In this document: positions 1 through 64,000 of the stretch, piece after piece
Layout: every line of letters starts with the position of its first letter
Numbering within the stretch: position 1 is the first letter of the stretch
NCBI RefSeq assembly: GCF_004087835.1
Contig: NZ_CP035119.1
Span: 2,294,001-2,358,000 of the forward strand
Direction: 5' to 3'
DNA from: Halorussus pelagicus
GTDB lineage: Archaea; Halobacteriota; Halobacteria; Halobacteriales; Haladaptataceae
DNA: 64,000 bases
Position numbers and translations under genes: made by a program
The notes under the pieces: generated by a model
Seen by the model: the letters and a program-made list of their open reading frames with translations, nothing else
The model's database searches: none
What the model was told of the DNA's origin: nothing

Positions 1-531
1 GACGTGGCCGAGGTCTACTTCTCGCCGCGACTGGCCACCGAGCGCCACCGCGTCGCCGAGCAGGTGGACTCCGGCGAGCGCGCCTTCGACATGTTCGCCG
101 GGGTCGGTCCCTTCGTCGTCCCCTTCGCTAAGCGCGACGCGGAGGTCGTCGGCGTCGATCTGAACGAGCGCGCGGTCGAATACCTCCACGAGAACGCGCG
201 CCGAAACGACGTGGAAGAGCGCGTGACCGCGACTCAAGGAGACGTGAGGGACGTGGCTGGCGACTACGCCGACTGGGCCGACCGCGCGGTGATGAATCTG
301 CCCCACAGCGCCGACGAGTTCCTCGACGCGGCGGTCGAACTTGCTGGCGACGACTGCGTTCTCCACTACTACGACATCCAGCACGAGGACGACCCCTTCG
401 GGCCGGGCGAGGCCGCGATTCGGGCCGCCGCGGAACCCGAGTACGAGGTCGAAGTCGAGACACGCCACGTCGTCCGGTCGTACGCGCCCCACGAACTCAA
501 CGTCTGTCTCGACGTGCGACTGTCTCGCTAA
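1..531 (+). CDS. trm5: tRNA (guanine-N1)-methyltransferase, C-terminal part (partial)
   Basis: The reading frame is open from the first base, so the gene begins before the window and only the C-terminal 176 residues are seen. The segment is a class I SAM-dependent methyltransferase domain: motif I reads DMFAGVGPF, followed by the acidic GVDLN strand end, and the catalytic region is MNLPHSADEFLD. That NLPxSAxEFL form is characteristic of the Trm5 family, which methylates N1 of G37 next to the anticodon of archaeal tRNAs. The gene is followed by a tRNA gene in the same direction. Function by family resemblance; the N-terminal domains that separate the Trm5 subtypes are not visible. Confidence 0.85.
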   Translation, partial: DVAEVYFSPRLATERHRVAEQVDSGERAFDMFAGVGPFVVPFAKRDAEVVGVDLNERAVEYLHENARRNDVEERVTATQGDVRDVAGDYADWADRAVMNLPHSADEFLDAAVELAGDDCVLHYYDIQHEDDPFGPGEAAIRAAAEPEYEVEVETRHVVRSYAPHELNVCLDVRLSR

Positions 532-598
532 CGGCGGGCGATTTCGGAAGCCTTATTTTGTCTGTCGAGGGTAGTAAGTAGTGAAGACAGAGTAGCGC

Positions 599-673
599 GC
601 CGGTGTAGCTCAGACTGGCTAGAGCGATTCCTTCGTAAGGAATAGGCCGAGGGTTCAAATCCCTCCACCGGCT
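599..673 (+). tRNA. tRNA-Thr (anticodon CGT)
   Basis: A complete cloverleaf can be drawn. The acceptor stem GCCGGTG (599-605) pairs with CACCGGC (666-672), leaving a T discriminator at 673. The anticodon arm is ATTCC-TTCGTAA-GGAAT, giving anticodon CGT, which reads ACG threonine codons. The T arm contains GGGTTCAAATCCC. No intron and no encoded CCA are present. A T-rich element near 551-559 is the likely promoter. Its 3' end is partly duplicated downstream at 783-799. Confidence 0.95.
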
Positions 674-710
674 CTTTCTGCCGAACGTAGTGAGGCTGAG
701 GAGCGTTCCG

Positions 711-799
711 TGGTGGGATTTGATCGAGACGAGTCGCATGCCCGGAACGGCCGACGGCCGCACGCCCGGACCGTCTCGACGCAGTTCAAATCCCTCCAC
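711..799. repeat. Duplicated and inverted copies of the tRNA-Thr 3' end
   Basis: The 17-base tRNA segment GTTCAAATCCCTCCACC (653-669) recurs in direct orientation at 783-799. A shorter inverted form, GGTGGGATTTGA, lies at 712-723, so 711-799 is bounded by inverted copies. The interior carries no gene. tRNA 3' ends are the usual attachment sites of haloarchaeal integrases, so this is most simply read as a scar left by one or more integrated elements; no integrase gene is present in the window. Confidence 0.6.
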
Positions 800-853
800 C
801 TTCCTTTTCCGCGAATTACGTGTCGAACTGAATAAAGTGGCTACGCGACCTGA

Positions 854-1192
854 CTATCCGTCGCGCTCGTTCGTGAGAAAGTCCTGTCTGAACCACCGCA
901 CGTCGCCGAGGTTGCTTAGCTCGACTTTCCAGAACTTGTAGGAACCATTGTAGCAGGGTCCGTCGACGATCTCGCCCGGTTGACCGTCAATGTAGCGGTC
1001 GAAATCGCCGGTGCCACATCGGTCAGTCCAACCGGGAACTTTTCCGTCGGTCGAAACGATGTCGCCCACGTTCCACTCGTTGTGGGACGCCGAGGCGTTA
1101 CCGGCCGTCGCGAGGGCCGTGGTACCCGCGACGAACGCGACGCTGGCCGATTTGAGGACGCTACGCCGACTCGTGCTATCTTTTTCTCCCAT
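854..1192 (-). CDS. Small Tat-exported protein
   Basis: 112 residues, not recognised as a named family. The N-terminus has a twin-arginine signal (TSRRSVLKSA, residues 7-16), a hydrophobic stretch and a likely AxA cleavage site near residue 35. The mature part is about 75 residues, rich in Gly, Asp, Trp and aromatics, with two cysteines (DRCGTG and GPCYNG) that could form one disulfide. The DIVSTDGKVPGW region resembles a small beta-barrel. The AT-rich upstream DNA (1195-1260) holds TATA-like elements suggesting a leaderless transcript. It sits next to the tRNA-Thr scar and may be accessory DNA. Confidence 0.7.
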   Translation of the reverse strand: MGEKDSTSRRSVLKSASVAFVAGTTALATAGNASASHNEWNVGDIVSTDGKVPGWTDRCGTGDFDRYIDGQPGEIVDGPCYNGSYKFWKVELSNLGDVRWFRQDFLTNERDG

Positions 1193-1260
1193 AGCACTAA
1201 AATAAAAGTCCTATAGGTGGTTAATAATTTCTTAGTTAAATTTACAATAGATGTACGTTA

Positions 1261-1392
1261 CCTATTCTCAAATTTGCGAGGGACATCGTCATCTCGGAAG
1301 ATACCTACTGCGAAGAACTCGCCAACGTTCTCCCGTTCGCCGTTATCATTGACCGGCCTCGCCGCCGACCTCGACGAGCGCCCCGTCCGTAG
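1261..1392 (+). other. Possible short gene remnant, otherwise empty intergenic DNA
   Basis: The frame beginning at 1261 reads protein-like for about 30 codons (FARDIVISEDTYCEELANV) with no plausible start or downstream continuation. It may be a fragment of a lost gene or chance; no family is recognised. The rest of the 1193-1416 gap is AT-rich promoter-like DNA for the gene on the minus strand. Confidence 0.2.
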
Positions 1393-1416
1393 ATGAAGTA
1401 TGGAAACGGTCTCTCC

Positions 1417-2505
1417 TCAACCCTCCACGCTCCGCTCAACCTCCGAAACCCCCCGCACGTCCTCGCGCTCCACGCCGTCGAACGCCAGTGCGAACTCCGG
1501 GCCGAACGCCGACGCCGGTGTGTGGAACCCCGCCTTGACCTCGTTGGAGACGACCCGCCGGGCGGCCTCGACCGCGGTCCGGGCGGTCAGGCTGTAGGGG
1601 TCGGGCGTTCGCATTCTGGCCGCGAAGCGCCTGCCGTCGTCGTCCTCGACCTCGCCCCAGACGCGGGCCGAGTTCCGGGCGCGCTCCTCGGTGGTGGGTC
1701 CCGAGACCACCCTGTCAACGACGGCCTTCAGCGCGCTCCGGACTGGCCGCGACCCCAACAGCGGCGCGAGCGGTCGGGTATTGGCCATCACCGTCGCGGC
1801 ATACTCCGGGACCGTGGCGTAGGTCTCGATGTTCGGAATTCCGGTGGTGTGGTAGGCCGACGACACGTCGCCCCACGGAATCGTCACCGCGGGCTTGGGA
1901 CCGCGGCCGAAGTCGAGGCGGCGGGTCTTCCACGCCGAGGGAACCGACCGAATCCGCCCGTCCTCGCGCACCGCGCCCGGCCGGGCCAGTCCCTCCGCGA
2001 TGGACTTGGCGGTGCCGGACGAGAGCGTCCCCATCCCGTCGATGGCGAGCGTGAGTCGCGTCGCCGACGGGAGCGCGTTGGCGAGATAGCCAGCGAGACA
2101 GTCGGTCGGCACCACGTCGAAACCGACCGCCGGGAGCAGGGTTACGTCGGTCGCCTCGGCCTCGTCGGCGCGCCCCGCGACGGCCTCCAGCACGTCGAGT
2201 TCACCCGTGATGTCGAGGTAGTCGGTGCCCGCGTTCAGACACGCCGAGTAGAGCGGTTCGGCGGTCTCCGAGACCGGACCCGCGCAGTTCAACACCGCCG
2301 AGAACCCCGCAACCTGTCGCTCGACGACCTCGGGATGTTGGAGGCTAAACACGCGGTGGTCGAGACCGAGGTCGGTCGCCTGCGCCTCGACTTTCTCGGC
2401 CGACCGACCCGAGAGGACCGGTGTCAGCCCCCGCTCCAGCGCGCTCTGGGCGACGAGCGCGCCCGTGTATCCGTACGACCCGTAGACGAGCAGTTCGTCG
2501 GTCAT
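1417..2505 (-). CDS. Saccharopine dehydrogenase-like / trans-acting enoyl reductase family protein
   Basis: 362 residues. An N-terminal Rossmann fold starts at residue 5 with VYGSYGYTGALVA, the form seen in saccharopine-dehydrogenase-like NADP-binding proteins and in mycobacterial trans-acting enoyl reductases. It continues with LNCAGPVSETAEPLYSACL and DYLDITGE, both conserved in this family. Members reduce or isomerise lipid or polyketide intermediates, but the substrate in haloarchaea is not known. A cytosolic NAD(P)H-dependent oxidoreductase is the safe reading. It is monocistronic and divergent from crtB. Confidence 0.8.
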   Translation of the reverse strand: MTDELLVYGSYGYTGALVAQSALERGLTPVLSGRSAEKVEAQATDLGLDHRVFSLQHPEVVERQVAGFSAVLNCAGPVSETAEPLYSACLNAGTDYLDITGELDVLEAVAGRADEAEATDVTLLPAVGFDVVPTDCLAGYLANALPSATRLTLAIDGMGTLSSGTAKSIAEGLARPGAVREDGRIRSVPSAWKTRRLDFGRGPKPAVTIPWGDVSSAYHTTGIPNIETYATVPEYAATVMANTRPLAPLLGSRPVRSALKAVVDRVVSGPTTEERARNSARVWGEVEDDDGRRFAARMRTPDPYSLTARTAVEAARRVVSNEVKAGFHTPASAFGPEFALAFDGVEREDVRGVSEVERSVEG

Positions 2506-2685
2506 GCGTTCGGATTACACGGTCAGGCGTAAAACTCGCAGGGCCACCGGCGGGGAAAGACACGACAAGTCCAGTCAGTCACACAGATATTCCCAACGCC
2601 AACAGTTAACCCGAACGAATCCCTAAACCGAACGCTGCGGGGGCCGCTGCTGTTCGGCCGGACTCTGCACAACACAGGAGACATA

Positions 2686-3639
2686 ATGGTCACCGACCGA
2701 CAACTCCGACGGAGCAAGACGATTCAGCAGCGAACCGGCAGAACCTTCCATTTCGCTACGCGGTTGCTCCCCGAGCGGGTCCGCGACCCGACGTACGTCG
2801 TCTACGCGTTCTTCCGCGTGGCCGACGAGGTCGTGGACGGCGCGACCGACCTGCCGCCCGAGGAGCAACGCGAGCGACTCGAACGACTTCGAGCAGAGGC
2901 GCTGGGCCGGAAAGAGACCGACGACGACGTTCTCGCGGCTTTCCAAGAGGTCAGCGAGAACCGCGGGATTCCCGACGAGGAGATAGAGATATTCATCGAC
3001 GCGATGCTCTCGGACATCGAGAAGAATCGCTGGGAGTCCTACGACGAACTGGCGGAGTACATGCGCGGGTCGGCCGCCGCCGTCGGCGTGATGATGAACG
3101 CCGTGATAGGCGTCGAGGAACCCGAACGAGCGAAGCCTCACGCGGTCGCGCTCGGCGAGGCGTTCCAGTTGACGAACTTCCTGCGCGACGTGCGCGAGGA
3201 CATCGAGGACCACGACCGCATCTATCTCCCCGGCGACACCCGCGACCGACACGGCGTCACGGAGGCCGACATTCGGCGTTGCAACCCGACCGACGGCTTC
3301 CGGGCCGCGATGGCCGACGAACTGCGCCGCGCCGAGCGAAAGTACCGCGAGGGCGTCGCGGGCATCGAGTATCTGCCCGAGGACTGCCAGTTCGCGGTGC
3401 TATACGCCGCGGTACTCTACGCCGAGCATCACCGCCTCATCCGGGCGCTCGACTACGACGTGTTCTCGTCGCCGCCCGAAGTCGGGGCGTTTCGCGCGGC
3501 GTGGCTCTGGGCGAAGACGCGCTGGCACTGGCAGAAGTCACGGGACCCAGTTACCGTGTTTCGGGCGGTCAGCGCCATCCCGAAAGCCGAGAGCGGCCAC
3601 GCGAGCCACCACCCCGAAGGGACGCCGCAGGCTGACTGA
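2686..3639 (+). CDS. crtB: Phytoene synthase (squalene/phytoene synthase family)
   Basis: 317 residues. Head-to-head condensation of two geranylgeranyl diphosphates to phytoene is the first committed step to bacterioruberin and retinal carotenoids. Both Asp-rich Mg-binding motifs are present: DEVVD at residues 47-51, and NFLRDVREDIEDHDRIYLP around residues 165-183. Length is normal for the family. The start is supported by an AGGAG ribosome-binding site at 2676-2680. A squalene synthase role is less likely because haloarchaeal squalene synthases form a separate group, but the fold does not exclude it. Confidence 0.88.
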   Translation: MVTDRQLRRSKTIQQRTGRTFHFATRLLPERVRDPTYVVYAFFRVADEVVDGATDLPPEEQRERLERLRAEALGRKETDDDVLAAFQEVSENRGIPDEEIEIFIDAMLSDIEKNRWESYDELAEYMRGSAAAVGVMMNAVIGVEEPERAKPHAVALGEAFQLTNFLRDVREDIEDHDRIYLPGDTRDRHGVTEADIRRCNPTDGFRAAMADELRRAERKYREGVAGIEYLPEDCQFAVLYAAVLYAEHHRLIRALDYDVFSSPPEVGAFRAAWLWAKTRWHWQKSRDPVTVFRAVSAIPKAESGHASHHPEGTPQAD

Positions 3640-3689
3640 GTCGGCCGCGGCGTCCGATTTTCCGAGAAAATCGATTCCGTAGTTACTCC

Positions 3690-3772
3690 TCAGTCGTGCC
3701 GGAAACGCCGTTAGAGGCAAGCTCTGACGAGCCTCCGGCGACTCCTTCCCGACGGTCAGTCGTGCCGGAAAC
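3690..3772. repeat. 17-bp direct repeat at the purNH stop codon
   Basis: The 17 bases TCAGTCGTGCCGGAAAC occur at 3690-3706 and again at 3756-3772, a period of 66 bases. The second copy is the end of the purNH coding sequence including its stop codon (minus strand); the first is a duplicated tail in the space between the converging crtB and purNH genes. Between them GAGGC (3714-3718) can pair with GCCTC (3731-3735), a possible weak terminator hairpin. Confidence 0.5.
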
Positions 3773-5381
3773 ACCGACTGCCGGTGAACACCATCGCTAT
3801 GTCGTGTTCGTCGGCGGCCTCGATTACGTCGTCGTCGTTGACCGACCCGCCGGGCTGAATCACGGCCTCGATGCCCGCCTCGGCGGCCGCCTCGATGGCG
3901 TCCGGGAAGGGGAAGAAGGCGTCGCTGGCCATGACCGCGCCCTCGGCGGACTTACCCTCGGCGTCCTTCTCGGCCTTCATCTTCGCAATCTCGACGGCGT
4001 CCACTCGGGAGACCTGCCCCGCCCCGACGCCGACGGTTTCGGTGCCGTCGGCGAACAGGATGGCGTTGGACTTGACGTGTTTGATGGTCTGCCACGCGAA
4101 CAGCAGCGAGCCGAGTTGGTCGTCGGTGGGGTCGCGCTCCGTGACGACCTCCAACTCCTCGCGGGTCGGCGCTTGCAGGTCGCGCTCCTGGACGAGTCGG
4201 CCGCCCACGAGGTCCTTCTCGGTGGTCGTCTCCGAGATGTCCGCGAACGTCTCTTCGTCTCGGACATCCAGCACGCGCAGGTTGTCCTTCTCGCGGAGGG
4301 TCGCCAGCGCGTCGTCGGTGTATCCCGGCGCGACGACGACCTCCTTGAACGAGTCGATTACCTGCGTTGCGGTCGCGTCGTCGCACTCGCGGTTCAGCGC
4401 GACGATACCGCCGAACGCGCTCTTGGCGTCCGTCGAGAGCGCGCGCTCGTAGGCCTCCGCAAGCGAATCGGCGGTGGCACACCCCGCCGGGTTCGTGTGC
4501 TTGATGACCGCCGCGGCGGGCCGGTCGAACTCCTTGACCAGATTCAGCGCGGCGTCGGCGTCGTTGTAGTTGTTGTAGCCCATCCCCTTCGCGCCCTCGT
4601 TCAACTGGGGGGCGTCTACGACGCTGGCCTCCTCGCAGGTGGCGTCGCCGTAGAGCGCGGCGTCCTGATGGGGATTCTCGCCGTAGCGCAGGTTCGCGGC
4701 GCGGTCGGCCGATTCGAGCTTTCGGACCGGGAACTGGCCGTCCTCGTCGCCCTCGACACGGACCGCGCCCGCCTCGGCGTCCACGTCGAGTCGGCCCTCG
4801 GCGAACCACTTGACCGCGCGCGGGTAGGCCCTGAACTCGCCCTCGTAGAGGACGCGCTCTTTCAGGTCCGCCTCGTCGTCGTCTGTGTAGACCGGGACCG
4901 GTTCTTGAGTGACGATGGGTCCGGCGTCCACCTCGCTCTCGACGACCGCGCCCTCGTCGTCGGTGGCGTCGGTGACGACGTGGACCGTACACCCGGTGGC
5001 CTTCACGCTCGCGTCAAGGACCTGCCGGTGGGCGTCCATGCCGGGGAACGACGGCAGCAGCGACGGGTGGACGTTCAGCGTCAGGGGCGTCTCGTCCAAG
5101 AACGCGTCCGAGAGGATGCGCATGTAGCCGTCGAGACAGACGAGGTCGAAGTCGTATGCTTCGAGCGCGCCGACCACGCGCTCCTCGTGATCGCGTCTGC
5201 TCTCGTCGTCGCCTCGCTCTACGACTTCCGTGGGAATCCCGCGCTTCTCTGCGGCTTCCAGCACGGGCGCGTCCGGGTCGTTGGTCACCACGACGCCGAC
5301 TTCCGCGCCGCCGGGGGCGCGGTCGGCGAGGTGCATCAGGTTCCGTCCGCGGTTACTGGCGAGTCCAGCGATTCGAGTCAT
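3756..5381 (-). CDS. purH: Bifunctional GAR formyltransferase / AICAR formyltransferase (PurN-PurH fusion)
   Basis: 541 residues. Residues 1 to about 190 are a GART (PurN) domain with catalytic Asn and His in [13 protein letters not shown] and the following [11 protein letters not shown]. Residues from about 215 on are the AICAR transformylase half of PurH, with [10 protein letters not shown] and catalytic Lys-His in [10 protein letters not shown]. The IMP cyclohydrolase domain of bacterial PurH is absent, as expected in archaea that use PurO. The protein would catalyse the two formyl transfers of purine synthesis. The ATG at 5381 is chosen over a GTG at 5441 because a TATA element (5432-5440) lies between them. 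Confidence 0.9.
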
Positions 5382-5431
5382 GTTCGAACCCCCGCTCGCG
5401 GAGGAAAAAGGCATTGCGGTCTCGAACGAGA

Positions 5432-5494
5432 GATTATACACGAACGAGGATACTTTTGGCTTTTATACCCGATTCAGCCCTTTCGATATACACG
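5432..5494. promoter_or_regulatory. Divergent purNH / purB promoter region
   Basis: On the minus strand GTATAATC (complement of 5432-5440) lies about 50 bases before the purNH ATG. On the plus strand TTTTATAC (5461-5468) and CGATATA (5484-5490) precede the purB ATG at 5549. Two purine genes thus share a 167-base control region, which would allow joint regulation; no operator palindrome is evident. Confidence 0.6.
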
Positions 5495-5548
5495 TCTGTG
5501 ACGACTTCGACCGACACGCTTTTGCCGTCAGCCGGGCCAGATTGGCAC

Positions 5549-6934
5549 ATGAACTCCCTCTACGCCGTGTCGCCGCTCGACGGCCGGTACGCCGGTCGGA
5601 CCGAACCCCTGCGCGAGTACGCGAGCGAGGCCGCGCTCATGCGCGCTCGCGTGCGAGTCGAAGTCGAGTATCTGGTCGCGCTGGCCGACCTCGACGCGAC
5701 CCCGCTGGAACTGGCCGCCGCGGACCGCGACCACCTGCGGAGCCTCTACGAGGAGTTCGACGAGGACGACGCCGACCTCGTCAAGCGAATCGAGACCGAG
5801 GGCTACCGCGACTACTCGGCGACCAACCACGACGTGAAGGCCGTCGAGTATTTCGTCCGCGAGAACCTGCCCGAGGACACAGCGGATGCGTCTTCGTGGA
5901 TTCACTTCGCGCTGACCAGCGAGGACGTGAACAACCTCGCCTACCGCTTGCTGGTGAAGGGCGCTGTCGAGGACGTTCTCCTGCCGGAACTCGGCGAAAT
6001 TCGGGACGCGCTCGGAGACCTCGCCCGCGAGTACGCGGACGTGCCCATGCTCGCGCGGACCCACGGCCAGCCAGCGACCCCGACCACCTTTGGCAAGGAG
6101 ATGGCCGTCTTCGCCTCGCGCCTCGGCCGCGCCATCGGTCGCGTGAAAGAGGCCCGCGACGGACTTCAGGGCAAACTGGCTGGCGCGTCGGGCACCTACG
6201 CGGCCCACGTCGCGGCCTACCCCGACGTGGAGTGGTCCGCGTTCGCTGGGGAGTTCGTGGAGGGACTCGGTCTCGAACGGGCACCGCTCACGACGCAGGT
6301 CAACCCCTGCGACGACCTCGCGGAACTGTTCGACGCCCTGCGCGGGGCGAACAACGTCCTGCTCGACTTGGACCGCGACGCGTGGCGCTACGTCAGCGAC
6401 CGCTACCTCGGTCAGGAGGTGACGGAGGGCGAAACCGGTTCCTCGACTATGCCCCACAAGGTCAACCCCATCGACTTCGAAAACAGCGAGGGGAACCTCT
6501 CGAAAGCCAACTCGGACCTCGTCTTCCTCGGCGACTACGTCACCTCGTCGCGGCTTCAGCGGGACCTCTCGGACTCCACGGTGAAGCGAAACGTCGGCGC
6601 GGCGTTCGCCTACTGCCTGCTGGGCTACGTCAAGTTGCAGGCCGGACTCGGCAAGGTCGTGCCCAACGAACAGGTCATGCGCGAGGACTTGGACGACACC
6701 CCCGAAATCATCGGCGAGGCGGTTCAGACCATCCTCCGGCGCGAGGGCCACGACGACGCCTACGAGCGCGTCAAGGACCTCACGCGCGGCCAGCGCGTGA
6801 CCCTCGAAGACTTCCGTGACCTCTTTGCGGACCTCGACGTGGACGAGGCGACCCGCGAGGAACTGCTGGACCTGACGCCCGCTGGGTACACTGGCGTCGC
6901 CGGAGCGATGGTCGAGTCGCTGGGCGGGGAGTAA
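5549..6934 (+). CDS. purB: Adenylosuccinate lyase
   Basis: 461 residues, normal length. It releases fumarate from SAICAR and from adenylosuccinate in purine and AMP synthesis. The fumarase/aspartase superfamily signature SSTMPHKVNPIDFEN holds the mobile catalytic serine loop. The general acid-base histidine lies in ARTHGQPATPTTFGKE, and TSEDVNN is the third conserved region. The start ATG gives the typical MNSLYAVSPLDGRY N-terminus of this enzyme. It is divergent from purNH with a shared promoter region. Confidence 0.95.
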   Translation: MNSLYAVSPLDGRYAGRTEPLREYASEAALMRARVRVEVEYLVALADLDATPLELAAADRDHLRSLYEEFDEDDADLVKRIETEGYRDYSATNHDVKAVEYFVRENLPEDTADASSWIHFALTSEDVNNLAYRLLVKGAVEDVLLPELGEIRDALGDLAREYADVPMLARTHGQPATPTTFGKEMAVFASRLGRAIGRVKEARDGLQGKLAGASGTYAAHVAAYPDVEWSAFAGEFVEGLGLERAPLTTQVNPCDDLAELFDALRGANNVLLDLDRDAWRYVSDRYLGQEVTEGETGSSTMPHKVNPIDFENSEGNLSKANSDLVFLGDYVTSSRLQRDLSDSTVKRNVGAAFAYCLLGYVKLQAGLGKVVPNEQVMREDLDDTPEIIGEAVQTILRREGHDDAYERVKDLTRGQRVTLEDFRDLFADLDVDEATREELLDLTPAGYTGVAGAMVESLGGE

Positions 6935-7032
6935 CGACGGCGGTCCGGTCGGTCTCGGCAGTAAGTATCGTCTTTGCTCTTTTTCTCAGCTATTCGGGCA
7001 CATGGATATGAAAAGGTAAAGCCGACTTCCAA

Positions 7033-7467
7033 TCACGGTGCGGCGGGACTACGCTCGTTCGAGTTACCGCCGTTCGGGAGCGATAGCGTGACTTCGATCT
7101 CGATTTCGTCGTACGGGACGACGGGGCACTTGGCGCGACCGTTCTGTTCTAGCTCCATGATTCCGTACTCTTCCAACAGCGTCACGTCGTCGTGAACGTC
7201 GCTGACGTTCCGGTCGAGTCGGTCGGACAACTGTCGGATGCTTCCGGGCGAGTTCTCCATGACCGAGCGGAGCAGTTCGAGTCGTCGCGGCGTCAAGAGG
7301 CGCTGAATCCGTTCCGGGTCCTCGAAGCTCAGAACGCGAGGACCGTTCTCCTCCCCGCGGTCGAACTCCCGTGCAGATTCGAGTGCGCGCTCTTTGAACG
7401 ACTCCCACGGCTTGGATTCGATTCGGAGCTTCTGATCTTTCTGATTCGTTTCGTTGCTGTCTGACAT
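7033..7467 (-). CDS. Winged-helix DNA-binding protein, HVO_A0114 family (probable antitoxin)
   Basis: 144 residues. The central part has a winged helix-turn-helix: LLTPRRLELLRSVM, then SIRQLSDRLDRNVSDVHDDVTLLEEYGIMELEQNG. This matches the haloarchaeal HVO_A0114 type of putative DNA-binding proteins, which usually accompany a DUF6516 (TumE-type) partner. That partner lies 200 bases upstream on the same strand. The N-terminus is charged and probably flexible. The likely job is autoregulation and neutralisation of the toxin, inferred from family and context only. Confidence 0.7.
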   Translation of the reverse strand: MSDSNETNQKDQKLRIESKPWESFKERALESAREFDRGEENGPRVLSFEDPERIQRLLTPRRLELLRSVMENSPGSIRQLSDRLDRNVSDVHDDVTLLEEYGIMELEQNGRAKCPVVPYDEIEIEVTLSLPNGGNSNERSPAAP

Positions 7468-7667
7468 TCGGTCTTGTGGGATGGCCTTCCGGTATGCCGG
7501 ACTGCGGCAAGTTGACTTACTTGGTGAGTGTACGACCGAAGTCCGGAAGTCGATACTGCTGTTTGCTATCTCGTTTCCTATCTCGTTGCGTCCTCCTCGT
7601 AGCGAGACTGCGACTCCTGCTCAAGAGACGAGACTCGTCCCTTCGACTCGACACCTGACAGTAGCGT

Positions 7668-7946
7668 CTACCTCTGCAGTTCTTCGACTTCTTCGAAGAA
7701 CTGCTCCAAGTGCGCTTCCACGCTCCCCTCGTACTCGATTGGTATGCCCTCGCCGTCGCCCTCGTGTCGCTCGTGAACGCCGTGGGCATTGTCGTACCGC
7801 AGTATGGGTGTTCCGTCCGGATTGACGAACTGGAACGAGTACTTGATTCCAAGATCATGGATTTCGCTTTCGGGAACGCGGGAGACGCTGACTTCGACGA
7901 AACTGCCGTCACGAAACTCGAAGCGTGGATTCTGTTCTAAATTCAC
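7668..7946 (-). CDS. DUF6516 / TumE-like protein (probable toxin)
   Basis: 92 residues. The sequence, with a FEFRDGSFVEVSVSRVP start, KYSFQFVNPDGTPILRYDNAHG middle and an acidic C-terminal helix, matches the DUF6516 (TumE) group of small toxins paired with helix-turn-helix antitoxins. The HTH gene follows on the same strand after an unusually long 200-base gap; in most such pairs the genes touch or overlap. Base composition is lower in GC than the flanks, consistent with mobile DNA. The mode of action of the toxin is not known to me. Confidence 0.6.
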   Translation of the reverse strand: MNLEQNPRFEFRDGSFVEVSVSRVPESEIHDLGIKYSFQFVNPDGTPILRYDNAHGVHERHEGDGEGIPIEYEGSVEAHLEQFFEEVEELQR

Positions 7947-8087
7947 GCCTTCTCCTCGCTCGTCGTCGCTCGGCGCGACGTGTTCGGTTACGCAGGCGGA
8001 AGATATATTTCTTTGGGGTCAGAGCCAAACATAGATCGAAATCCCTCCAACAGTTCGCACGACAGAACCCACTATCAGCGAAACCAA

Positions 8088-8095
8088 TTTATAAT
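8088..8095 (+). promoter_or_regulatory. TATA box for the 8115 gene
   Basis: TTTATAAT lies about 25 bases before the GTG at 8115, the spacing expected for a leaderless haloarchaeal transcript. It decides the start of the following gene in favour of this GTG over one at 7980. Confidence 0.65.
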
Positions 8096-8114
8096 CTCGT
8101 TCATACGTCCGAAC

Positions 8115-8555
8115 GTGAGCGATAGCGTTTACTTTGGTCTCTTCATCGTCGGCATCTTCCTGCTGACCGGCGCGCTCGTCGTCGGCGTCGGCGCGCTTGA
8201 GTACGAAGTCACGTCGCTGGGCACCGTCAAAGAGGTCCCCGACGACACCGAGTCGCTGGTCGTCTACGACAGTCTCTCGGAGCGCGACCGCCAAACTGTC
8301 CAGCGCGTCCTCGCGGGCGAGCGACTCGTCGTCCGCGACCCGACCGAACTGCCGGGACCGCGGAAGACGAAGGGGAAGTTAGCCGTCCAGCGCGACGGCG
8401 AGACGTATCTCGTCACTCGCCGCGTCTTTTTCAACTGGCGGACGAAGTTCGGCGCGAGTTCGATAGCGATGGCCGCCGCGGGTCTGCTCGCGGTCAGCGA
8501 GGCCGTCCGGCGACAGCACTTCCCTCACCGAACCGTCGTGTGGACGCGGCGCTGA
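8115..8555 (+). CDS. Small membrane protein of unknown function
   Basis: 146 residues, family not recognised. A transmembrane helix (about residues 6-28, FGLFIVGIFLLTGALVVGVG) is followed by a hydrophilic domain of about 85 residues with SLSERDRQTVQRVLAGE, and a second, weaker helix near residue 115 (SSIAMAAAGLLAVSEAV). The layout suggests a membrane-anchored protein with one globular loop. The GTG start is set by the TATA box at 8088-8095 (leaderless). It lies between the toxin-antitoxin pair and the halocin-like gene; no functional link is shown. Confidence 0.65.
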   Translation: MSDSVYFGLFIVGIFLLTGALVVGVGALEYEVTSLGTVKEVPDDTESLVVYDSLSERDRQTVQRVLAGERLVVRDPTELPGPRKTKGKLAVQRDGETYLVTRRVFFNWRTKFGASSIAMAAAGLLAVSEAVRRQHFPHRTVVWTRR

Positions 8556-8591
8556 GCGTGGTAACCGAGCGGTCGCGCTCGGCGGTTTCGC

Positions 8592-8744
8592 TCAGGCGTT
8601 GACCTCGAATTCGTCAGTGATCGTGACCGCGGGCGGGTGTAGCTCCAGTCGAGGTTCACGCTCTCGTACCAACCAAGACGTTGATGCTCTGGCTCCCGTC
8701 GTGAGTGCCGAGCGGGCCGTATCGTTGAGGTCGGCGTTACCCAT
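8592..8744 (-). CDS. 50-residue protein divergent from the halocin-like gene
   Basis: A short gene beginning MGNADLNDTARSALT and ending TDEFEVNA. No family is recognised and there are no cysteines or membrane segments. Support comes from its promoter: a minus-strand TATATTAG (complement of 8771-8778) stands about 30 bases before the ATG, giving a leaderless transcript, and the shared 77-base AT-rich region faces the halocin-like precursor. It could be a regulator or accessory peptide of that gene, or unrelated. Existence is likely but unproven. Confidence 0.45.
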   Translation of the reverse strand: MGNADLNDTARSALTTGARASTSWLVREREPRLELHPPAVTITDEFEVNA

Positions 8745-8821
8745 ATCGTTCTCAGAACACCACATAATATCTAATATACAAAACACCAAATTAAAGTTTT
8801 TAGAGTTTACATCTTAATCTG
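8745..8821. promoter_or_regulatory. AT-rich divergent promoter of the halocin-like gene
   Basis: A short AT-rich region between two divergent ATGs. ATTAAAG (8790-8796) is the likely plus-strand TATA, about 27 bases before the precursor ATG at 8822. TATATTAG on the minus strand (complement of 8771-8778) serves the 50-residue gene. Both transcripts would be leaderless. Confidence 0.55.
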
Positions 8822-9688
8822 ATGTCCGAGGATAATGTAGATAGACGGGACGTATTGCGAGGAATGGTTGGAACCGGCATGGTCGGGCTCGGTTCGACGT
8901 TCAGCGTGTCGATGGCGGCCGCTGACGGGTCAACCGCCGATCCCGTCACCATCCTCGAAGATGACCAGAAGTTCTCGCTCGCACGGGACCTCGCCGACAC
9001 GACGGCGTTCGAGATGTTGCTCGCCAAGGCGGACAAGTTGGGATATAGCTTCAAATGGAGTGCGGACAACCTCTTTGCGGCCCGAACTGAGACCGAACAA
9101 CTGAAGCGGGAAGTCGTTGAGTACCGTCTGGACGAACCGCGCGAGAACGTGGATGCGATGATAGTCGTCGCTCGGGACATGGAAGCCGACACCGTTGAGG
9201 TTGCAACGTTGGACCTCGAATACCACACCGCCGAGGGGCTGTGGCTCAAAACCGAAAAATACGAACTTGTCGATGGTGCCATCGAGCAACGGACGCTCGA
9301 ACCCGACGGCGACGCGCTCCAGCGTGCGATTGACGAACTGGAGGCCGGTCGGGAGGCAACCACCGCACAGGACGGCGTTACGACGCAAGTTGACCTTCCA
9401 GACGTTATCAAAGTAAACGAGTGTAGCCAGTGTTACGAAGCCTCCAAACTGCTCTGTACCGCTGTGTGCAACGCTGGAGGAACGCTCAGTTGTCTGCTTC
9501 TCGGTATCACAGTCGTTGGCAGCATCGCGTGTACGACGTTCGTGAAGGCGGTCTGTTTCGTCGCCAAGAAGGCTTCCGGCTGTGGTAATCGGGTCGCGGC
9601 CACCATCTGCAAGCCATCCGGTATCGGTGCCTGCGGACCAGACCAGAAGCCCGGCGGCATCATCCAAATTGACATTCCCTACCTGTAA
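8822..9688 (+). CDS. Halocin C8-like microhalocin precursor
   Basis: 288 residues. A Tat signal (RRDVLRG at residues 8-14, hydrophobic part to about 34) is followed by a domain of about 165 residues and a cysteine-rich C-terminus. Ten cysteines at 201, 204, 212, 216, 224, 237, 245, 254, 263 and 271 give spacings 2-7-3-7-12-7-8-8-7. As I recall halocin C8, its spacings are 2-7-3-7-13-7-8-8-5, with a shared LLGIT after the fifth Cys and SGCG at the eighth. In halocin C8 the C-terminal peptide is the antimicrobial and the N-terminal part (HalI) gives immunity. A 17-residue tail after the last Cys is extra. No transporter or protease gene adjoins it. Confidence 0.85.
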   Translation: MSEDNVDRRDVLRGMVGTGMVGLGSTFSVSMAAADGSTADPVTILEDDQKFSLARDLADTTAFEMLLAKADKLGYSFKWSADNLFAARTETEQLKREVVEYRLDEPRENVDAMIVVARDMEADTVEVATLDLEYHTAEGLWLKTEKYELVDGAIEQRTLEPDGDALQRAIDELEAGREATTAQDGVTTQVDLPDVIKVNECSQCYEASKLLCTAVCNAGGTLSCLLLGITVVGSIACTTFVKAVCFVAKKASGCGNRVAATICKPSGIGACGPDQKPGGIIQIDIPYL

Positions 9689-9743
9689 TTCCGGCTCTGC
9701 AGACTAAAGTTAGCTCCTCGTTTGCTGTCTTTTCTTCTTCGAC

Positions 9744-9977
9744 CTAAGGGAAAAGAAAGCTTATCAGGTCGAGGACCGTCTGTCTGGTCTGTTCGCCGGA
9801 TAGTCGGAATACGAGGGCCATCATCAGGAACGCCCCGAGGCCCGCAATTACTGCTGACCCGAACCGTGAGGAGGTCGGCTCAGTCAGATACCACGTCACA
9901 CCTGTCACGGCGGCGAATACCAACATGAAGACCCACTGTTGGCGCGTGTACCTGAACGATTTGGGTCTGTCAGCCAT
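9744..9977 (-). CDS. Two-helix membrane protein beside the halocin-like gene
   Basis: 77 residues with two predicted transmembrane helices (about 15-31, WVFMLVFAAVTGVTWYL, and 40-58, SAVIAGLGAFLMMALVF) and a basic N-terminus, so both ends probably face the cytoplasm. Family not recognised. It converges on the halocin-like gene with 55 bases between stops. Small two-helix proteins are common as immunity or export helpers for peptide antibiotics, but here that is only inference from position. Confidence 0.55.
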   Translation of the reverse strand: MADRPKSFRYTRQQWVFMLVFAAVTGVTWYLTEPTSSRFGSAVIAGLGAFLMMALVFRLSGEQTRQTVLDLISFLFP

Positions 9978-10041
9978 ATATTTCTCTGTACTCTGTCTCT
10001 GACTAAATCTCTTGTGTCAGTCGCGCGGCCACCGCGGTCGG

Positions 10042-11181
10042 TCACGTCAACAGCGCCGCCAGCGTCTCCTCGATAGCCTCGCCCGCGCGTTCGACCTCGG
10101 CGACCCGGACGTACTCGCGGGGCGCGTGGGCCACCGCGCCCTCGTCGTCGGCCAGCGACCCCGGACCGAACACGACCGTCGGCGCGACCTGTGCGAAGTA
10201 GGATGCCTCCGTCGCGGCACCGAACGGCCGGACGTTCCCGCCGCTGGTCTCTCGGAGCGTCGCCGCCAGTTCGCCCTCCGCGGGCGTCTCGAACGCCGCC
10301 AGAAACGGCGTGTCGCGCTCCGCGAGCGCCACCTCGACGCCGACGGCCTCCGGCGCATGCGCCCGGAGGTGCGTTTCCAGCGCCTCGCGGAACCCCTCGG
10401 CGGTCTCCGGGGGCACGCTCCGACGGTCCACGACGAACGAACACTCGGCGGGCACCTGATTCGTCGCGGTACCGCCCTCGATGGTCGTCGGCGTCAGCGT
10501 TGAGTCGCCCAGCGCGTCGCTCGCGTCCGGGCGGTCTTCCCGGTCGTCGAAGGTGTCGAGCGCCCCGCTCGCGGCTTCACCGCTCGTTCGAGGCGTCTCC
10601 GACGCCTCGCTCAGCAGGTCGCCCGCCGCGCGAACCGCGTTGACTCCGGACTCCGGTTCCGCGGCGTGAGCGTTCGCGCCCCGGACCGTGACCGTCGCCT
10701 GAAACCGCCCCTTGGCCGCGTTGCACACGTCGAGTTCGGTCGGTTCGCCAACGATGACGGCGTCGGGTTCGGGGTCGAAATCGAGGGCGGCCGCGCCGGT
10801 CGAGTTCGTCTCCTCGTCGGGCGTGACGGCAAGCGTCACCCGCCCGCGCTCGACTTCCGCACCGAGGAACGCCGCGAGTATCGCCGCCAGCGGTCCCTTC
10901 GCGTCGCAGGACCCCCGACCGCGAATCACGCCGTCGTCTCGGGAGAACTCGACGTGGGGCGGCACGGTGTCGATGTGGGTGTTGAGGACGACGTGGGGAC
11001 CGTCGCGCCCGGAGTCTCTGACCGCGACCATGTTTCCGGCGTCGTCCACCGAGACCCGAACCTCGGGGTCTGCGTCCGCTGATTCGAGCGTTGAGACCAG
11101 CAACTTCCGCATCTTGGTCACGTCCTCGTGAGAGGGCGTTTGCACCGCCGCTTCGAGGAACTCGACTGAGTCGAAACTCAT
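10042..11181 (-). CDS. dapE: M20 peptidase: succinyl-diaminopimelate desuccinylase
   Basis: 379 residues. It would remove succinate from N-succinyl-LL-diaminopimelate. Metal ligands of the M20 family are visible: NTHIDTVPP (His and Asp), SCDAKGPLAA, and the catalytic Glu in TPDEETNSTGA. A dimerisation domain begins after GRFQATVTVRGANAHAAEP. The family also contains ArgE-type deacetylases, but position as last gene of the lysine operon fixes the assignment. Its ATG overlaps the dapF stop by 4 bases. Confidence 0.88.
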   Translation of the reverse strand: MSFDSVEFLEAAVQTPSHEDVTKMRKLLVSTLESADADPEVRVSVDDAGNMVAVRDSGRDGPHVVLNTHIDTVPPHVEFSRDDGVIRGRGSCDAKGPLAAILAAFLGAEVERGRVTLAVTPDEETNSTGAAALDFDPEPDAVIVGEPTELDVCNAAKGRFQATVTVRGANAHAAEPESGVNAVRAAGDLLSEASETPRTSGEAASGALDTFDDREDRPDASDALGDSTLTPTTIEGGTATNQVPAECSFVVDRRSVPPETAEGFREALETHLRAHAPEAVGVEVALAERDTPFLAAFETPAEGELAATLRETSGGNVRPFGAATEASYFAQVAPTVVFGPGSLADDEGAVAHAPREYVRVAEVERAGEAIEETLAALLT

Positions 11182-12101
11182 GCTTCCGAGAGTCGCCGCG
11201 GTTCCGGCGTGGAAGCAATCTCGCCCTCGAACTCGCGTTCGGCGGGACCAGTCAGACTGGCGCGCTCGCCGTCGAACGCCACGCCGAGGCGACCGCCCGG
11301 CGGGAAGACCGCGACGGACTCGGCGTCTTCCTCGACCTCGCCCAGTCGTCGCGCGACCGCCGCGATTGCGACCGCGCCGGTGCCGCAGGCGCGGGTCTCT
11401 CCCTCGACGCCGCGCTCGTAGGTCCGCTGGTCGAAGGTCGCCGTCTCCGCGCTGTCGCCCTCGTCTCGACGGGATGCGAACGTGACGTTCGCGCCATCCG
11501 GGAACACGTCGGCGCGGCGAACCGCCGGGGCCACCGCGTCGAGGGCCACCTCGTCCACGTCTTCGACGAACGCGACGCCGTGGGGGACGCCGGTGTTCAC
11601 CGCGGTCAGTTCGACGCCCTCGATGGTCTCCTCCAGTAGCGGCTCCTCGCGGTCGGCCGCGAGAGGAACCTCTTCGGGCGCGAACGACGGCGCGCCCATC
11701 TCGATGGTCACCTCGTCGTCCGCGATTTCGGCCCGGCGCGTCCCGGCCTGCGTGTCGAGCATCACGGTGTCGGCACCGGTTCGCTCGGCGGCCCACTTCG
11801 CGGCACAGCGCGCGCCGTTGCCGCACATCGCCGCGGTCGAACCGTCGGGTTGGACCAGCGTCATCACCGCCCGCGGCGGCGAGAAATTGGGTTCGAGCGC
11901 CAGAAACAGCGTGCCGTCGGCACCGACCGACTCCGAACTTTTCCCCTGCTCGGCGGCCGCGCCGCCGTCTGTGAGACGCACGCCGTCGCGTCGGTCACAC
12001 ACTTCGCGGGCGAACGCGCCCCGGTCGGGGACGTACTCGTCCGCGTCTACTACTACGAAATCGTTGCCGGTGCCGTGAAACTTCTCGAATTCGATGCTCA
12101 T
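11178..12101 (-). CDS. dapF: Diaminopimelate epimerase
   Basis: 307 residues. It interconverts LL- and meso-diaminopimelate. The N-terminus has FHGTGNDFVVVDA, and the two catalytic cysteines lie in AAMCGNGARCAA and RACGTGAVAIAA, one in each symmetrical half. An insertion of about 15 residues rich in Gly, Ala and Glu follows GVRLTDGGA. Fifth gene of the operon, overlapping lysA and dapE by 4 bases at either end. Confidence 0.95.
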   Translation of the reverse strand: MSIEFEKFHGTGNDFVVVDADEYVPDRGAFAREVCDRRDGVRLTDGGAAAEQGKSSESVGADGTLFLALEPNFSPPRAVMTLVQPDGSTAAMCGNGARCAAKWAAERTGADTVMLDTQAGTRRAEIADDEVTIEMGAPSFAPEEVPLAADREEPLLEETIEGVELTAVNTGVPHGVAFVEDVDEVALDAVAPAVRRADVFPDGANVTFASRRDEGDSAETATFDQRTYERGVEGETRACGTGAVAIAAVARRLGEVEEDAESVAVFPPGGRLGVAFDGERASLTGPAEREFEGEIASTPEPRRLSEA

Positions 12102-13357
12102 ACGTTCTCCTCCGGTTCGACCGCCGTCACGTCCGCAATCGTTTCGCGTCGCCGCGCCACTCGGGCGTCGTCGCCGTCCAGGACGACCGACGCCGGGCGG
12201 GGACGGGAGTTGTACTGGCTCGCCATCTCGTAGCCGTAGGCCCCTGCGTTGCCGACCGCGAGCAGGTCGCCGCGCTCGGGGTCGGGGAGTCGATGCTCGC
12301 CCAGCGAGTCGCCGCTCTCGCAGACCGGCCCGGCGACCGTTACCTCGCGCTCCGGGCGTTCGGCGGCGTCTGGGGCGAGATTCCGAATCTCGTGATGGGC
12401 GTCGTAGATGGCGGGCCGCGCGAGGGTGGTCATCCCCGCGCCGACGCCGACCACTGCGCCCCCCGGAACCTCCTTGACCGTGTTGACTTCGGTTAGCAGG
12501 ACGCCCGCGTCGGCGACGAGGTATCGGCCGGGTTCGACCGCGAGCGCCGCATCCACGTCGCCGAGGGCCTCGCGGGTCGCCTCGGCGACCGCTTCCAAGT
12601 CGAGCGGGTCCTCCTTGGGCGCGTAGGGAACGCCGAACCCGCCGCCCACGTCCACGAACTCGATGTCGATTCCCCGGCCTTCGACCTCGCGGGCCAGTTC
12701 ACCCATTCGACCGACGAGTTCCCGGTGGGCCGAAAGGTCCTCGCCCGAGATGCCGCTTCCGGCGTGGGCGTGGATGCCGACGGCCTCGAACGACTCGGCG
12801 GCGTCTTCGAGGAGGTCGGCCGCGCGCTCGGCGGGGACGCCGAACTTCGCGTCCCCACCGGTCGAGACCTTTTCGTGGTGGCCCGCGCCGACGCCGGGGT
12901 TGACCCGCAGACAGATTCGGCCGTCGTACCCGCGCTCGGCGAGTCGGTCGAGGGTGTCGGCCGCGCCCGCGGTGATGGTCACGCCGGGATACTCGTCGGC
13001 GAGTCGGACTGCCACGTCGAGGTCCCGAGCGGGCGGGTTGACCGCGGTGTAGTGGACGCGCTCGCCCGGAACGCCAGCGTCTAATACCCGCGCCAACTCG
13101 CCCGCAGAGGCGCACTCGACGCCCGCGCCCTCGTCGGCGAGGGCGCGCAGGACCGGCCGAGCGGTGTTGGCCTTCGCGGCGTAGTAGATTTCGGTCTCGG
13201 GGAACGCCTCGGCCATCCGGCGGTAGTTCTCGCGGGTGCGCTCGATGTCGAAGACGTAGAGGGGCGTGCCGTATTCCTCAGCGAGGTCGCGCAGGCGCTC
13301 GGCGGGCCAGTCGGCGAGTCGTCGGACCGCCGGATTCGACCCCGTCGCGGCGCTCAT
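12098..13357 (-). CDS. lysA: Diaminopimelate decarboxylase
   Basis: 419 residues, a fold-III PLP enzyme converting meso-diaminopimelate to lysine. The PLP-binding lysine is in YYAAKANTARP, the phosphate-binding region includes HAHAGSGISGEDL, and the C-terminal domain has the catalytic CESGD and EPGRYLVADAG. Start at the ATG giving MSAATGSNPAVRR, which overlaps the dapD stop by 4 bases. Fourth gene of the lysine operon. Confidence 0.95.
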   Translation of the reverse strand: MSAATGSNPAVRRLADWPAERLRDLAEEYGTPLYVFDIERTRENYRRMAEAFPETEIYYAAKANTARPVLRALADEGAGVECASAGELARVLDAGVPGERVHYTAVNPPARDLDVAVRLADEYPGVTITAGAADTLDRLAERGYDGRICLRVNPGVGAGHHEKVSTGGDAKFGVPAERAADLLEDAAESFEAVGIHAHAGSGISGEDLSAHRELVGRMGELAREVEGRGIDIEFVDVGGGFGVPYAPKEDPLDLEAVAEATREALGDVDAALAVEPGRYLVADAGVLLTEVNTVKEVPGGAVVGVGAGMTTLARPAIYDAHHEIRNLAPDAAERPEREVTVAGPVCESGDSLGEHRLPDPERGDLLAVGNAGAYGYEMASQYNSRPRPASVVLDGDDARVARRRETIADVTAVEPEENV

Positions 13358-14190
13358 TCTCGCAGGGCCTCCTCGCGCTCGACGCCCTCCATCGTGGTCT
13401 CTTCGAGGTCCATCGCCACGACCGCGGGCTTGTACGCCCCGCCGTCGAACAGGTCGTGGTCGCCGACCGACGACTCCACGAAGCGCGCGAACGCCCGGCG
13501 CTCGGGCGGGAGACGACCGTAGAGGATTTCGTCCTCCACGAGGTCGTACACCGGGATTCGGGGCGTGAGAAGGGTGTTTTCCGCGACCACCGAGTTCTCG
13601 CCCACGACGAATCCCGAGGTGACTCGGCACCCCGCGCCGAGCGACGCGCCGTCCTCGACCACGACCGGCGCGTCTTCGACGGGTTCCAGCACGCCGCCGA
13701 TGAGGGTGTTCGCGCCCAACTTCACGTCCGCGCCGATTTGGGCGCACGACCCCACGGTGTCACAGGAGTCCACGAGCGTTCCGTCGCCGACGTACGCGCC
13801 GATGTTCACGAAACTCGGACTCATCAGGATGGCGTCGGACCCGACGTACGACCCCCGACGGAGGACGGTCCCGTCGGGCGTGTTGCGGGTCCCCCGGTCG
13901 GGCAGGTCCCCGGTCTCGCGCAGGGGAAGCACGTCGTGGTAAGTCACGTCGCCGTACTCGCGGCCCGCGATGTCGCGCAGGCCGAAGTTCAGCAGGATGC
14001 CCTGCTTGACCCACTCGTTAGAGTGCCACTCGCCGTCGCCGTCGGGTTCGGCGGCCCGGACCTCCCCGGTTTCGAGCGCGTCGAGGAACGCTTCGAGGAC
14101 GGCGTACTCCTCCTCGCCCGCGTCGGCCGCGGTGAGCGCGCCGTCGTCGTATCGATGCCACAGGTCGCCTACGTCGGATTCCAAGCTCAT
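13354..14190 (-). CDS. dapD: 2,3,4,5-tetrahydropyridine-2,6-dicarboxylate N-succinyltransferase
   Basis: 278 residues. The C-terminal two thirds is a left-handed beta-helix of hexapeptide repeats (SFVNIGAYVGDGTLVDSCDTVGSC, then the QIGADVKLGANTLIGG run), typical of DapD acyltransferases. It transfers succinyl from succinyl-CoA to the cyclic lysine precursor, which places this organism on the succinylase branch. Third gene in the operon, 4-base overlaps on both sides. The matching aminotransferase (DapC) is not encoded in the window. Confidence 0.92.
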   Translation of the reverse strand: MSLESDVGDLWHRYDDGALTAADAGEEEYAVLEAFLDALETGEVRAAEPDGDGEWHSNEWVKQGILLNFGLRDIAGREYGDVTYHDVLPLRETGDLPDRGTRNTPDGTVLRRGSYVGSDAILMSPSFVNIGAYVGDGTLVDSCDTVGSCAQIGADVKLGANTLIGGVLEPVEDAPVVVEDGASLGAGCRVTSGFVVGENSVVAENTLLTPRIPVYDLVEDEILYGRLPPERRAFARFVESSVGDHDLFDGGAYKPAVVAMDLEETTMEGVEREEALRE

Positions 14191-15005
14191 GCGTCTCCCT
14201 CCACTACGTCCGCGAAATCGTACCACCCCGGCTCTCGGCCCGCGAGCCAGACTGCCGCGTCCAAGGCTCCCTCGGCGAAGACGCCGCGGTCCTCCGCGCG
14301 GTGGGTGAGTCGGACCTCCTCGTGATTGCCAGCGAGCAGGACCTCGTGTTCGCCCGTGATGGTCCCCGCCCGGCGCGCGTGGACGCCGATTTCGCCCGCC
14401 TCGCGGGGTGCCTCGCCCTCGCGGCCGTGGACGCGCGGGCCGGACTCTTCGCCACCTGCCGCTCTGGCGTCCTCGACGGTCTCCAAAATCGTCTTCGCGG
14501 TGCCGCTCGGGGCGTCTCGCTTCCGGTTGTGATGAGTCTCGGTCACTTCCACGTCGTAGCCCGGCAGGTCGGCCACCGCCGACTCGACGGCCGAGAGCAA
14601 CGCCTGCACACCCCGGCCGAAGTTCGAGGCCTTCAGGACGGGCGCGTACTCCGCGCGTTCGCGGAGCGCCCGCTCGCCCTCGTCGTCGAACCCGGTCGTG
14701 CCGACGACGCTGGCGATTCCGGCCTCCGCGGCGGCGGCGACGTAGTTCCGACTGCTCGCGGGTCCGGTGAAGTCGATAACTGCGTCGGGGTCGTGGTTGG
14801 CGAGCAGTCGGTCGAACTCGCTGGCGGGTTCGACGGGGACGCCGCTCGCGGACTCCTCGTCCGCGGGGTCGCGGTTGACCGCGAACGCCACCGACGCGTC
14901 CTCGCGGGCGCTGGCGGCGTCGAGGACCGCCTGACCCATCTCGCCGGTCGCGCCCGTGACCGCAACCGAGACGGCCGTCGGTTCTTCGTCGTCGCCCGCG
15001 CTCAT
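14187..15005 (-). CDS. dapB: 4-hydroxy-tetrahydrodipicolinate reductase
   Basis: 272 residues. The Rossmann motif is VAVTGATGEMGQAV near the N-terminus, and the catalytic substrate-binding motif is ETHHNRKRDAPSGTA, with the paired histidines and lysine position typical of DapB (Arg and Lys alternates around HH-NRKRD). It reduces the DapA product with NAD(P)H. Second gene of the lysine operon; its start overlaps the dapA stop by 4 bases. Confidence 0.95.
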   Translation of the reverse strand: MSAGDDEEPTAVSVAVTGATGEMGQAVLDAASAREDASVAFAVNRDPADEESASGVPVEPASEFDRLLANHDPDAVIDFTGPASSRNYVAAAAEAGIASVVGTTGFDDEGERALRERAEYAPVLKASNFGRGVQALLSAVESAVADLPGYDVEVTETHHNRKRDAPSGTAKTILETVEDARAAGGEESGPRVHGREGEAPREAGEIGVHARRAGTITGEHEVLLAGNHEEVRLTHRAEDRGVFAEGALDAAVWLAGREPGWYDFADVVEGDA

Positions 15006-15910
15006 TGGTGTACCCCAGTCGGTTCTCCTGATAATTCTTCGAGGATACCTGCAAGTTCTGCGCGGTTCGCCTCGGAGAGTCGGGTCAGCGGCGAGCGGAG
15101 GCGGGCCGGGCCGTAGCCGCGAATCTCCATCGCCTCCTTGACCGGGATGGGGTTGGTCTCCGAGAACAGCGCGCGGACGAGCGGCGCGAGTTCCTCGTGA
15201 ATCTCGCGGGCCTCGGCGAACTCGCCCGAGCGGGCGGCCTCGACCAGCGCCGCAGTGCGCTCGGGTTCGACGTTCGCCGAGACGCTGATGGTGCCCGTCG
15301 CGCCGAGCGAGAGCATCGGGAGCGTGAGGAAGTCGTCGCCCGAGAGGACCGCAAACTCCTCGTCGCGCGTCCGTTCGATAACCTCGCCGATTCGGTTCAG
15401 GTCGCCGCTGGCGGCCTTGTACCCCCGGATGTTCTCGTGGTCCGCGAGCGAGACCGCGGTCTCGACGGCGATATTTCTCCCCGTGCGGGAGGGGACGTTG
15501 TAGACGATTTGGGGCACGTCAACCTCGTCGGCGATAGTTCGGTAGTGGTGTTCCATCCCCTCGGGTTCGGGCTTGTTGTAGTACGGCGAGATGAGAAGCA
15601 AGGCGTCGGTCCCGGCGTCGGCCGAGCGTCGGGAGAGTTCGAGGGCTTCGCGGGTGTTGTTGCTCCCGGCCCCCGCGATGACCGGCACGTCCACGGCGTC
15701 GGTGACGGCGTCCACGACCTCGACGTGTTCGTCGTGGCTCAGGGTCGCGCTCTCGCCGGTCGAACCGACCGCCAGCAAGCCGTCTACGCCCGCGTCCGCG
15801 AGTCGTCGCGCGTCCGCTCGGAGTTGTTCGAAGTCGATACTGTCGTCGCTGGCGAAGGGGGTCGTCATCGCCGGGTAGACCCCGCCGAAAGGTTCGTCGG
15901 TGTGTGTCAT
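15002..15910 (-). CDS. dapA: 4-hydroxy-tetrahydrodipicolinate synthase
   Basis: 302 residues, a TIM-barrel aldolase condensing pyruvate with aspartate semialdehyde. Visible features are GSTGES (substrate carboxylate site), SPYYNKP, NVPSRTG and the Schiff-base lysine in GYKAASGD. The ATG giving MTHTDEPFGGVYPAM is preferred to an upstream start because it begins where the family begins. First gene of a six-gene operon transcribed leftwards. No clear TATA is seen in the 290-base region shared with the divergent phosphoesterase. Confidence 0.95.
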   Translation of the reverse strand: MTHTDEPFGGVYPAMTTPFASDDSIDFEQLRADARRLADAGVDGLLAVGSTGESATLSHDEHVEVVDAVTDAVDVPVIAGAGSNNTREALELSRRSADAGTDALLLISPYYNKPEPEGMEHHYRTIADEVDVPQIVYNVPSRTGRNIAVETAVSLADHENIRGYKAASGDLNRIGEVIERTRDEEFAVLSGDDFLTLPMLSLGATGTISVSANVEPERTAALVEAARSGEFAEAREIHEELAPLVRALFSETNPIPVKEAMEIRGYGPARLRSPLTRLSEANRAELAGILEELSGEPTGVHQ

Positions 15911-16203
15911 GTGGTGTCTGGGACTGGAACGCTGATAGCTGGTCGGTGCGACAGAACGAGTACGGCCCGCGACGGGGTGCCACACCGCCGAAGACCTGTC
16001 AGTAACCGCGTTTTGTGCGTTTCAGACCCGAAAAACCGACCGACCCGACGCTGGCCGAGGACGCGAAAATGGCCGCGGCGGCGTCGGAGTGCATACCCGT
16101 TTCACTTTTCGCCGAGGACTTAACGCTTGCGTCGGGGGCGACACCTGCCGACCCCAACGCCCGAGAGTGGGTTTTATCCTTCCCAGGGCCGAACGGACGG
16201 TTA

Positions 16204-16845
16204 ATGCTCGTTCTCGGAGACGCCCACGCCGACGATCCCGACAATCGGCGCGCGCTGTTCGCCGCCTATCGGGAGACCGACGCGGACGTTGCGCTGCAGT
16301 TGGGCGACCTACTCTACTACGACCTGCCGATTCCGACCTACTTCATCGCCGGTAACAACGAGGAGTTTGACATCATCGACGCGCTCCGACACGGCCGCGT
16401 CGAGAGTTCCGACGTGACGAACGCCTTCCTGATAGCGGACGAGGCGGTCGAAATCGACGGCCTGCGCGTGGCGGGCCTGTCCGGCAACTACGCACCGACT
16501 CAGTACGAACGCCCGCGGCCGAACCTACAGGGCGAGCGCCGCCGCCACTTCGTCCGCGAGGATGTGGAGGCGGTCAAGCAGTTAGACGACGTGGACGTGT
16601 TGCTCACCCACGAAGCGCCCCACGGCCTGCCGGTCTCGGAGTCCTACGAGGTCGGCTGTGAGTACATCGACGAACTGATAGAGGCGGTCGAACCGCGCCT
16701 CTGTCTGGTCGGCCACCACCACGAACACGCCGAGACGACGTACGGCGACACGCGAGTCGTCGGTATCGCGTCGGTGGACAAGCGGTACTACGAACTCGAC
16801 CCTGCGACGCTGGAACTGACCTCGCACCCGACGCCGCCGTCGTGA
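16204..16845 (+). CDS. Calcineurin-like metallophosphoesterase
   Basis: 213 residues. The five metal-binding motifs of the family are present in order: GDAHAD, GDLLYY, GNNEE, THEAPHG and GHHHEHAE. The first motif starts at residue 5, which supports this ATG. Such small archaeal members are nucleotide or phosphodiester hydrolases of unknown substrate. It is divergent from the dapA operon. Confidence 0.85.
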   Translation: MLVLGDAHADDPDNRRALFAAYRETDADVALQLGDLLYYDLPIPTYFIAGNNEEFDIIDALRHGRVESSDVTNAFLIADEAVEIDGLRVAGLSGNYAPTQYERPRPNLQGERRRHFVREDVEAVKQLDDVDVLLTHEAPHGLPVSESYEVGCEYIDELIEAVEPRLCLVGHHHEHAETTYGDTRVVGIASVDKRYYELDPATLELTSHPTPPS

Positions 16846-16932
16846 AAAACTGAAAATTAGGAATTGGACGATGGGTCGTCGGCGAGCGGCCGTGGCGGAA
16901 CTTTATACCGCAGGGGGTACCAAACATCCTCT

Positions 16933-17430
16933 ATGACCGAAATTCACCCGCACCAGCGGGTCGCCGTTCTTGCGGACGCTCAAAACCTCTATCACACCGC
17001 CCAAAGCGTCTACAGCCGAAACATCGACTACTCCGCGCTCCTCGAAAAATCCGTACAGGACCGCGAGCTGACTCGCGCTATCGCCTACGTGATTCAGGCC
17101 GACAGCCCCGACGAGGAACGGTTCTTCGAGGCGCTCGGGGACATCGGCTTCGAGACGAAAATAAAGGAACTCAAGACGTTCGGCGACGGGTCGAAGAAGG
17201 CCGACTGGGACGTGGGCATGAGTCTGGACGCGGTGACGCTCGCCAACCACGTCGATACCGTCATCCTCTGTACCGGCGACGGCGACTTCTCGCGGCTCTG
17301 CTCGCACCTCCGTCACGAGGGCGTGCGCACGGAGGTCACGAGTTTCGCCGAATCGACTTCCGAAGAACTCATCGAGGCCGCCGACGCCTTCGTCGATATG
17401 TCCGAACGACCGGACACATTCTTACTCTGA
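16933..17430 (+). CDS. NYN/LabA-like PIN-fold protein
   Basis: 165 residues. The N-terminal strand AVLADAQNLYH carries the conserved Asp and Asn of NYN domains, and the core has TVILCTGDGDFSRLCSHLRHEG with two further acidic residues. The acidic triad suggests a metal-dependent RNase. Haloarchaeal LabA/DUF88 proteins are widespread and not tied to one pathway. The downstream small membrane gene runs on the opposite strand. Confidence 0.85.
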   Translation: MTEIHPHQRVAVLADAQNLYHTAQSVYSRNIDYSALLEKSVQDRELTRAIAYVIQADSPDEERFFEALGDIGFETKIKELKTFGDGSKKADWDVGMSLDAVTLANHVDTVILCTGDGDFSRLCSHLRHEGVRTEVTSFAESTSEELIEAADAFVDMSERPDTFLL

Positions 17431-17457
17431 AAAACGAGTCTCGCCGCGTTCGCCGTC

Positions 17458-17628
17458 TCAGACGGGGCGTCCGTCCTCGTTGGCGGTGCCACTGAGGAGC
17501 GCGCCTGCCGCCATGACCAGCACCGCGACGGCCGAGAGGAGGTATGTCGGGAACGTCTGGATGGTGGCGATTGCGAAGACGACTGCGCCAGCCAAGACGA
17601 CGAGTGCGAGACCGAGGTTTGCTTTCAT
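17458..17628 (-). CDS. 56-residue two-helix membrane protein
   Basis: Starting at the ATG at 17628 (MKANLGLALVVLAG) the protein has two closely spaced hydrophobic helices, about residues 3-22 and 26-45, and a short polar tail. Family not recognised. A minus-strand TATA element (complement of 17654-17663) lies about 30 bases upstream, so the transcript would be leaderless, which supports this start over one further upstream. Confidence 0.6.
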   Translation of the reverse strand: MKANLGLALVVLAGAVVFAIATIQTFPTYLLSAVAVLVMAAGALLSGTANEDGRPV

Positions 17629-17689
17629 CGTAAGCGCGGGTAGTTGCTCCAAGGATATAAATCAAACCGTAACCGCCGATAAACTGAAC

Positions 17690-17735
17690 AATAAATAGTT
17701 AAATTGTTTCTCGGTAACTCGGTTCGAGTTACCGA
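17690..17735 (+). promoter_or_regulatory. Promoter with 11-bp perfect inverted repeat upstream of the PUA gene
   Basis: AATAAATA (17690-17697) is a good TATA element. About 20 bases further on, TCGGTAACTCG (17711-17721) and CGAGTTACCGA (17725-17735) form a perfect 11-bp inverted repeat with a 3-base spacer. The repeat covers the predicted transcription start, the position expected for a repressor site. No corresponding regulator can be named. Confidence 0.5.
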
Positions 17736-17796
17736 ACCTCACACTTGGGACGACGAGAACGAAGCCTTTTCGCCGCGCCGCGCCAACTCGCGGCCA

Positions 17797-18273
17797 ATGA
17801 GTACGAGCGAGACCGACGACCTCCCGCGACTCCGGACGACCGCCGACTACCAGTTCGGGGCGGGCGTCGGCGCGGCGCTGTTTCCCGACGACGAAGACCT
17901 CGAAATCAAGCGTTCCTCGTCGGGGCGACCCCAGCAGGTCATCGCCGACGCCGGGCGACTCGTGACCTACGGCACCGACGGCCGGTTCACCCTCGGACTG
18001 GAGGGCGGTCGCCGGGTCGCCGCCGCACTCGACGCCCCGGCGGGCCGGGTCGTCGTCGGCGACGAGAGCGAACCGTTCGTCCGGGACGGCAAGAACGTCT
18101 TCGCAAAGTTTGTCGGCGCAGTCGGCCCGGAGATTCGGCCCGGCGACGAGGTCGCAATCGTCCACGAAGAGGGGTCGGTCCTCGCCGTGGGTCGGGCCGA
18201 ACTCTCGGCCGACGCGATGGCCGATTTCGACACCGGGATGGCCGTGATGGTCCGCGAGGCCGCAGACGAGTAG
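17797..18273 (+). CDS. PUA-domain RNA-binding protein
   Basis: 158 residues. The second half (about residues 80-150: GRVVVGDESEPFVRDGKNVFAKFV, then PEIRPGDEVAIVHEEGSVLAVGRAEL) is a PUA domain like that of archaeosine transglycosylase and pseudouridine synthases. The N-terminal half resembles the small pre-PUA domain of stand-alone archaeal PUA proteins. A role in tRNA or rRNA maturation is likely. It is followed by NAC and TrmI genes in the same direction, a translation-related neighbourhood. Confidence 0.8.
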   Translation: MSTSETDDLPRLRTTADYQFGAGVGAALFPDDEDLEIKRSSSGRPQQVIADAGRLVTYGTDGRFTLGLEGGRRVAAALDAPAGRVVVGDESEPFVRDGKNVFAKFVGAVGPEIRPGDEVAIVHEEGSVLAVGRAELSADAMADFDTGMAVMVREAADE

Positions 18274-18363
18274 TTCCGAGTCGGGCACCTGCTTTGCTCC
18301 CGACCCGGTCGCCCTCGGTGGCGGTCCGCCAACCTTATTTCTTCACGCTCCGACGAACCGAGT

Positions 18364-18750
18364 ATGTTCGGAGGAGGCGGCGGGGGTCTCGACCCTCGTA
18401 AGATGCAGCAGATGATGAAGCAGATGGGTATCGACGTTGACGAACTCGACGCCGAGGAAGTCGTCATCACGAAGAGCGATGGCGAGCAACTCGTGTTCGA
18501 CAACCCAGAAATCACGATTATGGACGCCCGCGGTCAGGAGACCTATCAGGTCGTCGGCGAACCCGAGACTCGCGGCGCGGACGAGACCAGCGCGGTCGAA
18601 TCCGGCGACGAGAGCGGCGGGAGTTCGGGTATCCCCGACGAGGACGTGGAAATCGTCGCCCAGCAGGCCGGAGCCAACGAAGACGACGCGCGCGAGGCAC
18701 TCGAAGCCACCGACGGCGACCTCGCGGCCGCGGTCGAGCGGCTACAGTGA
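18364..18750 (+). CDS. nac: Nascent polypeptide-associated complex protein
   Basis: 128 residues. The N-terminus [21 protein letters not shown] and the NAC beta-barrel ([33 protein letters not shown] region) are typical of archaeal alpha-NAC homologues, which form homodimers at the ribosome exit. A UBA domain closes the protein ([33 protein letters not shown]), joined by an acidic linker. Its stop overlaps the next gene's GTG by 4 bases. Confidence 0.93.
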
Positions 18751-19484
18751 CCGTTCTGCTGGTTCACGGCGACCGCGAGTATCTGCGGGAACCCGGCGAG
18801 GAACTCCAGACCGACCTCGGCGTCCTCGACGTTCCCGAGGACGCCGAACCGGGCCAAACGCTGGAGACCCATCTGGGCGAACCGTTCGAGGTCCGCGGGT
18901 TGCGCGGTCCCGACCTGTTCAACCACTTCGAGCGCACCGGCGCGCCGATGATGCCCCGTGACGTGGGTCTCATCGTGGGCCATACCGGCGTCGCGGCGGG
19001 CGACCGCGTGCTGGACGCCGGAACCGGAACCGGCGTTCTCTCGGCGTATCTCGGCCGGATGGGCGCGAACGTGACCACCTACGAGCGCGACGCCGACTTC
19101 GCCGTAACTGCCCGCGAGAACATGGAACTGGCCGACGTGGCCGATTCGGTTGACGTGCGCGCTGGCGACCTGACCGCGGAGTTGGACGGCGAGAGCGACG
19201 CGGACCTCACCGGGTTCGACGTGCTGACCCTCGACACGGAGGACGCGCCCGAAATCGTCGCTCGCGCGCCAGACGTGCTGGTTCGGGGCGGCTACGTCGC
19301 GGTCTACTCCCCGTTCGTCGAGCAGACCCGCGAGACCGTACAGGCGGCCCGCGAGGTCGGGCTTTCGGACGTGGAGACGTTCGAGACCATTCAGCGTCGG
19401 ATGGACTTCGACGACCGAGGGTCGAGACCCTCGACGGCGGGCGTCGGCCACACGGGCTACTTGACGTTCGCGCGGCGACCCTGA
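18747..19484 (+). CDS. tRNA (adenine-N1)-methyltransferase, TrmI type
   Basis: 245 residues. A small N-terminal beta domain is followed by a SAM-binding fold: [20 protein letters not shown] is motif I and TYERDADFA the acidic loop. The layout and [20 protein letters not shown] region match TrmI, which in archaea methylates A57/A58 in the T loop. The GTG start overlaps the NAC stop, so the two are co-translated. Another class I methyltransferase activity cannot be excluded. Confidence 0.82.
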
Positions 19485-19586
19485 CCGACCGGCGCTCAAT
19501 CGCACCCTGTTTTTGGATAGACTCGACGTTGGCGCGCGCAGTCGGCGCATAACAAAGCCAACGGTCGCCCTTCTGGCGGACGACGC

Positions 19587-20390
19587 ATGTCCGAGACACT
19601 ATCGGTCGCGCTTCTGGTTCGCGGTCCCGACGTTCCGGCGTGGCAGGCCCGCGCGGTCGAGACGATGCTCGCGCGGACCGACGCCGAGGTGACGACGGTC
19701 GTCGAGTGTACCGAATCGACCGGTGGCAAGGCGGGCGGTCTCGACCACTACCTCGACCGCGTCCGGAAGTACCCACTCTGGACGCCGGTCGGCGCGGCGG
19801 TCAAACTCGGCGACACACCCGCTCACCAGCGACCGCGTGCGGTCGCGGACATCGCCGGAATCGGCGACCCCGAGACGCTGGCGGTCGCTCCCGAACCGGC
19901 CTCGGACTTCGGCAACGTCCTCCCCGACCGCGCGGTGGAAGTCGTCGGCGAGACCGACGTGGCGATTCGCTTCGGGTTTGGCGTCCTGAAGGGCGACGTA
20001 CTCGACGCGCCCGAATACGGCGTCCTGAGCTTTCACCACGGCGACATCCGAAAGTACCGCGGGATGCCCTCGGGCTTTTGGGAGTTTCTCCACGGCGAGG
20101 ACGCCGCGGGCGTGACCCTCCAGCGACTCACCGAGACGCTCGACGGCGGGTCCATCGCGGCCTACGAACCGGTGGACCTCTCTGACGCTCGAACGTGGGC
20201 GGAGGTCCGCGAGCGCCTGTTCGCCGTCTCGGACGACGTGCTGGTGACGGGTATCCGGAACGTCGCCGCGGGCGTCGCCCCCGAGTCGCCCGACGAACTC
20301 GGCGATCTCTACTCGCTTCCGGAGGGCGGCGACGTGCTGAAGTACGTTCTCAAAGAAAGCAAGGGCCGGGTCCGGCAGGTCGTCGGGTAG
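19587..20390 (+). CDS. Formyltransferase-fold protein
   Basis: 267 residues. Residues about 130-200 match the formyl_transferase N domain: a strand ending in FHHGDIRKYRGMPSGFWEF and then TLDGGSIAAYEP, where the conserved Asp remains. The catalytic triad elsewhere is N-x-H...D in NIHPSLLPKYRG; here the Asn position is Ser (LSFHHG) while His is kept. The protein may be a sugar or amino-acid formyltransferase variant rather than a tRNA enzyme. It is monocistronic, with a strong hairpin after the stop. Confidence 0.72.
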   Translation: MSETLSVALLVRGPDVPAWQARAVETMLARTDAEVTTVVECTESTGGKAGGLDHYLDRVRKYPLWTPVGAAVKLGDTPAHQRPRAVADIAGIGDPETLAVAPEPASDFGNVLPDRAVEVVGETDVAIRFGFGVLKGDVLDAPEYGVLSFHHGDIRKYRGMPSGFWEFLHGEDAAGVTLQRLTETLDGGSIAAYEPVDLSDARTWAEVRERLFAVSDDVLVTGIRNVAAGVAPESPDELGDLYSLPEGGDVLKYVLKESKGRVRQVVG

Positions 20391-20455
20391 TGCGGCGAAG
20401 ACCTCCACAAACCATGTCACAGAGAGTCGGAGACTCGCGCACAAGTGATTCTACC

Positions 20456-20476
20456 GCGAGCGCCGACGGCGCTCGC
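20456..20476. terminator. Hairpin between converging genes
   Basis: GCGAGCGCC (20456-20464) and GGCGCTCGC (20468-20476) form a perfect 9-bp stem with a 3-base loop, placed between the stops of the formyltransferase-like gene and transcription factor S. It could end transcription from both sides. Confidence 0.5.
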
Positions 20477-20499
20477 CGACCGAGCGCAGTAAAACGTCG

Positions 20500-20817
20500 C
20501 TAGTTGTCGTCTTCCCTCCACTTATGGTCACATTCCGTACAGATAAAGAAGCGTGTCTCGCTCTCGTCGGCCGCGCGAATCTGTTGCATGTACCAGCGAG
20601 CGCGGTCGTTGCCACACTCCGGGCAGTGGGCCTCGGTCGTCGGGAGCGCGCTCTCCTCGTCGCCCTGATTGGTCTCGATGACCTCGCTGGCCTCTTGGTC
20701 CTCGGTCACGACGTAGCTGGCCTCGGGGTCCTTCGGCGTCTTGTTGCCACAGCTTCCGCAGACCCAAAGCTCGTCCTCGGCCTTCATCATCGAACCGCAC
20801 TCGTCACAGAACTCCAT
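20500..20817 (-). CDS. tfs: Transcription factor S (RNA polymerase cleavage factor)
   Basis: 105 residues. The N-terminal zinc ribbon is CDECGSMM...CGSCG, and the C-terminal TFIIS-type ribbon is CPECGNDRARWYMQQIRAADE...CTECDHKW, with the acidic DE hairpin that enters the polymerase active site (RAADE). It restores backtracked RNA polymerase by stimulating transcript cleavage. The ATG at 20817 begins directly at MEFCDECG as in other family members. Confidence 0.95.
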   Translation of the reverse strand: MEFCDECGSMMKAEDELWVCGSCGNKTPKDPEASYVVTEDQEASEVIETNQGDEESALPTTEAHCPECGNDRARWYMQQIRAADESETRFFICTECDHKWREDDN

Positions 20818-20930
20818 TGTTGTCACGCCGTAACCGACCCGGCAAGTTAAGCGACGTGTTTCGCCTCACTCGCGCGCTGACCGACGACTGGCGACGGCTT
20901 TTCCGCCGGAGTGCCGACGACCTCGCTCCC

Positions 20931-21188
20931 TTATCCCTCGCCCTCCGACTGGTACGGCTCGCCCACCGCCTCGCGGGGCAGGACGTTGTTAATCTCGGAC
21001 TGGAGTTCCTCGTTCGAGTCGAACTCCTCGGCCGGGGTCCCGGCGATTAGCTCCCCCAAGTTGCGCTCGCCGTCGGCGAGCAGCACCGTCACGTCCTCGA
21101 ACTCGCTCGCGGCCGCCTCGCGCGTGGCCGGATACGACAGGTCGTCGAGGACCGATTCGATGTGGCTGAGTTTGACTTCCCGTGCCAT
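20931..21188 (-). CDS. DUF5789 family protein
   Basis: 85 residues starting MAREVKLSHIESVLDDLSYPATREAAASEF. The pattern of an initial helix containing LDDLSYPATREA followed by a region with ADGERNLGEL matches the haloarchaeal DUF5789 family, a small cytosolic protein of unknown role. Acidic throughout. Upstream of it, in the other direction, is a FAD oxidoreductase gene; 96 bases separate the starts. Confidence 0.75.
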   Translation of the reverse strand: MAREVKLSHIESVLDDLSYPATREAAASEFEDVTVLLADGERNLGELIAGTPAEEFDSNEELQSEINNVLPREAVGEPYQSEGEG

Positions 21189-21284
21189 ACGACCGCTACG
21201 GCGAGTCGGTCCTTCAGTGTTGTCGGCGGTTTCCCGCGGCCTCGGAGCAGCAAAAATTTGTGACGCGCGCCCGAACCCCTCGTT

Positions 21285-22550
21285 ATGACCGAAGTCGTCG
21301 TCGCTGGCGGTGGACTGGCCGGACTGGTCGCGGCGCGTCGCCTCGCGGACGCGGGCGCGGACGTGCGACTCTACGAGCGCCACCACGACCTTGGTGGTCG
21401 AGTGCGGTCGCTCCGCCGCGACGGATTCGTCTTCGACCGCGGGTTTCAGGTGCTTTTCACCGCGTACCCGGCAGTTGAGCGGGAGTTGGACCTCGACGCG
21501 CTGGACCTGCGGTACTTCAAGCCCGGCGCGGTCGTCGCCCGCCCCGGTGAGCGTTCGACGCTCTCGGACCCTTTCCGGGACGTGGACGCCGCGCTGGAGA
21601 CGGTCCTCAATCGGGACGTGACGTTCCGAGACAAGCTAAAGATTCTCCAACTCCGCCGGGAACTCGCCGACGAGTCCGACCGCGACATCTTCCGCGGCCG
21701 CGACGCGACCACCCGCGAGTATCTCCGCGAGCGAGGCTTCTCCGAGCAGTTCCTCGATAACTTCGCCGCGCCGTTCTACGGCGGCATCACGCTGGACCGG
21801 AGCCTCGAAACCTCGAAGAAGGTCTTCGAGTTCACGTTCAAGATGCTGACGGTCGGCCGCATCGCGGTCCCGGCCCGCGGGATGGCTGCGGTGAGCGAGC
21901 AGTTGGCCGAGGCCGCCCGCGAGGCGGGCGTCGAAGTCGTGACCGACGAGACCGTGACCGACCTCGACGCGAACGGCCACAGCCCGAAACTCGAACTCGG
22001 TCGGGACTCAACCAGCGCCGACGCCGTGGTCGTCGCCACCGACCCCAAGCAGGCCCGCGAACTGACCGGCGTCGAGTCGATTCCGACCGACGCGAAGGGC
22101 TGTGTCACTCAGTATTACGCCTTCGACGGTCCGGAACTCGACGCGGGCAAGCGCCTCTTGCTCAACGCCGAGTCCGACGCGCCCAACCAAATCGCACAGC
22201 TTTCGGCCGTCGCGCCCGAGTACGCGCCAGAGGACCGTAACCTCCTGAGCGCGACGTATCTCGGAGTGGCCGACGACCCCGAGGAGGACCTCGCGGACGA
22301 GACTGCCCGGACGCTCGATGCGTGGTACCCCGAGCGAAATCTCGACCTTGAACTTCTCCACACGAGCCGCGTCGAGTTCGCGCAGTTCGCCCAACCGCCG
22401 GGCGTTCACGGCCGCCTGCCCGATGTGGCCGCTCCGGCGGGACCGGTCTACCTCGCGGGCGAGTACACCGACGCCTCGTCGCTCAACGCCGCGATGGTGA
22501 GCGGTCGGAAGGCCGCGAACGCGGTGGCAGAGGATTTTGACTTGGAGTAG
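21285..22550 (+). CDS. FAD-dependent amine oxidase/phytoene desaturase-like oxidoreductase
   Basis: 421 residues. The dinucleotide-binding motif GGGLAGLVAARRLADAG is followed by YERHHDLGGRVRS, the FAD motif of the protoporphyrinogen oxidase / carotenoid desaturase superfamily. The C-terminal FAD-contacting segment is PVYLAGEYTDASSLNAAMVSGRKAA. Function is not fixed by sequence: candidates are carotenoid or isoprenoid desaturation or amine oxidation. No carotenoid genes adjoin it here (crtB is 18 kb away). Confidence 0.8.
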   Translation: MTEVVVAGGGLAGLVAARRLADAGADVRLYERHHDLGGRVRSLRRDGFVFDRGFQVLFTAYPAVERELDLDALDLRYFKPGAVVARPGERSTLSDPFRDVDAALETVLNRDVTFRDKLKILQLRRELADESDRDIFRGRDATTREYLRERGFSEQFLDNFAAPFYGGITLDRSLETSKKVFEFTFKMLTVGRIAVPARGMAAVSEQLAEAAREAGVEVVTDETVTDLDANGHSPKLELGRDSTSADAVVVATDPKQARELTGVESIPTDAKGCVTQYYAFDGPELDAGKRLLLNAESDAPNQIAQLSAVAPEYAPEDRNLLSATYLGVADDPEEDLADETARTLDAWYPERNLDLELLHTSRVEFAQFAQPPGVHGRLPDVAAPAGPVYLAGEYTDASSLNAAMVSGRKAANAVAEDFDLE

Positions 22551-22914
22551 CGGGCGAATCGTCCGAACGAACGTTCCGCTCGAAAATTGACCAACTACTC
22601 CGGCGCGTGCGGGCGCGGCGCTCATGAGCGCCGCGCCTTTCCGCACGAGGTCTGCGCGAACGAACGTGAGCGCACGGCTCGGGAGACGCGGGTTGTCTCC
22701 CGGTGGACGAGCAACGCAGGCCGACGGCCGAGTAGCGCAGGCGGTTGGGGAGGCGTGAGGTCCGCTGTTGCGGTGCCGTGCGGTGGCGTGTCGTGGCAGT
22801 GCTGTGCGGTAACTCCTCGGAGTCGGCAGTAGCTAGCTTCTCCGTCGAAATAACCCCCGTCTCGGAGACGCACCTCGTCAGACCACGAACTCCGAAAAAG
22901 AACACGCCACGCTC
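22551..22914. repeat. Non-coding spacer with palindromic repeats
   Basis: 364 bases without a convincing gene. A perfect 26-bp palindrome spans 22612-22637 (GGCGCGGCGCTCA and its complement). GGGAGAC (22681-22687) and GTCTCCC (22695-22701) form a second stem. The stretch is unusually rich in GCG/GTG words. A similar GC palindrome occurs at 58647-58667, suggesting a dispersed REP-like element; it sits between converging genes and may also terminate transcription. Confidence 0.55.
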
Positions 22915-23664
22915 TCAAAGCATCTTCCGAAACTCCCCGAGCGGCGGGAACGACAACTGCTCGCCCCTCTCGGCGTCCCACACGACCGGCCGAAGCGCCT
23001 CCGCATCCCGAACCAGCGGCGACTGGAAGTCGTCGGCCCACATCCCGTTGACCGTCGCGCCGGGCGCGAGGCGGTTGAACGCTGGCACCATCAGCACGTC
23101 ACCGCCGCGATAGGTCCCCGGCCCGTACAGCAGACAGGGATGGCGCGTCCCCTCGATTTCGATGGCCGGGTGGTCGTGGCCGACGACGTAGCGGTCGGCC
23201 GACGCCTCCGGTGGGGCGTGGCCGTGGACGACCAGCGTGTCGCCGAGGCGGTACTCCTCGGCGGTCGGCACGGACGCGGGGGCGCTCGCTGCGGCGTCCG
23301 CCGACTCGTCGGCGAGGTACGAGTCGGCCACCGAGTCGAGTACCGGGTCGAGCATCGCGTCGTGGTTGCCCCGGACGACGACCAGTTCTGCGCCTGCGGC
23401 CGCGACGGTCTCACCGAGCGCGGCCACCGTCTCGGCGACGCCCTCCGGAACGCGGTCGAAGGCGTGGAGGAGGTCGCCCGCGACCACGACCTCGGCGGGC
23501 AAGAACTTCGCCAGCAGGTCGGCCAGTCGGTCGGTCAGGTCGGCGCGCTCGCCCAACGGAAGTTCGAGCGCCGAGTCGGCGTCGCGGCCGACGTGGAGGT
23601 CGGCGACGACGAGGGCGTCCTCGTCGGGGAGGTAGACCGCCTGGTCGCACAACTGCGCGTCCAT
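22915..23664 (-). CDS. Metallophosphoesterase (DNA-repair associated type)
   Basis: 249 residues. All calcineurin-like motifs are present: DLHVGRD, GDLLHAFDR, RGNHDAML, HGHAPPE and GHDHPAIE. The arrangement with DALVVADLHVG at the N-terminus and a C-terminal VMVPAFNRLAPGA segment matches the archaeal/bacterial phosphoesterases that elsewhere stand beside Lhr-type helicases and ligases. No helicase is adjacent here. Substrate unknown; activity as Mn-dependent phosphoesterase is likely. Confidence 0.85.
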   Translation of the reverse strand: MDAQLCDQAVYLPDEDALVVADLHVGRDADSALELPLGERADLTDRLADLLAKFLPAEVVVAGDLLHAFDRVPEGVAETVAALGETVAAAGAELVVVRGNHDAMLDPVLDSVADSYLADESADAAASAPASVPTAEEYRLGDTLVVHGHAPPEASADRYVVGHDHPAIEIEGTRHPCLLYGPGTYRGGDVLMVPAFNRLAPGATVNGMWADDFQSPLVRDAEALRPVVWDAERGEQLSFPPLGEFRKML

Positions 23665-23893
23665 CGGCGCGGTGTTGGGTCCGGTCGCTCTTCCGGGTTC
23701 CGATTGTCGGAATCGGACGCCTCAGCAAGGCTCCGCGTCGCGGTCGAGAAACGCGAGTCCCGCGACGAGGCGTTGGTGTCGAAGACGACGGTCGGAGGGC
23801 GCACGCGACCGTCTCGGCGCTCACCGAGCGAACGTTCGTCAGAGACACGCGACCTCCGGTTTTCACCCACTGACAGCCAGCTTGACGCCAAGA

Positions 23894-23900
23894 TTTATAT
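23894..23900 (+). promoter_or_regulatory. TATA box for the 23933 gene
   Basis: TTTATAT stands in AT-rich DNA 33 bases before the ATG, giving a short or absent leader. Confidence 0.55.
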
Positions 23901-23932
23901 TCTGAAAGATTTTAATCCGACGTAGATAGTCG

Positions 23933-24130
23933 ATGGCCGTCTACGACACTCCGACAGCGTCGGACAAGCGGGCAGCGTATCGGAAGTACGAAGACGGCGA
24001 GATAACCGAGGAAGAGGCCAGACAAGTCATTGGCGACGATTGGGAAGCGACCGTGACAGGAACGCTGATGGAAAAGAGTGTAGACGAGACGGACTGGGAC
24101 GAGAAGTACGAAGACGATCTGGTGTTTTAG
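23933..24130 (+). CDS. Small acidic protein, probable antitoxin of the following gene
   Basis: 65 residues, MAVYDTPTASDKRAAYRKYEDGEITEEEARQ at the start and an acidic, aromatic end. Predicted helix-rich and without a membrane segment. Family not recognised. Small size, the good TATA box upstream and the next gene in the same direction with a PIN-like N-terminus suggest an antitoxin, by analogy with VapB-type pairs. The ITEEEARQVIGDDW helix could be the toxin- or DNA-binding part; this is inference. Confidence 0.6.
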   Translation: MAVYDTPTASDKRAAYRKYEDGEITEEEARQVIGDDWEATVTGTLMEKSVDETDWDEKYEDDLVF

Positions 24131-24199
24131 TCGCTATACTCGTCTCTCGAAGTGAGTATTCGGTAGAGTTTACACTGTGGATTTATTCGATTCGAAGTG

Positions 24200-24769
24200 A
24201 TGGGTTCGTCGCACGTATTTCGACGATTATTCGACGCGAACGCTTTGGCGGCACTCGGACACTGTGAGCACGCCGAACAAGTGTTCACTTCGGTTCCGAT
24301 GACGGTCACCGCGAACTGCTACAAGGAAATTCAATCTGGAAAAGACAACCGAGAGAAACCGTTTCCGTATCGAAACGGGGCGAAAACCGCGTACGAGTAC
24401 GTCTCTGAGTACGAAAATTGGGAGAATATCGCCCTGTATCCGGCACCCGGTTCACCGCCCTACAATCAAAACAACGGCGGCGAGAAGTCGATTCGTATCG
24501 CACTCTTCACCACACCCGACACGTTCGACACCGTCGTGGGCTACGACGACGATTTGGGTCCGGTTTTGCGTCGAGTCCGCGAGCGCGGAATCGAGTTCGA
24601 CGTAGTGCCCCCGAACGAACCGCTGTACTTTCTGTATCGAAAGGAGCGACTGACCAAAGAGGAATTTTGCGTGACGACACGAAATATCATCGATGAACAA
24701 GGGTGGCGAGAGTCGAGCAACGCCGACCTGTTCTGGCAGTTTCCGGTCGATTGTCACGGGTTCAGATAA
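24200..24769 (+). CDS. PIN-like protein, probable toxin partner
   Basis: 189 residues from the ATG (a GTG codon directly precedes it). RRLFDANALAALG near residue 9 resembles the first strand and catalytic Asp of PIN nucleases, and further acidic residues occur in VVGYDDDLGPVLRRVRERG. The rest is not recognised. GC content is lower than the flanks. It follows the 65-residue gene by 70 bases with its own AT-rich leader (ATTTATTC near 24181). A role as an RNase toxin is a hypothesis. Confidence 0.55.
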   Translation: MGSSHVFRRLFDANALAALGHCEHAEQVFTSVPMTVTANCYKEIQSGKDNREKPFPYRNGAKTAYEYVSEYENWENIALYPAPGSPPYNQNNGGEKSIRIALFTTPDTFDTVVGYDDDLGPVLRRVRERGIEFDVVPPNEPLYFLYRKERLTKEEFCVTTRNIIDEQGWRESSNADLFWQFPVDCHGFR

Positions 24770-24899
24770 TCTCTATCAGTAGGTGCATCCGGTTTTCGGT
24801 CCCCATCGTTCCCGATGGTCTCTCCTTCGACGATTCTTTTTAGACTTCCGACGAAGCGACCGCCGGGGATTTATGTTCGTCGTGGTGAAACCGGTAGGT

Positions 24900-25685
24900 A
24901 TGGCCGACGTTTTGGAGAACAAGCGGGCCGCGACGCGATTTCGCATCCTCGCGGAGATTGCGGAGCGCCAACCCGCGGTGAGTCAGGGCGAAATCGCGGA
25001 CGCTGTCGGGGTGACGAGTCAGGCCGTCAGCGAGTACATCCGTGCGCTGGTCGAGGACGAACTGGTCGAGAAGGAAGGTCGCTCGCGCTACAGCGTCACC
25101 AAGGAGGGCGTCGATTGGCTCCTCCAAGAGGCGACCGACGTGCGCCGGTACGCCGACCACGTCACCGACGACATCCTCGGAAGCGTACAGGAGGAAGCCG
25201 CCATCGCCACCGACGACGTGTCGGAGGGCGAGGCAGTCACGCTCTCGCTCCGGGGCGGATTGCTCCACGCGACGCCCGGCGAGGAGGGTCCGGCGACCGG
25301 CGTTGCCACCACCGACGCCGAGGCAGGCGCGGACGTGGGCGTGACCGGGTTCGAGGGAATCATCGAGTTCGACCCCGGTACGGTCACGGTGTATCAAGTG
25401 TCACCGGTCCGGTCGGGTGGTGCGTCCGCCACCGACGCCCGGACACTCGCCGAGGCCTGCGAGTCAGCCGACCTCGTGGCCGCGACGGGCGTCGAGGCCG
25501 TGGTCGCGCTCCGGCGCGCCGACGTGGACCACGCGACTACGTTCGCCGCTGGCGAGGTGGCCGCCGAGGCCGCGGGCCGCGGACTCGATGTGGTCGTCGT
25601 CGCCACCGCCGACATCGTCGGCCGAGTCACCGACGCGCTCCGGGACGGGAACGTCACCTACGAGGTCTCGGAACTGGGTTCGTAG
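24900..25685 (+). CDS. MarR-like winged-helix regulator with DUF7839-type C-terminal domain
   Basis: 261 residues. Residues 1-75 form a winged helix (TRFRILAEIAERQPAVSQGEIADAVGVTSQAVSEYIRALVEDELVEKEGRSRYSVT). The remainder is a haloarchaeal effector-like domain with repeated ADVVAATG/VVVVATADI strands. It is probably a transcriptional regulator sensing a small ligand. The ATG at 24900 is used because the leading residues (MADVLENKRAAT) start the family; a TATA-like ATTTATG lies near 24869. Confidence 0.75.
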   Translation: MADVLENKRAATRFRILAEIAERQPAVSQGEIADAVGVTSQAVSEYIRALVEDELVEKEGRSRYSVTKEGVDWLLQEATDVRRYADHVTDDILGSVQEEAAIATDDVSEGEAVTLSLRGGLLHATPGEEGPATGVATTDAEAGADVGVTGFEGIIEFDPGTVTVYQVSPVRSGGASATDARTLAEACESADLVAATGVEAVVALRRADVDHATTFAAGEVAAEAAGRGLDVVVVATADIVGRVTDALRDGNVTYEVSELGS

Positions 25686-25740
25686 CCTCTCGACTCTCCT
25701 CGTTTGACTGTTCGCTCTCCGACTGCTCTCTGCTCGGCTC

Positions 25741-26313
25741 CTAACTCACTCGATTCTTCGCCGCGGTGTAGGCCTCACGGACCTGCTGGAACTCCTCGCG
25801 GTCGCCGCCGTGGTCGGGGTGGACCTCCTTGACCTTCCGCCGGTAGGCGCGCTTGACCTCCGAGAGCGACGCTCCGGGGGACACGCCCAGAATTGCGAAG
25901 GCGGCCTCAGTGGGATCAACGCGCTCGTCCTCTTCTTCGGAGATATCGGGCGTCTCGAAGGGCAGGCGGTCGCCCAAATGCATGCCGGGCATCTCGTGTT
26001 CGACGAGGACGGCGTAGGTCGGCGACCGTTGGATGCGGAAGTAGGCCCGCGCGTCGAAGGTGATGGCCACATCGCGCTCGGGGAGGTAGAACGCGACGTG
26101 TTGGCCCGCCACGAAATGCTCCTCGGCGAACTCCTCGCCGATAGTCGAGAGGTACTGGCGAATCTCGATGCGTCGTCTGCCCTCACCCGTGGTGTAAGTC
26201 GCGTTCGGGGATTGATTCGGGTAGAGACGCGACCCCGCCACGAAGATGGCACCGATGAGGACCCCGATGCCCACCGACAACCAGAGGCCGACGACCAACC
26301 ATTCGGGCAACAC
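25741..26313 (-). CDS. Membrane-anchored J-domain protein
   Basis: 190 residues from a GTG. An N-terminal transmembrane helix (WLVVGLWLSVGIGVLIGAIFVAG, about residues 5-27) is followed by a soluble region and a C-terminal J domain (FAILGVSPGASLSEVKRAYRRKVKEVHPDHGG, HPD intact). It probably recruits DnaK to the inner face of the membrane. Shares a 139-base divergent region with the DUF7344 protein. Confidence 0.8.
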   Translation of the reverse strand: MLPEWLVVGLWLSVGIGVLIGAIFVAGSRLYPNQSPNATYTTGEGRRRIEIRQYLSTIGEEFAEEHFVAGQHVAFYLPERDVAITFDARAYFRIQRSPTYAVLVEHEMPGMHLGDRLPFETPDISEEEDERVDPTEAAFAILGVSPGASLSEVKRAYRRKVKEVHPDHGGDREEFQQVREAYTAAKNRVS

Positions 26314-26362
26314 GGGAGGGCGTACGGGGCGTAGAATAAAGAATCTCTCGCCGACCGCCCCA

Positions 26363-26383
26363 ATTGTTTCCCACCAAAACAAT
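26363..26383. promoter_or_regulatory. Inverted repeat in a divergent promoter region
   Basis: ATTGTTT (26363-26369) and AAACAAT (26377-26383) are exact complements separated by 7 bases, in the 139 bases between the divergent J-domain and helix-turn-helix genes. It has the form of a dimeric regulator site, but the stems are short and AT-rich. Confidence 0.35.
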
Positions 26384-26452
26384 GGTAACATTAATGTCCG
26401 CTCGCTTAGATGGACCGAACGGTATGTCAGGGCGCTATCTATATTTGGGCCA

Positions 26453-26989
26453 ATGACAGTACAGGACCAGAACCCCGACCGCGAGGACGAACTCGACCCC
26501 GGCGAGATACACAACGTCCTGCGAAACGACCGACGGCGACGGGCGATACAGCACCTCAGAGACTCCGAGGGAGCGATTGGCGTCGATGCGCTCGCCGAAC
26601 ACATCGCCTCGGTCGAAACCGGCGAGTCGCCTCCACCCCGCGACGTACGCAAGAGCGTCTACGTCTCGCTCCACCAGACCCATCTCCCGAAACTCGACGA
26701 CCTCGAAATCATCGACTACGACCAGCGCGACCAGCGACTCGAACTCCGCGAGCGGGCCGAGGAGGTCGAGGTGTACATGGAGGTCGTCTCCGAGGACGAC
26801 ATCTCGTGGTCTACCTACTACCTCGGCGTGAGCGCGTTGGGACTCGTCACGCTTCTGGCGGTCCGACTGGACCTGCTGTTCGTCTCGTCACTCGGTGTCG
26901 GCTTCTGGTCATGGTATTTCCTTGCTCTCTTTGGACTGTCGGCGACCTATCACTGGTACACCGAGCGAAGTCGCCGAGTCTTGGAGTAG
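26453..26989 (+). CDS. DUF7344-type helix-turn-helix membrane protein
   Basis: 178 residues. The N-terminal part (EIHNVLRNDRRRRAIQHLRDSEGAIGVDALAEHIAS, then a wing with KSVYVSLHQTHLPKLDDLEIIDYDQRDQ) is the haloarchaeal DUF7344 winged-helix domain. Two transmembrane helices follow (about residues 125-140 and 147-165). Such proteins are thought to be membrane-linked regulators of nearby genes; the Tat/M48-like genes follow in the same direction, 160 bases on. Confidence 0.75.
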   Translation: MTVQDQNPDREDELDPGEIHNVLRNDRRRRAIQHLRDSEGAIGVDALAEHIASVETGESPPPRDVRKSVYVSLHQTHLPKLDDLEIIDYDQRDQRLELRERAEEVEVYMEVVSEDDISWSTYYLGVSALGLVTLLAVRLDLLFVSSLGVGFWSWYFLALFGLSATYHWYTERSRRVLE

Positions 26990-27057
26990 TCGGTTCCCCC
27001 AGTGTACGAGAGGCCATCGGTCGAAGCTCCTTCACGAAGCGATTGACAAGACCGTAT

Positions 27058-27148
27058 AGATAGTATTTTGAATAAATAATATAAATAAATATTATATATT
27101 TTCTCGGCCAAACAATTTATACACACTCGCTATAACAATAATAATGCA
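27058..27148 (+). promoter_or_regulatory. Very AT-rich promoter of the 27149 gene
   Basis: 27058-27120 is almost pure A/T in a GC-rich chromosome. TTTATA at 27117-27122 is the probable TATA, about 30 bases before the ATG at 27149, giving a leader of only a few bases. Confidence 0.55.
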
Positions 27149-28000
27149 ATGAAAAAGAAAAATAAAAATATGTTGTATAATAGCATGAGTAAAAGAAGCC
27201 TATTGAAACAAATGGGCTTAGCTGGTGCCGGGATATCCGCTTTTCCGGCACTGAGCGGTAATGCGGCCGCCGCCTCCGACTTCGACATCGACATAGAGAG
27301 TGTTTGGGACTCCATTGTGGACCTCGCCCTTGATCAGATTTCCGTCAATCCCTTCTCTACGTCCGATGTCGCCGAGCCTCAAGAGCGAAAGCGGAAAGTC
27401 AAACAGCAACTCGAAACGCAGATGCGCTCGGACTTCAACGGGACTACCAACAGCGACGGTCCCTCGACGCAGGTGACGCCCACCGACATTCCGTTCGACA
27501 TCTGCTACTGGACCGACTTCGGTGCAGACGGGTCGAAAATTTGTGTGGACTCGGCGACGCCGAGTTATGGGTCGCCCGACTGCGATACCATGGCACTCCC
27601 GAACCTTCACTACATGTCGTTCGCTCTCACGTCGTTCGACCTCAAATGGGACCGCGACTGGTCGGCTAGTTGGAGTGCGAACGTCTGGGTCGGGTCTGAC
27701 CCGCAGGACGGGTGCCTCTATACTGGCATGGAAGCTGTTGATGGCACTCAACTGAACCAGTGTGCGAAAGTCATCTGTCCAGACGACATCATCGAGGCAG
27801 GCGCGTCGGTCGCAACCATTGCCCAAAGTGCGTTCGAGACCGCACTATCTGCCATTGAGGAGTGGGCCGACAAACAGGGCCTCTGGGACTGGCTTCTGTA
27901 TGTCGCGGCCGCGCTCATCGCAATCGCTATCATCATTGCGATCAGTACCGGTACAATCACGTTCTCGCTCCCGGCCGCCGCTGCACTCGGAGTCATTTAA
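27149..28000 (+). CDS. Exported protein with extremely hydrophobic C-terminus
   Basis: 283 residues. A Tat-like signal (SKRSLLKQMGLAG near residue 14, with Lys-Arg in place of Arg-Arg) ends at about residue 42 (GNAAAAS). The mature part has six cysteines and no recognised domain. Residues 246-283 are a tryptophan-led hydrophobic stretch (LLYVAAALIAIAIIIAIS, then ITFSLPAAAALGVI) that would anchor the protein or be released as a peptide. The AT-rich start region and codon use suggest foreign origin. Translated just before the M48-like gene (24-base gap), so probably co-transcribed. Confidence 0.7.
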   Translation: MKKKNKNMLYNSMSKRSLLKQMGLAGAGISAFPALSGNAAAASDFDIDIESVWDSIVDLALDQISVNPFSTSDVAEPQERKRKVKQQLETQMRSDFNGTTNSDGPSTQVTPTDIPFDICYWTDFGADGSKICVDSATPSYGSPDCDTMALPNLHYMSFALTSFDLKWDRDWSASWSANVWVGSDPQDGCLYTGMEAVDGTQLNQCAKVICPDDIIEAGASVATIAQSAFETALSAIEEWADKQGLWDWLLYVAAALIAIAIIIAISTGTITFSLPAAAALGVI

Positions 28001-28024
28001 TACACTTCGTCCCCGATTTTATTC

Positions 28025-29146
28025 ATGGTCATCGCATCGTACCTCCTCGCCTCGATAGTCGCTTGTGCGCTCGGATACGCGGTCGGCCAAATTGGTAGTC
28101 GCACGCTCACTACGGACGACAACACGGAAGTCGTGTCCCGACTCCGAAGGCTTGTCGCCGTCTGGGGTGGCACGGTTACGGTCGCGGCCATCGGAACAGC
28201 GGTTATCACAAACGTGCCGAACGCCGTCCGCACGGCACTTGCACCGACACTGCCCGATATATTCGGTACGATACTCGGCTGGTCGCTAGTCCTCCCGACC
28301 GCCGTACTCGCCACGGTCAGCACATACTATGCCGTGTTTCCCTCGATGACCCCGACAGCTGAGTCCGCTCCCGACCGAATGACCGCCACCCTCGCCGCGG
28401 CCCGGACACTTGGGGTTCACGGTCTTATGTTGGGCCTTCCGGTCGCGCTCGCCGCGACGGTCGCCAACGCCCGGTTCGGCCTCGGCATTGTCGGCGTCGC
28501 AGTCGCCGCCCTGCCCCTCGGCTCGTATCTCGCGGGACCGATACTGGTTTCGCTGTCGGTTTCTGCGCGCATGCCGTCCGACGACGAACGGCGGCGACTC
28601 GCCGAAGCCACGGAGGCGACGCCGCTCGCTGACGTACCGTGGCGGGTCGTCGAAGGTGCGTTCGGTTCGGACACCGAAATGGCGGTCGTCGGTCCCGTGG
28701 GCTTGCGGCGACTGTACGTCTCCGAACGGTTCTTCGACCAGTCGGAGGTCGCGTTCGAGTCCATGCTCGCCATTCACGGCGAGCGAGAGCGACTCTCCTA
28801 CCGTGGAGTCGCCGCTCTGGTCCTCTCGCTCAAGGTGTTGGTCGGCGTCGCTCTCCTTGGACTCCTGCTCAAACTCGTCCCAGTCCGGCCGACGCCTCTG
28901 ACTGTCGCCGTCGCCTTGCCCGCGGGCATCGTCACCGTTGTCGCCCTCGATTGGCTGTGCTGGCGGCTCGGATATCGCGCCGACAGGCGAGCGGCAAGTC
29001 GAGTCGGGGCCGAGCGACTGAGTGATTCGCTTCAGGAACTCGCTGCACAGGCTGGAATTGAGGAGAACCCGAATCGAATCGTCCAGCACCTCCGGTCTCG
29101 CCCGTCGCTCTCCCGACGACTCTCGAAGGTCCGAGACGAGCGCTGA
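28025..29146 (+). CDS. M48-like membrane pseudopeptidase
   Basis: 373 residues with about six to seven transmembrane helices. A segment near residues 225-330 aligns with the genuine M48 peptidase on the other strand (LYVSERFFDQ against LVVSSGLLDR; ADRRAASRVGAERL against ADRAAAQLVGSPAT). The HExxH motif is replaced by HGERE (251-255) and the third ligand position is Gly316 instead of Glu, so zinc catalysis is not expected. Role unknown: a chaperone, receptor or immunity partner is possible. Its stop touches that of the M48 gene (29146/29147), the two converging. Confidence 0.6.
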   Translation: MVIASYLLASIVACALGYAVGQIGSRTLTTDDNTEVVSRLRRLVAVWGGTVTVAAIGTAVITNVPNAVRTALAPTLPDIFGTILGWSLVLPTAVLATVSTYYAVFPSMTPTAESAPDRMTATLAAARTLGVHGLMLGLPVALAATVANARFGLGIVGVAVAALPLGSYLAGPILVSLSVSARMPSDDERRRLAEATEATPLADVPWRVVEGAFGSDTEMAVVGPVGLRRLYVSERFFDQSEVAFESMLAIHGERERLSYRGVAALVLSLKVLVGVALLGLLLKLVPVRPTPLTVAVALPAGIVTVVALDWLCWRLGYRADRRAASRVGAERLSDSLQELAAQAGIEENPNRIVQHLRSRPSLSRRLSKVRDER

Positions 29147-30154
29147 CTACTCTCGCTCGTCTCTCCGAAGGAGTTCCGTTCGCTTCTCTATGGGAGGGTG
29201 CGTGGCGAACAGCGCGTCGCCGGTGGCGACGAACCAATCGCGGACTCGTACAGTTGGCGGTCGGCGCTGGTTTTCCCAGATGGTGAACGCGTCTCGAGAC
29301 GATTGGGGCGGTTCCACGATAGAGAAAACGCCAACGGCCCGTGCCCGGCGGATGTCCGCCACCGGAGCGTCGATGGACTCGGGATCAAGCGTCTCGAGAG
29401 CGTCGGCGAGCGTGGCTGGCGACCCGACGAGTTGCGCCGCCGCTCTGTCCGCGGCGAGTTCGCGCTGTCGGGTGAAAACCGCGAGCATCGACTTTCCGAT
29501 CAGACAGACACAACCCGCGAGTAGGAAGACAGCGATGCCGAACAGGTTGGTGTAGAGACCGCCAGGGACGCCCTCGCTCTCATTAGTGGCGTTCATGCGG
29601 TCCATCACTGATTGCCCGAACACGGCCGGAACCGCGACCAGTGTGACGACCAGCGCATCCCGGTTAGCGAGGTGGGCGAGTTCATGAGCGAGGACCGCTG
29701 CCAACTGATCGCGGTCCAGTCGGTCCAGCAGTCCGGACGAGACGACGAGCGTGGTCCCGCTGCGCGTCAGTCCCGAGACGGAGGCGTGTGGAACTGACGT
29801 CTCGGCGAGTTCCACAGCGGGCATTGGAACGTCGAGTTGGAGAGCAAGGCGTTCGACGAGTGACTCGATCTCGTCGCCCGCGTACGCAGTCCCGGTTATT
29901 GGGCGTGAGTCGAACCGGTCGTGGACGGCGTTCGTCCCGGTGGAGGCGGTCACGACGACGATACCAACCGCGAGGACGGTCCCGAGTATCGTGCCGACGG
30001 ACGCTCCAGTCTCGGGTGACACGAGCAAGGCTGGCCCGACTATCGCACCGATTTGCGCGGTCGAAATCACGATACCGCCGATGAGCGCGAGCGTGCAACT
30101 GACCACCGCAAGCAAGGCGACCCCAAGGCGAGACGCGAGTCTAATGCTTGTCAT
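29147..30154 (-). CDS. M48 family metalloprotease, HtpX-like
   Basis: 335 residues. Two N-terminal transmembrane helices, then the cytoplasmic catalytic site HELAH (157-161), with NRD after it, and the third zinc ligand in QRELAADRAAA (Glu232, Asp236). A second hydrophobic pair lies at about 200-225. This is a complete membrane-bound M48 protease of the HtpX type, acting in membrane protein quality control or in processing. Start at the ATG giving MTSIRLASRL. It is convergent with the pseudopeptidase. Confidence 0.85.
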   Translation of the reverse strand: MTSIRLASRLGVALLAVVSCTLALIGGIVISTAQIGAIVGPALLVSPETGASVGTILGTVLAVGIVVVTASTGTNAVHDRFDSRPITGTAYAGDEIESLVERLALQLDVPMPAVELAETSVPHASVSGLTRSGTTLVVSSGLLDRLDRDQLAAVLAHELAHLANRDALVVTLVAVPAVFGQSVMDRMNATNESEGVPGGLYTNLFGIAVFLLAGCVCLIGKSMLAVFTRQRELAADRAAAQLVGSPATLADALETLDPESIDAPVADIRRARAVGVFSIVEPPQSSRDAFTIWENQRRPPTVRVRDWFVATGDALFATHPPIEKRTELLRRDERE

Positions 30155-30185
30155 CGTTCTGGGAGGGCTCTGCGGAGGGCTTCGT

Positions 30186-30944
30186 TCAGCCGATGTACCG
30201 CAGGTTTTCGTCGGTCGCCATTCCGGACTGCTGGCTCTCCATCTCTTGAATCTTGTTCGCCACGTCCTCCATGTCGTCGGCGCGCTCCTCCAGCGAGTCG
30301 AACTCGACCTCGAAGTCCAACACGTCCTCCAACACTTCGAGGACCGCGCGGGCGCTCTTGGGGTCAACGAGGTAACCGCTGGTCTCGCCCATCAGACACG
30401 TCGCTCGGAAGCCCTGCCGCTCGCCGAGTCCGAGCAGGAGTCCGCTCGTGCCGACGATGCCGCCCGCGGGTTCGTCCTCGCGGAACTCGACGCCAGCGTC
30501 TTCGAGTTCCGTCACGAACTCCTCGTCGGTGGCCGCGCCCAGCACGTCGTACTCGTCCATCAGTTCGCCTGTGGGGACGCCGCCGAGCGCGTACACCGTC
30601 TCGACGCCGAACTCCTCAGCGATACCAAGGAAGGCGTCGGTCAGGCGATAGTGGCCGGTGTTATCACTGGCCTGATGGTCGCCGGTCAGCACCAGCAGGT
30701 CGCGGTCGTCGAGTTCGACGGCGTAAACCTCCACGCAGGCCAGTTCGGTCGTCCCGTCGTCTTCGACGCTGACTTGCGGCGGGAAGTGTTCGGAGTAGAC
30801 TCGCCGCACCAACTCGCTGTCTTTCTCTTCGAGGAGGTGTTCGGCCGCCAGCTTTCCGACGTGGCCGACGCCCGGCAGGCCCTCGACCAGAACCGGGTCC
30901 TGCAGGTCGGGGTCCGCAACTGCCTCGATATCGAGTTCGTCCAT
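30186..30944 (-). CDS. Proteasome assembly chaperone PAC2 family protein
   Basis: 252 residues. It begins DPVLVEGLPGVGHVGKLAAEHL, the PAC2 signature, and continues with VLTGDHQASDNTGHY and GGVPTGELMDEYDVLGAAT typical of the archaeal members. The C-terminus is a coiled helix (FDSLEERADDMEDVANKIQEMES). Probably helps proteasome assembly or acts as an AAA-associated chaperone. It is last in the conserved operon with Nop10, aIF2-alpha, S27e and L44e (5 bases after Nop10). Confidence 0.88.
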   Translation of the reverse strand: MDELDIEAVADPDLQDPVLVEGLPGVGHVGKLAAEHLLEEKDSELVRRVYSEHFPPQVSVEDDGTTELACVEVYAVELDDRDLLVLTGDHQASDNTGHYRLTDAFLGIAEEFGVETVYALGGVPTGELMDEYDVLGAATDEEFVTELEDAGVEFREDEPAGGIVGTSGLLLGLGERQGFRATCLMGETSGYLVDPKSARAVLEVLEDVLDFEVEFDSLEERADDMEDVANKIQEMESQQSGMATDENLRYIG

Positions 30945-30949
30945 GTGGC

Positions 30950-31132
30950 TTACTCGCGGGCGCGCTGCTTAAGTGCCCGTCGGTACTCGCCGTAGGGGTC
31001 CTCGGGGTTGAACGGCGCGGGTGCGCTGTTGACGGCGTCTGCTCCGCAGTCGGGACACGTCGAAGAAAGGGTGTATACCGGACGCGGGTGTTCGTCGCGC
31101 CACGCCGAACAGACGAGGATGTCGGATTTCAT
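30950..31132 (-). CDS. nop10: H/ACA RNP protein Nop10
   Basis: 60 residues. The zinc ribbon retains C-PDCG (CPDCGADAVNSAPAPFNPEDPYGEYRRALKQR), and the C-terminal helix with DPYGEYRRALK is the Cbf5-binding part. The usual first CxxC is reduced to CSAW, leaving three cysteines, so zinc may be held differently or not at all. It activates Cbf5 for rRNA and tRNA pseudouridylation. It follows aIF2-alpha with a 4-base gap. Confidence 0.9.
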   Translation of the reverse strand: MKSDILVCSAWRDEHPRPVYTLSSTCPDCGADAVNSAPAPFNPEDPYGEYRRALKQRARE

Positions 31133-31136
31133 CCGT

Positions 31137-31940
31137 CTACTGCTCTTCTTCGGTCTGGCGCTCGCGGTGGAACGCCCCGGTGCCGCCGACCGACTCGATG
31201 GCCTCTTCCGCGCGGGCCGCGCTCTCTTTGAGTTGGTCTTCGGCGGTCTTGTAGTTGGGTGCTTGCACCCGGATGCGGTACTCGGGCGCGCCGACGTAGG
31301 TGACTTCGAGGTCGATTTCGTCGGGGATGTCGCCGTTCCCCTCGGCGGCCTGTAGGGCCTCCTTGATGTCGTCTACGCCGCCGCTTGACGCGCTTTCGAG
31401 GTCCACGTAGCCCGTGACCGTGACGTAGGGCACCGAGACGTTCTCGCGGGCGGTATCCACGATGGCGTCAAGTTCGTCGTCGGTGAGGTCGGTGTCGTCC
31501 AGGGCCTCGGGACCGTGAATCGCGGCCTGCTCGAATCCGCCGTAGAGACCGCCGAACTCCGCAAGGAGTTCGTTGGCGACGTGGGCGTATTTGTCGTCGT
31601 CCATGTCCTCGCCGAAGGCCAGTTCCATCCAGTTGTCGGCCTTCTGCTCGTTTTTCCACTCCTGAATCTTCTCGGAGTGCTGATGGTCGTTAACGTCCTT
31701 CAGCGAGAGGTCGATCTGCTGTGCGTCCTCGTCCACGTCAAGTACCTTGCAGACGACCGTCTGGCCCTCGTTGACGTGGTCGCGGATGTTCTTTATCCAC
31801 CCGCTTGCGACTTCGCTGACGTGGATGAGTCCGCGCTTGTCCTCGTACTCCGAGAGGTCCACGAAGACGCCGAAGTCTTCGATTTCGTCTATCTTGCCGA
31901 CGACGAGTTCGCCGGTGTCGGGCCAGCCGCTATATTTCAT
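31137..31940 (-). CDS. Translation initiation factor aIF2, alpha subunit
   Basis: 267 residues. An N-terminal S1-like OB domain ([27 protein letters not shown], then [20 protein letters not shown]) precedes a helical domain and the C-terminal alpha/beta domain ([25 protein letters not shown]). It forms the heterotrimer with beta and gamma subunits that brings initiator tRNA to the ribosome. Starts inside the S27e stop (4-base overlap). Confidence 0.96.
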
Positions 31941-32110
31941 CGGGCTTCCACTGTATCAGTTACTTCGCCTTCGAATTCGGCGTCGCCGCCGGTCGGCCGG
32001 GCGAGGGTCGCGCCGCAGACGGCGCAGGCGACCTCGGTCGCGGCCTTGCCGAAGACGGTCTGTTCGTTGTCACAGTCCGGACACTGAACGGTGTAAAAGT
32101 TTCCTGCCAT
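31937..32110 (-). CDS. rps27e: Ribosomal protein S27e
   Basis: 57 residues starting [21 protein letters not shown], with a four-cysteine zinc ribbon (CPDC...CAVCG). Typical archaeal S27e length and order. Its ATG overlaps the end of L44e by no bases (2-base gap), and its stop overlaps aIF2-alpha. Confidence 0.96.
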
Positions 32111-32112
32111 GA

Positions 32113-32394
32113 TTAGTCCTCTAGCTCCAGTCGGCCAGCGCGCCATCCCTCGCGGAGGTGGGCCTTGCCACACTCGCTGCAGAGGTACTTGAGGTCGGTC
32201 TTCTTCGTCGGCTTGTCGCCACCGGGGACCTTGGAGAACCGACCGCGGTTACCGATACCCTTCGAGCCCTCGCGCTGCTTGCGCTGGTCCCACTTCATGC
32301 CGGTCGAACGACCGGTTCGGACCTTCTGGACTTCGTGTTCTTCGTGGGCTTTACAATGCGGGCAGTACGTGTTGAACCGTCGTGGCATCTGCAT
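32113..32394 (-). CDS. rpl44e: Ribosomal protein L44e
   Basis: 93 residues beginning [22 protein letters not shown], with a four-cysteine zinc ribbon (CPHC and CSEC) and the conserved [20 protein letters not shown] region, nearly as in Haloarcula. The first ATG is used as in that protein. TTTTAAG on the minus strand (near 32430-32437) is the likely promoter of the whole operon L44e-S27e-aIF2-alpha-Nop10-PAC2. Confidence 0.97.
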
Positions 32395-32848
32395 AGATAT
32401 CTACCTTGTCGGGTGTAAGGCCACCGGGCTTAAAACCCGTTTGGTTCACGACGAATCCCCGACGGCGGGGACCGCAGTTGGGAGTTCTCCTTTCGAGTTG
32501 TTGGTCTCCGTGGTGGCCGCCGTCCCGACCGATACAGGGTCGTTTCCGTGACGGACTTTCACTTTTACTCCGCGTGGCACGATTTTAAGTCATCTCCGTG
32601 AAAACAATTCGGTAACGACTGTCGTATGTGAATATGTGGCGGTAACGACGACCGCGTTCACGGCGGCAGTCGTCGGAGGATACGATGTTAGGCTCTCACT
32701 CGAATCGGCTCGAACGATACGGAATGGACGGGCGGGGGGAAGCGACGCCGCAGGAGCGCGGGTGCTGGATTCGGAAGACCTCGTTTTACGAATCCGCTGG
32801 CGGGACCGTACCGGGGCCAGACCGACTCGCGGCGTCCGAGTCCGCATA
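32395..32848. other. Long intergenic region
   Basis: About 450 bases with no convincing gene. It contains the minus-strand operon promoter near 32430 and plus-strand TATA-like elements (GATTTTAAG at 32581-32589 and GTTTTACG near 32784), the latter about 30 bases before a possible transcription start of the next gene. Nothing else is recognised. Confidence 0.5.
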
Positions 32849-33250
32849 ATGGTCCAGCATCGTTTCGAGTGCGTCCACTGTGGGTATCGAATCCGCGGGA
32901 CCGGCGAGGACTGTGACGCCGCTCGGCAGGCCGCCCGCGTGCAGGGCGCGTCCCACATCAACGAGGCCCACAGAGACCGACTCGCTCGGGTCTCCGACTG
33001 CCCCGACGAACTCGCGGCCGACGACCTGCTGGCCGACGAGGCGGCTTACGGGTCGCTTCGCGGATGGCTCGGACCCGCGGACGAACTCCTCGTCTGTGAC
33101 GACTGTGGCTACTACTTCGGACACGAACGCGACGAGGAGGACCGCGAACCGGTCGGCGAACACGGATTGGTCTGTGAGACCTGTTACGACCGGCGCGTCC
33201 GGAATCACGACGACTCGGTCACCGACGCAATCGACGACTTCCTGCGATAA
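32849..33250 (+). CDS. Two-zinc-ribbon protein
   Basis: 133 residues from the ATG giving MVQHRFECVHCGYRIRGTGEDCDAA. Two metal-binding motifs are seen: CVHCGYRI near the N-terminus and CDDCGYYFGHERDEEDREP with CETCYDRR in the second half. Haloarchaeal family of unknown function, probably a nucleic-acid- or protein-binding zinc ribbon. Upstream in-frame codons lack a good start and read like spacer. Confidence 0.7.
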   Translation: MVQHRFECVHCGYRIRGTGEDCDAARQAARVQGASHINEAHRDRLARVSDCPDELAADDLLADEAAYGSLRGWLGPADELLVCDDCGYYFGHERDEEDREPVGEHGLVCETCYDRRVRNHDDSVTDAIDDFLR

Positions 33251-33327
33251 CGCGCGTGCCGGTCGTCGGCCTGCGAGCGCCAGCTTACCGACGACAAGAT
33301 GATTCAATCATTTGTTTCTTTGCAAAA

Positions 33328-33336
33328 AATATTAAG
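33328..33336 (+). promoter_or_regulatory. TATA box for the secreted hydrolase
   Basis: AATATTAAG lies about 26-34 bases before the ATG at 33362, indicating a leaderless transcript. Confidence 0.5.
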
Positions 33337-33361
33337 TAAGCTCCGATAAGCTATAATTTTG

Positions 33362-34264
33362 ATGATAGTCAGAAGACGCAATTTACTCAAGCAGAGCGCG
33401 GTAGCTACCACCGGAGTCGCCGCCCTCGTCGGGTCGTCCGGTTCCACGGCGGCCTACGACGTGCCCCTTGTCTCGACGCGCGACCACTTCACTGACGACG
33501 GATCGTTGGTCTCGGGCGAGACGCAACTCAGCTACGATACGAACGGTCTCGTCCCCGGCGTCGATACCGGTTGTGCTGGCGACCTGACGGTGTTCATCCA
33601 CGGCTGGGACAAGAAGAGTAGCGAATCGGACACCGAGCAGGCGGCCCGCGAGAAGGCCCGCCTCGCGCGCGACGAACTCACCGGGTCCGGGTACGGCGGC
33701 ACGGTCGTCGGCTACACATGGGACAACGACGTTGGCGGCGGCATCGACTACGGATGGGGCGAGGCCCAAGATGTCGCACAGAAAAACGGCGCGAAACTGT
33801 CCCAGTTCCTCGTGGACCTCAAGCACCAGTGCCCGAATTCGACCGTTCGACTCGCCAGTCACTCGCTGGGCGCGCAGGTCCTGTTGAGTTCGCTTCGGTC
33901 GCTGAACGGGTCGTGGTTCACGGACAACGGGCACCGAGTGTACTCGACGCATCTCCTCGGGGCCGCACAGGACAACGAAGCGCCCACGAAGGAGTCTATC
34001 GACACGTACAACGCCATCAGCAACGTCGTCACGGCCGCGTTCAACTACCACAGCCACGAAGACGACGTGCTCCAGTGGGTCTACAACACCATCGAGTTCG
34101 ATCAAGCGCTCGGCGAGACTGGCTACGAGGAGGGCAACACGCCCGCGCCCAACTACACCGAGTCCGACAGCACGTCGCAGGTCGGCACCGACCACTCAGG
34201 CTACCTGACGAATCTCTCGGACGAGGTGGTCCATCACATGGCCCACGTCGGTTCGTACGTCTGA
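33362..34264 (+). CDS. Tat-exported alpha/beta hydrolase, lipase-like
   Basis: 300 residues. A Tat signal (VRRRNLLKQSAVATTG, residues 3-18) is followed by an alpha/beta hydrolase with oxyanion region TVFIHGWDKK and nucleophile Ser168 in ASHSLGAQV (the canonical GHSLG with Gly replaced by Ser). The acid and base should be in the later part; His and Asp candidates occur in HSHEDDVLQ and DHSGYLT. Likely an extracellular lipase or esterase. Start set by the TATA box at 33328-33336. Confidence 0.75.
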   Translation: MIVRRRNLLKQSAVATTGVAALVGSSGSTAAYDVPLVSTRDHFTDDGSLVSGETQLSYDTNGLVPGVDTGCAGDLTVFIHGWDKKSSESDTEQAAREKARLARDELTGSGYGGTVVGYTWDNDVGGGIDYGWGEAQDVAQKNGAKLSQFLVDLKHQCPNSTVRLASHSLGAQVLLSSLRSLNGSWFTDNGHRVYSTHLLGAAQDNEAPTKESIDTYNAISNVVTAAFNYHSHEDDVLQWVYNTIEFDQALGETGYEEGNTPAPNYTESDSTSQVGTDHSGYLTNLSDEVVHHMAHVGSYV

Positions 34265-34329
34265 CGACGAGACGCGCGTCCGAGACCGGTCCCGAAGCGC
34301 TTAAACACGCTCCTTCCGAATCGCCGGGC

Positions 34330-34599
34330 ATGAAGCGACTCATCATCCACGGGGACCCCGGCATCCGGAAGAACGCCGTCATCAACTACGACGGCAGCGA
34401 AGTCGTCTGTTTCGGCATCAGTCGGCAGGGCGACTGGCACGGCCCGGACGAACCGCAGTTGTGGTGCGTCATCGGCACCGAGGACGAGCGCGAGGACTTC
34501 GAGAAGCGCAACTACGTGCCCCACTGGCTCGACACCGAGTCCGTGGACGCCGACGCCATCGATATCATCAAACGCGCCGACGAAGTCGCTGTCTCGTAA
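34330..34599 (+). CDS. HAH_0734 family protein
   Basis: 89 residues, MKRLIIHGDPGIRKNAVINYDGSEVVCFG at the start, a conserved small haloarchaeal protein of unknown function (HAH_0734 type). Compact and acidic with a beta-rich start and helical end. Close to the preceding gene's stop (65 bases) but with its own GC-rich upstream DNA. Confidence 0.75.
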   Translation: MKRLIIHGDPGIRKNAVINYDGSEVVCFGISRQGDWHGPDEPQLWCVIGTEDEREDFEKRNYVPHWLDTESVDADAIDIIKRADEVAVS

Positions 34600-34685
34600 T
34601 CTCGCAACTCCGCCGTCGCTCCCCGCGTCGTTTTTCGAGTCCGCCGAATCCTTTCTTTGACTCCATCGAGCACCTCGACGCTCGC

Positions 34686-35981
34686 TCAGTCGTTCGCGGG
34701 CGCGGTGACGTGTTCGGGCGCGGGTTCCGTGCCGAACAGCACCGTGAACGTGGCCGCCGAGACGATGATGAATCCTGCCGCAGTCCAGAACGCGACGAGG
34801 ACCGAGGTGGCGTCCCAGATGGCTCCGACCAGCACCGGGCCGCCGACCTGTCCGACCTTCCACGCGATAGACCGGAGCGAGAGGCTCGACCCCACCGCGT
34901 CGAAATACTCGCCTTCCTCGACGAACAGCGACATGCTGGCGGGGAGTCGAATGCTGTCGCCGATGCCGAGGACGCCGTAGGCCGCGAACAGGACGAAGAA
35001 CGCCCCCGGAAGCGCCATCTGCTCGCCGAACGCCGCGAGCGTCACGCTCGGAACGCGCCCCTCCGCGAACCCAGCGAGGGGGATGAGCGCCACACCGACC
35101 GCGTAGACCAGCGCGCCCGCGAGGACGAACCGGTACTTCCGGCCGAACCGGTCGGTCAGGTCGCCGACCCACCCCTGCGTGAGTCCCTTCGTGAGTTTCC
35201 CTCCGGCCATGATGCCGCCGATGAGAAACGCGTTGATGCCGAACCCGGTCCGAGCGTAGATGGGCAGGAAGGTGATGACCGCCATCTTGCCGACGCTGAA
35301 CGACCCGCGGAAGAAGACGAGCGCCTGAATCGCCCGGCGGCCGAGCAGGTCCTTGATGGTCTCCATTCCGCTGGCCTCCTCGGGGTCGGCGCTCCCGCCG
35401 GGGTTGTCCCGGAGGAAGAGGTAGACCGAGACGAACGCGCCGATGGTGAACAGGCTCAACACGGCGTAGGTCATCTCGAAGCCGTAAACGAACAGCAACA
35501 GTCCGCCGAACACGTCGCCGAACAGGCTCGAAAACGCCCCGACCTGATTGTACGACCCTATCCACAGGCCGCGGGACTCGTCGGGACTAATCTCGCCGAC
35601 CACGGTGGTGCCAGTTAGCCAGAGGATGCTCGCGCCCAGCCCCTGCACCGCGCGGAGCAGAATGACGTGTTCGACGCCGGAGACGAACGTGAAGCCGACG
35701 AACACCGCGACGTTGAGCAGGAGACCGACCAGCAGGAACTTCTTGGCGTCCTTGAGGTCGATGTACCGCCCGAGCGGGAGGACGATTAGCAACTGGACCG
35801 CCGCGAACGCGGTGCCGAACAGTCCCTCGACCGTGCCCGACGTATTGAACATGTCGGCGTACAGCGCCAGCGCGATGAGAATCGTGGAGTAGGCCTGACT
35901 CCGGGCGAACGCGGTGCTGGCGAGCGCGACGAACTCGCGGTTTCCGAAGAGGCGGAGCGTGCCGCCGCTTGACTCGGACAC
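34686..35981 (-). CDS. Major facilitator superfamily transporter
   Basis: 431 residues from a GTG. About twelve transmembrane helices, with the usual loop motifs: PLGRYIDLKDAKKFLLVG between helices 2 and 3, and WVGDLTDRFGRKYRF between helices 8 and 9. Substrate unknown. A TATA-like TTTATTATC on the minus strand lies near 36012-36020, placing transcription about ten bases before the GTG, so this start is preferred to an upstream ATG. Confidence 0.82.
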   Translation of the reverse strand: MSESSGGTLRLFGNREFVALASTAFARSQAYSTILIALALYADMFNTSGTVEGLFGTAFAAVQLLIVLPLGRYIDLKDAKKFLLVGLLLNVAVFVGFTFVSGVEHVILLRAVQGLGASILWLTGTTVVGEISPDESRGLWIGSYNQVGAFSSLFGDVFGGLLLFVYGFEMTYAVLSLFTIGAFVSVYLFLRDNPGGSADPEEASGMETIKDLLGRRAIQALVFFRGSFSVGKMAVITFLPIYARTGFGINAFLIGGIMAGGKLTKGLTQGWVGDLTDRFGRKYRFVLAGALVYAVGVALIPLAGFAEGRVPSVTLAAFGEQMALPGAFFVLFAAYGVLGIGDSIRLPASMSLFVEEGEYFDAVGSSLSLRSIAWKVGQVGGPVLVGAIWDATSVLVAFWTAAGFIIVSAATFTVLFGTEPAPEHVTAPAND

Positions 35982-36098
35982 TGTTACGAACCGAAATAGC
36001 AGATGGGTCGATAATAAATCCACGGCTCCCGGAAACTGTCGCACTGAGACGGCTTCGCATGGAGAACGAGTACAGCAGAAAACGTGGCGCTGAGGACT

Positions 36099-36689
36099 TT
36101 AGTCTCCTGTCGAGATGGTAGCGGTGTCCCCGACGAGGGCAAGCGTTGCTCGCGCTTGCGTCGGTCTCGTCCCGCGGTTCGGAACCCGGACCAACAGCAG
36201 GTGGAGCGGCGCGTTGTTGAGTCCGCTCTCGGACTCGTACTCGCTGAGTCGGAGTCGCAGAGTTTCGGTCCCGACGCCCTCGACTGACTCGACTACGAGT
36301 CGATTCTTCCCGGCCGAGACGCGGGCCGACACCGCGACGACGCTGTTTTCCTCGAAATCCGTCTCCGAGAGGAACGACCGACTCCGGTCCGACAGTCCCG
36401 ACTCGCGTAGCCGACTTCGCCAGTCGCCGTCGGTCAGCAAGGCGACCCGCGGCGGTTCACCCGACGAAAACGGATTTTTCGGGAGGTTCCACTGTCCGAC
36501 AGCGGCGTATGGCGTCTCGTTCACTGCCGGTGTCGTGACCGTCGTAGACGAGTCTTCCGTCGTCGGTGGTTCGTCCGTCGTTCGCTTCTCGGTCGTCTCG
36601 CTCGGGGTGTCGGTCTGCGACGAGCCGAGACACCCGGTGAGGCCGGTGAAGGCGGTGAGTGTACCGACGACGACGGTTCGGCGTTTCAT
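36099..36689 (-). CDS. Tat lipoprotein
   Basis: 196 residues. MKRRTVVVGTLTAFTGLTGCLGSS is a twin-arginine signal with a lipobox ending in Cys20, so the mature protein is anchored outside by lipid. A Thr/Ser/Glu-rich linker follows, then a globular part (YAAVGQWNLPKNPFSSGEPP...) of unknown family. Haloarchaeal lipoproteins of this type are often substrate-binding or cell-surface proteins; none is recognised here. Confidence 0.75.
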   Translation of the reverse strand: MKRRTVVVGTLTAFTGLTGCLGSSQTDTPSETTEKRTTDEPPTTEDSSTTVTTPAVNETPYAAVGQWNLPKNPFSSGEPPRVALLTDGDWRSRLRESGLSDRSRSFLSETDFEENSVVAVSARVSAGKNRLVVESVEGVGTETLRLRLSEYESESGLNNAPLHLLLVRVPNRGTRPTQARATLALVGDTATISTGD

Positions 36690-36924
36690 CTTTAAAGCCT
36701 CCAGCAAGTTACGTGAGGTCGGGGACGTGAAGTACGTTGCCGGAGTTGGAGGATTCGCTCGGGCACACGGTGTGGTTGTTCATGCCGTGATACTTAGACC
36801 TCTGGATGGCGTAGTTGATCGGAACTGGACGGACCGTCCCCTACCGAACTGACGGGACGCAGTCAACAAAAAATCCGGAAGTCGGACGAACTGTCTCGAC
36901 GGGACCGAGCGTCGGGCGCGACTC

Positions 36925-37359
36925 TCAGTCGTCGAGGTCTTCGACGGCGTCGGCGATGCGCTGAAGCTGTCGCGTTGCGTCGCGGACCTCGTCGCGGAGC
37001 TGTCGGACCTCGCGGACGAGTTCCTCGTCGCCGACGGACTCGCCCTCGCCGGGTCGGCCGCCGGGACCAGCGCCACCGGGACCTGCGCCGCCGGGTCCAC
37101 CGGGACCGCCGCCCATCATGCCGCTCATCATCTGTGCGAACGGGTTGCCGCCGCCACCGGGACCGCCGCCCATGCCGCCGGGACCGCCGCCCATCATCTC
37201 TTCCATCTTCTCGCGTCGCTCGTCGGCGTCGCCCTCTGCCTCGCCCTCTTCGGCGCGCTTCTCTCGAATCTCCTCGACGCGCTCTCGGAAGGACTTTTCC
37301 TCGCCCTCTCCGCCCTCGGACTCGTTAGGTGCGTTCTCGTTGGAATCGTCGTCTGCCAT
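36925..37359 (-). CDS. Gly/Met/Pro-rich protein with coiled coil
   Basis: 144 residues in three parts: an acidic N-terminus and charged helix (SFRERVEEIREKRAEE), a low-complexity middle of GGGPGGMGGGPGG and FAQMMSGMMGGG repeats (about residues 55-100), and a C-terminal coiled coil (DEELVREVRQLRDEVRDATRQLQRIADAVEDL). Family not recognised. The repeat segment is compositionally odd and may be an elastic linker or protein-binding scaffold. Cytosolic as no signal is present. Confidence 0.65.
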   Translation of the reverse strand: MADDDSNENAPNESEGGEGEEKSFRERVEEIREKRAEEGEAEGDADERREKMEEMMGGGPGGMGGGPGGGGNPFAQMMSGMMGGGPGGPGGAGPGGAGPGGRPGEGESVGDEELVREVRQLRDEVRDATRQLQRIADAVEDLDD

Positions 37360-37604
37360 GACTCGGCGTTCGGGACCGACGTGGAAAAGCGTGGTGTCTC
37401 GGGAAGCGCCCGAGTTAGCGAACACCGCGGGCGTTCGTCTGGGGATTCTTCACACGTCCCGCCTCGTTCTTCTGAGTTGACATGAATCGGCAATTTGGGT
37501 CGTCGCGGCTCCGGTATCCGTCGTTTCCGCCCCGCGACCGACCTACCAGAACGGCCACAGGCGTCTGACGCAACGTTTACTTGTTCGCGTGCAATTGTCC
37601 CCGT

Positions 37605-38597
37605 ATGACAAGCCTCGCGGAGGCCTACGAGGAGAACGTCGGCGAGGTCGGGAACGTCCGACTCCTCTACCTCGGGGTCGGTCTGTTCGCCGCCGGGGCG
37701 CTGCTCGTCGTACTCGGCATCCTCTTCGCCACGACGAGCCTTCACACCGTTTTCGGACTCGACCTGTTGGGTGCCCGCAAGGTCGCGGGCGTCCTCGCCG
37801 GACTCGGCGTCCCGGCTGTGTTCGTCGGCATCTTCAGCGTCCTGCCAGCCAGCGAGCGCGTCCGGGCCGCGGCCGCAATCGGTGCGGGCATCTCGATGCT
37901 CGGGGTCGCACTGTTCACCTACGCCTACCCGAAACACTGGGCGGGCTACAATCGACAGCTCACGCTCCCGGTCGTCGCCGTCTACTTCTTTGGCGCGCTC
38001 GTCACCTTCGGCTGTCTGTTCGTCGCCGTGGTCAACTTCAAGACGCGAAACGACCCCGGCGGCACCGTCACGCTCGAAGTCGCCCACGAGGGCGAGGTCC
38101 GGACCGTCGAGGTCCAGAAGGACGAACTGTCGGAGTTCGACGACATCGAGAATCTGAACGCGCTCCAGACCGAACTCGCGGACGCGGCCGCGGGCGACCC
38201 GGACAACGACCCCGAACCGATTCCGACCGACTCCGGGCGAGTCGCCGCCGACCCGGCCGACACCGGTCTCGGCGGCGTCGCATTCATGGGGAACATGCCG
38301 GACGGCGAGACCCCGACTCAGACGAACCACGCCGACCGGGACGCGTCGAACTTCGCTGCGTCCGGTCGCGGCGTGGCGACGAGCGACGGGGGCACCGCCA
38401 GCGACGATATCCAATCGCCGCTGGACGACGCCGACTCGCCGACCCAACCTCAACAGGGAACCACTGACGCCTACTGCGGCAACTGCCAGCACTTCCAGTA
38501 CGTCCGGACCAACGAGGGGATGCAACCCCACTGCGGTTTCTACGGTCGCACGATGAGCGACATGGACGCCTGCGAGGAGTGGGAACCGAACAGCTAG
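37605..38597 (+). CDS. Four-helix membrane protein with C-terminal Cys cluster (DUF7139-like)
   Basis: 330 residues. Four transmembrane helices lie in the first 150 residues, then a linker rich in Thr and Asp, and a C-terminal cluster of four cysteines (YCGNCQHF, PHCGFYG, DACEEW) in about 30 residues. The cluster resembles a zinc or iron-sulfur site. Start at the ATG giving MTSLAEAYEE. Its stop overlaps that of the next gene (tail-to-tail by 4 bases). Confidence 0.7.
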   Translation: MTSLAEAYEENVGEVGNVRLLYLGVGLFAAGALLVVLGILFATTSLHTVFGLDLLGARKVAGVLAGLGVPAVFVGIFSVLPASERVRAAAAIGAGISMLGVALFTYAYPKHWAGYNRQLTLPVVAVYFFGALVTFGCLFVAVVNFKTRNDPGGTVTLEVAHEGEVRTVEVQKDELSEFDDIENLNALQTELADAAAGDPDNDPEPIPTDSGRVAADPADTGLGGVAFMGNMPDGETPTQTNHADRDASNFAASGRGVATSDGGTASDDIQSPLDDADSPTQPQQGTTDAYCGNCQHFQYVRTNEGMQPHCGFYGRTMSDMDACEEWEPNS

Positions 38598-39061
38598 ACG
38601 CCTCGAAGCGTCTCTTTTACCGCGTCCCAGTGGCTTCCTTTCCAGAAGTGTTGCCCGCAGTCCGGACAGCGCAACGTTTCGGTCTCCGCGGGGTCAGGCG
38701 CGTACTCGGGCGTCGAGTCGGCTTGTGCGACGGCGACTAACTCGCCGTTACAGTTCGCACATCGCCTCGGGTCCGAGAGTTCGAGCGCGAACCCGGCGTC
38801 GGCCAGTTCCCCCAACTGGTCGGTCACGTCCTTCGACGTGAGGAGCAAGCCGCCCGCGCTCTCGGCCAGTTCGGCGTCGCGCGTCACGAGCAGGCGGTTC
38901 TCGTCGCGCGCAATTTCGAGTAGCTTCTCGTCGGTCTCCCGTCCCCTGTCGAGCGCGTAGGCCGCGTCGTAGCCGCACATCCGGAGATACGTCGTCAACT
39001 TGCCGAGCATGGCGTCGAGCAGAAGCGGCGTTTCCGAGGGTCCGCGGGGCGTTTCAGCCAT
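38594..39061 (-). CDS. Mut7-C RNase domain protein
   Basis: 155 residues. An N-terminal PIN-fold Mut7-C domain (LLLDAMLGKLTTYLRMCGYDAAYALDRGRETDEKLLEIARDEN) with the conserved Asp is followed by a zinc ribbon (CANCNGEL...CPDCGQHFWKGSHWD). Probably an RNase acting in RNA decay or quality control. It lies 2 bases after the PolX gene stop in the same operon. Confidence 0.88.
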   Translation of the reverse strand: MAETPRGPSETPLLLDAMLGKLTTYLRMCGYDAAYALDRGRETDEKLLEIARDENRLLVTRDAELAESAGGLLLTSKDVTDQLGELADAGFALELSDPRRCANCNGELVAVAQADSTPEYAPDPAETETLRCPDCGQHFWKGSHWDAVKETLRGV

Positions 39062-39063
39062 CG

Positions 39064-40803
39064 TCAGTGCAGAAATTCGCGCACGCCCTCGGCGTCCCGC
39101 GCGTTCAGAATATCGTCGGCCTGCGCCCACCCGCGCCGGGCGGTGTGGACGCCGTATCGGACGTTCGCGTACTCGGGTGGGGAGTGGGCGTCGGTGTCAA
39201 TGGCGATGGTCGCGCCCTCCTCGACGGCCTGCTTGACCGCGCTTCCCCAGAGGTCGAGGCGGTGAGGGTTGCTGTTGATTTCGAGCGCGGTGTCGTGGTC
39301 CACGGCGGCGCGGGCCACCGCGTCGATATCCAGTTCGAGACCGGGGCGCTTGTGTATCATCCGGCCGCTCGGATGACCAAGGATATCGACGCTCGGGTGT
39401 TCGATGGCCGCGACGAGGCGGTCGGTCCCGTCGCCTTCCAGTTTGCTGTGTGGCGACGCGACTACGCAGTCGAGGTCCGAAAGCAGGTCGTCGCCGACGC
39501 TGATTTGCCCGTCCTCGGCGATGTTGGTCTCGACGCCAGCGAACACCGTGACGGGGAGGTCGTCCTCGATGGCTCGAATCTCGGCCAGTTGCTCGCGTAA
39601 CTCCTCGTCATCCAGTCCGACGCCGCCGACCATCCCCGGCCCGGTCGCGTGGTCGGAGACGGCAATGTAGTCGTGACCGAACGCCGCGGCGGCCTCGGCC
39701 ATCTCCTCGATGGTGAATCCGCCGTCGGACCACTCGGTGTGGAGATGCAGGTCGCCCCGAATTTCGTCCACCTCCACGAGGTCCGGCAGGGCGTCGGCGG
39801 CCGCGGCGTCGATTTCCCCGCGGTCCTCGCGCATCTCCGGTTCGATGTAGGGCAGACCAAGCGCCTCGTACATCCCTTCCTCGGTCTCGCCAGCCACGCG
39901 CTCGCCCACACGCTGTCCGGCGTCTGCGTCTTCGACCTCGCTCACGTCGAAGACGCCGTACTCGTTGATCTTGAACTCGCGCTCGATGGCGTAGTTGCGC
40001 AGGCGGATGTTGTGTTCCTTGCTCCCGGTGAAATACTGGAGCGCGCTCCCGAACTCCTCGGGGTCCACGACGCGCAAATCTACGCGCTGGCCGTCCGAGC
40101 GCACGCTCGCTTTGTCCGTTCCGGCCTCGATGACTTCGTCGGTCTCCGTCCAGTCGGTGAACGCGTCGATGACCGCCTGTCGGTCCTCGCTCCCGACCAG
40201 CACGTCGATGTCGCCGATGGTCGGCTTCCAGCGGCGGAGCGACCCCGCGAGTTCGCACCGACCCGCCTCCGGAATCGCCTCGAAGAAGTCGAGGGCCGCC
40301 TCGCCAACAGGTCGGGCATCGCCGAGCAGTTCCCGGCCCTGCGACTGGCGGGCGAACTGGATGCCCTCCAAGATGTTCTGCTCGGTCTTCTCGCCGAACC
40401 CGGACACCTCCCGAATCTCGCCCTCGCGGGCCGCGTTTTCGAGGTCGTCCAAGTCCCGCACGTCCAGTGCCCGGTAGAGATCGCCGACCGTCTTCGGGCC
40501 GACGCCCTCGACGCTCGTGAGTTCAGCCATCTCGACCGGCATCTCCGCGCGCTTTTCCTCTAACTGCTCGAAGGTGCCGGTCTCGACGGTCTCCACGACT
40601 TTCTCCGAGATGGACTCGCCCACGTCCTGAATCCGCTGGACGGCTTCGGGTCCCTCGGCGGCCAGTTCCTCAATGTTCTCGGGGGAGTCCCGGATGCTCT
40701 CGGCGGCCCGCTCGTACACCTTCGGCTTGTAATCGACACCTTGGGCGGCCAGCAGGTCGGCGTACGCTTCGAGTACATCGGCGATTTCGGCGTTTCGTGA
40801 CAT
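39064..40803 (-). CDS. polX: DNA polymerase X with PHP domain
   Basis: 579 residues. Helix-hairpin-helix segments (ELTSVEGVGPKTVGDLY, then REVSGFGEKTEQNILEG) precede the nucleotidyltransferase site GDIDVLVGS (Asp-x-Asp). A PHP domain with DLHLHTEWSDG, DYIAVSDHA and further His/Asp motifs supplies the 3'-5' exonuclease or phosphatase. Repair polymerase for gap filling. Starts MSRNAEIADVLEAYADLLAAQG. Middle gene of a three-gene operon; 2-base gaps on both sides. Confidence 0.93.
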   Translation of the reverse strand: MSRNAEIADVLEAYADLLAAQGVDYKPKVYERAAESIRDSPENIEELAAEGPEAVQRIQDVGESISEKVVETVETGTFEQLEEKRAEMPVEMAELTSVEGVGPKTVGDLYRALDVRDLDDLENAAREGEIREVSGFGEKTEQNILEGIQFARQSQGRELLGDARPVGEAALDFFEAIPEAGRCELAGSLRRWKPTIGDIDVLVGSEDRQAVIDAFTDWTETDEVIEAGTDKASVRSDGQRVDLRVVDPEEFGSALQYFTGSKEHNIRLRNYAIEREFKINEYGVFDVSEVEDADAGQRVGERVAGETEEGMYEALGLPYIEPEMREDRGEIDAAAADALPDLVEVDEIRGDLHLHTEWSDGGFTIEEMAEAAAAFGHDYIAVSDHATGPGMVGGVGLDDEELREQLAEIRAIEDDLPVTVFAGVETNIAEDGQISVGDDLLSDLDCVVASPHSKLEGDGTDRLVAAIEHPSVDILGHPSGRMIHKRPGLELDIDAVARAAVDHDTALEINSNPHRLDLWGSAVKQAVEEGATIAIDTDAHSPPEYANVRYGVHTARRGWAQADDILNARDAEGVREFLH

Positions 40804-40805
40804 GG

Positions 40806-41243
40806 TTAGAATCGTCCGCGACTGCCCGCGTCGTCGCGCCCGAGCGCTTGCTTGAGAAACGACATCCAGCGCTTCTGGTCGGCGGCCTCCTTGGCTTGGC
40901 TCTCGCGTTCGAGGTCGGTCGGACCGAGGCTTTCGAGCGCGTTGAGCGCCCGGTCGATGCCGACGACGGCGGCCACGAGGTCCTCGCCCTCCTCGCGGGA
41001 GATGTCGCCCTCCTCCAGCAGTTGCCTGCGCTGAAGACGCTCGCGCCGGAGGTTCTTCTTGGCCTCGTCTACTCGGTCGCGCTCGCCCGCGGGAACCGTC
41101 TCCCGTCGCTTGATTTCGAAGACGAACTCCCGGAGGTCTATCTCCTCACCCTGCACGTCGATGGTCTCTGGGATGTCCGCGCCGACCGTCGCGCCCTCGC
41201 GCTCGACGCGTTCGAGCAGTTGCTTGCGCTCGTACTCCTTCAC
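40806..41243 (-). CDS. DUF5788 family protein
   Basis: 145 residues from a GTG. VKEYERKQLLERVEREGATVGADIPETIDVQGEEIDLREFV is the family start; the rest is predominantly charged helix with a central ERDRVDEAKKNLRRERLQRRQLLEEGDISREEGEDLVAAVVGIDRALNAL region. Function not known; placement directly before polX suggests a DNA-metabolism role, by context only. Confidence 0.72.
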   Translation of the reverse strand: MKEYERKQLLERVEREGATVGADIPETIDVQGEEIDLREFVFEIKRRETVPAGERDRVDEAKKNLRRERLQRRQLLEEGDISREEGEDLVAAVVGIDRALNALESLGPTDLERESQAKEAADQKRWMSFLKQALGRDDAGSRGRF

Positions 41244-41448
41244 GTCTCGTTCTCGGTGCGCCACCGCCAAAAATTCGCCGGGAGCGCGACCCGCCTGCTG
41301 GACCGCGCCCGAATCGCCTCGTCGCCCGCGTTGACGCCTCGTCACAGATACGGGCGACGACTGCCGGGGCATGCGCCCCAGAAATAATCGCCCGGCGGCG
41401 CTATGACTCCGTTCAAAGCATAGGTGCGTGGGGTGATTACGAAGGTGC

Positions 41449-42138
41449 ATGAAAAAGCCCGGAGAGGTGTTCGCGGACGCGAGCGTCTACGACCCCGGTA
41501 TCGAGGCCATCGTGCCGCGGTACGACGAACTCCACGACACCATCCTCAACGCACCGCCACACGACCGAAGCGACCCCGTGAACGTCCTCGAACTCGGCGC
41601 GGGGACCGGCGAACTCACGACCAAACTCCTGACTCGGTTCCCCGACAGCGAGGTGCTGGCGGTTGACCACAGCGACCAGATGCTCGACGAGGCCGAGCGG
41701 AAACTGGAGACGTTCGGCGACCGCGCGACCCTCCGGTCGGGCGCGTTCCCCGACGACTACCCGAACGCGGACGGTGAGTACGACCTCGTGGTCTCCTCGC
41801 TGGCGATTCACCACCTCGACGAGACCGGGAAGCAGGACCTCTTTGACGCCATCTACGAATCGCTCGCGCCCGGCGGATGGTTCATCAACGGCGACGTGGT
41901 TCGGTTCGACGCGCCCCACCTCGAAACGCTCTCGGAGGACATGATAGAGAACTGGGTCCGCTCGAAGGGATGGGACGAGTCGGCGTTCATGGACGAGTGG
42001 GAGGCCAGCGACGACTACGACGACCCCTCGACGCTGACCGACCAGTTGGTCTGGCTCAGGAACTCTGGCTTCGAGTCGGTTACGTCCATCTGGCAGTATT
42101 ACAACTTCGCGGTGTACGGCGGCGGCAAGGCCGAGTAG
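41449..42138 (+). CDS. Class I SAM-dependent methyltransferase
   Basis: 229 residues. VLELGAGTGELTTKLL is motif I, AVDHSDQML the acidic loop, and VVSSLAIHHLD motif IV. The type with IHHLDETGK and a closing YYNFAVYGGGKAE resembles Trm9/UbiE-like small-molecule methyltransferases. Substrate unknown. Its own promoter region of about 200 bases precedes it. Confidence 0.85.
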   Translation: MKKPGEVFADASVYDPGIEAIVPRYDELHDTILNAPPHDRSDPVNVLELGAGTGELTTKLLTRFPDSEVLAVDHSDQMLDEAERKLETFGDRATLRSGAFPDDYPNADGEYDLVVSSLAIHHLDETGKQDLFDAIYESLAPGGWFINGDVVRFDAPHLETLSEDMIENWVRSKGWDESAFMDEWEASDDYDDPSTLTDQLVWLRNSGFESVTSIWQYYNFAVYGGGKAE

Positions 42139-42149
42139 ACCCCTTGGGG

Positions 42150-42650
42150 TCACTCCCGACGGGCGACGAGCAAGGTCGCGCCGAACAGATAGAGGAAGAC
42201 GACACCGACCGGAATCGGCAGTCCGGGGAACCCGCGAGTCCAGAGCAACCACGTCGCAACCGAGAGGACGACGCCCGCGAGCACGAGCAGGCCACCCATC
42301 GCTCGCACCGGGTCGATGGTCGCCTCGACGCGCTCCTCGAACCGATAAAGCAGGACGCTCAGCGCCACGGCGGCGGCGACGACCGCCGCGCCGACCGTCC
42401 ACGCCTGATACGCGGCCGCTATCGACTGGCCCTCCTGAAGCGCGAGCGCGCTCAGCGGCGTCCGGACCGCGAGACCCTCCGAAATGGAGATGCCCGAGAC
42501 GTACCGAAGCTGAAAGAACGGAAAGCGGACGAACAGGACACTACCGACGCCCGAGAGCGTCGAGTAGGTGACGTTCCACGGGAGGAGCGCCGAGAGCCAC
42601 GCCGCGACCACGGCCAACTCGCCCGCGTACTCGGACCGAACCCATACCAT
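42150..42650 (-). CDS. DUF7549-like membrane protein
   Basis: 166 residues with four likely transmembrane helices (about 10-25, 80-97, 116-130 and 140-160). The start MVWVRSEYAGELAVVAAWLSALLPWNVTYSTL is the typical beginning of a haloarchaeal membrane protein family without known function. It converges with the methyltransferase and is divergent from the secretion genes. Confidence 0.65.
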   Translation of the reverse strand: MVWVRSEYAGELAVVAAWLSALLPWNVTYSTLSGVGSVLFVRFPFFQLRYVSGISISEGLAVRTPLSALALQEGQSIAAAYQAWTVGAAVVAAAVALSVLLYRFEERVEATIDPVRAMGGLLVLAGVVLSVATWLLWTRGFPGLPIPVGVVFLYLFGATLLVARRE

Positions 42651-42867
42651 GCGCGAGACACCGAAAGCCGGGGAGTAAAAGCTACCGGGACGCAGGAGTG
42701 TCAACTCGGTGATTTTCTGGAGCGAGTCGTCAGCAGGCCTCACCTGTCGGCCAATCGCGCCCTATCCGTAGCGCAACCCGTGATTTAAGTACCACCGCTG
42801 TGATGTGGCGCGTAAACCGTCCGCGGGCCACACGACTGTCGTCGCTGCCCGCGGTTTTCGACCCATC

Positions 42868-44526
42868 ATGTCTCAGTCGCCCCTCTCCGAGTGGACCAAC
42901 GACGTGCGGATTCGCATTCAGGAGTTCCAGCGGACGCTCCGGCGGACCGCGGAAGTCCTCCGAGGGACCACCGTTGACGCCGAGGAGTACGACCCCGGCG
43001 AACACGGGCCGCTGGTGACGTTCTCGGGGCTGTCGGGCTACGAGGAGGTGGACCGATACTGGGTGGACGCCCCCTTCGCGTTCGTCTCCATCAACTACGA
43101 CGAGGTGGAAAACGAGTATCTGTATCAGGTCGTGGAACCCGAACTGGACGACCTCGAAACCGAACTGCTCGACCGCCTGCTCTCGGACATCCGCGACTCG
43201 CTGGTCCACCGCCGGGAACCCCGCGAGGACGCCGACGACCCGGCCACCGCCGAGAGCGTCCTAAAAGACGAACTCCGGGAACTCCTCTCGATGTACGGCG
43301 TCGAAGTGGACACGGCGAGCTTCTACCGGCTGTTCTACTACCTCTTTCGCTCGTTTCGCGGGTTCGACAAGTTGGACCCCCTGCTGTCGGACCCCCACAT
43401 CGAGGACATCTCCTGTGACGGTTACGACTTGCCGCTGTTCGTCTACCACGACGAGTACACCGACATCGAGACGAACGTCGTCTACGGCCAAGAGGAGTTA
43501 GACAATCTCGTGGTCCGACTCGCCCAGCAGTCGGGCCGCCACGTCAGCATCGGCGACCCCGTGGTCGAGACGACCCTGCCCGACGGCTCGCGGGCCGAAC
43601 TCGCCCTCGGCGAGGAGGTCACGCCCCGCGGGTCGGCGTTCACGATTCGGAAGTACGCCGACGAACCGTTCACGCCCATCGACCTCGTGGAGTACGGCAC
43701 GTTTAGCCTCGACCAGATGGCGTATCTCTGGCTGGCCATCGAGTCGAACAAGTCGCTCATCTTCGCCGGAGGGACGGCGTCGGGCAAGACCACCTCGATG
43801 AACGCCATCTCGATGTTCGTCCCGCCGCGCTCGAAGGTGCTGACCATCGAGGACACCCGCGAGTTGGCGCTGTATCACGACAACTGGCTGTCGTCGGTCA
43901 CGCGTGAGCGCCGGGGCGAGAGCGCCGACATCACGATGTACGACCTGCTTCGGTCCGCGCTTCGCCACCGCCCCGAGTACATCGTCGTCGGCGAGGTCCG
44001 CGGCGAGGAGGCGATGACGCTCTTTCAGGCGATGAACACGGGTCACACCACCTACTCGACGATGCACGCCGACTCGGTCCAGACGGTCATCAACCGCCTC
44101 GAAAACGAACCCATCAACGTCCCGCGGGCGATGATTCAGAGCCTCGACATCCTGTCGGTCCAGACGCTGACCTACGTCGGCGACGAGCGCGTCCGGCGGA
44201 ACCGCGTGCTGGCCGAAATCGAGGGCATCGACCAGCGGACCGGCGACTTGGACTACTCGACGACGTTCTCGTGGAACGCCAACGCGGACACCTTCCGCCA
44301 GAGCGACAGCAACATTTTGGACGAGATTCAGGACGAGCGAGGGTGGTCCCGTAGCGAACTGCTCGAAGAACTCCGTGACCGCGAGCGCGTCCTCCAGTAT
44401 CTCCGCGAGCAGGGCGTCTCGGACTACCGGCGGTTCACCGCGATGATAAACGAGTATTACTCCCATCCCGACCGCGTGTTGGACACCATCGAGTTGGACG
44501 CCGAGGTCACGACCGGGTTCGACTGA
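42868..44526 (+). CDS. pilB: Type II/IV secretion ATPase, PilB-like
   Basis: 552 residues. The hexameric ATPase core has Walker A FAGGTASGKTTSMN (near residues 298-311), the Asp box TIEDTRELAL, Walker B EYIVVGEVRGEEAM and the His box HTTYSTMHAD. The N-terminal part is the haloarchaeal-type extension. It powers assembly of type IV pili. The ATG at 42868 is used since the TATA (TTTAAGT, 42783-42789) would start transcription near 42812, after an upstream GTG. The stop overlaps the start of the next gene by 1 base. Confidence 0.9.
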   Translation: MSQSPLSEWTNDVRIRIQEFQRTLRRTAEVLRGTTVDAEEYDPGEHGPLVTFSGLSGYEEVDRYWVDAPFAFVSINYDEVENEYLYQVVEPELDDLETELLDRLLSDIRDSLVHRREPREDADDPATAESVLKDELRELLSMYGVEVDTASFYRLFYYLFRSFRGFDKLDPLLSDPHIEDISCDGYDLPLFVYHDEYTDIETNVVYGQEELDNLVVRLAQQSGRHVSIGDPVVETTLPDGSRAELALGEEVTPRGSAFTIRKYADEPFTPIDLVEYGTFSLDQMAYLWLAIESNKSLIFAGGTASGKTTSMNAISMFVPPRSKVLTIEDTRELALYHDNWLSSVTRERRGESADITMYDLLRSALRHRPEYIVVGEVRGEEAMTLFQAMNTGHTTYSTMHADSVQTVINRLENEPINVPRAMIQSLDILSVQTLTYVGDERVRRNRVLAEIEGIDQRTGDLDYSTTFSWNANADTFRQSDSNILDEIQDERGWSRSELLEELRDRERVLQYLREQGVSDYRRFTAMINEYYSHPDRVLDTIELDAEVTTGFD

Positions 44527-46685
44527 TGTGGGGGTTTCTGCCGCTCGTACTGGTCGCGCTGTTCGCGCTCCCGGTGGCGCTCGCGCCGGTCTCGCGCCGG
44601 GCGAACCGACTCGTCGTCTTCCTCGCGCTCACGGGGTTCGGCGACTGGGTCGCCGAGCGCGGCAGGCGACAGATGCAACGCCGGACGCTCCTCCAGTCGG
44701 TCCACGCCAGCGAAACCTACCGGATGTTCGCGGCCAAGACCCTGCTGTACGCCGGATACGCCGGGGTTGTCGGGAGCATCGCTGGCGTCTACGTCGTCGC
44801 GGGCGCGCTGGCGATTTTGCGCATCTCGCCCGAAACGATGCGCGAGACGTTACCCACGCAACTACACTTCCTCGCGGGCCTGCTCGTCTTTCCGAACCTC
44901 TCGGCGGGGCAGTTGTTCGCGCTCCTGTTGGCGAGTAGCGCGACGCTCGGGGTGTTCTCGGGCGTCGTGACCTACTGGCTCCGGTGGGAGAACGTCTCCT
45001 ACCGGGCGAACGCCCGCGAGCGCAAAATCGACGAAAGCCTCGCTCGGACGGTGGCGTTCATCTACGCGCTCTCGCGGTCCGGGATGGCATTCCCCGAGAT
45101 TCTGCGCACACTGGCGGGCAATCAGGAGGTGTTCGGCGACGCCGCCGAGGAGATAGCGGTCGCGGTCAAGGCGATGGACTACGCGGGGTTGGACATGCTC
45201 TCGGCCATCGAACGCCTCGCCGACCGCACGCCCAGCGAGAAGTTCGGCGAGTTCGCGGACAACCTCGCCAGCGTCCTCCAGAGCGGCCAGAGCATTTCGT
45301 CGTATCTCGACACCCAGTACCGGCGCTATCAGGAGGACGCCGAGGCCCAACAGGAGTCGTTTCTCGAACTGCTCGCCACGCTCGCGGAGGGGTACGTCTC
45401 GGTGTTCGTCGTCGCGCCGCTGCTGTTTATCACCATCCTCGTCATCATGGGGCTGATGGCGCTGGGCGACACTCTGCCGGTCCTCCGGATGCTTGCGTAC
45501 TTCGCCATCCCGCTGGCGAACGTCGGGTTCGTCATTTACCTCGACAGCATCACCGAATCGCTCCGGGCGAGTCGTGAGGACCGGGACGTGAATCTCGCGG
45601 CCGCGGCGCTCGCGGGCGTCCGGCGAACGGACGCGCCCACGGCCGAGCGCACGGGCGTCGATCGCCCGGACGAAGACGCGACGCCCGCGCTCTCGGACGG
45701 CGGCGGAACTGCGACTGCCGACGCTGGCGCGACCACTGAGGACTCGGCCGTCTCGAACTTCGAGCGCCTCGACGCCGCGGAGAACGTGGATTGGCTTCGG
45801 CGGGCGCTCTCGGACCCGACTCGGACCCTGCGCGAGAACCCCGTCGTCGTCCTCTACGTCACCATACCGCTCGGCCTGCTCTCGATTCTGCTCCGGTCGT
45901 GGCCGCATCTGGCGAACGGAACGCTCACGCTCCGAGTGTTCGACGACTTCGCGGTGCAGGCCGCGCTGTTCGCCGTCGGCACCTTCGCCGTCGTTCAGGA
46001 ACTCCACCGGCGGCGCATCGCCGCAATCGAGGCCGCGGTCCCGGACTTCCTCGACCGCCTCGCCAGCGTCAACGAGGCGGGAATGTCGGTCGTCGAGAGC
46101 TTCGAGCGCGTCGCCACGAGCGACCTCGGCGCGCTCGACGCGGAGGCCAAGCGCCTCTGGACCGACATCGAGTGGGGCGTGGACGCCGAGACCGCGCTCT
46201 ACCGACTGGAGGACCGCCTCGACACGCCGACCATCACCCGGACGGTCACGCTCATCGCCAACGCGATGCACGCCAGCGGCGACATCGCGCGCGTCCTGCG
46301 CATCGCGGCCGACGACGCCCAAGACACCCGGCGACTCAAGCGCAAGCGCCGCCAAGAGATGCTGACGTACATTATCATCATCTACCTCTCGTTCATCGTC
46401 TTCCTCGTCATCGTCGGGGCGCTGAACAGCATCCTCATCCCGAACCTGCCGACCGACGCCGCCGCGCCCGCGCCGGGGAGCGCGGCGAGCAACAGTCCCA
46501 TCGGGGGCATCGCGGGCGTCGATGTCGAGGCCTACACCCTGCTGTTCTTCCACACGTCGCTCGTGCAGGCGGTCTGCTCGGGGCTGGTCGCCGGACAGAT
46601 GGGCGAGGGGAGCGTCCGGAACGGCGCGAAGCACGCGACGGTCCTGCTGGTCGTCGCCTACGCGGTGTTCCTATTCTTGCCGTAG
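44526..46685 (+). CDS. pilC: Pilus assembly platform protein, PilC/TadC-like
   Basis: 719 residues. Two type II secretion F domains are visible: residues about 170-290 (VAFIYALSRSGMAFPEILRTLA) and about 500-620 (FLDRLASVNEAGMSVVESFERVA). Each is followed by transmembrane helices, and an acidic linker rich in Thr and Asp separates them. With PilB it forms the cytoplasmic-membrane motor of archaeal type IV pili. No pilin or prepilin peptidase gene is adjacent, as in other haloarchaeal pilBC pairs. Confidence 0.88.
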   Translation: MWGFLPLVLVALFALPVALAPVSRRANRLVVFLALTGFGDWVAERGRRQMQRRTLLQSVHASETYRMFAAKTLLYAGYAGVVGSIAGVYVVAGALAILRISPETMRETLPTQLHFLAGLLVFPNLSAGQLFALLLASSATLGVFSGVVTYWLRWENVSYRANARERKIDESLARTVAFIYALSRSGMAFPEILRTLAGNQEVFGDAAEEIAVAVKAMDYAGLDMLSAIERLADRTPSEKFGEFADNLASVLQSGQSISSYLDTQYRRYQEDAEAQQESFLELLATLAEGYVSVFVVAPLLFITILVIMGLMALGDTLPVLRMLAYFAIPLANVGFVIYLDSITESLRASREDRDVNLAAAALAGVRRTDAPTAERTGVDRPDEDATPALSDGGGTATADAGATTEDSAVSNFERLDAAENVDWLRRALSDPTRTLRENPVVVLYVTIPLGLLSILLRSWPHLANGTLTLRVFDDFAVQAALFAVGTFAVVQELHRRRIAAIEAAVPDFLDRLASVNEAGMSVVESFERVATSDLGALDAEAKRLWTDIEWGVDAETALYRLEDRLDTPTITRTVTLIANAMHASGDIARVLRIAADDAQDTRRLKRKRRQEMLTYIIIIYLSFIVFLVIVGALNSILIPNLPTDAAAPAPGSAASNSPIGGIAGVDVEAYTLLFFHTSLVQAVCSGLVAGQMGEGSVRNGAKHATVLLVVAYAVFLFLP

Positions 46686-46743
46686 TCGTCGCTCCGAGAG
46701 CCGACGCACCTGGAAACGTTGGTGAGAAGGCCAACGACCCGCG

Positions 46744-47055
46744 TCAGGAATCGTTTTGTGGCTTCTCGGCGTCGGCCACTTCCGAGACGAGGACGACCAG
46801 TCCCAACAGGACTCCGAGCGCCAATCCGACCGTCACGACGCCGTAGACCGCGAGACCGAGCGGCGTCGGTTCCAACTCGACCAGAAAGAGGAGTTTCACG
46901 GTCGAGAGGTCGTCGGGACCGACCGCACCCAACACCGCGCCGACCGCGCCCGTGATGGCGACGATGAGGAAGTAGAACCCGACGACGAACGACCGTCCGC
47001 GGAACGTCTCACTCACGAGCGAAGGTCCGACCGCGGGAAGGATTAGCCTTTTCAT
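46744..47055 (-). CDS. Three-helix membrane protein (DUF7520-like)
   Basis: 103 residues, MKRLILPAVGPSLVSETFRGRSFVVGFYFLIVAI at the start. Three hydrophobic helices lie about 22-42, 60-80 and 80-98. Family of unknown function in haloarchaea. Its start is divergent from a tiny membrane-protein gene 21 bases away, so the promoters overlap. Confidence 0.6.
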   Translation of the reverse strand: MKRLILPAVGPSLVSETFRGRSFVVGFYFLIVAITGAVGAVLGAVGPDDLSTVKLLFLVELEPTPLGLAVYGVVTVGLALGVLLGLVVLVSEVADAEKPQNDS

Positions 47056-47076
47056 CCGGACGCCCCAACGTCTGGT

Positions 47077-47163
47077 ATGACCGAAAAAGACATGCTGGGC
47101 TACATCCTCGGGGGAATCGCTTTTCTCATGTTTGCGATGGGCCTCGTGCTCGCGGTGACGTGA
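47077..47163 (+). CDS. 28-residue single-helix membrane miniprotein
   Basis: A short gene reading MTEKDMLGYILGGIAFLMF and ending AMGLVLAVT: seven polar residues, then one transmembrane helix. It has no cysteines. Tiny proteins of this type, an acidic start and one Gly-rich helix, occur in haloarchaea, sometimes beside respiratory genes. The position beside a divergent membrane gene and 600 bases from the oxidase gene supports it, but there is no direct proof of expression. Confidence 0.5.
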   Translation: MTEKDMLGYILGGIAFLMFAMGLVLAVT

Positions 47164-47688
47164 CTCCGAGAACGATGAAGTCCTCGTTACCGGCACGACC
47201 GGTACCGTCGGGTCTCACGTCGTGAGTGCGCACGCGGACCGCGACGAGACGGTCCGAGCGGGCGTCCGCGACCCTGTAGGGCAGCGGACCGGTTCGCGGA
47301 CGAAGTCGAACTCGCGGAGTTCGACTTCGAGCGACCGGAGACGTGGGGCAATGCGCTGGCGGTCGCGCTGACCGAACCGGGCCACCGCGACTGCGCCTAC
47401 GACCGGACCGGTCCCGCCGCACTCACCCACCGACAGGTCGCCGGAGTGTTCAGCGCGATGTTGGACCGGCCAGTAGCGTACGCTGACCCCTCGATTCCCT
47501 AGTTCGCGTAGCACATGCGCCGCCGCGGGTTCGACTGGCCCTACGTCGCGGTGATGGTCGGCATCTACACCACCGCGCGCTTCGGTTTCGCCGACCGCGT
47601 GACAGACGACTTGTCAGACGTGCAGGGCCAAGACCTCCGCCCGCTCCGAGAGTACGTCGCCGACTACGTAGACGAGCTCCGGCGGTAG
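47162..47688 (+). pseudogene. Decayed NAD(P)-binding (NmrA-like) protein gene
   Basis: The frame at 47171 reads VLVTGTTGTVGSHVV, the Rossmann start of NmrA/atypical SDR proteins, but breaks within about 100 bases. Later pieces fit the same family in shifted frames: FADEVELAEFDFERPETWGNAL, then LTEPGHRDCAYDRTGPAALTHRQVAG, and after in-frame stops near 47500-47515 RRRGFDWPYVAVMVGIYTTARFG. The middle of the substrate region is missing. At least two frame shifts, a deletion and two stops make this a pseudogene. Confidence 0.75.
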
Positions 47689-47770
47689 GCGCGCGGGCGA
47701 GGTCGAAAACGCTCTCTTTTCGACGGTGGCGTGGCTGTTCGATAGAGAAAAATCGGAAAAACGGTCGTCG

Positions 47771-49525
47771 CTATTCGTCGTCGGTCGGCTCTCCGCCGTC
47801 GGTGGCGACCTCTTCGCCGCCGTCGGTGAGTGCCGTCTCACGCTTGCGCTCGAACCACGCCCACTCCTTGGACTTCATGCCGTACTCTTCGAGGTCCCAC
47901 GGGTCGCCGCTCTCGACGCGGGGGCCTTCGAGCCACGAAGTCAGCAGGTTGTAGACGAAGATGAGTTGTCCGAAGCCCATGATGAACGCCCCGACCGTGG
48001 CGGCGATGTGCATGTTGGTGAACTGCGGGAGGTAAGTCGCGTAGCGCCGGGGCATCCCGCCGTAGCCCAGCAGGAGCATGGCGATGAACGTCACGTTACT
48101 GCCGATCATCGTCAGCCAGAAGTGCCACTTGGCGAGGGTGCGCTGGTACATCCGGCCGGTGTAGAGCGGGAACCAGTAGTAGATGCCCGCGAACCCGGCA
48201 GCTGCGATAGCGCCCATCACGATGAAGTGGAAGTGCCCGACGACGTAGTAGGTGTCGTGAAGCACGAGGTCAACCGGAATCGACGCGAGGAAGACGCCGG
48301 TGACGCCGCCGATGATGAAGTTCTGGACGAAGCCGATGCAGAACAGCATCGGTGCCACGAGGCGGATTTTCCCGTTCCACATCGTCGTAATCCAGTTGAA
48401 CACCTTGACCGCGCTCGGCACCGCGATTGCGAGTGACACCGCCATGAAACTCGCCCGGATGCGCGGGTCGATACCCGTGCTGAACATGTGGTGTGCCCAG
48501 ACGCCGAACGAAAGGACACCGATGGCCAGCGTCGAGTAGACGACGAACTTGAACCCGAACAGCTTCCGGCCCGAGAACCGCGGCAGGATGAGACTGACCA
48601 GCCCCATCGGCGGCAACACGAGGATGTACACTTCGGGGTGGCCGAAGAACCAGAACAGGTGTTGCCAGAGGATGGGACCACCGCCTTCCGCCGCGAAGAA
48701 CGTGGTGGCGAAGTTGCGGTCCAACAGGAGCATCACGAGCGCGCTCCCGAGCAGCGGGAACGAGAAGAGGATGATGCCCGACTGGGTGACCATCGTCCAC
48801 GAGAAGATGTCGAGGTTCTCCCACCCGACTTCCTCACCGCGCTCGCTGAAGATGGTTGCGATGAAGTTTATCGCCCCCATCGTCGCCGAAACCCCTGAGA
48901 GATGCAGTCCGAGAAGCATCAGGTCCACGCCGGGGTTCGTCTGCTCGACCGACAGCGGCGTGTACATCGTCCACGAGGTCTGGGCCGGGTCGATGGTCTC
49001 GGTCAACGACGCCAGCGGGAAGCCCGCCCAGATGAGCAGGGCCGCGGGCGGGAGCAACCAGAACGCGATGGCGTTGATTCGCGGGAACGCCATGTCGTCC
49101 GCGCCGATGAGCAGGGGCACGAAGTAGTTCCCGAACGCCGCGATGATGGGCGTCCCGAACAGGAACAGCATCGTGATGCCGTGAGTCGTCAGCAGGGCGT
49201 TGTAGAAGTTCGCCCCGATGAAGTTCTCGGCGGCCGTCGTCAGTTCTGCGCGCATCAGCAGGACGGCGATGCCGCCCCACGTGAACGCGATGAGTCCGTA
49301 CAGTCCGTAGAGGATACCGATGTCCTTGTGGTCAACCGTCGTTAGCCAACGCACGATTCCGGCAGGCTTCTCGCTGTGTGCCTGCCCAGTCTGTTCGCCG
49401 ACGTACCCGCCGCCCGCAAGGGGCGTGTAGGAGCGCCAGTCCTCCAACCGCGTGAGGAACGTGGCGACTCCAAACAGGAGGAGCCCCATGACGACGGTGA
49501 GTGCGATTTGCCCGGCTTCTACCAT
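47771..49525 (-). CDS. coxA: Haem-copper oxidase subunit I (aa3-type)
   Basis: 584 residues with twelve or more helices. Haem ligands are in TTHGITMLFLFG and HDTYYVVGHFHFIV; CuB site in FWFFGHPEVYILVLPP (with the cross-linked Tyr and the Glu before it typical of A-type) and WAHHMFSTG. The C-terminus is an acidic extension. Terminal oxidase for aerobic respiration. Subunit II is not in the window. Small haloarchaeal proteins of the same cluster follow upstream. Confidence 0.93.
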   Translation of the reverse strand: MVEAGQIALTVVMGLLLFGVATFLTRLEDWRSYTPLAGGGYVGEQTGQAHSEKPAGIVRWLTTVDHKDIGILYGLYGLIAFTWGGIAVLLMRAELTTAAENFIGANFYNALLTTHGITMLFLFGTPIIAAFGNYFVPLLIGADDMAFPRINAIAFWLLPPAALLIWAGFPLASLTETIDPAQTSWTMYTPLSVEQTNPGVDLMLLGLHLSGVSATMGAINFIATIFSERGEEVGWENLDIFSWTMVTQSGIILFSFPLLGSALVMLLLDRNFATTFFAAEGGGPILWQHLFWFFGHPEVYILVLPPMGLVSLILPRFSGRKLFGFKFVVYSTLAIGVLSFGVWAHHMFSTGIDPRIRASFMAVSLAIAVPSAVKVFNWITTMWNGKIRLVAPMLFCIGFVQNFIIGGVTGVFLASIPVDLVLHDTYYVVGHFHFIVMGAIAAAGFAGIYYWFPLYTGRMYQRTLAKWHFWLTMIGSNVTFIAMLLLGYGGMPRRYATYLPQFTNMHIAATVGAFIMGFGQLIFVYNLLTSWLEGPRVESGDPWDLEEYGMKSKEWAWFERKRETALTDGGEEVATDGGEPTDDE

Positions 49526-49777
49526 ACGGCTTCGTCAGGACTACAAGGTAAAGAAAGGTTAGGATACGCCGCCGCGGCGTCGGGGGGTTTCGTGCCAACC
49601 GATTGCAAACTTTTCGCGGAGAAATCCATTAACTGTCGCTACTCCGCCACGATTGTCGTCGGACTCACGGCGACCCAGAAGTAAGCGTTACCGAATCGAA
49701 ACGAAGGCGAAATGAAAACCGACGCTACCGTACCGACCGTTTGCTTCGGGGAACGGGACGGGAGAACGGCGGTGGCG

Positions 49778-50005
49778 TCACTCCGACTCGGCAGACTCGA
49801 TGAGGGCGGCCGCGATGTAGGTCAGGTACGCCAGCAGGAGGAAGGGGACGACAAGCAGGGCGAACCCGAGGACGGATGTCAGCCCCTCGATTTTCCACGG
49901 CGAGTTGACGGTGAACAACACGACGAAGAAGCCGATGATGAAGAGCGGGATGATGTTGACCGAGATGTCGAGCCAGGTCTCCCGTTCGAAGATGGGGGTT
50001 GCCAT
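49778..50005 (-). CDS. DUF6684 family small membrane protein
   Basis: 75 residues beginning MATPIFERETWLDISVNIIPLFIIGFFVVLF, with two helices (about 17-35 and 45-67). A companion of the oxidase genes in haloarchaea; probably an accessory or subunit-like protein of the terminal oxidase, by neighbourhood. The start fits the family and lies 104 bases after the next gene's stop. Confidence 0.7.
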   Translation of the reverse strand: MATPIFERETWLDISVNIIPLFIIGFFVVLFTVNSPWKIEGLTSVLGFALLVVPFLLLAYLTYIAAALIESAESE

Positions 50006-50109
50006 ACACGGTGGTAGCAACGGGGGTCCCAAATAGGTTGCCGATTCGGGTCGGCCGCGCGGGGGCGTACGGTCGCGCCGTCGCGCGCGCCGAGTCAGTC
50101 CGTCGCTTC

Positions 50110-50469
50110 TCAGGCCGCCTTCGGTTGCCAGACCGACCCGAAGACGCCGCCGAAGAGGAAGATGACTCCGCCGACGACGATGGCGACGCCGCGGAGGTGG
50201 ACCGATCCGCTCGTGAAGTAGGTGATGACGCTGCCGACGGCGAGACACAGCACCGACGCCGTGACCAGTCCCTTCCACGGGTCGGCGATGTATCCCGACT
50301 CGCGCAGGATGCCGACGATGCTCCCGACGAACAGCAGGAGACCGCCGACCGCGACGGGGAAGAGTGGCCAGACGATGCCGACCTCGAAGATGGCGAGACC
50401 GAAGGCGACGAACACCGGCCACGGACTCGCCTTGCGGTACTCGTCGCTCAGTCCGGGTTGCTCGTCCAT
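50110..50469 (-). CDS. DUF7541-like membrane protein
   Basis: 119 residues with three to four helices, starting MDEQPGLSDEYRKASPWPVFVAFGLAIFEVGIVWPLFPVAVGG. It belongs to the haloarchaeal cluster around the oxidase; function unknown. Confidence 0.68.
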   Translation of the reverse strand: MDEQPGLSDEYRKASPWPVFVAFGLAIFEVGIVWPLFPVAVGGLLLFVGSIVGILRESGYIADPWKGLVTASVLCLAVGSVITYFTSGSVHLRGVAIVVGGVIFLFGGVFGSVWQPKAA

Positions 50470-50587
50470 ACCTACCGGTCGGGCGGGTAGCGACTAAAGG
50501 GCACCGCTCCGGAGTTGCGTGGTGTTGAGGCGCGACCCGAAAGTATTCGCGGGCGGCGTCTCCCGGCCGCCGCGGGAGTCGGGGCGC

Positions 50588-50902
50588 TCAGACGAAGGCC
50601 AGCGAAATCACGCTGTAGGGGTCGTTCATCTGGACCGAGTAGACGAACAGGAACGCGAAGTACACCACGACCAACACCCCGAGCATCTTGAGTCGGAACG
50701 TCCGCAGGTCGTCGTTCTCGCGTCGATAGGTCTCGTGGAACTCCTCGCGGCGCTCGTCGTCGAGGCGTTCCCAGTGATCGATGCCCTCGTGGAGCACGAG
50801 CAGTCGCTCGCTCTCCAGTGGGCGACCGCAGTGGGGACAGTTGACTGGCGATTCGCCCGGCGGCACCTCGGTGTCGTCGGTCAGCGTCGGTCGGTCGGTC
50901 AT
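50588..50902 (-). CDS. Zinc-finger membrane-anchored protein (DUF7410-like)
   Basis: 104 residues. A C2H2 finger (CPHCGRPLESERLLVLHEGIDH, residues 22-43) is followed by a charged helix (ERREEFHETYRREND) and a C-terminal transmembrane helix (MLGVLVVVYFAFLFVYSV). Associated with oxidase clusters in haloarchaea; perhaps assembly or regulation. Not further resolved. Confidence 0.7.
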   Translation of the reverse strand: MTDRPTLTDDTEVPPGESPVNCPHCGRPLESERLLVLHEGIDHWERLDDERREEFHETYRRENDDLRTFRLKMLGVLVVVYFAFLFVYSVQMNDPYSVISLAFV

Positions 50903-50960
50903 GATTGGGTTCGGGGGTGGATTTCGGGGATCAGTTTCGGTGTGACGTTCGTCGCGCGTT

Positions 50961-52340
50961 TCAGACGAACGGCGGTGCGGCGCTCGGTGCGGAGACTATC
51001 CAGAGGCTCGACATCGTATAGAGGACCATCACGACGACGAAGGGGTACTGGCTCTGAATCGCCTGCAACCGGCCGGGGAACACCTCGTACGCGCTCGCGT
51101 GTGCGACCCAGACCGCCAGCAGGTGTCCGAGCAGGACGAACGCCACCGCGAGCATGCCGAACCAGTCCGGCAGGACGATTACGGAGGGGTTGATCGGCGG
51201 CTGGAGCGGATTCGACAGCGCCGAGACCAGCGCGGGCGACAGCGACAGCGAGAGACCGAGGAAGTGCGCGAGGTGGTACCCCGCCGCGATGGGCAACAGC
51301 GAGGGCGCGAACCGGCGGGCGATGGCGTCGGGCTTCAGGTAGGTCTCGGCGGTCCGGCGCGAAAATCCGGACGCGAGCCAGTAGACTCCCAGAAAGAGTG
51401 CGTAGCCCGCGAGGAGCGCGGTCGGGTAGAGGACGACAGCAGGGACGCCGAGACCGACCGCGCCGCGCGCGATGTCGCCCCAGAGCGGCGTGCCGACGAA
51501 CCCGTCGTAGGTCGTGACCCACAGAATCGCCACGACGAAGGCCACCCCGTCGCGGCCGTCGTCGGGGAGCGGGTCGGTCAGCGCCGCGCCCGGCGGTCGG
51601 AGTTCGAGACCGCCGCCCTCGGCGCGCTGAATCGGCGCGACCTGCCCGTAGTACCGGCAGAGTCGCGCGACGGGGTCGGCTTTGCCGAACCACGCGTCCG
51701 GGCCGAAGACGAGCGCGCCAGTCAGCGTGACGACGGAATAGCCGACGATGACCCACGTCAGCAGTCGCGGGTCGTCGGCCAGCGGACTGACGACTTCCAG
51801 CCAGACGACCGCGAGGAGACCGACAACGCTCGGCCACGCGCCCAGTCGCTCGGGGTACTCGCGGTCGAGCGTCGGCACCCACTCGGCGACGGCCCGCCAC
51901 GGATTCAGCGCGGGCCAACTGTTCCCGACGAGGTAAATCGTGGCGACGTAGCCCGCCCACCAGCCGACCCAGACCAACAGAATCGCGGCGTTCCGGAACA
52001 TCCGTTCCGGGCCGAAGAGTCCGATTGCGACGATGCCGAACAGTGCCGCGACCGAGAGGACCCGCGTCAGCGCCATCGCGGCGTCGAGTGGCGCGTCAGC
52101 GACTCGCCGCCAGCCGTGAACCGCGCGGATGAACGCCCGGTCGGTGACGAAACTGGCGAGCAGGAACGACGCGCCGACGACGCCGCCGCCGGTCAGCAAG
52201 AACAGCCACGTCGGCACCGAGAGGTCGCCGGAGGCCGCCCGGAGACCCCCACCGTGGGCGAGCGCGGTCCCGGCGAAGAGAGTTCCTGCGACGAGCGCGA
52301 ACGCCGCGCGTACGGGCAGTCGGACGTGCGACTGTCTCAT
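50961..52340 (-). CDS. Polytopic membrane protein of unknown function
   Basis: 459 residues, about twelve helices, start MRQSHVRLPVRAAFALVAGTLFAGTALAHGGG, which looks like a cleavable signal with a His-Gly end. Conserved features include WVGWWAGYVATIYLVGNSWPALNPW and HLAHFLGLSLS. It is likely to be an oxidase-associated integral membrane protein; no transport signature was recognised. Confidence 0.65.
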   Translation of the reverse strand: MRQSHVRLPVRAAFALVAGTLFAGTALAHGGGLRAASGDLSVPTWLFLLTGGGVVGASFLLASFVTDRAFIRAVHGWRRVADAPLDAAMALTRVLSVAALFGIVAIGLFGPERMFRNAAILLVWVGWWAGYVATIYLVGNSWPALNPWRAVAEWVPTLDREYPERLGAWPSVVGLLAVVWLEVVSPLADDPRLLTWVIVGYSVVTLTGALVFGPDAWFGKADPVARLCRYYGQVAPIQRAEGGGLELRPPGAALTDPLPDDGRDGVAFVVAILWVTTYDGFVGTPLWGDIARGAVGLGVPAVVLYPTALLAGYALFLGVYWLASGFSRRTAETYLKPDAIARRFAPSLLPIAAGYHLAHFLGLSLSLSPALVSALSNPLQPPINPSVIVLPDWFGMLAVAFVLLGHLLAVWVAHASAYEVFPGRLQAIQSQYPFVVVMVLYTMSSLWIVSAPSAAPPFV

Positions 52341-52444
52341 CAGCGGAGGTTGGAACGGTCGTGACTTGTGGCTTCCGGACCGGCGAGCGAATGCCCGGCA
52401 CAGTTTTATGAAACGATGTGGTACAAGACGACGGGGAGATTCGG

Positions 52445-52708
52445 ATGGAACGTCAAGGTACACCGACAGGTCCGGGGGAGCGTAGCGTGAACGAATCAGT
52501 CGAGACCGCCGCGGGTCCCGACGACATCGCGGAGATGGACATCACGGAACCGACCGTGACGTGGCTGGAAGTGTCTCATCCCCAACAGCCGATTCCCATC
52601 GGGGAGAAAGACCGCGTTCTCGACAGTCAGTTCAACGAAGAATACGACGTCTGGGAAGTGCTACTAGTCGCGCTTCCCGAAGACGACGAGGAAGAAGAAG
52701 ACGAGTAG
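52445..52708 (+). CDS. Small acidic protein
   Basis: 87 residues. ERQGTPTGPGERSV starts it and it ends in EDDEEEEDE. A central VTWLEVSHPQQPIPIGEKDRVLDSQFNEEYDVWEVLLVALP region suggests a small folded domain. Family not recognised. A TATA-like element near 52403 would initiate at about 52430, after an in-frame GTG at 52418, so the ATG at 52445 is preferred. The stop is adjacent to that of the next gene. Confidence 0.55.
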   Translation: MERQGTPTGPGERSVNESVETAAGPDDIAEMDITEPTVTWLEVSHPQQPIPIGEKDRVLDSQFNEEYDVWEVLLVALPEDDEEEEDE

Positions 52709-52972
52709 CTACAGCATATCCTTCTGTTTCAGCCCTTCGAGGAGGTCGTCCACGAGGGTGTCCACCTCGTCGTACGGGAAGTCCTGCGCGTCGGACATCT
52801 TCGTGGACAGCTCCATCGCGGTGAGGCTAACGTCACCGGCCTCGAAGCGCGTGCCGGGTCCGTTCGGCAGCGCGGGCACGAGGTCCATCGGGTTGCTGAC
52901 CGGGAAGTCTGCGCCCTCGAATGCGTCGGTGAACTGTTCGCGGAGTTCGGCTTCGATTTCTTCGTCTGCCAT
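52709..52972 (-). CDS. MTH865-like protein
   Basis: 87 residues matching the MTH865 family: EAELREQFTDAFEGADFPVSNPMDLVPALPNGPGTRFEAGDVSLTAMELSTKM and a C-terminal acidic VDTLVDDLLEGLKQKDML. An EF-hand-like fold is known for the prototype; the role is not. It is tail-to-tail with the small acidic protein without a gap. Confidence 0.8.
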   Translation of the reverse strand: MADEEIEAELREQFTDAFEGADFPVSNPMDLVPALPNGPGTRFEAGDVSLTAMELSTKMSDAQDFPYDEVDTLVDDLLEGLKQKDML

Positions 52973-53371
52973 GTCCGATGATATGTGTTGTTCGGGGCAA
53001 AAGGTTTCCGGAACAACGAAGAACTAGTTGAGTGTTTCTTGCGGCCGCCGTTCGCGGTTGGCTCGAACTCCGCCGCAACGCTCGTTGCCTCCACTCGGAG
53101 ACGGTTTCGTCGTCCAGTCGCCTCAGAATTCGGGGACGTTCGTCGCCGAAACCCGGCATTACTCAACTGCGCACCCGGTTACGCTTCCATTGTAACGGCT
53201 GAGACTGCCGCTCGTGGCATTTTCGGCGCAATCGTCCGGTTCGGGGTGAAATATCACACGCCGATAACTTACCTGACCGTACTCCACCGATATCGGACAT
53301 ATAAATTAGTAATCTAATATTGAAGAGAAACCGTAAGGCTTGTAATATAGTAACCTTGCTTTGAAGATGCT
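52973..53371. other. Intergenic region with promoter for the beta-helix protein
   Basis: About 400 bases with no recognised gene. A frame of 110 codons on the plus strand looks unlike protein. ATATAAAT (53299-53306) is a good TATA element about 65 bases before the ATG at 53372, so the leader is roughly 45 bases. Confidence 0.5.
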
Positions 53372-54865
53372 ATGGCACGCGACAAGACGGCACGCGAACG
53401 CGGTGAACGAGCGGTCAATCGGCGCTCCTTCCTCGGAGCGGCGGGCGCAGGTCTCGCTGGCGCTTTCGGCGTCGGCGCACTATCGAGCGACGCAAATGCG
53501 GCGGACTACCGGACGGTCACGGTTTCGGCTGGCAACACCCGAACGTTCAGCGTCGGGAGCGGCCAGACGCTGGAGAACCTCCTCATCGACATGACCGCCG
53601 ACGGCGCGTCGGCGAAGATAACCGCCAGCGGCGACGGGTGGACGGTCCGAAACGTTGCGTTCAAGGGCAACCACCCCGGCGGCCACTACCTGTTCACGCC
53701 CTCGGTCTCGAAGGGTGGCACCGCCACGGTCGAGAACCTCTACATGGGCGACGGCCAGACCGAAGGCTCTGGTAAGGGTGCTATCTGGGTCAACGGTCCG
53801 GACCACTACGGCACGCTGAATTTCCGCAGGGTCAACATCCAGCATTTCATCGACAACGGTCTCTACGGCACCGACCCCGGCTACGACTACGCCGGAAGCC
53901 ACGGCGGCGTCGTGAACGTCTACGACAGCTACTTCAACAGCAACAACATCTCCAACATCCGCGTCGGGTCCATCGACGGCCGGACCTGCTACGTCGAGAA
54001 CTGCGTGGTCGAAGGCGGAAGCACGCGCGGCTGTGACGTCGGCTGTTCGTCGCCGGGCGCAAAGCAACCCCGTGGCGTCTGGGCGTGGTGGGGTCCGGTG
54101 GAAGTGACGGACTCGGACATCGGCAGTTCGCCCGCGCGAGTCGAACAGGACGGCAGAGCGGGCGATCCCCAGATTATCTCGAAGAACACACGCTGGGGGT
54201 CGGACGCGAACACGGGTCGCGTCCCCGACGGCGTCCCCATGACGCCCGACGAGGCCGCCAGCGGCACGTCGAGCGCCAGCGGCGGGTCAGGGTCGAACAC
54301 CACGACCAGCGACACCGAGCAGTCCGACAGCGAGGGCGCGCTCCTCGAACTCGTCGCGGGACCGAACACGTCGAGCGTCTCCTACGAGTTCACCGTCGAG
54401 GGCGGCGTCGCAAAGCGCACCTCCGCGGGCGACGTGAAGGCCGAGGACAACGACAGCGTGACCGACAACGGCGACGGCACGGTGACCGTCTCCGGCGTCG
54501 CGGGCAACGGCTACGGCGACTCGTTCCTCGTGGACGGCGACGTGGTTTCGATGAATCTCGACGAGAGCCAGTGGACGCTCCGGTGGGAGGGCGAGGAGGT
54601 CAACGTCTCGGACCTCGTCCTGCCGAACAAGCTGGTCATCGACGGGAGCAACCGGCCGCGCCGCGCCAGTAGTTACACCTTCGAGGTCAGCGGCGAGGCG
54701 CGCAAGAGCGCCGCGCTCGGGTCGGTCAACGACTACGACACCGTCTCGGACGGCACCATCTCGGGCCGAATCGTCGGCGGCAAGGACGGCTACCGCTTCT
54801 CCGGCGAAATCACGGCGTTCAGCCTCGACGGTCCCGCGAACGTCCGCGTCGAGGACGGTTCCTGA
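53372..54865 (+). CDS. Tat-exported parallel beta-helix protein
   Basis: 497 residues. A Tat signal (VNRRSFLGAAGAG, from residue 15) is followed by a right-handed beta-helix (DMTADGASAKITASGDGWTVRNVAF, NVYDSYFNSNNISNIRVG, YVENCVVEGG), as in pectate-lyase-like proteins. A Ser/Thr/Gly linker and two C-terminal beta domains with SYEFTVEGG/SYTFEVSGE repeats end the protein. It is probably a surface polysaccharide-binding or -degrading protein; the catalytic residues are not assigned. Confidence 0.75.
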   Translation: MARDKTARERGERAVNRRSFLGAAGAGLAGAFGVGALSSDANAADYRTVTVSAGNTRTFSVGSGQTLENLLIDMTADGASAKITASGDGWTVRNVAFKGNHPGGHYLFTPSVSKGGTATVENLYMGDGQTEGSGKGAIWVNGPDHYGTLNFRRVNIQHFIDNGLYGTDPGYDYAGSHGGVVNVYDSYFNSNNISNIRVGSIDGRTCYVENCVVEGGSTRGCDVGCSSPGAKQPRGVWAWWGPVEVTDSDIGSSPARVEQDGRAGDPQIISKNTRWGSDANTGRVPDGVPMTPDEAASGTSSASGGSGSNTTTSDTEQSDSEGALLELVAGPNTSSVSYEFTVEGGVAKRTSAGDVKAEDNDSVTDNGDGTVTVSGVAGNGYGDSFLVDGDVVSMNLDESQWTLRWEGEEVNVSDLVLPNKLVIDGSNRPRRASSYTFEVSGEARKSAALGSVNDYDTVSDGTISGRIVGGKDGYRFSGEITAFSLDGPANVRVEDGS

Positions 54866-55046
54866 CTCGCTTTCGATTCGATAGCTCCGTTGTTCGGCGT
54901 TCTTTTTCTCGCGGTTGTCCAGTAAGGGGCGATTACCAGCGTGTCAGACCGCTCGTACGCTCCGTCGGCGAGGCGGTTGTCGGCGACTGATTCGGTCCCA
55001 CGCGGCGTAGAACAAACCCTGCGCGCGAGCGAACGCCACTCGGGAC

Positions 55047-56141
55047 ATGAACTACCTCTTCTTCGCAAACACGCCCGCGCACGTCCACCTCTATCGCAAC
55101 GCCGTCGCGGAGTTGAACGAGCGGGGCCACGAGACGCTGTTGCTGGCGCGCGACTACGGGTGTACGCTCGATTTGCTCGACTACTACGACCTGCCCCACG
55201 TCGTCTACGGAGAACTAGCGACGAGCAAATATTCGCTGGCCCGACAGCTTCCGCGCCACTACCTCACCATCGTCCGGGAGGCGCGGCGCTACGACCCGGA
55301 CAAGATATTCGGCGTCGGAGCCTACGCCGCCCACGCTGGCGCAGTCACGGACACCCCGGTCGTCCTCGTCACCGACTCGGAGAACACCCACCTCGACCAC
55401 GCCATCTCGCGGCCCTTCGCGGAGGCTTACCTCACACCACACACCTTCGACAAGGACCTCGGCGCGAAACACCACGTCTTCCGGGGGTTCAAGGAGTGTG
55501 CCTATCTCCACCCCGAGGAGTACGAACCGCAGGGAGACATCCGCAAGCGGTTGGGCGTCGGGCCGGACGGGGCGTTCGCCATCGTCCGCCTCAACGCCTT
55601 CGGGTCCCACCACGACGTGGGCCATGACGGGTTCACACCCGAGAAGCGCCGGAGACTGGTCGAGACGCTGGCCGAGCGGGCCACCGTCTTCGTCTCCGAC
55701 GAGGGCGGGTCGATGGAGTTCTCGGACGTTCCGGCCCGGCCCTTCGACCTGCACCCCGCCCTGCTCCACGACGCGCTGGCCGAGGCCTCCCTGCTGGTCG
55801 CGGACACCCAGACGATGGTTACGGAGGCCGCGCTCTTGGGAACGCCCGCGATTCGCTCGAACTCCTTCGTCGGCGAGGACGACATGGGCAACTTCGCGGC
55901 ACTCGAACGCGAAGGACTCATCTACAACCTCCGAGCGTTCGACGCGGTTTCGGAGACGGCGACTCGACTGCTCGCCGACGAGGGCGTCGCCGACGAGTGG
56001 GCGCAAAAGCGCGAGGCGTTCCTCGCTGACAAGGTGAACCTGACCGACCTCGTGGTGTCGGTGGCGACCGATTCGACGGCGCTCAGGTCGCTCCCGACCA
56101 AGCGGACCTACGAGCGGATGGTCGGCGAAGCGACGGTCTGA
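55047..56141 (+). CDS. DUF354 family protein
   Basis: 364 residues. The start MNYLFFANTPAHVHLYRNAVAELNERGHETLLLARDYG resembles the glycosyltransferase-B fold of UDP-sugar epimerases. The C-terminal half has TDSENTHLDHAISRPFAEA, then PTRLNAFGSHHDVGHDGF-like contacts and a TQTMVTEAALLGTPAIRSNSFV nucleotide-binding region. A role in surface sugar synthesis is likely. It faces the glycosyltransferase gene that runs oppositely. Confidence 0.78.
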   Translation: MNYLFFANTPAHVHLYRNAVAELNERGHETLLLARDYGCTLDLLDYYDLPHVVYGELATSKYSLARQLPRHYLTIVREARRYDPDKIFGVGAYAAHAGAVTDTPVVLVTDSENTHLDHAISRPFAEAYLTPHTFDKDLGAKHHVFRGFKECAYLHPEEYEPQGDIRKRLGVGPDGAFAIVRLNAFGSHHDVGHDGFTPEKRRRLVETLAERATVFVSDEGGSMEFSDVPARPFDLHPALLHDALAEASLLVADTQTMVTEAALLGTPAIRSNSFVGEDDMGNFAALEREGLIYNLRAFDAVSETATRLLADEGVADEWAQKREAFLADKVNLTDLVVSVATDSTALRSLPTKRTYERMVGEATV

Positions 56142-56173
56142 CCGGGCGCGCCGGTCCGAAACGGAAAACGTCG

Positions 56174-57172
56174 CTACGTCTCGTCGCTCTCGTTCGTCAC
56201 GCGCATCTCCAAGCCGTCGTTGTGGACGCGGTCCCGGTGGATGCCGAGACCGAGCGCCAGATAGCCGCTAATGACGAGTCCTGCGGTCAGGTCGAGTCTG
56301 TCGAGCAGCCCCGCGACGACGGCGGCGACGAGTCCGAACGCGCCGAGCGCGTACCCGACCGCGGGCGTCCGCGCGCCCGACTCGGTGAACTGGACCCGAA
56401 GCCGACGGCAGAAATTCGCCAACAGGAGCCACGATAGCTTGGGAACGAAGGTGCGATACCGAATGGTGCTCTCCTCGTCGCCGTAGATGGCCGGAATCGC
56501 CACGTCGGCGACCGCCATCCCGTGACAGTTGAGGCGGACCAGCAGTTCGTTTGCGAAGCCGTAGTCCTCGTAGAGTCCGTCGATGTCCAGTTGGTCGAGC
56601 GCGCGCAGCGAGATGGCGGTGTAACCGTTCTGCGGGTCGGTCGTCCGCCAGTAGCCGCTGGCGACCTGCGTCAGGAGCGTGAGCAGTTGGTTGCCGAACA
56701 GTCGGAACGGCGGCATCCCGTCGCGGTACTCCGAATCGACGAGTCGGGTCCCCTTGGCGTAGTCGGCCCCGTCGTTCACGATGGGGTCTAACAGCCTGTC
56801 AAGCAGGTCGGGGTCCATCTGGCCGTCGCCAGCGACGACGGCGGTCACGTCCATCTCGTCGTCGCGGGCGCGCCGATAGCCCGTCTTGATTGCGCCGCCG
56901 ACGCCGCAGTTCTCCTCGTGGCGAATCGGGACGACCCGACGCGAGACGCCGACGCCGCCGTCGGCGATGGTCTGCTCGACGGACGAAGCGTCCGCGTCCC
57001 CGTTCGCGCGCTTGGCGCACTCGCGTATCTCCCGCCACGTATCGTCGGTCGAGCGGTCGTCCACGGCGTAGATGCGGTCCACGTAGTCGGGGATGGCGTC
57101 GATGACATCGGCGACAAATCCCTGTTCGTTGTAGGCCGGTACGACGACGCCGACCGTGTTTCCTTCGTACAT
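56174..57172 (-). CDS. Family 2 glycosyltransferase
   Basis: 332 residues. The catalytic domain starts VGVVVPAYNEQGFVADVIDAIPDYVDRIYAVDDRSTDDTW and carries the DxD region in AVVAGDGQMDPDLLDRLL. Two C-terminal helices (about 260-285 and 285-305) anchor it. The type resembles dolichol-phosphate-sugar synthases and undecaprenyl-phosphate transferases in surface glycosylation. Convergent with the DUF354 gene. Confidence 0.85.
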   Translation of the reverse strand: MYEGNTVGVVVPAYNEQGFVADVIDAIPDYVDRIYAVDDRSTDDTWREIRECAKRANGDADASSVEQTIADGGVGVSRRVVPIRHEENCGVGGAIKTGYRRARDDEMDVTAVVAGDGQMDPDLLDRLLDPIVNDGADYAKGTRLVDSEYRDGMPPFRLFGNQLLTLLTQVASGYWRTTDPQNGYTAISLRALDQLDIDGLYEDYGFANELLVRLNCHGMAVADVAIPAIYGDEESTIRYRTFVPKLSWLLLANFCRRLRVQFTESGARTPAVGYALGAFGLVAAVVAGLLDRLDLTAGLVISGYLALGLGIHRDRVHNDGLEMRVTNESDET

Positions 57173-57433
57173 CGTTTGAGTCCGGAGGCGTTCGTTCGAG
57201 CGAGCGACCCCGCCGACCTCGGCGGGACCGCGTCGGTCGCGTCGCTCCGCCGTCTGCTTGCGTCGCGCTGGCCTTTGTTATGCATCGACTTCGCAGTCGC
57301 CGGGAACAACGAGCGACTGCGAAGGGGTCGTTGGCGAGTCGGTACGCGCGACCACACGCGGAGTCACGCGATGGGTACCGCCGCCAGCAGAGCGATAGCG
57401 GCGTTTAACTCTATCGAGCGAGCAGTAACCGGT

Positions 57434-58480
57434 ATGGACTTCGACTTCGACTTCGACCTCCTGGGCGAACTGACCGAGACCAGCGGCGTTCCCGGCTACG
57501 AGGACCGAATTCGCGGCCTCGTGCGCCGGGAGTTCGAGGGCGTGGCCGACTCGGTTCACACCGACGCGATGGGTAACGTCGTCGCCACCGTCGAGGGTGA
57601 GAGCGACTACTCGGTCGCTATCGCGGCCCACATGGACGAAATCGGCTTCATGGTCAAGCACGTCACCGACGACGGGTTCCTCCGAGTCGATACGCTCGGC
57701 GGGTGGGACCCCGACGTACTGCGCGCCCAGCGCGTGACGGTCCACACCGACGGGGAGGACTTGACCGGGGTCATCGGGTCCGTCCCGACTCACGTCAAGG
57801 ACGACGACGAGGAGTTCTCCGTCTCGGACGTGACAATCGACCTCGGACTGCCCGCCGAGGAGGTACAAGAGCGCGTTTCGGTCGGCGACCTCGTCAGTAT
57901 GGAACAGACCACCGAGCGAATCGGCGAGAACGTGACCGGCAAGGCGCTTGACGACCGGGTCTGTCTGTTCGCCATGCTCGAAGCCGCGAAGCGAATCGAG
58001 GACCCGGACGTGACGATTCACTTCTGCGCGACGGTCCAAGAGGAACTGGGGGTTCGCGGCGCGCCCGCGCTCGGTGCGGACCTCGACCCCGACCTCGCCG
58101 TCGCGCTTGACGTGACCGTCGCCAACGACATCCCGGCCGTCGAGAAGGAGAGCGAGTACGTCACGGAACTCGGCGACGGCGCGGCGATAAAGCTCAAAGA
58201 CTCCAGCGTCGTCACGACGCCGAAGGTCCACCGCCGGATGCGCTCGGTGGCCGAGGACCGAGATGTGGACTACCAGTTGGAGGTGCTTCCCTCCGGGGCC
58301 ACCGACACCTCGGGCTTCCAGAACACCCACGGTGCCAAGCCCGTCGGCGCGATTTCGATTCCGACGCGCTATCTCCACACCGTCACCGAGAGCGTCCACC
58401 ACGCCGACGTGGAAGCGACCATCGACCTGTTGACCGCGTTCCTCGAAACCGAAACCGGGAATCACGACTACAGCCTGTAG
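57434..58480 (+). CDS. M42 family metallopeptidase
   Basis: 348 residues. Dinuclear metal site: AIAAHMDEIGF (His, Asp), DLGLPAEEV, CATVQEELGVRGA (catalytic Glu-Glu), ALDVTVANDIP (Asp) and HTVTESVHHAD (His). Thus a tetrahedral aminopeptidase or glutamyl aminopeptidase/deacylase acting on peptides in the cytosol. Start at the ATG giving MDFDFDFDLL. A 260-base upstream region contains nothing recognised. Confidence 0.9.
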   Translation: MDFDFDFDLLGELTETSGVPGYEDRIRGLVRREFEGVADSVHTDAMGNVVATVEGESDYSVAIAAHMDEIGFMVKHVTDDGFLRVDTLGGWDPDVLRAQRVTVHTDGEDLTGVIGSVPTHVKDDDEEFSVSDVTIDLGLPAEEVQERVSVGDLVSMEQTTERIGENVTGKALDDRVCLFAMLEAAKRIEDPDVTIHFCATVQEELGVRGAPALGADLDPDLAVALDVTVANDIPAVEKESEYVTELGDGAAIKLKDSSVVTTPKVHRRMRSVAEDRDVDYQLEVLPSGATDTSGFQNTHGAKPVGAISIPTRYLHTVTESVHHADVEATIDLLTAFLETETGNHDYSL

Positions 58481-58822
58481 CACCTGCGTCTGCGCAGGTC
58501 GATTCTCGCGCTCGGTGCAATGGTCCACGCGCGTGCGCTCGCCTCCTCGTTCTACCGAGTTCTCGCTTTTTCCACCTTACCAAGTTTTCGCTCCGCTTCA
58601 CTGTCCACCAGTCACTAGCAACTGTACCGCGAGCGAGGGAGTGGTAGCGCGGCGCGGAGCGCCGCGCAAGTGACCGAGCGAGCGGCCCTTTTTTGATCCA
58701 CATTTTTTTGAGGAGTGGTGCCCGCAGGGCGCGACCTCTGGTCGCGCCCGAGAACACCCGACGAGGAAAAAAGGTGGGTCGGTATCGAAAGTATAGAGTA
58801 CCCACCTCCGTTAGCCCCGAGT
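58481..58822. repeat. Non-coding spacer with two strong hairpins
   Basis: 342 bases without a gene. GCGCGGCG (58647-58654) with CGCCGCGC (58660-58667) and GGGCGCGACC (58727-58736) with GGTCGCGCCC (58740-58749) form perfect stems. T-runs after both, near 58689 and 58702, would end transcription. Resembles the palindromes at 22612-22701. Confidence 0.55.
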
Positions 58823-59389
58823 ATGAGCACGGAAGGAACCGAGTCGGTCACGCGGCGCGGATTCATGCGGACCGCCACGGGTGCCGCGGCCGCCGCGGGC
58901 GCGGCGGGAACTGCCGGTGCGGCAGAGAGTCAAGAGGAAGGCGGCGGTGGCGGGAGCCAAGAGGTCATCGTCGGTCCCGGCGGAAGCCTCGTCTACGACC
59001 CCGAAGAACTGACTATCGCACCGGGGACGACGGTGAACTTCGTCTGGGAGTCGGACAACCACAACATCGTCGTGGACAGCCAACCCGACGGCGCGGAGTG
59101 GGAGGGAACCGAAGGCGGCGCAAGCAAGACCTACAACAGCGGTCACGAGTATTCCCACACGTTCGAGACAACCGGGACCTACGAATACTTCTGCCAGCCC
59201 CACAAGACCGCAGGGATGGCGGCCTCCATCACGGTACAGGAAGGCGGCGCGAGCAGCGGGGGCGGCGGTCCCGCCATTCCGAGCAGCGCGAAGTCGCTCG
59301 GCGTCGCCACGACGGCGGCGATGGTGTTCACGCTCGGTCTCGCGTACTTCTTCATGAAGTACGGCGGCGACTACGGCCAAGCAGAATAG
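58823..59389 (+). CDS. hcp: Halocyanin-like blue copper protein
   Basis: 188 residues. A Tat signal (VTRRGFMRTATG) and a Gly/Ser/Glu linker lead into a cupredoxin domain with copper ligands His in SDNHNIVVD, Cys and His in YFCQPHKTAGM, and Met in that motif. A C-terminal transmembrane helix (LGVATTAAMVFTLGLAYFFM) follows a second Gly-rich linker. It carries electrons outside the membrane, possibly to the terminal oxidase. The ATG is chosen because it starts just before the signal. Confidence 0.88.
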   Translation: MSTEGTESVTRRGFMRTATGAAAAAGAAGTAGAAESQEEGGGGGSQEVIVGPGGSLVYDPEELTIAPGTTVNFVWESDNHNIVVDSQPDGAEWEGTEGGASKTYNSGHEYSHTFETTGTYEYFCQPHKTAGMAASITVQEGGASSGGGGPAIPSSAKSLGVATTAAMVFTLGLAYFFMKYGGDYGQAE

Positions 59390-59431
59390 CGCGTTCGCGG
59401 CGGCGACCTCGATTTTCCGCGTTTCGGACAG

Positions 59432-59962
59432 TTACACCGTGTCGGGCGCCTCGTGAAGCGTCAACTCGACTTCGCGGCGCTGGCCTTCGAGGTCGGCCAC
59501 GATGCGCTCGACGACGCGCTCGGCCTCCTTCAGGACGAGCGGTTTGACCTTGTCGATGACCCAGTCCAGCGAGACGAGGCGGGGCAGGTCCAGCATGTCG
59601 GAACTTGCCGAATCGGCGTCGAACTTGATGACGAGGCGGACCCGCGAGGCGGACTCGGCGTCAGACCGCGCGGCGTCCGGGGCGGGTTCGACTCGCCACT
59701 CGCCGTGCGCGCGGAGGTCCTTCGTGATTCGCCAGCCGATTCGCTCGGGGCGGTCGAACTCCGTCACCTCAGAGCGGACAACGTAGTTTAGTTTCCACCA
59801 CTGGATGTGAATGTCGTACTCCGTGCCGGGTCCGCCGTCGCCGTTTGGTTCGACTCGGCCGAGGTGCTTCGAGTAGTCGGCGTAGCCCGGAAAATCAACG
59901 AGAAAGTCGTAGGTCTCTTCGGGCGGAACGTAGACGACGGTGCTGAGTTCGACGCTATCCAC
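59432..59962 (-). CDS. SRPBCC family (polyketide cyclase-like) protein
   Basis: 176 residues. VYVPPEETYDFLVDFPGYADYSKHLGRV near residue 10 and YDIHIQWWKLNYVVRSEVTEFDRPERIGWRI are typical of the START/Coq10-like helix-grip fold. A ligand-binding or lipid-carrying function is possible; no catalytic residues are clear. The C-terminal helix is the standard fold end. Confidence 0.8.
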   Translation of the reverse strand: MDSVELSTVVYVPPEETYDFLVDFPGYADYSKHLGRVEPNGDGGPGTEYDIHIQWWKLNYVVRSEVTEFDRPERIGWRITKDLRAHGEWRVEPAPDAARSDAESASRVRLVIKFDADSASSDMLDLPRLVSLDWVIDKVKPLVLKEAERVVERIVADLEGQRREVELTLHEAPDTV

Positions 59963-60036
59963 GCTGGCAACTTTCGAACGAACACGGCGTAAAACTTCCG
60001 GCGGTCGCGCCTCCGAACTCGCGCTGCTTCGACGGG

Positions 60037-60199
60037 TTTAAGTTTCGCATGGCCGTCGATTCGGGTGAGACAGGCGTTTACTGTCTACTGCCGTGCGGTC
60101 GCGGAGTCGCCGTCTTGGCGGCCCGTGACGATGACGACAACAGACAGTAACCTGTTTCACTGACCCGTAGGAGCGTCCTGCGTACTACGGAGGTGAACA
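60037..60199 (+). promoter_or_regulatory. Promoter and structured leader of the L1-L10-L12 operon
   Basis: TTTAAG (60037-60042) is the likely TATA, giving a leader of roughly 130 bases. TTACTGTCT (60078-60086) pairs exactly with AGACAGTAA (60142-60150), enclosing GC-rich sequence with GTGACGATGAC near 60124-60134. Archaeal L1 is known to repress its own operon by binding an rRNA-like site in the mRNA, so this may be such a site. A strong GGAGGTGA (60189-60196) precedes the L1 ATG. Confidence 0.5.
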
Positions 60200-60838
60200 A
60201 TGGCAGATCAGGAGATAGAGCAAGCAGTCTCTCGCGCACTCGAGGATGCACCTGAGCGGAACTTCCGCGAAACGGTGGACCTTGCGATTAACTTGCGCGA
60301 TCTCGATTTGAACGAACCGTCGAACCGCGTAGACGAAAGTATCGTTCTCCCGTCCGGAACCGGACAGGAGACGAAAATTGTCGTGTTCGCAGAGGGCGAG
60401 ACCGCCCTCCGCGCCGAAGACGTTGCCGACGAAGTCTTCGACAGCGACGACCTCGAAGACCTCGGCGACGACGACGACGAGGCGAAGGACCTCGCCGACG
60501 AGACCGACTTCTTCATCGCCGAAGCGGCACTGATGCAAGACATCGGTCGGTATCTCGGTACCATCCTCGGTCCGCGAGGGAAGATGCCGGAACCGCTTCA
60601 GCCCGACGACGACGTCGTCGAGACCGTCCAGCGGATGAAGAATACGGTCCAGCTTCGGAGTGGCGACCGGCGTACCTTCCACACCCGCGTGGGTGCGGAG
60701 AACATGGACGCCGAAGAAATCGGCGACAACATCGACGTGATTCTTCGCCGACTCCACTCGAACCTCGAAAAGGGTCCGCTCAACATCGACAACGTCTACG
60801 TGAAGACGACGATGGGACCGTCCGTGGAGGTGGCCTAA
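60200..60838 (+). CDS. rpl1: Ribosomal protein L1
   Basis: 212 residues. Starts [53 protein letters not shown], typical of archaeal L1, with conserved [11 protein letters not shown] and the C-terminal [25 protein letters not shown]. It binds the L1 stalk of 23S rRNA and represses its own mRNA. The preceding gene L11 is absent from this locus. Confidence 0.97.
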
Positions 60839-60839
60839 C

Positions 60840-61877
60840 ATGTCGGCCGAACGCAAGACCGAGACAATCCCCCAGTGGAAAAAGGCCGAGGTTGACGACA
60901 TCGTTGACCTCATTGAAGGCTACAGCAGTGTCGGCATCGTCAACGTGACGGGCATCCCGTCGCGCCAGCTACAGACGATGCGGCGCAACCTCCACGGAAG
61001 CGCCGAACTGCGTATCAGCCGGAACACGCTGCTCTCGCGCGCCCTCGACGAAGTCGATGAGGGTATGGAAGAGCTGAAGCAGTACGTCTCCGGCGAAGTC
61101 GGACTCATCGGCACGAACGACAACCCGTTCGGGCTGTATCAGGAACTCGAAGCCTCGAAGAGTCCGGCTCCGATTAGCGCTGGCGAGGTCGCGCCCAACG
61201 ACATCCTCATCCCCGAGGGTGACACGGGCGTTGACCCTGGCCCGTTCGTGGGCGAACTCCAGAGCATCGGCGCTTCGGCCCGCATCATGGAAGGGTCCAT
61301 CCACGTCACCGAGGACAGCGTCGTCGCCGAGGAAGGCGACGAGGTGTCCGAGGAAGTGGCCAACGTCCTCGCAGAACTCGGCATGGAGCCGAAGGAAGTG
61401 GGACTGGACCTTCGCGGTGTCTTCTCCGACGGTGTCCTGTTCGAGTCCGACGAACTGGCCATCGATGTCGAGGAGTACCGCGCGGACGTGCAGGCCGCCG
61501 CGGCCCGCGCCCGCAACCTCTCGGTCAACGCGGTCTACCCGACCGCCCAGACCGCGCCGACGCTCGTCCGGAAGGCCGAGGGCGAGGCCAAGAGCCTCGG
61601 TCTGCAGGCCGAAATCGAGAGTCCGGACGTTGTGCCGGACCTCGTGAGCAAGGCGGACGGACAGGTTCGCGCGCTCGCCGCGCAAATCGACGACGAGGAG
61701 GCACTGCCCGAGGAGCTTTCTAACGTCGAAGCTCCCGCCGCAGGTGCCGCCATCGAGGAATCGAGCGACGAAGAAACCGAATCCGACACCGAGACCGAGG
61801 ACGCCGACGCCGAAGACGAGGAAGACGACGGCGACGACGAGGACGGCGGCGACGCACTCGGCGAGATGTTCGGATAA
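60840..61877 (+). CDS. rpl10: Ribosomal protein L10 (P0)
   Basis: 345 residues. [51 protein letters not shown] is the rRNA-binding N-terminus; the archaeal insertion and the L12-binding C-terminus follow, ending in an acidic stretch and DALGEMFG. It anchors the L12 dimers on the ribosome. Only one base separates it from the L1 stop. Confidence 0.96.
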
Positions 61878-61901
61878 CCAACCACTACACAACTACTAAC
61901 A

Positions 61902-62249
61902 ATGGAATACGTTTACGCTGCACTCATCCTGAACGAATCGGGCGAAGAGATCAACGAAGAGAACCTCACCAACGTGCTCGACGCCGCAGGCGTCGATGTC
62001 GAGGAATCCCGTGTCAAGGCGCTTGTCGCCGCGCTCGAGGATGTTGACATCGAGGAAGCGGTCGAGCAGGCTGCGGCCGTACCCGCTGGCGGAGCCGCCG
62101 CAGGCGGCGCTGCCGCAGAGAGCGGTGCCGACGAAGAGTCCGCCGACGAGGAAGGCGGCGACGAAGAGGAAGAGACCGAAGCGGACGACGGCGACGACGA
62201 CGAGGACGAAGACGCAGACGGCGAAGGTCTCGGCGAACTCTTCGGTTAA
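61902..62249 (+). CDS. rpl12: Ribosomal protein P1/L12
   Basis: 115 residues, [35 protein letters not shown] at the start, a dimerisation helix domain, an Ala/Gly hinge and an acidic end closing with GLGELFG. It forms the ribosomal stalk that recruits elongation factors. Third gene of the operon, 24 bases after L10. Confidence 0.97.
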
Positions 62250-62289
62250 ATCGGCGTCCCGTTCCGGAACCCGACGTTTCAGAACTCGA

Positions 62290-62294
62290 TTTTT
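62290..62294 (+). terminator. T-run after the L12 gene
   Basis: Five T residues follow by about 40 bases the L12 stop. Archaeal terminators need only a T-run, so this is a candidate end of the L1-L10-L12 transcript. Confidence 0.35.
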
Positions 62295-62478
62295 CTTTCG
62301 CACGCTACCGAAGAGTGGCTACTGGGTGACTGTCGAACGGTCGGATTTCTAGAGAGGCGTCACTCGGTTTCGCGTCACCCCGACTTCACGCTCTCGGCAA
62401 CCATGCTTTCACGAACCCAAATGAACTTTCAGTGAAGTTTCCGTAAGGGTCAAAGTCTGAGGGCAAGAATTGAGGGGT

Positions 62479-62895
62479 ATGAGCGCAGATTCCGAACAGC
62501 AGTCGATTCGCTGCCTCGTCGCCAAAGTCGGACTTGACGGGCACGACCGCGGCGCACACGTCATCGCGCGGGCGTTCCGCGACGCCGGGTTCGAGGTCAT
62601 TTACTCGGGGCTTCACAACGCGCCCGACGAAATCGTGCAGGCGGCGGTCCAAGAGGACGTGAACGTGCTGGGCATCTCCATCCTCTCGGGTGCCCACAAC
62701 ACGCTCGTCCCCAAAATCATCGAGGGTCTCAAGGAGTACGACGCCTTCGAGGACACCCTCATCCTCGTCGGCGGGGTCGTCCCCGACGACGACAAGGCGG
62801 AACTCAAGGAACTGGGCGTCGCCGAGGTGTTCGGTCCCGGCACGCCGATGGAGGAGACCATCGAGTTCGTCCGCGAGAACGCCCCGCAGCGATGA
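62479..62895 (+). CDS. Methylmalonyl-CoA mutase, B12-binding C-terminal subunit
   Basis: 138 residues. The cobalamin-binding motif DGHDRG (in VGLDGHDRGAHVIARAF) is followed by GFEVIYSGLHNAPDEIVQAAVQEDVNVLGISILSGAH, with the conserved SxL-GG positions. It is the small subunit of an archaeal mutase; the catalytic large subunit is not in the window. The stop overlaps the GTPase start by 4 bases. Confidence 0.9.
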   Translation: MSADSEQQSIRCLVAKVGLDGHDRGAHVIARAFRDAGFEVIYSGLHNAPDEIVQAAVQEDVNVLGISILSGAHNTLVPKIIEGLKEYDAFEDTLILVGGVVPDDDKAELKELGVAEVFGPGTPMEETIEFVRENAPQR

Positions 62896-63947
62896 GCGGT
62901 GAACCCGACCACGCCGAACTGCTCGAAGAACTGCTGGCGGGCAAGCACCGCGCGCTGGCCCGTACCATCACCAAAATCGAGAACCGCGCGCCGGGGTACC
63001 GAAACCTCGTCTCGCAACTCCACCAGCACACCGGCGACGCCGAGGTCATCGGCATCACGGGCAGTCCCGGCGCTGGCAAATCGACGCTTGTGGACAAGAT
63101 GGCCAACTACTACCGCGAGCGCGGCGAGACGGTTGGCGTCATCGCGGTTGACCCCTCTTCGCCGTTCACGGGTGGTGCCGTCCTCGGCGACCGCATCCGG
63201 ATGGCGAGCAACGTCGGCGACATGGACGTGTTCTTCCGGTCGATGTCGGCCCGCGGTACGCTCGGCGGCCTCTCGACCGCGACCACGGACGCGGTGAAGG
63301 CGCTCGACGCCTTTGGCAAGGACAAGATACTCATCGAGACGGTCGGCGCTGGCCAGAACGAGATAGACATCGTGAAGTCCGCCGACACGGTCACGGTGCT
63401 GGTCCCACCGGGAAGCGGCGACGACGTGCAGATGCTCAAAGCGGGCATCCTCGAAATCGCCGACGTGTTCGTCGTCAACAAGGCCGACCTCGCGGGCGCG
63501 GACCGAACCGTGCAGGAACTCCGCGAGATGGTCCACATGCAACAGGACAACACGGCGAGTCTCGCCACGGGCCACCACGGCGCGGGCGCGACCAGCGACG
63601 AGCGCGACGAAGGAGACGACGCCGACGACGAGACCGATAGCTGGGACCCCCAAATCGTGGAGACCGTCGCCAAGGACGGCGAGGGCGTCGAGACGCTGGT
63701 CGAGACGCTCGCGGACCACGCCGACTACCTCGCCGAGTCGGGCCTGCTCGAAGAGAAGGCCCGGATGCGCTACGCCGAGGAGATTCGCAATCTGCTCCGC
63801 GACGACGTGGGCACCCTGCTGGAGGACGAAATCGAGCGACAGGGCGGCATCGAAGCGTTCGCCCAACAGGTCCTCGAACGCGAGACCGACCCCTACTCGG
63901 TCGCAGACGAGGTTATCGGCCCGCTCGAAGACTGCCTCGAAGAGTAG
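62892..63947 (+). CDS. meaB: Methylmalonyl-CoA mutase chaperone GTPase
   Basis: 351 residues. A G3E-type P-loop GTPase: GSPGAGKSTL near residues 57-66, ETVGAGQNEIDI and the specificity motif NKADLAGA. It guards B12 loading of methylmalonyl-CoA mutase, which fits its position. An insertion rich in Asp, Glu and Gly (about residues 225-250) is unlike bacterial MeaB. The C-terminal dimerisation arm is present. Confidence 0.92.
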   Translation: MSGEPDHAELLEELLAGKHRALARTITKIENRAPGYRNLVSQLHQHTGDAEVIGITGSPGAGKSTLVDKMANYYRERGETVGVIAVDPSSPFTGGAVLGDRIRMASNVGDMDVFFRSMSARGTLGGLSTATTDAVKALDAFGKDKILIETVGAGQNEIDIVKSADTVTVLVPPGSGDDVQMLKAGILEIADVFVVNKADLAGADRTVQELREMVHMQQDNTASLATGHHGAGATSDERDEGDDADDETDSWDPQIVETVAKDGEGVETLVETLADHADYLAESGLLEEKARMRYAEEIRNLLRDDVGTLLEDEIERQGGIEAFAQQVLERETDPYSVADEVIGPLEDCLEE

Positions 63948-64000
63948 TCCGGCCACGTCTTTTTGCTCGAACGTTTTCGTCCCGGTGGCCCGTCCGACTC

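Follow-up and report, generated by a model that had tools for sequence, protein, structure and literature searches.

The window, a 64,000-nucleotide stretch of the Halorussus pelagicus genome, carries at 8822-9688 (+) a frame for a 288-residue protein that resembles the precursor of halocin C8. To its left lie purB, encoding adenylosuccinate lyase (5540-6934, +), which anchors the site, and a gene for a 146-residue membrane protein (8115-8555, +) that forms the left border. To its right, 55 nt downstream and on the opposite strand, stands a gene for a 77-residue membrane protein (9744-9977, -), followed by a dapE-like M20 peptidase gene (10042-11178, -), our right anchor, and then by dapF (11178-12101). 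A frame of 50 codons beginning with ATG (8592-8744, -) completes the arrangement. The initial annotation had read the 50-residue frame, the precursor and the 77-residue gene as a minimal halocin cassette with no recognisable transporter or protease, and all three frames do exist at these positions.

Scanning the genes between 5540 and 15054, we likewise saw neither a transporter nor a processing protease. The families recognised there are those of purB, M20 (dapE-like), dapF, a PLP decarboxylase (lysA-like), THDPS_N/hexapeptide (dapD-like), TumE and HTH, while three frames, for the 146-, 50- and 77-residue products, have no family above cut-off. The M20-type peptidase is presumably of the cytoplasmic, biosynthetic type. 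Of the 18 genomes of the genus, 14 carry between one and three copies of the gene for the 146-residue membrane protein, which is also without a Pfam match above cut-off. Beside purB, on the minus strand, are a TumE-family toxin gene (PF20126, 7668-7946) and an HVO_A0114-type HTH gene (PF25212, 7033-7467), which likely form a toxin-antitoxin pair; copies 89% and 86% identical lie beside purB in another Halorussus genome (G124, L140).

The halocin C8-like precursor and its relatives

The 288-residue precursor is built of two parts. A PF22862 domain covers residues 45-148 (E 2.4e-24, 86.4 bits, cut-off 27) and is joined through a linker to a C-terminal TIGR04449 (halocin_C8_dom) domain at residues 201-267 (E 3.6e-9, 37.5 bits, cut-off 24). 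The N-terminus holds the twin-arginine motif DRRDVLRG at residues 7-14, with a hydrophobic stretch and then AAA after it; by eye, these stand in register with the rest of the family. The C-terminal part has ten cysteines (C201, 204, 212, 216, 224, 237, 245, 254, 263 and 271), nine of which are invariant in a 19-row alignment and one, C237, nearly so. The frame is intact and the invariant positions of PF22862 are retained. The sequence thus bears out the proposal of a halocin C8-like precursor with a start of the Tat type, and the protein is new but otherwise unexceptional within a family already known. An AlphaFold model built on five alignment rows has a mean pLDDT of 55.4 and is confident only at about residues 41-160, where the N-terminal domain is predicted to form two helices followed by six strands. 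With this partly confident model, Foldseek returned no PDB match at E <= 0.001, the best-looking match being 3msw with a TM score of 0.39 by target length, and a PDB search by sequence gave a single match at E 0.21.

Of 392 genomes searched from the order, 26 contain PF22862, 19 of them above cut-off. In the 19-row alignment the nearest relative of the window precursor is that of Haloferax larsenii (49% identity), followed by those of Natrinema and Haloterrigena (47%), Halobacterium (45%) and Halorussus itself (43-45%). A tblastn search of plasmid records gave nine matches of 42-45% identity over 98-100% of the query and four of 38.6% over 83%. In the tree, five other Halorussus halocins form a clade that excludes the window halocin with support of 99/98. 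The window copy sits on a long branch (1.09), and the tree does not resolve its nearest group.

Putative halocin C8 genes of Halorussus are already in print (PMC11509114). With halocin C8 of Natrinema and related organisms (ProC8/HalC8), the window gene shares a precursor in two parts, of 283 residues in the same published account and of 288 here, with a Tat-type start, a PF22862-type N-terminal part and a C-terminal part of ten cysteines. However, the window precursor is only about 34% identical to a group of 283-residue precursors (G248, G331a and G376a) that equal ProC8 in length and that we infer to be halC8 itself.

The genome of the window contains a second PF22862 gene, 0.75 Mb from the first (G000:C1:1556739-1557038, L055). 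Its site, adjoining an AMP-binding/acyl-CoA ligase-type gene, is common to five Halorussus genomes. In three of the other four a gene for a membrane protein of 239-243 residues follows, with a weak similarity to GIDE that stays below cut-off; it was not seen in G066. This second halocin gene and its Halorussus orthologues share the two-part make-up of the window gene, but occupy another site and belong to another lineage in the tree.

Replacement of a resident gene at the purB-dap site

The site between purB and the dap genes could be compared with that of other members of the genus. In one of them, G118, the order is purB, the 146-residue gene, a gene for a 354-residue protein with a twin-arginine start (here p354), the 77-residue gene, the dapE-like gene and dapF, and the 19 kb read at this site contain no halocin gene. 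The TumE and HTH genes are not at this site either. The comparison took in the purB sites of 16 further Halorussus genomes (L067, L135-L140 and L142-L150); a seventeenth, G171, 62% complete and with no true purB match, was left out, and G124 is comparable only in part, its purB and 146-residue genes being on different contigs and dapE beside neither. The 146-residue gene is kept here across much of the genus. Of the 16 sites, seven have a complete or almost complete p354, one (G118) has the 77-residue gene and none has a halocin gene.

At the nucleotide level, homology to the G118 site ends at about position 8750 and restarts at about 9748, which is the stop end of the 77-residue gene. The intervening segment of about 997 bp (8751-9747), in which we found no homology to the G118 site, consists of the halocin gene and its short flanks and stands where the G118-like site has about 750 bp, made up of the 5' part of p354 and an intergenic stretch. 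What remains of p354 is a pseudogene remnant at 8611-8750 (-) with 89.5% DNA identity to the gene of G118, of which about 218 nt are missing in the window between 8608 and 8611. In pairwise alignments with each of five relatives the remnant shows three single-base deletions; a multiple alignment confirms them for three of the five, the rows of G108 and G176 being wrongly cut there, so that for these two the pairwise alignments alone apply. The p354 protein matches no Pfam or NCBIfam family above cut-off.

This decay accounts for the 50-residue frame, which had been annotated as a gene and lies inside the decayed 3' end of p354. Searching 99 genomes for p354, we recovered from the genome of the window a single piece of 23 residues at 74% identity (8659-8727), which falls within the coordinates of the 50-residue frame and is read in another frame. 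The homologous DNA of the five relatives encodes p354 and not the 50-residue frame, which is accordingly not conserved. Frames of 50-80 residues beginning with ATG number 69 in the window, real genes included. We therefore reject a gene at this place: what the frame covers is the 3' end of the 354-residue gene, put out of frame by the deletions.

The base composition of the segment differs from that of its surroundings. Its GC content is 0.54-0.57 versus 0.63-0.73 to its right, and the GC3 of the halocin gene is 0.685 versus 0.83-0.88 in the 146-residue gene, purB and dapF. Low values also occur outside the segment, in the resident 77-residue gene (GC3 0.705) and in the TumE stretch on the left (GC 0.56), and the contrast is therefore a weak sign of foreign origin. 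Repeats at the borders, whether direct or inverted, amount to short, chance-like pairs, and thus no mechanism of insertion can be named. The likeliest reading is nonetheless that the window halocin came in from outside and was not inherited vertically within the genus.

Small membrane proteins at halocin loci

The 77-residue protein belongs to a real family. Its homologues in G118 and G201 are 47% and 43% identical and have motifs in common with it, and the comparison with G118 gives pN 0.24 and pS 0.49, both uncorrected. The description of the protein as two-helix is less firm. A Kyte-Doolittle plot (19-residue window, threshold 1.4) has one clear hydrophobic segment at residues 37-62, and an earlier segment at about residues 14-31 stays below the threshold; a second helix is likely, though not secure.

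It had further been suggested that the 77-residue protein might be a second immunity factor, to be checked by whether its gene always accompanies halocins. Among 384 genomes its profile has eight strong matches (at least 41 bits) and four weak ones (21-23 bits). Four of the eight strong genomes contain PF22862, above cut-off in the genome of the window, G118 and G238 and below it in G277. The two genes are linked in the window alone; in the other three genomes they lie on different contigs. Thus seven of the eight strong genomes have the gene without PF22862 nearby, one of them, G118, at the syntenic site within the same genus. The family therefore does occur apart from halocins, the kind of finding named beforehand as refuting the cassette, although with eight of 384 genomes it is not widespread. 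Conversely, of 23 halocin loci the profile matches that of the window alone, and the other 22 have no 77-residue gene in the stretch read. A tblastn search of plasmids gave no match to the protein. Linkage to halocin genes across species, as expected of an immunity gene, is thus absent. Within genomes the two do co-occur more often than at random, since three of the eight genomes with the 77-residue gene have a halocin above cut-off versus 19 of 392 overall (Fisher p 0.005, the 19 coming from a search of 392 genomes and the eight from one of 384, in two genera and with relatedness uncorrected). We regard this as weak counter-evidence to a solitary halocin gene, and the 77-residue protein could conceivably have a role in trans, as the halocin of G118 sits on another contig.

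Halocin loci elsewhere have small membrane proteins of their own. We compared neighbours within 6 kb in 21 halocin loci and then searched, with profiles, stretches of about 13-25 kb at 23 loci, comprising 21 of the 25 PF22862 places above cut-off and two Halobacterium plasmid records. Two families emerged, which we call A (66-74 residues) and B (70-79 residues); A is present in 15 and B in 14 of the 23 loci, counts that include several closely related loci and many that supplied profile rows and so match by construction. Four low-scoring places outside this set (G161, G159:C86, G332 and G041:C2:186731) have neither in the stretches read, bringing the tallies to 15/27 and 14/27. A lies directly downstream of the halocin gene in some loci, on the same strand and after a gap of 8-24 nt (G064, G241 and Halobacterium GSL-19), and B is often divergent upstream. 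The Haloferax larsenii plasmid holds both, and there, as on the Halobacterium GSL-19 plasmid, A follows the halocin gene by 19-24 nt with B divergent upstream, whereas the window has neither. The two families are seen, for example, at L041:8221-8427 and L041:9473-9700 and at loci L161 and L162. Two A and two B proteins that were scanned have no Pfam match above cut-off, and the published passages reached by word searches hold no description of either family.

The two families differ in how closely they follow PF22862. In 322 genomes A has eight strong matches (at least 85 bits), all in PF22862-positive genomes, seven of which had supplied rows to the profile; four further genomes match weakly. 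B matches 33 of the 322, most of them without a PF22862 gene, as is also the case for the strong-B genome G251. B is less tied to PF22862 genes than A. Adjacent A-like and B-like genes also occur where no PF22862 gene was called (G248:C1:1526697-1527209, G072:C1:1269840-1270196 and G080:C1:1457362-1457715, the A matches of G072 and G080 being weak), and such pairs may go with another type of precursor. Seven halocin loci (L040, L042, L043, L045, L046, L047 and L060) have a larger cluster in common, with A, B, a 534-residue membrane protein (one was scanned and has no Pfam match) and ABC-type ATPase and permease genes recognised by eye. Five of these loci also have an HTH regulator. The loci of the G248, G331a and G376a group carry the HTH regulator, the 534-residue protein, A, B and the ABC-type genes, the last again by eye; we saw none of these next to the halocin gene of the window.

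All six main Halorussus halocin loci, the window included, proved to have neither A nor B (6/6); for the window this holds over the first 25 kb scanned, and the second halocin gene and its orthologues are likewise without both. Neither family was found at the Haloterrigena salina locus (L051), which lies near a contig end. A and B resemble neither each other nor the 77-residue protein. Comparing the 77-residue profile with theirs by hhalign, we obtained probabilities of 2.1% for A and 0.16% for B, with profiles that are small and shallow, and on this comparison membership of the 77-residue protein in either family was rejected.

Proposed working of the locus and rival readings

Sun 2005 and Mei 2008 reportedly deal with the immunity conferred by halC8. 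According to published accounts, halC8 encodes a precursor of 283 residues, which Tat exports and from which maturation yields an immunity part, HalI, and a peptide of 76 residues (PMC11509114); the protease acting on HalC8 is described as unidentified, and the serine protease HlyR4 activates HalH4 (PMC12893001). The suggestion that the window locus is self-contained, with immunity supplied by the N-terminal domain and export by Tat, fits this precedent. Elsewhere the genome of the window has three TatC stretches and 13 PF00082 (S8 protease) stretches above cut-off, so the lack of a transporter or protease at the locus itself is no puzzle.

We propose, at a probability of roughly 0.8, that the halocin C8-type gene of the window stands alone, was probably gained by horizontal transfer and occupies a replaced p354 site; it would have an immunity domain of its own, with export and maturation provided from elsewhere in the genome. 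The gene would have landed between the 146- and 77-residue genes of the purB-dap site, displacing part or most of p354. By analogy with halC8, the precursor would fold and leave the cell by Tat, and the linker between the PF22862 part and the ten-cysteine peptide would be cut by a protease whose gene lies at another place in the genome or in a neighbouring cell. The released peptide would then attack related archaea, and the PF22862 part would presumably protect the producer. The 77- and 50-residue frames would have no necessary part in this working.

The precursor could alternatively be a decaying or silent relic without function. In favour are the relic state of the adjoining p354, the long branch of the window copy and the lack of A and B at the Halorussus loci. 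Against it, the frame is intact, with its start of the Tat type, its full set of ten cysteines and the positions that are invariant in PF22862, and we consider this reading unlikely. Another reading is that the 77-residue protein was recruited after the arrival of the halocin and provides immunity, or part of it, in place of A and B. Halocin loci of other genera do have the small membrane proteins A and B, the window has the 77-residue gene just downstream and neither of these, and the co-occurrence within genomes (3/8) points the same way. Against this, G118 has the gene at the same site without a halocin, the gene is on the strand opposite to the halocin, its product has no profile similarity to A or B, and the five other Halorussus halocin loci have no such protein adjacent and no A or B. 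Recruitment is therefore quite improbable. Its more elaborate form, with A and B serving export or immunity in other genera, Halorussus halocins dispensing with them and the resident 77-residue protein taking over that job here after the halocin had landed, strikes us as a shade more doubtful still.

The three-gene cassette of the initial annotation, with the precursor bracketed by two functional partners, has the adjacency of the frames in its favour and is hardly credible, given that one partner is a fossil of p354, that the family of the other is unlinked to the remaining 22 halocin loci, and that G118 has p354 rather than a halocin between the same neighbours.

Preferring a solitary gene removes a false lead, namely that a halocin gene and a membrane protein gene for immunity form a cassette here. 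The best lead lies instead in A and B, proteins of about 66-79 residues that lie near the halocin C8-like genes of several genera and were not found with those of Halorussus. Their absence from the Halorussus loci raises a testable question, namely whether the N-terminal domain of the precursor is by itself enough for immunity. The window also provides an example of how a halocin gene may come to occupy a site, by replacing a resident gene for a secreted protein.

Follow-up and report, generated by a model that had tools for sequence, protein, structure and literature searches.

Background

The closest described counterpart of the gene reported here is the halocin C8 system of Natrinema and its relatives. 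Its precursor, ProC8, has 283 amino acids and the mature halocin HalC8 has 76 (PMC11509114); besides HalC8, the precursor contains HalI. Precursors of the HalC8 type have no protease yet assigned to them (PMC12893001). Halocin H4 / HlyR4 of Haloferax mediterranei offers an analogy of maturation only: it is likewise made as a secreted precursor from which an extracellular cut frees the active fragment (PMC12893001).

Here we describe a halocin C8-type precursor gene from Halorussus pelagicus, located within a stretch of 64,000 nucleotides (contig NZ_CP035119.1, positions 2,294,001 to 2,358,000), hereafter the window, to which all coordinates refer unless another locus is named. The gene is intact and was probably acquired laterally; its product, a new Halorussus precursor for the family, has a conserved tail and allows definite masses to be predicted for the mature peptide. 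The scar left at the locus shows that some 1 kb of DNA is enough to carry a halocin gene to a new place with no partner, as would be expected if toxin and protection sit in one protein. The family as a whole is strongly associated with small membrane proteins, which leads to the testable proposal that archaeal antimicrobial systems may have a further layer of immunity.

Results

The gene (8822..9688, plus strand) runs from an ATG start to a TAA stop and encodes 288 amino acids, of which the C-terminal third alone holds cysteines, ten in all, at residues 201, 204, 212, 216, 224, 237, 245, 254, 263 and 271. The original prediction, made from the letters alone, had taken this reading frame for a halocin C8-like precursor and had given the cysteine spacing as 2-7-3-7-12-7-8-8-7, which is exactly what the frame encodes. 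The N-terminus, MSEDNVDRRDVLRGMVGTGMVGLGSTFSVSMAAADG, reads by eye as a twin-arginine leader (VDRRDVLRG...SMAAADG; residues 1-34, 8822..8923) with RR, a hydrophobic stretch and an AAA site; cleavage is likely after AAA34, and RR and AAA-x-G are aligned in relatives. The Hac8_like_N (HalI-type) domain follows at residues 45-148 (8954..9265), and then a linker at residues 149-194 (9266..9403), placed by alignment to the 76-residue C-terminal part of a ProC8-like protein. From the alignment with the ProC8 cut, the processing site is presumed to lie in this linker, before V195. The ten-cysteine core occupies residues 201-271 (9422..9634) and the C-terminal tail, GPDQKPGGIIQIDIPYL, residues 272-288 (9635..9685). 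With five disulfides assumed, the predicted mature masses are about 9487 Da for residues 195-288 and about 7681 Da for residues 195-271.

Upstream, the sequence ACCAAATTAAAG (8785..8796, plus strand, 26 bp before the ATG) is a possible archaeal BRE/TATA element, placed as for a leaderless transcript, and the pyrimidine-rich run 3′ of the stop codon (9728..9739, plus strand) is a possible archaeal terminator; both were read from the sequence. A promoter and terminator scan of the locus gave no hits with its bacterial models, which are not applicable to archaea. Long reading frames on the other strand, such as 8930-9667, are shadow ORFs of the kind common in high-GC DNA.

Both halves of the protein match curated families. 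The Pfam profile PF22862 ('Halocin 8-like N-terminal domain', curated cut-off 27 bits) matches residues 45-148 with 86.4 bits (E 2.4e-24) over model positions 2-105 of 106, bearing out the HalI-type N-terminal domain of the original prediction, and TIGR04449 ('halocin C8-like domain', NCBIfam halocin_C8_dom, curated cut-off 24 bits) matches residues 201-267 with 37.5 bits (E 3.6e-9) over model positions 1-67 of 69. Since two independent curated profiles match above their cut-offs, the resemblance to halocin C8 is not due to chance. Homologs carry the name 'halocin C8-like domain-containing protein' in the NCBI annotation, and by its sequence the 288-residue protein is an addition to this known, already named family. 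Of 391 genomes surveyed across the class, 42 have a core domain that scores above cut-off and 16 have the N-domain; the cores are diverse, forming 38 clusters at 55% identity. The ten cysteines are invariant across the tail clade described below and the C8 clade, except for one loss in a single genome (G018).

For closer comparison we used a ProC8-like protein of 283 residues (L078), whose last 76 residues start DIDITGCSACKYAAG, which we take to be the N-terminal sequence of HalC8. Since this presumed N-terminus and the published lengths both fit, L078 was taken as the HalC8 reference. The window protein aligns with it end to end, with 34% of residues identical (E 5e-42 when compared with this one sequence), in keeping with the earlier view of a new member distinct from the known halocin. 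The two share a HalI-type N-domain and a linker, and each starts with a putative Tat leader. Their ten cysteines fall in register with spacings in the same order, and the LLGIT and SGCG landmarks pointed out in the original prediction are common to both. The HalC8 spacing that it had quoted, 2-7-3-7-13-7-8-8-5, is the one present in L078; the window protein has 12 in place of 13 and 7 in place of 5, plus a tail of 17 residues. The predicted net charge of the core is +4 (basic), whereas that of HalC8 is -4 (acidic), and the target, range or mode of action could differ.

In the alignment-based model, the N-domain consists of a helix-loop-helix (residues 47-58 and 61-72) and a six-strand sheet, followed by a helix at residues 163-181, with a mean pLDDT of 79-97 over residues 41-160. 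The first two model helices lie at the place equivalent to the helix-loop-helix motif that the title of Mei 2008 reportedly names. Modelled alone from 34 aligned sequences, the core is helical at moderate confidence (pLDDT 73.9) and is presumably a hydrophobic helical peptide with five disulfides. Relatives of solved structure were sought by sequence (none; best E 0.21) and by a fold search of the whole model and of the core, which gave no convincing match. A viral library returned no relatives, and viral contigs held none either.

An immunity-type role for the N-domain would follow by analogy with HalC8, as far as the titles of Sun 2005 and Mei 2008 indicate. One natural case, independent of HalC8, supports a separable function: H. 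amylolyticus carries a stand-alone Hac8_like_N of 146 amino acids (L068:3190-3630), devoid of leader and cysteine core, which shares 69% identity with the N-domain of the complete precursor (L138) that another Halorussus, G393, has at the syntenic place, with a dN/dS of 0.28. Weak Hac8_like_N matches also occur in the C-terminal half of Tat-secreted proteins of about 700 amino acids (L054 and L059, in G127 and G092), and the domain may therefore have uses outside halocins.

The long tail after the last cysteine, described in the original prediction as hydrophilic and peculiar to this protein, is present at residues 272-288 and has no counterpart in HalC8. It is, however, not individual and defines a clade, and its end is conserved and hydrophobic. 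In relatives the tail spans 16-20 residues and ends in IIxVDIPY[F/L/I] or a close variant; these tailed relatives come from Halorussus, Natrinema thermotolerans, Haloterrigena salina, Haloferax larsenii and Halobacterium plasmids. The tail clade, to which the window protein belongs, is monophyletic in two trees (support 99/98 and 100/99). Among close pairs of relatives, dN/dS is 0-0.26 for the tail, 0.04-0.22 for the core and 0.15-0.39 for the N-domain, values that indicate purifying selection on all three and that are, for tail and core, below or close to those of the N-domain. Because the tail is conserved within the clade and its dN/dS is low, it evidently serves some function. To our knowledge, no tail-clade member has been purified so far.

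Two plasmid-encoded members have the same architecture and tail: WP_206536420.1 from Haloferax larsenii NCIM 5678 (45% identity) and WP_176705236.1 from Halobacterium sp. GN101 (42.5% identity). In both, a gene for a 68-residue protein with two transmembrane (TM) segments lies 20-24 bp downstream on the same strand, whereas the window gene has no member of that family beside it. H. larsenii NCIM 5678 has been reported as the maker of halocin HA3, and the tail-clade precursor of its plasmid, together with the 68-residue two-TM gene (L158:4001-5159), is a candidate for the HA3 gene, the link being co-occurrence in the strain only. On pNRC200 of Halobacterium NRC-1 (L160:3025-3786), the tail-clade halocin ends early, after the sixth cysteine, adjoining a copy of ISH30, and the downstream partner gene is gone.

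The genome of the window carries two further halocin C8 members, one of the tail clade (C1:1556595-1557455) and one distant (C1:417143). The former is a full-length precursor, 41% identical to the window protein, that five Halorussus species have inherited vertically at a shared syntenic site and that falls in a separate clade. In the tree the window gene stands among genes from other families, outside this halocin clade of the genus, and forced monophyly of Halorussus was rejected (p-AU 0.026), a moderate result given with a long branch to the window protein. Because of this placement the gene was probably acquired laterally, an argument weaker than that of the fossil described next.

Between purB and dapE, related Halorussus genomes have genes for a 146-residue membrane protein (plus strand) and a 347-residue Tat-secreted protein (minus strand). 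Homologs of the membrane protein lie after purB in most Halorussus genomes, and in the window its resident gene forms the left flank (8115..8555, plus strand; it starts with GTG and is listed from 7980 as a 191-residue frame). The Tat-secreted protein (L146:4757-5800) has no Pfam family, and its gene is present at the purB-dapE site in many Halorussus genomes. Window positions 8116-8608 and 9748-11070 match the corresponding site of the congener G398 at 81% and 79% nucleotide identity. Directly right of the first match, 8611..8750 (minus strand) matches the interior of the 347-residue gene at 89.5% over 143 nt (L146:4992-5134), and does so in two further congeners at 86% (G373) and 83% (G394); these 140 bp are a fossil of the resident gene. 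The next 1.0 kb or so (8751..9747) has no nucleotide match at the syntenic site of three congeners, though both flanks match. Since the fossil and the flanks match and nothing does between them, incoming DNA of about 1 kb displaced the resident Tat-protein gene over its 5′ two-thirds and left the fossil behind.

This incoming segment contains the halocin gene alone, with its AT-rich promoter-like stretch and pyrimidine-rich 3′ end, and this is the only halocin at the site among the Halorussus genomes examined. A search for insertion footprints in the form of short direct or inverted repeats yielded chance-like pairs only, with no flanking duplication. The GC content of the segment is 55%, against 66-72% for the flanking housekeeping genes, and the GC3 of the halocin gene is 0.69, against 0.84-0.89 for most resident genes. 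Composition by itself argues weakly for transfer, because other small genes in the region are also AT-richer (GC3 0.67-0.75).

Discussion

We consider it very probable that the gene specifies a pre-pro-peptide of the halocin C8 family that combines Tat export, cleavage, an antihaloarchaeal peptide and a protective N-domain, and that was gained laterally as a single gene. Judging by its leader, the precursor would be exported through the Tat pathway. An extracellular protease would cut the linker near residue 195, as the comparison with ProC8 suggests, and release the ten-cysteine helical peptide with its 17-residue tail. After the example of HalC8, the mature peptide would kill or inhibit other haloarchaea, probably at the membrane, and the N-domain would keep the peptide inert and protect the producer, for which HalI is the precedent and the stand-alone domain of H. 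amylolyticus a natural parallel. The lone gene entered the purB-dapE region, probably from another lineage, in place of the resident Tat-protein gene.

Other readings of the same protein have to be weighed against this one. Killing is known from experiment for HalC8-type members only, and the precursor might be a secreted or surface cysteine-rich protein with another job (signalling, adhesion or protease inhibition) that owes the halocin name to homology only; the diversity of the cores and the basic charge of this one, where HalC8 is acidic, would fit. We regard this as very unlikely, given that the family is mobile, plasmid-borne and patchy (42/391 genomes), which is typical of conflict genes, and that the layout of precursor and protective domain is kept, with linked small TM proteins and the retention of orphans, again traits of conflict genes. 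It is also rather improbable that the acquisition is silent or decaying, with a gene that is intact and yet unexpressed or unprocessed in its host. Such a fate might be expected for the sole halocin at this site in the genus, and the related copy of Halobacterium NRC-1 is indeed cut short beside an insertion sequence; but the window frame is uninterrupted, its ten cysteines, tail and leader are all kept, and AT-rich promoter-like sequence lies just upstream of the ATG. Somewhat more can be said for the tail being a second pro-segment that maturation takes off, which would leave an active peptide ending at or near Cys271, as in HalC8. HalC8 stops at its last cysteine and most family members have no tail, and yet we think such removal unlikely, as the tail is conserved under purifying selection in its clade and neither a protease nor a motif for removing it is known.

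A further alternative concerns the neighbour of the halocin gene, a 77-residue two-TM membrane protein encoded 55 bp downstream (9744..9977, minus strand), which could be the dedicated immunity protein of a toxin-immunity pair. Small membrane proteins are indeed frequent in this position. Among the 57 halocin C8 genes with flanking DNA, 33 are followed within 200 bp of their 3′ end by a gene for a protein of 40-140 amino acids in which two or more TM segments are predicted, as against 58/748 other genes of the same loci (Fisher 1.7e-19). The excess holds by cluster at 55% identity (24 of 38 clusters, 3e-16), and in 25/33 cases the small protein is encoded on the same strand as the halocin. The 77-residue protein, however, lies outside the halocin-linked TM family, here called A2. 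Moreover, its homolog (51-53%) stands beside dapE at the same site in G398, a genome whose Tat gene there is still whole and which has no halocin at that position. The 77-residue gene also falls within the flank that matches congeners at the nucleotide level from 9748 onward. The homolog in G398 and the position in the resident flank rule out a co-acquired immunity gene, and that this protein pairs with the halocin at all is highly improbable. A profile of A2 finds no match in the genome of the window at E 0.001. As the neighbour predates the halocin and A2 is absent, the window halocin came alone, in agreement with the single-gene acquisition proposed above.

Members of A2 have two TM segments, with E before the second and GxxYYxG within it. 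They adjoin several tail-clade halocins and are also found about 3-4 kb upstream of HalC8-clade genes. The A2 profile, run over 391 genomes, gives 14 strong hits, and for 13 a halocin gene or remnant lies no more than about 4 kb away; as 11/14 hits are its own seeds, the search is partly circular and speaks for confinement, not for independent rediscovery. Two loci have an orphan A2 gene although the halocin or its core is lost, one in G191:C1 (L165:9195-9395), which is syntenic with the tail-halocin locus of G295, and one in G034:C41 (L166:4593-4802); at these loci the halocin is absent or only an N-domain fragment is left. Confinement and orphan retention are marks of an immunity protein and make A2 a candidate dedicated immunity family. 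We tentatively suggest, without claiming that the odds favour it, that halocin C8 systems are usually two-layered, the fused N-domain being joined by an immunity protein in its own right, small and located in the membrane, whose gene lies in the vicinity and often immediately downstream, a second layer that would sometimes be orphaned after toxin loss and sometimes be dispensed with. Makarova et al. 2019 (mBio 10:e00715-19) reportedly enlarged the HalC8 family and made use of gene neighbourhoods, and the association of small TM proteins with halocin C8 loci may have been reported earlier. The confinement of A2, its presence near HalC8 and the orphan cases were not found stated in the literature available to us, that paper excluded.

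HalC8-clade loci carry an adjoining regulator or permease gene, whereas the window gene has neither. Five of them (L078, L081, L089, L117 and L118) share a conserved upstream cluster that includes an A2 two-TM protein and a permease-like protein (534-540 amino acids, 12-14 TM segments) that matches no Pfam family. Such loci often encode another small TM protein as well, and a regulator of the HVO_A0261_N/FilR1 type adjoins the halocin. In the vicinity of divergent halocin C8 genes, a family with no Pfam match recurs (L080, L085, L100, L103, L108 and L111) that carries the motif EYTGxNRCxxCTVxN near its start; in G112 it is encoded 10 bp downstream of the halocin.
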